From: Candidatus Izemoplasma sp.
Lineage (GTDB): Bacteria; Bacillota_I; Bacilli_A; Izemoplasmatales; Izemoplasmataceae
Reading direction: 5' to 3'
NCBI GenBank assembly: GCA_007132145.1
Contig: SLPE01000154.1
Coordinates: forward strand, 1 to 7,452
Length of the DNA stretch: 7,452 nucleotides
The notes beneath the pieces were generated by a model. That model saw nothing but the letters and a program-made list of their open reading frames with translations. It did no database searches and was not told the DNA's origin. Position 1 is the first letter of the stretch, and each line of letters opens with the position of its first letter. The translations under genes and the position numbers were made by a program. Of the stretch, positions 1 to 7,452 are shown in pieces.

Positions 1-550
1 AGACGGGAATCTTGAGTTTGCGCGCTTCGAGAATCGCGTTGCGGTCCTTGCGCGGGTCGACGACGAAGACGGCGTCGGGCAATGTGCGCATCTCCTGGAT
101 GCCACCGAGGAACGATTCGAGTCGGGCGAGTTCCTTGCGTAGGCCGATGACTTCCTTCTTCGGTAGACGCTCGAACGTTCCGTCTTTTTCCATCTGTCTG
201 ATCTGATGGAGTCTGCGGATGCTCTTGCGGATGGTCTTGAAGTTCGTCAAGGTGCCGCCGAGCCAACGTTTCGTCACATAGAACTGTTCGGCGCGTTTCG
301 CTTCTTCCTCGACGGAGTCGATCGCTTGCTTCTTCGTTCCGACGAAAAGCACTTTTCCACCGTTTTGACCGATTTCGAGGAATTTGTTGTAGGCGTCTTC
401 GATGTAGCCGACCGTCTTTTGCAAATCGATGATGTGGATACCGTTTCTCGATGTGTAGATGTAGGGTGCCATCTTCGGGTTCCAGCGACGTGTCTGATGT
501 CCGAAATGAACCCCTGATTCAAGCAGTTGTTTCATAGTGATGATAGCCAT
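1..550 (-). CDS. rpsB: 30S ribosomal protein S2, 5' part (runs off window edge)
   Basis: S2 is a structural protein of the small ribosomal subunit, added late in assembly and needed for S1 docking and translation initiation. The minus-strand frame from ATG 550-548 is open to the window edge and gives 183 residues, about three quarters of a normal S2. Recognisable S2 signatures are [19 protein letters not shown] near residues 9-27, [14 protein letters not shown] near 29-42, the [13 protein letters not shown] block and the [13 protein letters not shown] block. The start is fixed by AGGAGG at 562-557, 6 nt upstream; a second Met at codon 6 has no ribosome binding site of its own. It has its own promoter (660-688) and a structured leader, and tsf usually follows rpsB, which here would lie outside the window. 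It shares its orientation with the upstream B12 operon. The identification is very secure. Confidence 0.97.
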
Positions 551-578
551 GTGTTGCCTCCTGTTTTGATTGTCCTCC

Positions 579-638
579 ACGGTTGTTCCGTCCCACCGTC
601 CTCAAGGACGGCTCACGGTCCGGAGCGACGTCACCGTG
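579..638 (-). promoter_or_regulatory. rpsB 5' leader with tandem hairpins
   Basis: The untranslated leader between the rpsB promoter and its ribosome binding site can form three short stem-loops, given here as plus-strand positions. The first to be transcribed has 6-bp arms at 614-619 and 633-638 with a 13-nt loop. The second has 6-bp arms at 596-601 and 606-611 with a 4-nt loop. The third has 4-bp arms at 579-582 and 588-591. The arms reuse similar CCGTC/GACGG and ACCGT/ACGGT words, so alternative pairings are possible. Many r-protein operons are autoregulated through such leaders, including rpsB-tsf in enterobacteria. That this one binds S2 is only inference; I do not recognise it as a named RNA family. 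Confidence 0.45.
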
Positions 639-659
639 TGCGTATTTTTCGCTTTATGT

Positions 660-688
660 AGTATAACAAAAAAAAACCGGGGTTGCAA
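660..688 (-). promoter_or_regulatory. Sigma-A-type promoter of rpsB
   Basis: On the minus strand a -35 box TTGCAA (688-683) is followed by a 17-nt spacer and a -10 box TATACT (665-660). TG lies one base upstream of the -10, giving an extended -10 (TGTTATACT). The spacer carries a run of nine T residues. The predicted start is near 653, giving a leader of about 100 nt before the rpsB ATG. The -35 box lies only 6 bp beyond the stop codon of the ECF S-component gene. Confidence 0.8.
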
Positions 689-694
689 GTCTTT

Positions 695-1222
695 TCAACG
701 CTTTTCATGTGCGGCCGACGCCGATAACGCCGCGAGTTCCGTTTCCAAAGTCTTGTGAAGGGGGGTGAACAACCAAAGAATGGTCGCGAAATTGGATACG
801 GCCATGATGACTTCAAAAGGTAAGTCCGCCAAGAAATAGGGCCAGAGGTCGGTGATGCCGAACTCGAGGATTCGGAACGGGATGTAGACCCACCCGTAGA
901 CGAATCCGAAGACGAACCCGAAGACGGCGAGTTTGACTTCGCTCTTCGTTCTCCGCAGCACCGTGTGATAACTGATCGGAATCAAGAGCCAGGCCAAGAA
1001 CATCGGCGGCGTGTAGAGCGGATGGAAACTTCCCATGTAGAGGTTGTCGAAAAAGACGTAGACCGTGATGATCGCGACAGTCTCCCTGAACTTGAAGACA
1101 CTGGAAAACAAAACGATGAGCAATGTGGTGAACTGGACGTTGGGCACGATGATCAACAATTGTTCCTGGACGAATAGGATCGTCGTGCACATCGCCAACA
1201 CCAGCAGTCTTCTCAGTCTCAC
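695..1222 (-). CDS. ECF-transporter S component, probably for cobalamin or a corrinoid precursor
   Basis: This is a predicted integral membrane substrate-binding subunit of an energy-coupling factor (ECF) vitamin importer. The 175-residue product is almost entirely hydrophobic. Likely membrane segments are residues 5-26, 31-42, 46-66, 70-87, 97-118 and 130-153, which fits the six-helix S-component fold and its usual size of 160-200 residues. The block with FGFVFGFVYGW and YFLADLPFE resembles conserved stretches I associate with Bacillota S components; this is family resemblance, not a database result. The start is GTG 1222-1220, overlapping the TGA of the preceding gene as GTGA, with a purine-rich GAGGGGA about 12 nt upstream. 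The next Met, at codon 11, would cut into the first helix. Substrate is inferred from the upstream B12 riboswitch and the two DUF4430 partners. EcfA, EcfA' and EcfT are not in the window and would have to be shared from elsewhere. It does not obviously match CbrT or CblT from memory. Confidence 0.75.
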   Translation of the reverse strand: MRLRRLLVLAMCTTILFVQEQLLIIVPNVQFTTLLIVLFSSVFKFRETVAIITVYVFFDNLYMGSFHPLYTPPMFLAWLLIPISYHTVLRRTKSEVKLAVFGFVFGFVYGWVYIPFRILEFGITDLWPYFLADLPFEVIMAVSNFATILWLFTPLHKTLETELAALSASAAHEKR

Positions 1223-1635
1223 TCCGCGGTCTTCCCCTCAAGGGTCCTATGGACGAAGGTGTAGACGACGTCGTCTTCCAAGGGGATGCCGTCGATGCCC
1301 GTTCTGGATGGCGCACCGTCGATCAGGATTTCTATGAAGTCACGATGAAAATCGGTTTCGATGCCCTCGAGCGCGAGCAGTTTTCGTCCGAAGATCGGAT
1401 GCTCGTCGAAACGTGCATCGTGATGGGCCGCCAAGATGTCCGCCAAGGTGTCGTTCTCCTCGAAAGCGTGTTGCCTTTCCACGACCGTCTCTCCGCTCGC
1501 ATCGATGACGACGACGGATGCGACGCCTTGCGCCGTTGCACCCGAAGAAGGCGTGAGACTGGCGTATATCGCCGAAAACCCGCCGAACACGGCGAGCACG
1601 AAAAGACTCAAAGACAGTTTCATGTAGAGTTTCAC
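1219..1635 (-). CDS. Small membrane-anchored DUF4430 (transcobalamin beta-like) protein
   Basis: The 138-residue product has an N-terminal hydrophobic segment (about residues 7-27) with no lipobox cysteine, so it is probably anchored facing outward or cleaved as a signal peptide. Residues 39-132 match the DUF4430 pattern related to the C-terminal beta domain of transcobalamin and intrinsic factor: strand VASVVVIDASGE, NDTLADILAAH, the DFIEILIDG strand and PLEDDVVYTFVHR at the end. The same pattern occurs in the N-terminal domain of the protein encoded just upstream, so the two are paralogous domains. The start is GTG 1635-1633: GAAGGA at 1650-1645 lies 9 nt away, whereas ATG 1623-1621 is 21 nt away. 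That ribosome binding site overlaps the stop of the upstream gene, 13 nt away, indicating coupled translation. A role in binding cobalamin and passing it to the ECF S component is inferred from domain and context. Confidence 0.75.
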   Translation of the reverse strand: MKLYMKLSLSLFVLAVFGGFSAIYASLTPSSGATAQGVASVVVIDASGETVVERQHAFEENDTLADILAAHHDARFDEHPIFGRKLLALEGIETDFHRDFIEILIDGAPSRTGIDGIPLEDDVVYTFVHRTLEGKTAE

Positions 1636-1648
1636 GCTTTCACATCCT

Positions 1649-2818
1649 TCAATCGAAGCGATACGGGTTGATCGGTTGGGCGCTGTTGAAGTATGTATGG
1701 AGGCAGACGAGCGCCAAGAAACCTTGCGGTGTCGAGAACATCAGATCGGCTTCTTCATCGTCGAGTCGCCAGAGGAAGCTGCCGTCTTCTTGCATGTATT
1801 CGAGGAACATCGAGACGAGAGATGTCTCACCTTCCGCATAACGGGCGTCGCGCGGGTCTTCACCGACGGCGATCAATGCGATGATGACATGGGCGAAGGT
1901 CGCGGCGTTGTTGCCGAAGGAACTATGATAGAGTTCTTCGGTAACGACGTCGAGGATGTCGTCGATCAGTCCTTCGATGACGGGACCTTCATCCAACGAT
2001 AGTGCGAGCAAGACGAGACTCAAGGTGTCCAAGTCGATGTGTGAAAGATCACGCGCTTGCAAATCGGCGATGAACCCGTCTTTCAAGGTCTTGTTGTCGA
2101 TGCCGCCAGCGGCGAGCGCAAGCATCATCAACGCGTTCATGTAGGGCCAACCGAACTCGGCTTCCCCTTCGAGCGCTTCCGCGAAAGCGCCCGCGTCGAT
2201 GCCGAAAACCTCGTGCGTGAAAACCGCGCGGACGTATTCGCTCATCGTCTCGGGGGTTCGATCGTAGGGATTGACGCCGTGCGTAGCGACGTATGCATCC
2301 AAGTCGCCCGATAGCCTAAGTGCCAGCGCGACTTCCATGTGCGCGCCGTTTTCAGCATACAAGTACGTCTCCGCGTGGGAATGTGCCTTGAACGCTTCGA
2401 TGCCTTCATAGACCGATTCCGCAAGCGGGTCCCACCAGGCGCGACTGAACGTGACGACGTCGCCCGCTTCATAAGGCAATTCGGCGATGCCCTTCATCGC
2501 GAACTCTCCATTGATATCGATCGAAATGAAACTTCCATAGGGCGTATCGAGACACTCGATCCTCGTGAGCATCGGCATCTCACCGTCTCCGAAATCGAAA
2601 AGGTCGTAATCGACGTCGAAGTGCTCGAGCAAGATGTCGAACAATGTCTTTTCTTCGTCATCGCCGAGCGCATGGTCCACTTCGAGAGCGGACTCGCCGC
2701 TTTGAATGATCAGCGTGACGAGCGGTGTTTCCGTGGTGAAATATACATCGAATCCCTCGCATCCGGCTTGAAGACCGAACACGAGTAAAGCAAGTGCGAC
2801 AGAGAACAGTTTTTTCAT
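1649..2818 (-). CDS. Secreted transcobalamin-like protein: DUF4430 domain plus alpha-helical repeat domain
   Basis: The 389-residue product begins with a signal peptide (MKK then a hydrophobic stretch) ending at AGC, with Cys20 as a possible lipid-attachment site. The lipobox is poor, with Gln at -3. Residues 32-127 form a DUF4430/transcobalamin beta-like domain (VTLIIQSGE, EEKTLFDILLEH, SFISIDINGE, AGDVVTFSRAW). Residues 133-378 are a helical repeat region like the terpenoid-cyclase/prenyltransferase alpha/alpha barrel of transcobalamin, with recurring units such as PYMNALMMLALAAGG, DTLSLVLLALSLDEG, NNAATFAHVIIALIAVG and STPQGFLALVCLHTYF. Vertebrate cobalamin carriers have the same two kinds of domain in the opposite order. 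The protein is strongly acidic. The start is ATG 2818-2816, with AGGAGG 5 nt upstream. It is the first gene after a cobalamin riboswitch and terminator. The likely role is capture of cobalamin or a corrinoid at the cell surface. Domain calls are by motif reading, and B12 binding is inferred. Confidence 0.8.
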   Translation of the reverse strand: MKKLFSVALALLVFGLQAGCEGFDVYFTTETPLVTLIIQSGESALEVDHALGDDEEKTLFDILLEHFDVDYDLFDFGDGEMPMLTRIECLDTPYGSFISIDINGEFAMKGIAELPYEAGDVVTFSRAWWDPLAESVYEGIEAFKAHSHAETYLYAENGAHMEVALALRLSGDLDAYVATHGVNPYDRTPETMSEYVRAVFTHEVFGIDAGAFAEALEGEAEFGWPYMNALMMLALAAGGIDNKTLKDGFIADLQARDLSHIDLDTLSLVLLALSLDEGPVIEGLIDDILDVVTEELYHSSFGNNAATFAHVIIALIAVGEDPRDARYAEGETSLVSMFLEYMQEDGSFLWRLDDEEADLMFSTPQGFLALVCLHTYFNSAQPINPYRFD

Positions 2819-2854
2819 TTTGACCTCCTGATTTCAATGCAATGCGAGCAAGCA

Positions 2855-2881
2855 ATAAAAAAACCATCCTCCCAAGATGGT
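2855..2881 (-). terminator. Rho-independent terminator of the cobalamin riboswitch
   Basis: On the minus strand, arm ACCATC (2881-2876), a 7-nt loop and arm GATGGT (2868-2863) are followed by a T-rich tail through about 2855. It sits between the aptamer and the first gene of the B12 operon, some 45 nt before that gene's ATG, so it is the expected OFF switch when ligand is bound. The stem is short (6 bp) but directly followed by seven T residues. Confidence 0.8.
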
Positions 2882-2885
2882 GTCC

Positions 2886-2926
2886 GTTTAATGAATTAAA
2901 CCGCAAAAACGTTTAACCGATAAACG
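2886..2926 (-). promoter_or_regulatory. Hairpins between riboswitch aptamer and terminator (expression platform)
   Basis: Two AT-rich inverted repeats lie between the aptamer and the terminator. Transcribed first is a 6-bp stem with arms at 2921-2926 and 2910-2915 and a 5-nt loop. Next is a 6-bp stem with arms at 2896-2901 and 2886-2891 and a 4-nt loop, only 4 nt before the terminator stem. One may correspond to the P13-like hairpin that makes a kissing contact with the aptamer in many cobalamin riboswitches, but I could not prove that pairing. I did not find a convincing antiterminator complementary to the terminator arms. Confidence 0.5.
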
Positions 2927-2958
2927 TACGACTCATACCCAGGAGCGTATTGTTTTCG

Positions 2959-3099
2959 GGTCAGGTAGGTCTACCGGCTTAGCATCGTCCTACTATGCGC
3001 CTTCCCGCTTTCGCAGTGGCATCCGCATTTCGTCCGCATCACGGTTGCTGGGACAGCCCGGGATTCACACCCGGTTCCCTGTTGGGGTCACACCTGACC
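2959..3099 (-). ncRNA. Cobalamin riboswitch aptamer
   Basis: Reading the minus strand from 3099 down, the conserved cobalamin riboswitch blocks occur in the right order. The closing stem P1 is GGTCAGG (3099-3093) paired with CCTGACC (2965-2959). Then come the GGGAA...GGTGTGAATCCC block (3079-3060), the GGCTGTCCC...GCAAC core (3058-3040), GCCACTG (3020-3014), GGGAAGGC (3006-2999) and the B12-box-like AAGCCGGTAGACCTACC (2980-2964). The element binds a cobalamin and represses downstream expression when bound. It has a promoter just upstream (3112-3140) and a terminator downstream (2855-2881), so control is probably by premature termination. It regulates the three genes from 2818 to 695. Which cobalamin form it prefers cannot be read with confidence. 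Confidence 0.95.
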
Positions 3100-3111
3100 T
3101 TCCACACCTTA

Positions 3112-3140
3112 AGTGTATTGAGATGGGTTGTGAATGTCAA
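3112..3140 (-). promoter_or_regulatory. Promoter of the riboswitch/B12 operon
   Basis: On the minus strand a consensus -35 TTGACA (3140-3135), a 17-nt spacer and a -10 TACACT (3117-3112) place the start near 3105, just before the riboswitch P1 stem. It diverges from the dut promoter; the two -35 boxes are 17 bp apart. A 14-bp inverted repeat (3133-3146) overlaps this -35 box. Confidence 0.78.
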
Positions 3141-3146
3141 GACATT
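3133..3146. repeat. 14-bp inverted repeat between divergent promoters
   Basis: AATGTC, a 2-bp AA centre, then GACATT form a perfect 6+6 inverted repeat. It overlaps the -35 box of the B12 operon promoter and lies 11 bp upstream of the dut -35 box. It could be an operator for a dimeric repressor acting on one or both promoters, or a chance palindrome. No regulator family is recognised. Confidence 0.35.
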
Positions 3147-3157
3147 TCAAGTGCGAG

Positions 3158-3186
3158 TTGCAAAAACCGTCTTCCTGTCTTATAGT
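3158..3186 (+). promoter_or_regulatory. Promoter of dut
   Basis: A -35 box TTGCAA (3158-3163), a 17-nt spacer and a -10 box TATAGT (3181-3186) predict a start near 3193. That leaves a short leader of about 26 nt before the dut ATG. The -35 sequence is identical to that of rpsB, with the same spacing. Confidence 0.75.
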
Positions 3187-3218
3187 ATAAACGACATCTC
3201 CTGAAAGGATTGATTGAC

Positions 3219-3659
3219 ATGCGCGGTTTCAAAGTCGCGAAAGGCTATGAAAAGGCATCCGTCGTCATGCCCGGCCGTAGCACGGAATACAGTGCGGGAT
3301 ACGACTTCACGACATGCAAGGACTTGACCATCGAAGCAGGAAGGATCGAGCGTGCCGAGACCGGCGTCAAGGCGTTCATGATGGATGATGAAGTCCTGAA
3401 AATCTACCCCCGCAGTTCCTTGCCCGTCAAATTCGGGGTGACGATTCCCAACAATGTCGGCATCATCGATGCCGACTATTTCGGCAACGAAGCCAACGAC
3501 GGCGCCATTTTCATCCAACTCTTGAACTTTTCAAAAGACCCGGTCACCATCCCTGCGGGAACCCGTATCGCACAAGGAGTCTTCACGAAATATCTCACCC
3601 TTGAAACGGAAACGCCCACAAACAGAAAACGCAAAGGCGGTTTCGGCAGTACCGGATGA
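3219..3659 (+). CDS. dut: dUTP diphosphatase (trimeric dUTPase)
   Basis: This enzyme hydrolyses dUTP to dUMP and pyrophosphate in the cytoplasm, which limits uracil incorporation into DNA and supplies the precursor for dTMP. The 146-residue product carries all five trimeric dUTPase motifs: AGYDF (26-30), PRSS (64-67), GIIDADYFGN (81-90) with the catalytic Asp, GTRIAQGVF (114-122) and the C-terminal GGFGSTG arm (140-146). Motif 3 continues as EANDG, the variant I associate with a Bacillota dUTPase branch, rather than the YRGE of the E. coli type. The start is ATG 3219-3221, because GAAAGGA (3203-3209) lies 9 nt upstream. An in-frame TTG at 3210 would directly abut that ribosome binding site and is unlikely. 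It is monocistronic: its own promoter lies at 3158-3186 and a terminator follows immediately. It diverges from the B12 operon and converges on the fab operon. Confidence 0.95.
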   Translation: MRGFKVAKGYEKASVVMPGRSTEYSAGYDFTTCKDLTIEAGRIERAETGVKAFMMDDEVLKIYPRSSLPVKFGVTIPNNVGIIDADYFGNEANDGAIFIQLLNFSKDPVTIPAGTRIAQGVFTKYLTLETETPTNRKRKGGFGSTG

Positions 3660-3661
3660 TG

Positions 3662-3707
3662 AAAAGAGCGCTCCACCGTTGATGACGGCGGTGGAACGCT
3701 CTTTTTT
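3662..3707. terminator. Two-way terminator between dut and fabZ
   Basis: A long, nearly perfect stem combines AAAGAGCG and TCCACCG on the left with CGGTGGA and CGCTCTTT on the right, with one internal mismatch and a loop of about 8 nt. A T-run follows on the plus strand (3702-3707), and an A-run on the left side (3662-3665) supplies a shorter T-run for minus-strand transcripts. It begins 3 nt after the dut stop and ends 23 nt before the fabZ stop, so it serves both convergent units. Confidence 0.9.
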
Positions 3708-3729
3708 CATGCCTCGGAGCGTTTCGACA

Positions 3730-4158
3730 TCAATCGGGTGCGACCGCGAACGTCATCGTCGCCTTGCAGGCGAGTTCATCGCCGACACGGGCGATTGCGT
3801 CCGCCTTGCCGATGACGCCTCTCATTTTGGTCAGTTCGACATGAAGCGTCAACGTATCGCCCGGTTTCACCATGCGCTTGAATCGACAATCGTCGAGGCC
3901 GGCGAATAACACCTTTCTTCCCTTGAACCGTTCTTCACGCAACAAGAGCACTGCACCCGCTTGTGCGAGGGCCTCGACGATCAAAACACCGGGCATCACG
4001 GGAAAATCGGGGAAGTGACCTTTGAAATAGGACGCGTCCGCATCGACATGTGTCTTGGCGCGGATGCTTTTTCCAGGCTCGATCGCCTCGACTTCGTCGA
4101 TGAGGAGAAAGGGTTCCCGATGCGGGATGACGTCTTTGATCTGCGTCTTCGTCAACAT
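3730..4158 (-). CDS. fabZ: 3-hydroxyacyl-ACP dehydratase FabZ
   Basis: FabZ removes water from 3-hydroxyacyl-ACP to give trans-2-enoyl-ACP in each cycle of type II fatty acid synthesis. The 142-residue product is of normal size, with the hot-dog-fold signatures IPHREPFLLID (11-21), the catalytic His48 in GHFPDFPVMPG and the catalytic Glu62 in VEALAQAGA. Glu in the second motif points to FabZ rather than FabA. Two adjacent ATGs are possible: 4161-4159, which overlaps the fabF stop as ATGA, and 4158-4156. GGAGG at 4170-4166 sits 4 nt from the first and 7 nt from the second, so the second is chosen; the difference is one residue. It is the last gene of the operon, followed by the terminator at 3662-3707. 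In streptococci accB lies between fabF and fabZ and accCDA follow fabZ; none is present here. Confidence 0.95.
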   Translation of the reverse strand: MLTKTQIKDVIPHREPFLLIDEVEAIEPGKSIRAKTHVDADASYFKGHFPDFPVMPGVLIVEALAQAGAVLLLREERFKGRKVLFAGLDDCRFKRMVKPGDTLTLHVELTKMRGVIGKADAIARVGDELACKATMTFAVAPD

Positions 4159-5399
4159 CATCGTCCCTCCCATTTCTTGAAAACGAGCGTCGCGTTGTGC
4201 CCGCCGAAACCGAGCGAGTTCGACAAGGCGACGCGGATATCCTTTTCGACACCGACGTTGGGTGTGTAATCCAGGTCGCATTCAGGATCGGGCGTCTCGT
4301 AGTTGATCGTCGGCGGGACGAAGCCCTCTTGAAGCGCGAGAAGTGTGAAAATCGCCTCGATTGCACCGCTTCCGCCGAGCAAGTGTCCGGTCATCGATTT
4401 CGTCGAATTGATCGCGATGTCATAGGCGTGTTCCTTGAACAACCGTTTGATCGCCAAGGTTTCCGTTTTGTCGTTGAGCGGGGTCGACGTCCCGTGCGCA
4501 TTGATGTGATCGATATCGGCGGGGTCGACGCCTCCGTCTTCTAGCGCGAGACGCATGCAGTTCATCGCGCCCGTCCCTTCAAGGTCCGGCGCCGTGATGT
4601 GCGTCGCGTCGCAGGTGGCGCCGTAACCGACGATTTCACCATAGATGCGGGCCTGCCGTTTCAAAGCGCCTTCGAGCGTCTCGAACATCATGCAGCCCGC
4701 TCCGTCGGCCATCACGAAACCGTCACGGTTCAAATCGAAAGGCCGAGAGGCCTTTTTCGGGTCGGGATGCTTGCTCAGGGCGTGCATGGCGCTGAAGCCG
4801 CTGATGCCGAATTTCGTCATCGACGCTTCGCTGCCGCCGGTGATTGCGACCTCGAGGTAGCCGTCGCGAATGGCACGGAATGCCTCCCCCATCGTATTGG
4901 CCGCACTCGCGCAAGCGGTCGTCGTCGAAAGGGCCGGTCCGGTCAAGTCGTATTTGATGGCGATCATGCCGGGCGCAATGTTGATGATGACCATCGGCAC
5001 CCAAAAAGGCGACACCCGATGGAATCCCTTCTCGCGCGCCTTGTCGAGTTCACTCGCCATCGTTTCGAGTCCGCCGATGCCGCTTGAGACGTAGATGCCG
5101 ACACGACTCCTGTCCATCGTCTCGAAATCGATGCCGCTGTCGGCGATCGCTTGATCGGCGGCGACGAGGGCGAACTGGGAAAAACGGTCCATGCGTCTCA
5201 GTTGCTTCTTGCCGAAGTACTCGAGAAAATCGAAATCACGGATTTCGCCTCCGTAACCGATGGCGATGTCGTCGGTTTCGTAGCGACGAATGAAATCGAT
5301 GCCGGAGCGACCGCTTTTGGCGGCGTTCCAACTCGTCTTGATGTCGTTGCCGAGCGGATTGAGCGTACCCATGCCGGTAATGACGACGCGGCGTTTCAT
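4158..5399 (-). CDS. fabF: Beta-ketoacyl-ACP synthase II FabF
   Basis: FabF condenses malonyl-ACP with the growing acyl-ACP chain, the elongation step of fatty acid synthesis. The 413-residue product is full length and begins MKRRVVITGMG. The catalytic triad is in place: Cys163 in TTTACASAAN, His302 in NAHGTSTPLND and His339 in KSMTGHLLGG, with Lys334 and the C-terminal gate loop LGFGGHN (396-402). The nucleophile context TTTACASA differs slightly from the common DTACASG/STACASG forms but keeps the active site. The ATG (5399-5397) overlaps the fabG stop by one base (TGATG), and a G-run at 5413-5408 inside the end of fabG provides the ribosome binding site. The reading frame stays open further upstream to 5786, but that part overlaps fabG and shows no family similarity. 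Its stop overlaps the fabZ start region. Confidence 0.97.
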   Translation of the reverse strand: MKRRVVITGMGTLNPLGNDIKTSWNAAKSGRSGIDFIRRYETDDIAIGYGGEIRDFDFLEYFGKKQLRRMDRFSQFALVAADQAIADSGIDFETMDRSRVGIYVSSGIGGLETMASELDKAREKGFHRVSPFWVPMVIINIAPGMIAIKYDLTGPALSTTTACASAANTMGEAFRAIRDGYLEVAITGGSEASMTKFGISGFSAMHALSKHPDPKKASRPFDLNRDGFVMADGAGCMMFETLEGALKRQARIYGEIVGYGATCDATHITAPDLEGTGAMNCMRLALEDGGVDPADIDHINAHGTSTPLNDKTETLAIKRLFKEHAYDIAINSTKSMTGHLLGGSGAIEAIFTLLALQEGFVPPTINYETPDPECDLDYTPNVGVEKDIRVALSNSLGFGGHNATLVFKKWEGR

Positions 5400-6139
5400 C
5401 ACAACATCCCCCCGTTCACGTGCAACGTCTCCCCGGTGATGTAGGCGGCCGCCTCGGAAGCGAGAAACGTCGCCGCGGCGGCGACTTCTTCGGGACGTCC
5501 GAAACGACCGACGGGAATTTGTGAAAGGTAGCTCGTGACGATTTCTTCGCTCAAGGCATCGGTCATCGGCGTTCGGATGAGACCGGGCGCGACAGCGTTG
5601 ACGGTCACGTTCTTTTTCGCGAATTCCTTGGCGAGCGCTTTGGTCAACCCGATGATGCCCGCTTTCGTCGCCGCGTAGTTCGCCTGGCCGGCGTTGCCCG
5701 TGAATCCGACGACGGACCCGATGTTCACGATTCGTCCGTACTTTTGCTTTAGCATGCCGCGGGCGACGTGTTTGCACAAGTTCCACGTTCCTTTGAGATT
5801 GACCGCGACGACTTCGTCGAAGGCTTCTTCACCCATCCGCAACATCAGTTGGTCGCGGGTGATGCCGGCGTTGTTCACGAGGATGTCGAGTCCGCCGAAA
5901 CGTTCGACAGTCTTTTCGACCAAAGTCCGGCTCTGGTTGAAATCCGAGACATCCGCGCGAATGGCGAAGGCGTCCTTTCCGGTCGCGACGACGTCTTCGA
6001 CGAGTTCTTCCGCCCCGGCGAGGTCGTTCATGCAATGCACGGCGATACGGGCGCCCTCTTCTGCGAAGGCGCGTACGAGCGCTCGGCCGATGCCGCCCGT
6101 AGCGCCCGTGATCAATACACGTCGATCCGTGAATCTCAT
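5399..6139 (-). CDS. fabG: 3-oxoacyl-ACP reductase FabG
   Basis: FabG performs the NADPH-dependent reduction of 3-oxoacyl-ACP to 3-hydroxyacyl-ACP. The 246-residue product is a typical short-chain dehydrogenase/reductase: cofactor loop TGATGGIG (11-18), Asp63 in the RADVSD segment, NNAG (89-92), Asn114, Ser142, and the YxxxK pair Tyr155/Lys159. The tail GETLHVNGGML is characteristic of FabG. The ATG (6139-6137) overlaps the fabD stop as ATGA, with AAGGGG about 12 nt upstream within fabD, so translation is probably coupled. Its position between fabD and fabF confirms the fatty acid role over other members of the dehydrogenase family. Confidence 0.97.
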   Translation of the reverse strand: MRFTDRRVLITGATGGIGRALVRAFAEEGARIAVHCMNDLAGAEELVEDVVATGKDAFAIRADVSDFNQSRTLVEKTVERFGGLDILVNNAGITRDQLMLRMGEEAFDEVVAVNLKGTWNLCKHVARGMLKQKYGRIVNIGSVVGFTGNAGQANYAATKAGIIGLTKALAKEFAKKNVTVNAVAPGLIRTPMTDALSEEIVTSYLSQIPVGRFGRPEEVAAAATFLASEAAAYITGETLHVNGGML

Positions 6140-7059
6140 CTTTGGCTCATCCCCTTCAAATAACGAATGGTTTCATGGAACTCCACGATGGTTCCGATGT
6201 TCAACGTGACGATGTCCGGATCGATTTTCCGGATGAGACCGCTCAAGGTCTTGCCCGGACCGATTTCCACGAATGTGGTGTAACCGTCGGCAAGCATCGT
6301 AGCGATCATGTCGAAAAACCGCACGGGCCGTGTCATCTGCATCGTCATATCGCGCTTCGCAACGGTAGCGTGCAAACGGCCGTCGAGATTCAGATAGAGC
6401 GGTTTTGAAGCAGGGGTCAGGACCACACCTTCAAGATGTCTTTCAAAAGCGTCGGCCGCGGTTTGCATGTAAGGCGTGTGAAACGCGCCTTCGACCGCGA
6501 GTGGAACCGCCCGTTTCACGCCTGATGAAGAGACATCTTCCATCAGACGCGCCATCGCATTCACAGGTCCCCCGACAACGGTCTGCATCGGCAGGTTCCG
6601 ATTCGCCACATGGCAATCGGGATGTCGTTGCAACAACGCTTCAACGGCGTCGCTTCCTCCGATGAGTGCCACAAGCGACGTCTTTTCGCGTTGCGCGGCA
6701 TCCGACATGTGCCTACCCCGTACCCTAACGAGGTCGAAACCCTCAGCGAAGGTATAAAGCCCGGCATCATGGAAAGCGGCGTATTCACCGAGGGACAGAC
6801 CGGCGCATCCTTCGCTTTCGAAACCTTCCTCTTTCATGGCCTCCCGCACGGCGACGCTCATCGCATAGATGGCCGGTTGCGCGCAGGCGGTCTTTTTCAA
6901 CCGCTCGCCTTCTTTGAACATCGCTTCGAGCAAGCCGCCGCCGAAACGATCCTCGGCCATGTCCAGACGAGCCTTCACGACAGGAAGGTCCGTGTAGAGG
7001 TCATACCCCATCCCGACGTGCTGACTCCCTTGGCCCGCATAGACGAATGCCGTCTTCAT
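6136..7059 (-). CDS. fabD: Malonyl-CoA:ACP transacylase FabD
   Basis: FabD transfers malonyl from CoA to the acyl carrier protein, supplying the elongation substrate. The 307-residue product is the usual length, with the oxyanion-loop motif AGQGSQ (8-13), the nucleophile Ser89 in GLSLGEYAAF, Arg114 in RVRGRHM (the carboxylate-binding Arg position), and the catalytic His194 in EGAFHTPYM. GLSLGEY replaces GHSLGEY, as in several Gram-positive FabD enzymes. Glu190 stands where many homologues have Ser (SGAFH). EIGPGKTL near 264-271 is the conserved C-terminal motif. The ATG (7059-7057) overlaps the fabK stop as ATGA. Confidence 0.96.
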   Translation of the reverse strand: MKTAFVYAGQGSQHVGMGYDLYTDLPVVKARLDMAEDRFGGGLLEAMFKEGERLKKTACAQPAIYAMSVAVREAMKEEGFESEGCAGLSLGEYAAFHDAGLYTFAEGFDLVRVRGRHMSDAAQREKTSLVALIGGSDAVEALLQRHPDCHVANRNLPMQTVVGGPVNAMARLMEDVSSSGVKRAVPLAVEGAFHTPYMQTAADAFERHLEGVVLTPASKPLYLNLDGRLHATVAKRDMTMQMTRPVRFFDMIATMLADGYTTFVEIGPGKTLSGLIRKIDPDIVTLNIGTIVEFHETIRYLKGMSQR

Positions 7060-7452
7060 CGGTGGTTCTCCTTGAAACTCCGACTGTTTTCGAAGAGGTC
7101 TTCGAGAATCGTCTTGACAGGTCGGATGTTCTTGACGAGACCGGCGATTTGCCCGGCCATGAACGACCCTCCGTCGAGGTCCCCCTCATCGACGGCGCGC
7201 TGCAAGGACCCGAGTGTCATCTTTTCGAGTTCATGCAAGTCGACCCCTTCTTTCGCCATGGCGACATAGGACCGCGCCATCTTGTTTTTCAAGACGCGGA
7301 CGGGGGCTCTCGTGTCGCGTCCCGTGACGATCGTGTCCGAATCGCGCGCGGTAACGACTTTGTCCTTATAGTTCTGATGAATCGGGCATTCCTCACTCGC
7401 GAGCAGGACCGTGCCGACTTGCACGCCCTTGGCGCCCAAGGCGAAGGCGGCG
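7056..7452 (-). CDS. fabK: Enoyl-ACP reductase II FabK, C-terminal part (runs off window edge)
   Basis: FabK is the FMN-dependent enoyl-ACP reductase of some Gram-positive bacteria, replacing the triclosan-sensitive FabI. The last 131 residues are visible, and the frame is open to the window edge. The segment AAFALGAKGVQVGT is the FMN-phosphate-binding end of the 2-nitropropane-dioxygenase/FabK TIM barrel. It is followed by SEECPIHQNYKDKVV and the FabK-like tail FMAGQIAGLVKN. The catalytic region lies beyond the window. The apparent initiation codon at 7439 is an internal TTG (Leu), so it is not a start. The stop TGA (7058-7056) overlaps the fabD ATG. The related nitronate monooxygenase is an alternative by sequence, but the position directly before fabD, as in streptococci, favours FabK. 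Confidence 0.9.
   Translation of the reverse strand, partial: AAFALGAKGVQVGTVLLASEECPIHQNYKDKVVTARDSDTIVTGRDTRAPVRVLKNKMARSYVAMAKEGVDLHELEKMTLGSLQRAVDEGDLDGGSFMAGQIAGLVKNIRPVKTILEDLFENSRSFKENHR

Follow-up and report, generated by a model that had tools for sequence, protein, structure and literature searches.

We identified, in the window (the whole 7,452-nucleotide stretch of Candidatus Izemoplasma sp. DNA that was analysed), a three-gene operon led by a cobalamin riboswitch. Its products, here named T, D and S, are a transcobalamin-like protein, a second beta-domain protein and a CbrT-like ECF S component, and it is highly probable that T, at the cell surface, captures cobalamin (or else a related corrinoid) for transfer to S. 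Capture of B12 for ECF uptake by this operon is very likely, with binding by T predicted, because the operon is conserved, S is CbrT-like, DUF4430 and S are linked also beyond the family, and some loci carry an adenosyltransferase- or MetH-like gene. The riboswitch, the gene order, the DUF4430 domain, the similarity of S to CbrT and the conservation of the order were read from the sequence itself; lipid anchoring of T and the fold of its toroid are predicted. The original prediction had described T as a secreted or lipid-anchored protein capturing cobalamin or a corrinoid, and a surface-anchored protein of this kind is supported, as a prediction, by the riboswitch, the beta domain, the matches of the toroid, the CbrT-like S and the adenosyltransferase- and MetH-like neighbours. 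The earlier reading did not extend to the setting of T, a three-gene operon of importer type in which D supplies another beta domain.

The operon and its control elements

The features of the operon, in the order of transcription, are the following.

3112 to 3140, minus strand: sigma-70-like promoter (TTGACA-17-TACACT), agreeing with the consensus at 10 of 12 positions and placed at the riboswitch's upstream boundary
2947 to 3112, minus strand: cobalamin riboswitch aptamer RF00174 (85.3 bits, E 1.6e-20, model positions 1-189 of 189)
2863 to 2881, minus strand: terminator-like hairpin and T run between the riboswitch and T (8-pair stem, T-rich tail)
2824 to 2829, minus strand: ribosome-binding site of T, AGGAGG, read in the sequence
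1649 to 2818, minus strand: T, a beta-alpha transcobalamin-like predicted lipoprotein of 389 aa (open reading frame, DUF4430 and model)
2759 to 2818, minus strand: residues 1-20 of T, signal with a lipoprotein-type Cys20 that is invariant in the aligned rows
2435 to 2725, minus strand: residues 32-128 of T, DUF4430/transcobalamin-type beta domain (Pfam and Foldseek)
1652 to 2428, minus strand: residues 131-389 of T, predicted alpha/alpha toroid domain (AlphaFold2 model)
1219 to 1635, minus strand: D, a single beta-domain protein of 138 aa with a hydrophobic N terminus (T profile and hhalign)
695 to 1222, minus strand: S, an ECF-type, CbrT-like S component of 175 aa (PDB sequence match 6fnp_A and model)

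The placement of T behind a B12 riboswitch, as originally described, was borne out by the covariance model, since the RF00174 score passed the gathering threshold of 31.5 bits and the aptamer lies 128 nt upstream of the T start codon. This was the sole cobalamin riboswitch found in the window's genome, which is 67.7% complete. Promoter-like sites numbered four in the region 500-3300, compared to a mean of 1.6 (sd 1.5) in shuffled sequences. The two terminator-like sites in the region were not above shuffles (mean 3.2), and the hairpin was judged by its position, by which it likely belongs to the switch. Upstream of the riboswitch lies a dUTPase gene on the opposite strand (72.3 bits), followed by genes for fatty-acid synthesis, and downstream of S lies rpsB; the fatty-acid genes and rpsB were named by eye from their translations.

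The second gene product, D, lacks a lipobox cysteine and is predicted to be membrane-anchored or secreted. The T profile matched D at query positions 80-165 (E 2.9e-5), and hhalign related the D family, which was assembled via synteny, to the T beta domain at 99.7%. DUF4430 was matched at E up to 1 by 22/27 D-family members, the window's D not being among them. A protein search with D recovered D itself alone; NCBIfam returned a sub-threshold chance match for D and no match for T or S.

The S gene starts with GTG, and its first 4 nt are also the last 4 nt of D. Its family profile found 6fnp_A as the sole PDB match up to E 10 (E 8.2e-6), aligning profile positions 2-165 with chain positions 8-175, so that S is related in sequence to CbrT. 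The S model (pLDDT 93.8) predicts an S-component fold: ECF S components were its best structural matches among those listed, where 6fnp did not appear, which counts neither way. S is thereby a putative component for binding and transporting B12. S is the only ECF component in the window operon, which contains no CbiO/CbiQ-type genes.

Domains and fold of T

The signal peptide that had been read in T is of the lipoprotein type, with Cys20 kept in 19/19 aligned rows; the window's own lipobox, QAGC, is less typical, and 17 of the 18 other rows have LxxC. Many relatives of T (P0002, P0006-P0013, P0018 and P0019 in the alignment) carry a coiled-coil-like spacer between lipobox and beta domain, with coiled-coil Pfam matches in up to 7/19 members of the T family; the window's T has no spacer. 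By eye, the relative P0017 apparently has two tandem beta domains ahead of its toroid.

The beta domain and the helical domain had been placed at residues 32-127 and 133-378, respectively. DUF4430 (PF14478) matched residues 57-124 with 33.6 bits (cut-off 23.8), and an AlphaFold2 model of T (pLDDT 90.5, pTM 0.85) shows beta strands within 33-128, with strands 69-75 and 80-87 directly after a helix at 59-66, and helices at 131-379, close to both placements. Transcobalamin and intrinsic factor sandwich cobalamin between an N-terminal alpha6/alpha6 barrel and a C-terminal beta domain. The model of T contains both parts, and Foldseek ranked intrinsic factor first and the beta domain of human transcobalamin (TC) second among PDB structures. 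The T beta domain aligned with the human TC beta domain 5no0 at a TMt of 0.70 and with 3u7z at 0.81. A beta-domain profile of 24 rows, 4 of them from outside the family, likewise reached 3u7z in the PDB (E 1.9e-5), with a weak match to haptocorrin (E 0.8).

Intrinsic factor and transcobalamin were also among the best structural matches of the toroid, with terpene cyclases equally as good as intrinsic factor. In a search of the PDB with the whole-protein T profile, intrinsic factor was the best match, over the toroid (E 0.0036 and 0.0038); this result stays borderline because a broader toroid-only profile missed intrinsic factor up to E 10, its best match being an unrelated chain (E 0.11). When 27 toroids were compared with all of Pfam up to E 10, the lowest E of any family was that of PF01122 with one member (4.8e-4); Prenyltrans matched 3/27 (best E 0.038), and the window's toroid had no match. 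Thus, of the two families expected from the original prediction, DUF4430 was found, whereas PF01122, the family of eukaryotic cobalamin-binding proteins, was unmatched by the window toroid. A PF01122 search of the 49 family genomes did not recover T either, and membership of T in this transcobalamin family was rejected. The sequence link of the toroid to the animal carriers is borderline, and T was therefore not filed among the transcobalamins.

A possible cobalt-coordinating histidine, H260, lies 4 residues before the invariant D264 in the window's T. It was dropped as uninformative, since it occurs in 1/27 rows, that of the window, and such a histidine is mostly missing from intrinsic factor and haptocorrin (PMC11107200).

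Conservation in the family and across the phylum

We collected 20 related loci by scanning GTDB genome contigs once for a single peptide pattern built around FSTPQ, so that relatives without the pattern are absent from the counts. The records are labelled Izemoplasma/Izimaplasma, Mollicutes, Mycoplasmatota, Tenericutes, Bacilli or Bacillales. The beta domain precedes the toroid in 20/20 of these loci as in the window, so the order opposite to that of the animal carriers, which the original prediction had pointed out, holds throughout. T is preceded by a cobalamin riboswitch in 19/20, the exception (L008) being a contig that begins 37 nt ahead of the open reading frame. D follows T in 17/20 loci by profile and in L008 in addition by tblastn, and S lies downstream in 18/20; in the two others, L004 and L012, the contigs stop 93 and 65 nt past T. 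Because all 20 related contigs show this order over whatever length they cover, the riboswitch-T-D-S arrangement is beyond chance. The flanks are shared as well: by eye, among the 11/20 loci for which open reading frames were listed, a dUTPase-like gene was found upstream in 11/11 and an rpsB-like gene after S in 10/11, with the contig of L013 ending first. L013 also carries, at 1801-3444 and upstream of the first operon, a second cobalamin riboswitch; behind it come an adenosyltransferase-like protein (PF01923, E 2.1e-12), then a small protein, then an S component that has diverged.

In a survey of 49 family genomes, the window's own included, full-length T was found in 42 and was split across two contigs in one more (G037); the tally of any match, 48/49, includes matches to signal and spacer alone. 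A cobalamin riboswitch was present in 44/49, with a single one over the cut-off in 38 of these 44, and S in 43/49. Riboswitch, T and S were jointly absent from G002, G016, G020, G027 and G039 (65-84% complete), and G019 lacked only S of the three. The genome G046 (one contig, 99% listed) has the riboswitch, an adenosyltransferase-like protein, the beta protein and S, and no T. At this locus (L132, 5084-7724, minus strand), the adenosyltransferase-like protein matched PF01923 with E 4.1e-10, and a 253-aa coiled-coil-rich protein lies directly ahead of the beta protein, at the usual place of T.

The CbiQ/EcfT family was detected in 46/49 genomes, with none found in the window's 67.7%-complete genome. 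PF02310 B12-binding domains were found in 45/49, the window's genome included; the four negative genomes form one genus (G021-G024), and the operon is present in all four. FecCD (BtuC-type) matches exceeded 270 bits in 3/49 and otherwise stayed below 45 bits. In G012 (C2:123401-125611) and G013 (C26:90472-92663), an extra cobalamin riboswitch lies about 1 kb ahead of a strong FecCD-type permease, and these two genomes likely carry a BtuCDF-like system as well.

Across the phylum, DUF4430 was found in 33/195 genomes, 27 of them outside the family, and in 24 of these 27 an ECF S component is encoded close by on the DUF4430 strand. The S component was recognised by the S profile in 21 genomes and by Pfam in two (G205 and G101), where the order is beta protein, membrane protein, double ABC ATPase and S component, the membrane protein standing at the T-component position with no Pfam match. 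In the last one, G197, DUF4430 is matched below the cut-off about 370 nt away from an S match, and both matches contain in-frame UGA. Of the three genomes without a paired S, the stretch of G117 stops 79 nt past DUF4430, and those of G100 and G231 contain none. DUF4430 and the S profile co-occurred in 24 of the 195 genomes compared to 7.1 expected (9 with DUF4430 only, 18 with S only; two genome draws taken as the same 195 by their agreeing handles), with Fisher p values, too small given that the genomes are related, of 1.5e-12 and, without the family, 1.5e-9. S-like frames with at least three in-frame UGA codons, a pattern expected of mollicutes reading UGA as Trp, were seen in G069, G081, G082, G086, G118, G121, G124, G151, G161 and G197; among these ten genomes G197 alone is on the DUF4430 list.

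Beta-toroid fusions also occur in L117, L120, L125, L127 and L128, and in L129 as judged by the position of the DUF4430 match. In L105, separate genes follow one another in the order toroid-like, beta, S, with a Prenyltrans match of 31.5 bits to the toroid-like protein (cut-off 26.5); the arrangement of L103 is similar, its Prenyltrans match of 21.1 bits being under the cut-off. Such split toroid-like and beta genes ahead of S (L103, 3529-5808; L105, 4337-6741; L106, 3318-5864, with a putative toroid-like gene) stand in the order of the animal fusion. Of 28 loci scanned for a cobalamin-class riboswitch, 20 gave a match, one of the 20 being L132 from the family genome G046, and none was found in L103-L104, L106-L107, L112-L113, L116 and L118. 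S is followed by CobA/BtuR in L112 and by a PduO-type adenosyltransferase in L115, and in L103 a MetH-like gene lies ahead of the toroid-like gene. In L102 (375-3983) and L110 (2168-6005), a cobalamin-class riboswitch is followed first by a beta protein, then by a membrane protein where a T component would stand, and then by a double ABC ATPase and finally an ECF S component; these operons likely encode an ECF module of their own together with its beta-domain partner. L126 (3488-4681, minus strand) encodes a protein of 397 aa that matches DUF4430 below the cut-off at 95-150; its gene lies behind a partial match to the cobalamin riboswitch (43.4 bits), and the stretch contains no S component.

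Proposed mechanism, alternatives and known systems

When B12 is scarce, the riboswitch would let transcription through the terminator-like hairpin. T might then shut like a clam-shell, as transcobalamin does, with one cobalamin held between its toroid and its beta domain. D, as a second beta domain at or near the membrane beside S, could act as a lid, a second site or a hand-off partner, and S would import the ligand, energised by an EcfAA'T module encoded elsewhere. In group II ECF transporters, the S component indeed relies on a module whose genes lie elsewhere (PMC5997447). When the domains of human TC are produced separately, they associate only in the presence of cobalamin (PMC5599065), and isolated domains are able to bind cobalamin (PMC11107200). 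We tentatively consider an extracellular relay, in which lipid-anchored T catches B12 and delivers it to membrane-tethered D, which docks on S, so that S would be fed by a substrate-binding protein; this is possible, at less than even chances. As ECF transporters are usually described, the S component is itself the binding protein.

Other readings of the operon were weighed against these data. The toroid of T might be capped by D and not by its own beta domain, giving a two-protein sandwich in the animal order with the fused beta domain as a second site or spacer. Indeed, D adjoins T and is likewise a transcobalamin-type beta domain; haptocorrin is reached better by the D-family profile (E 0.019) than by that of the fused T beta domain (E 0.8), both with rows from outside the family; toroid, beta and S are separate genes in L105 and, with the sub-cut-off Pfam match, in L103; and the separately expressed human domains assemble on addition of cobalamin (PMC5599065). 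However, the fused beta-alpha order in 20/20 relatives suggests that the fused pair works together, and the pTM of the whole T model points to a defined domain arrangement, and we regard this sandwich as somewhat unlikely. Import of another corrinoid, such as cobinamide or a different cobamide, in place of cobalamin would fit the finding that ECF-CbrT also mediates cobinamide uptake (PMC5997447), and the form sensed by the riboswitch need not equal the form transported. Nothing decisive speaks against this reading, since the adenosyltransferases and the MetH-like gene near homologous operons fit any corrinoid; we hold it to be unlikely. An enzymatic toroid, of either the terpene-cyclase/prenyltransferase or the glycosidase type, in an operon with only a regulatory link to B12 is highly improbable: the toroid protein is predicted to be extracellular, the terpene-cyclase motif DXDD is missing from the window toroid and present in 3/27 toroids, and the toroid stands in fixed linkage with the DUF4430 domain and the CbrT-like S component.

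T is a further member of the bacterial transcobalamin-like proteins of Burroughs et al. 2007, who defined the SLBB superfamily (PMC1796856). That paper describes, for low-GC Gram-positives and other groups, secreted proteins in which a transcobalamin-like domain is joined to an alpha/alpha toroid; the toroid lies N- or C-terminal of the domain (C-terminal in a Bacillus example), and a second SLBB protein is often present in the same operon. It reports CbiO/CbiQ neighbours as general but not universal and the hosts as usually without key B12-synthesis enzymes, predicts B12 scavenging for the bacterial proteins and attributes the animal toroid-beta carrier to lateral transfer from Gram-positive bacteria (PMC1796856). 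Similarly, T combines a transcobalamin-type beta-grasp domain with a toroid, C-terminal as in the Bacillus example, and has a signal-type N terminus from which a surface location is predicted, and D is a second SLBB-type protein in the operon. In contrast to the CbiO-like ATPase and CbiQ-like neighbours described there, the partners here are a CbrT-like S and a cobalamin riboswitch. The beta-before-toroid order was rejected as a novelty, since the toroid already occurs on either side in PMC1796856; relative to the available text of that paper, the additions are the survey of gene arrangements and the recurring association with a CbrT-like S and with a cobalamin riboswitch. Among the titles and abstract openings searched, mostly of open literature, none pointed to experiments on a bacterial B12 binder of the DUF4430 type.

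The animal carriers transcobalamin, intrinsic factor and haptocorrin contain both folds predicted in T and are its closest solved folds as judged from the model, whereas T is beta-first, predicted to be lipid-anchored and has a toroid unrecognised by PF01122. RUMGNA_00854 of Ruminococcus gnavus (3u7z, a 'putative metal binding protein') has the same beta domain as T, but its solved chain is a single domain of 101 aa. The fold of BtuF differs from that of T, and strong FecCD matches came from just three of the 49 family genomes. In its proposed role, T nevertheless resembles BtuF of BtuCDF, an extracytoplasmic B12-binding protein that feeds an ABC-type importer (PMC5997447). S resembles over nearly its full length the chain of 6FNP, the vitamin-B12 transporter ECF-CbrT of Lactobacillus delbrueckii (PMC5997447); the CbrT gene sits in an nrdJ-cbrS-cbrT-pduO cluster according to the same source, whereas S is encoded beside extracellular-type beta-domain proteins.

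If our reading is true, the bacterial B12-scavenger prediction of 2007 would be tied to CbrT-type ECF importers and a B12 riboswitch, and small testable proteins would be at hand for the question whether extracellular binding proteins can feed ECF S components. Moreover, the bacterial arrangements, with beta alone, split toroid-like and beta genes, or a beta-toroid fusion, would bear on the origin of the animal toroid-beta carrier.
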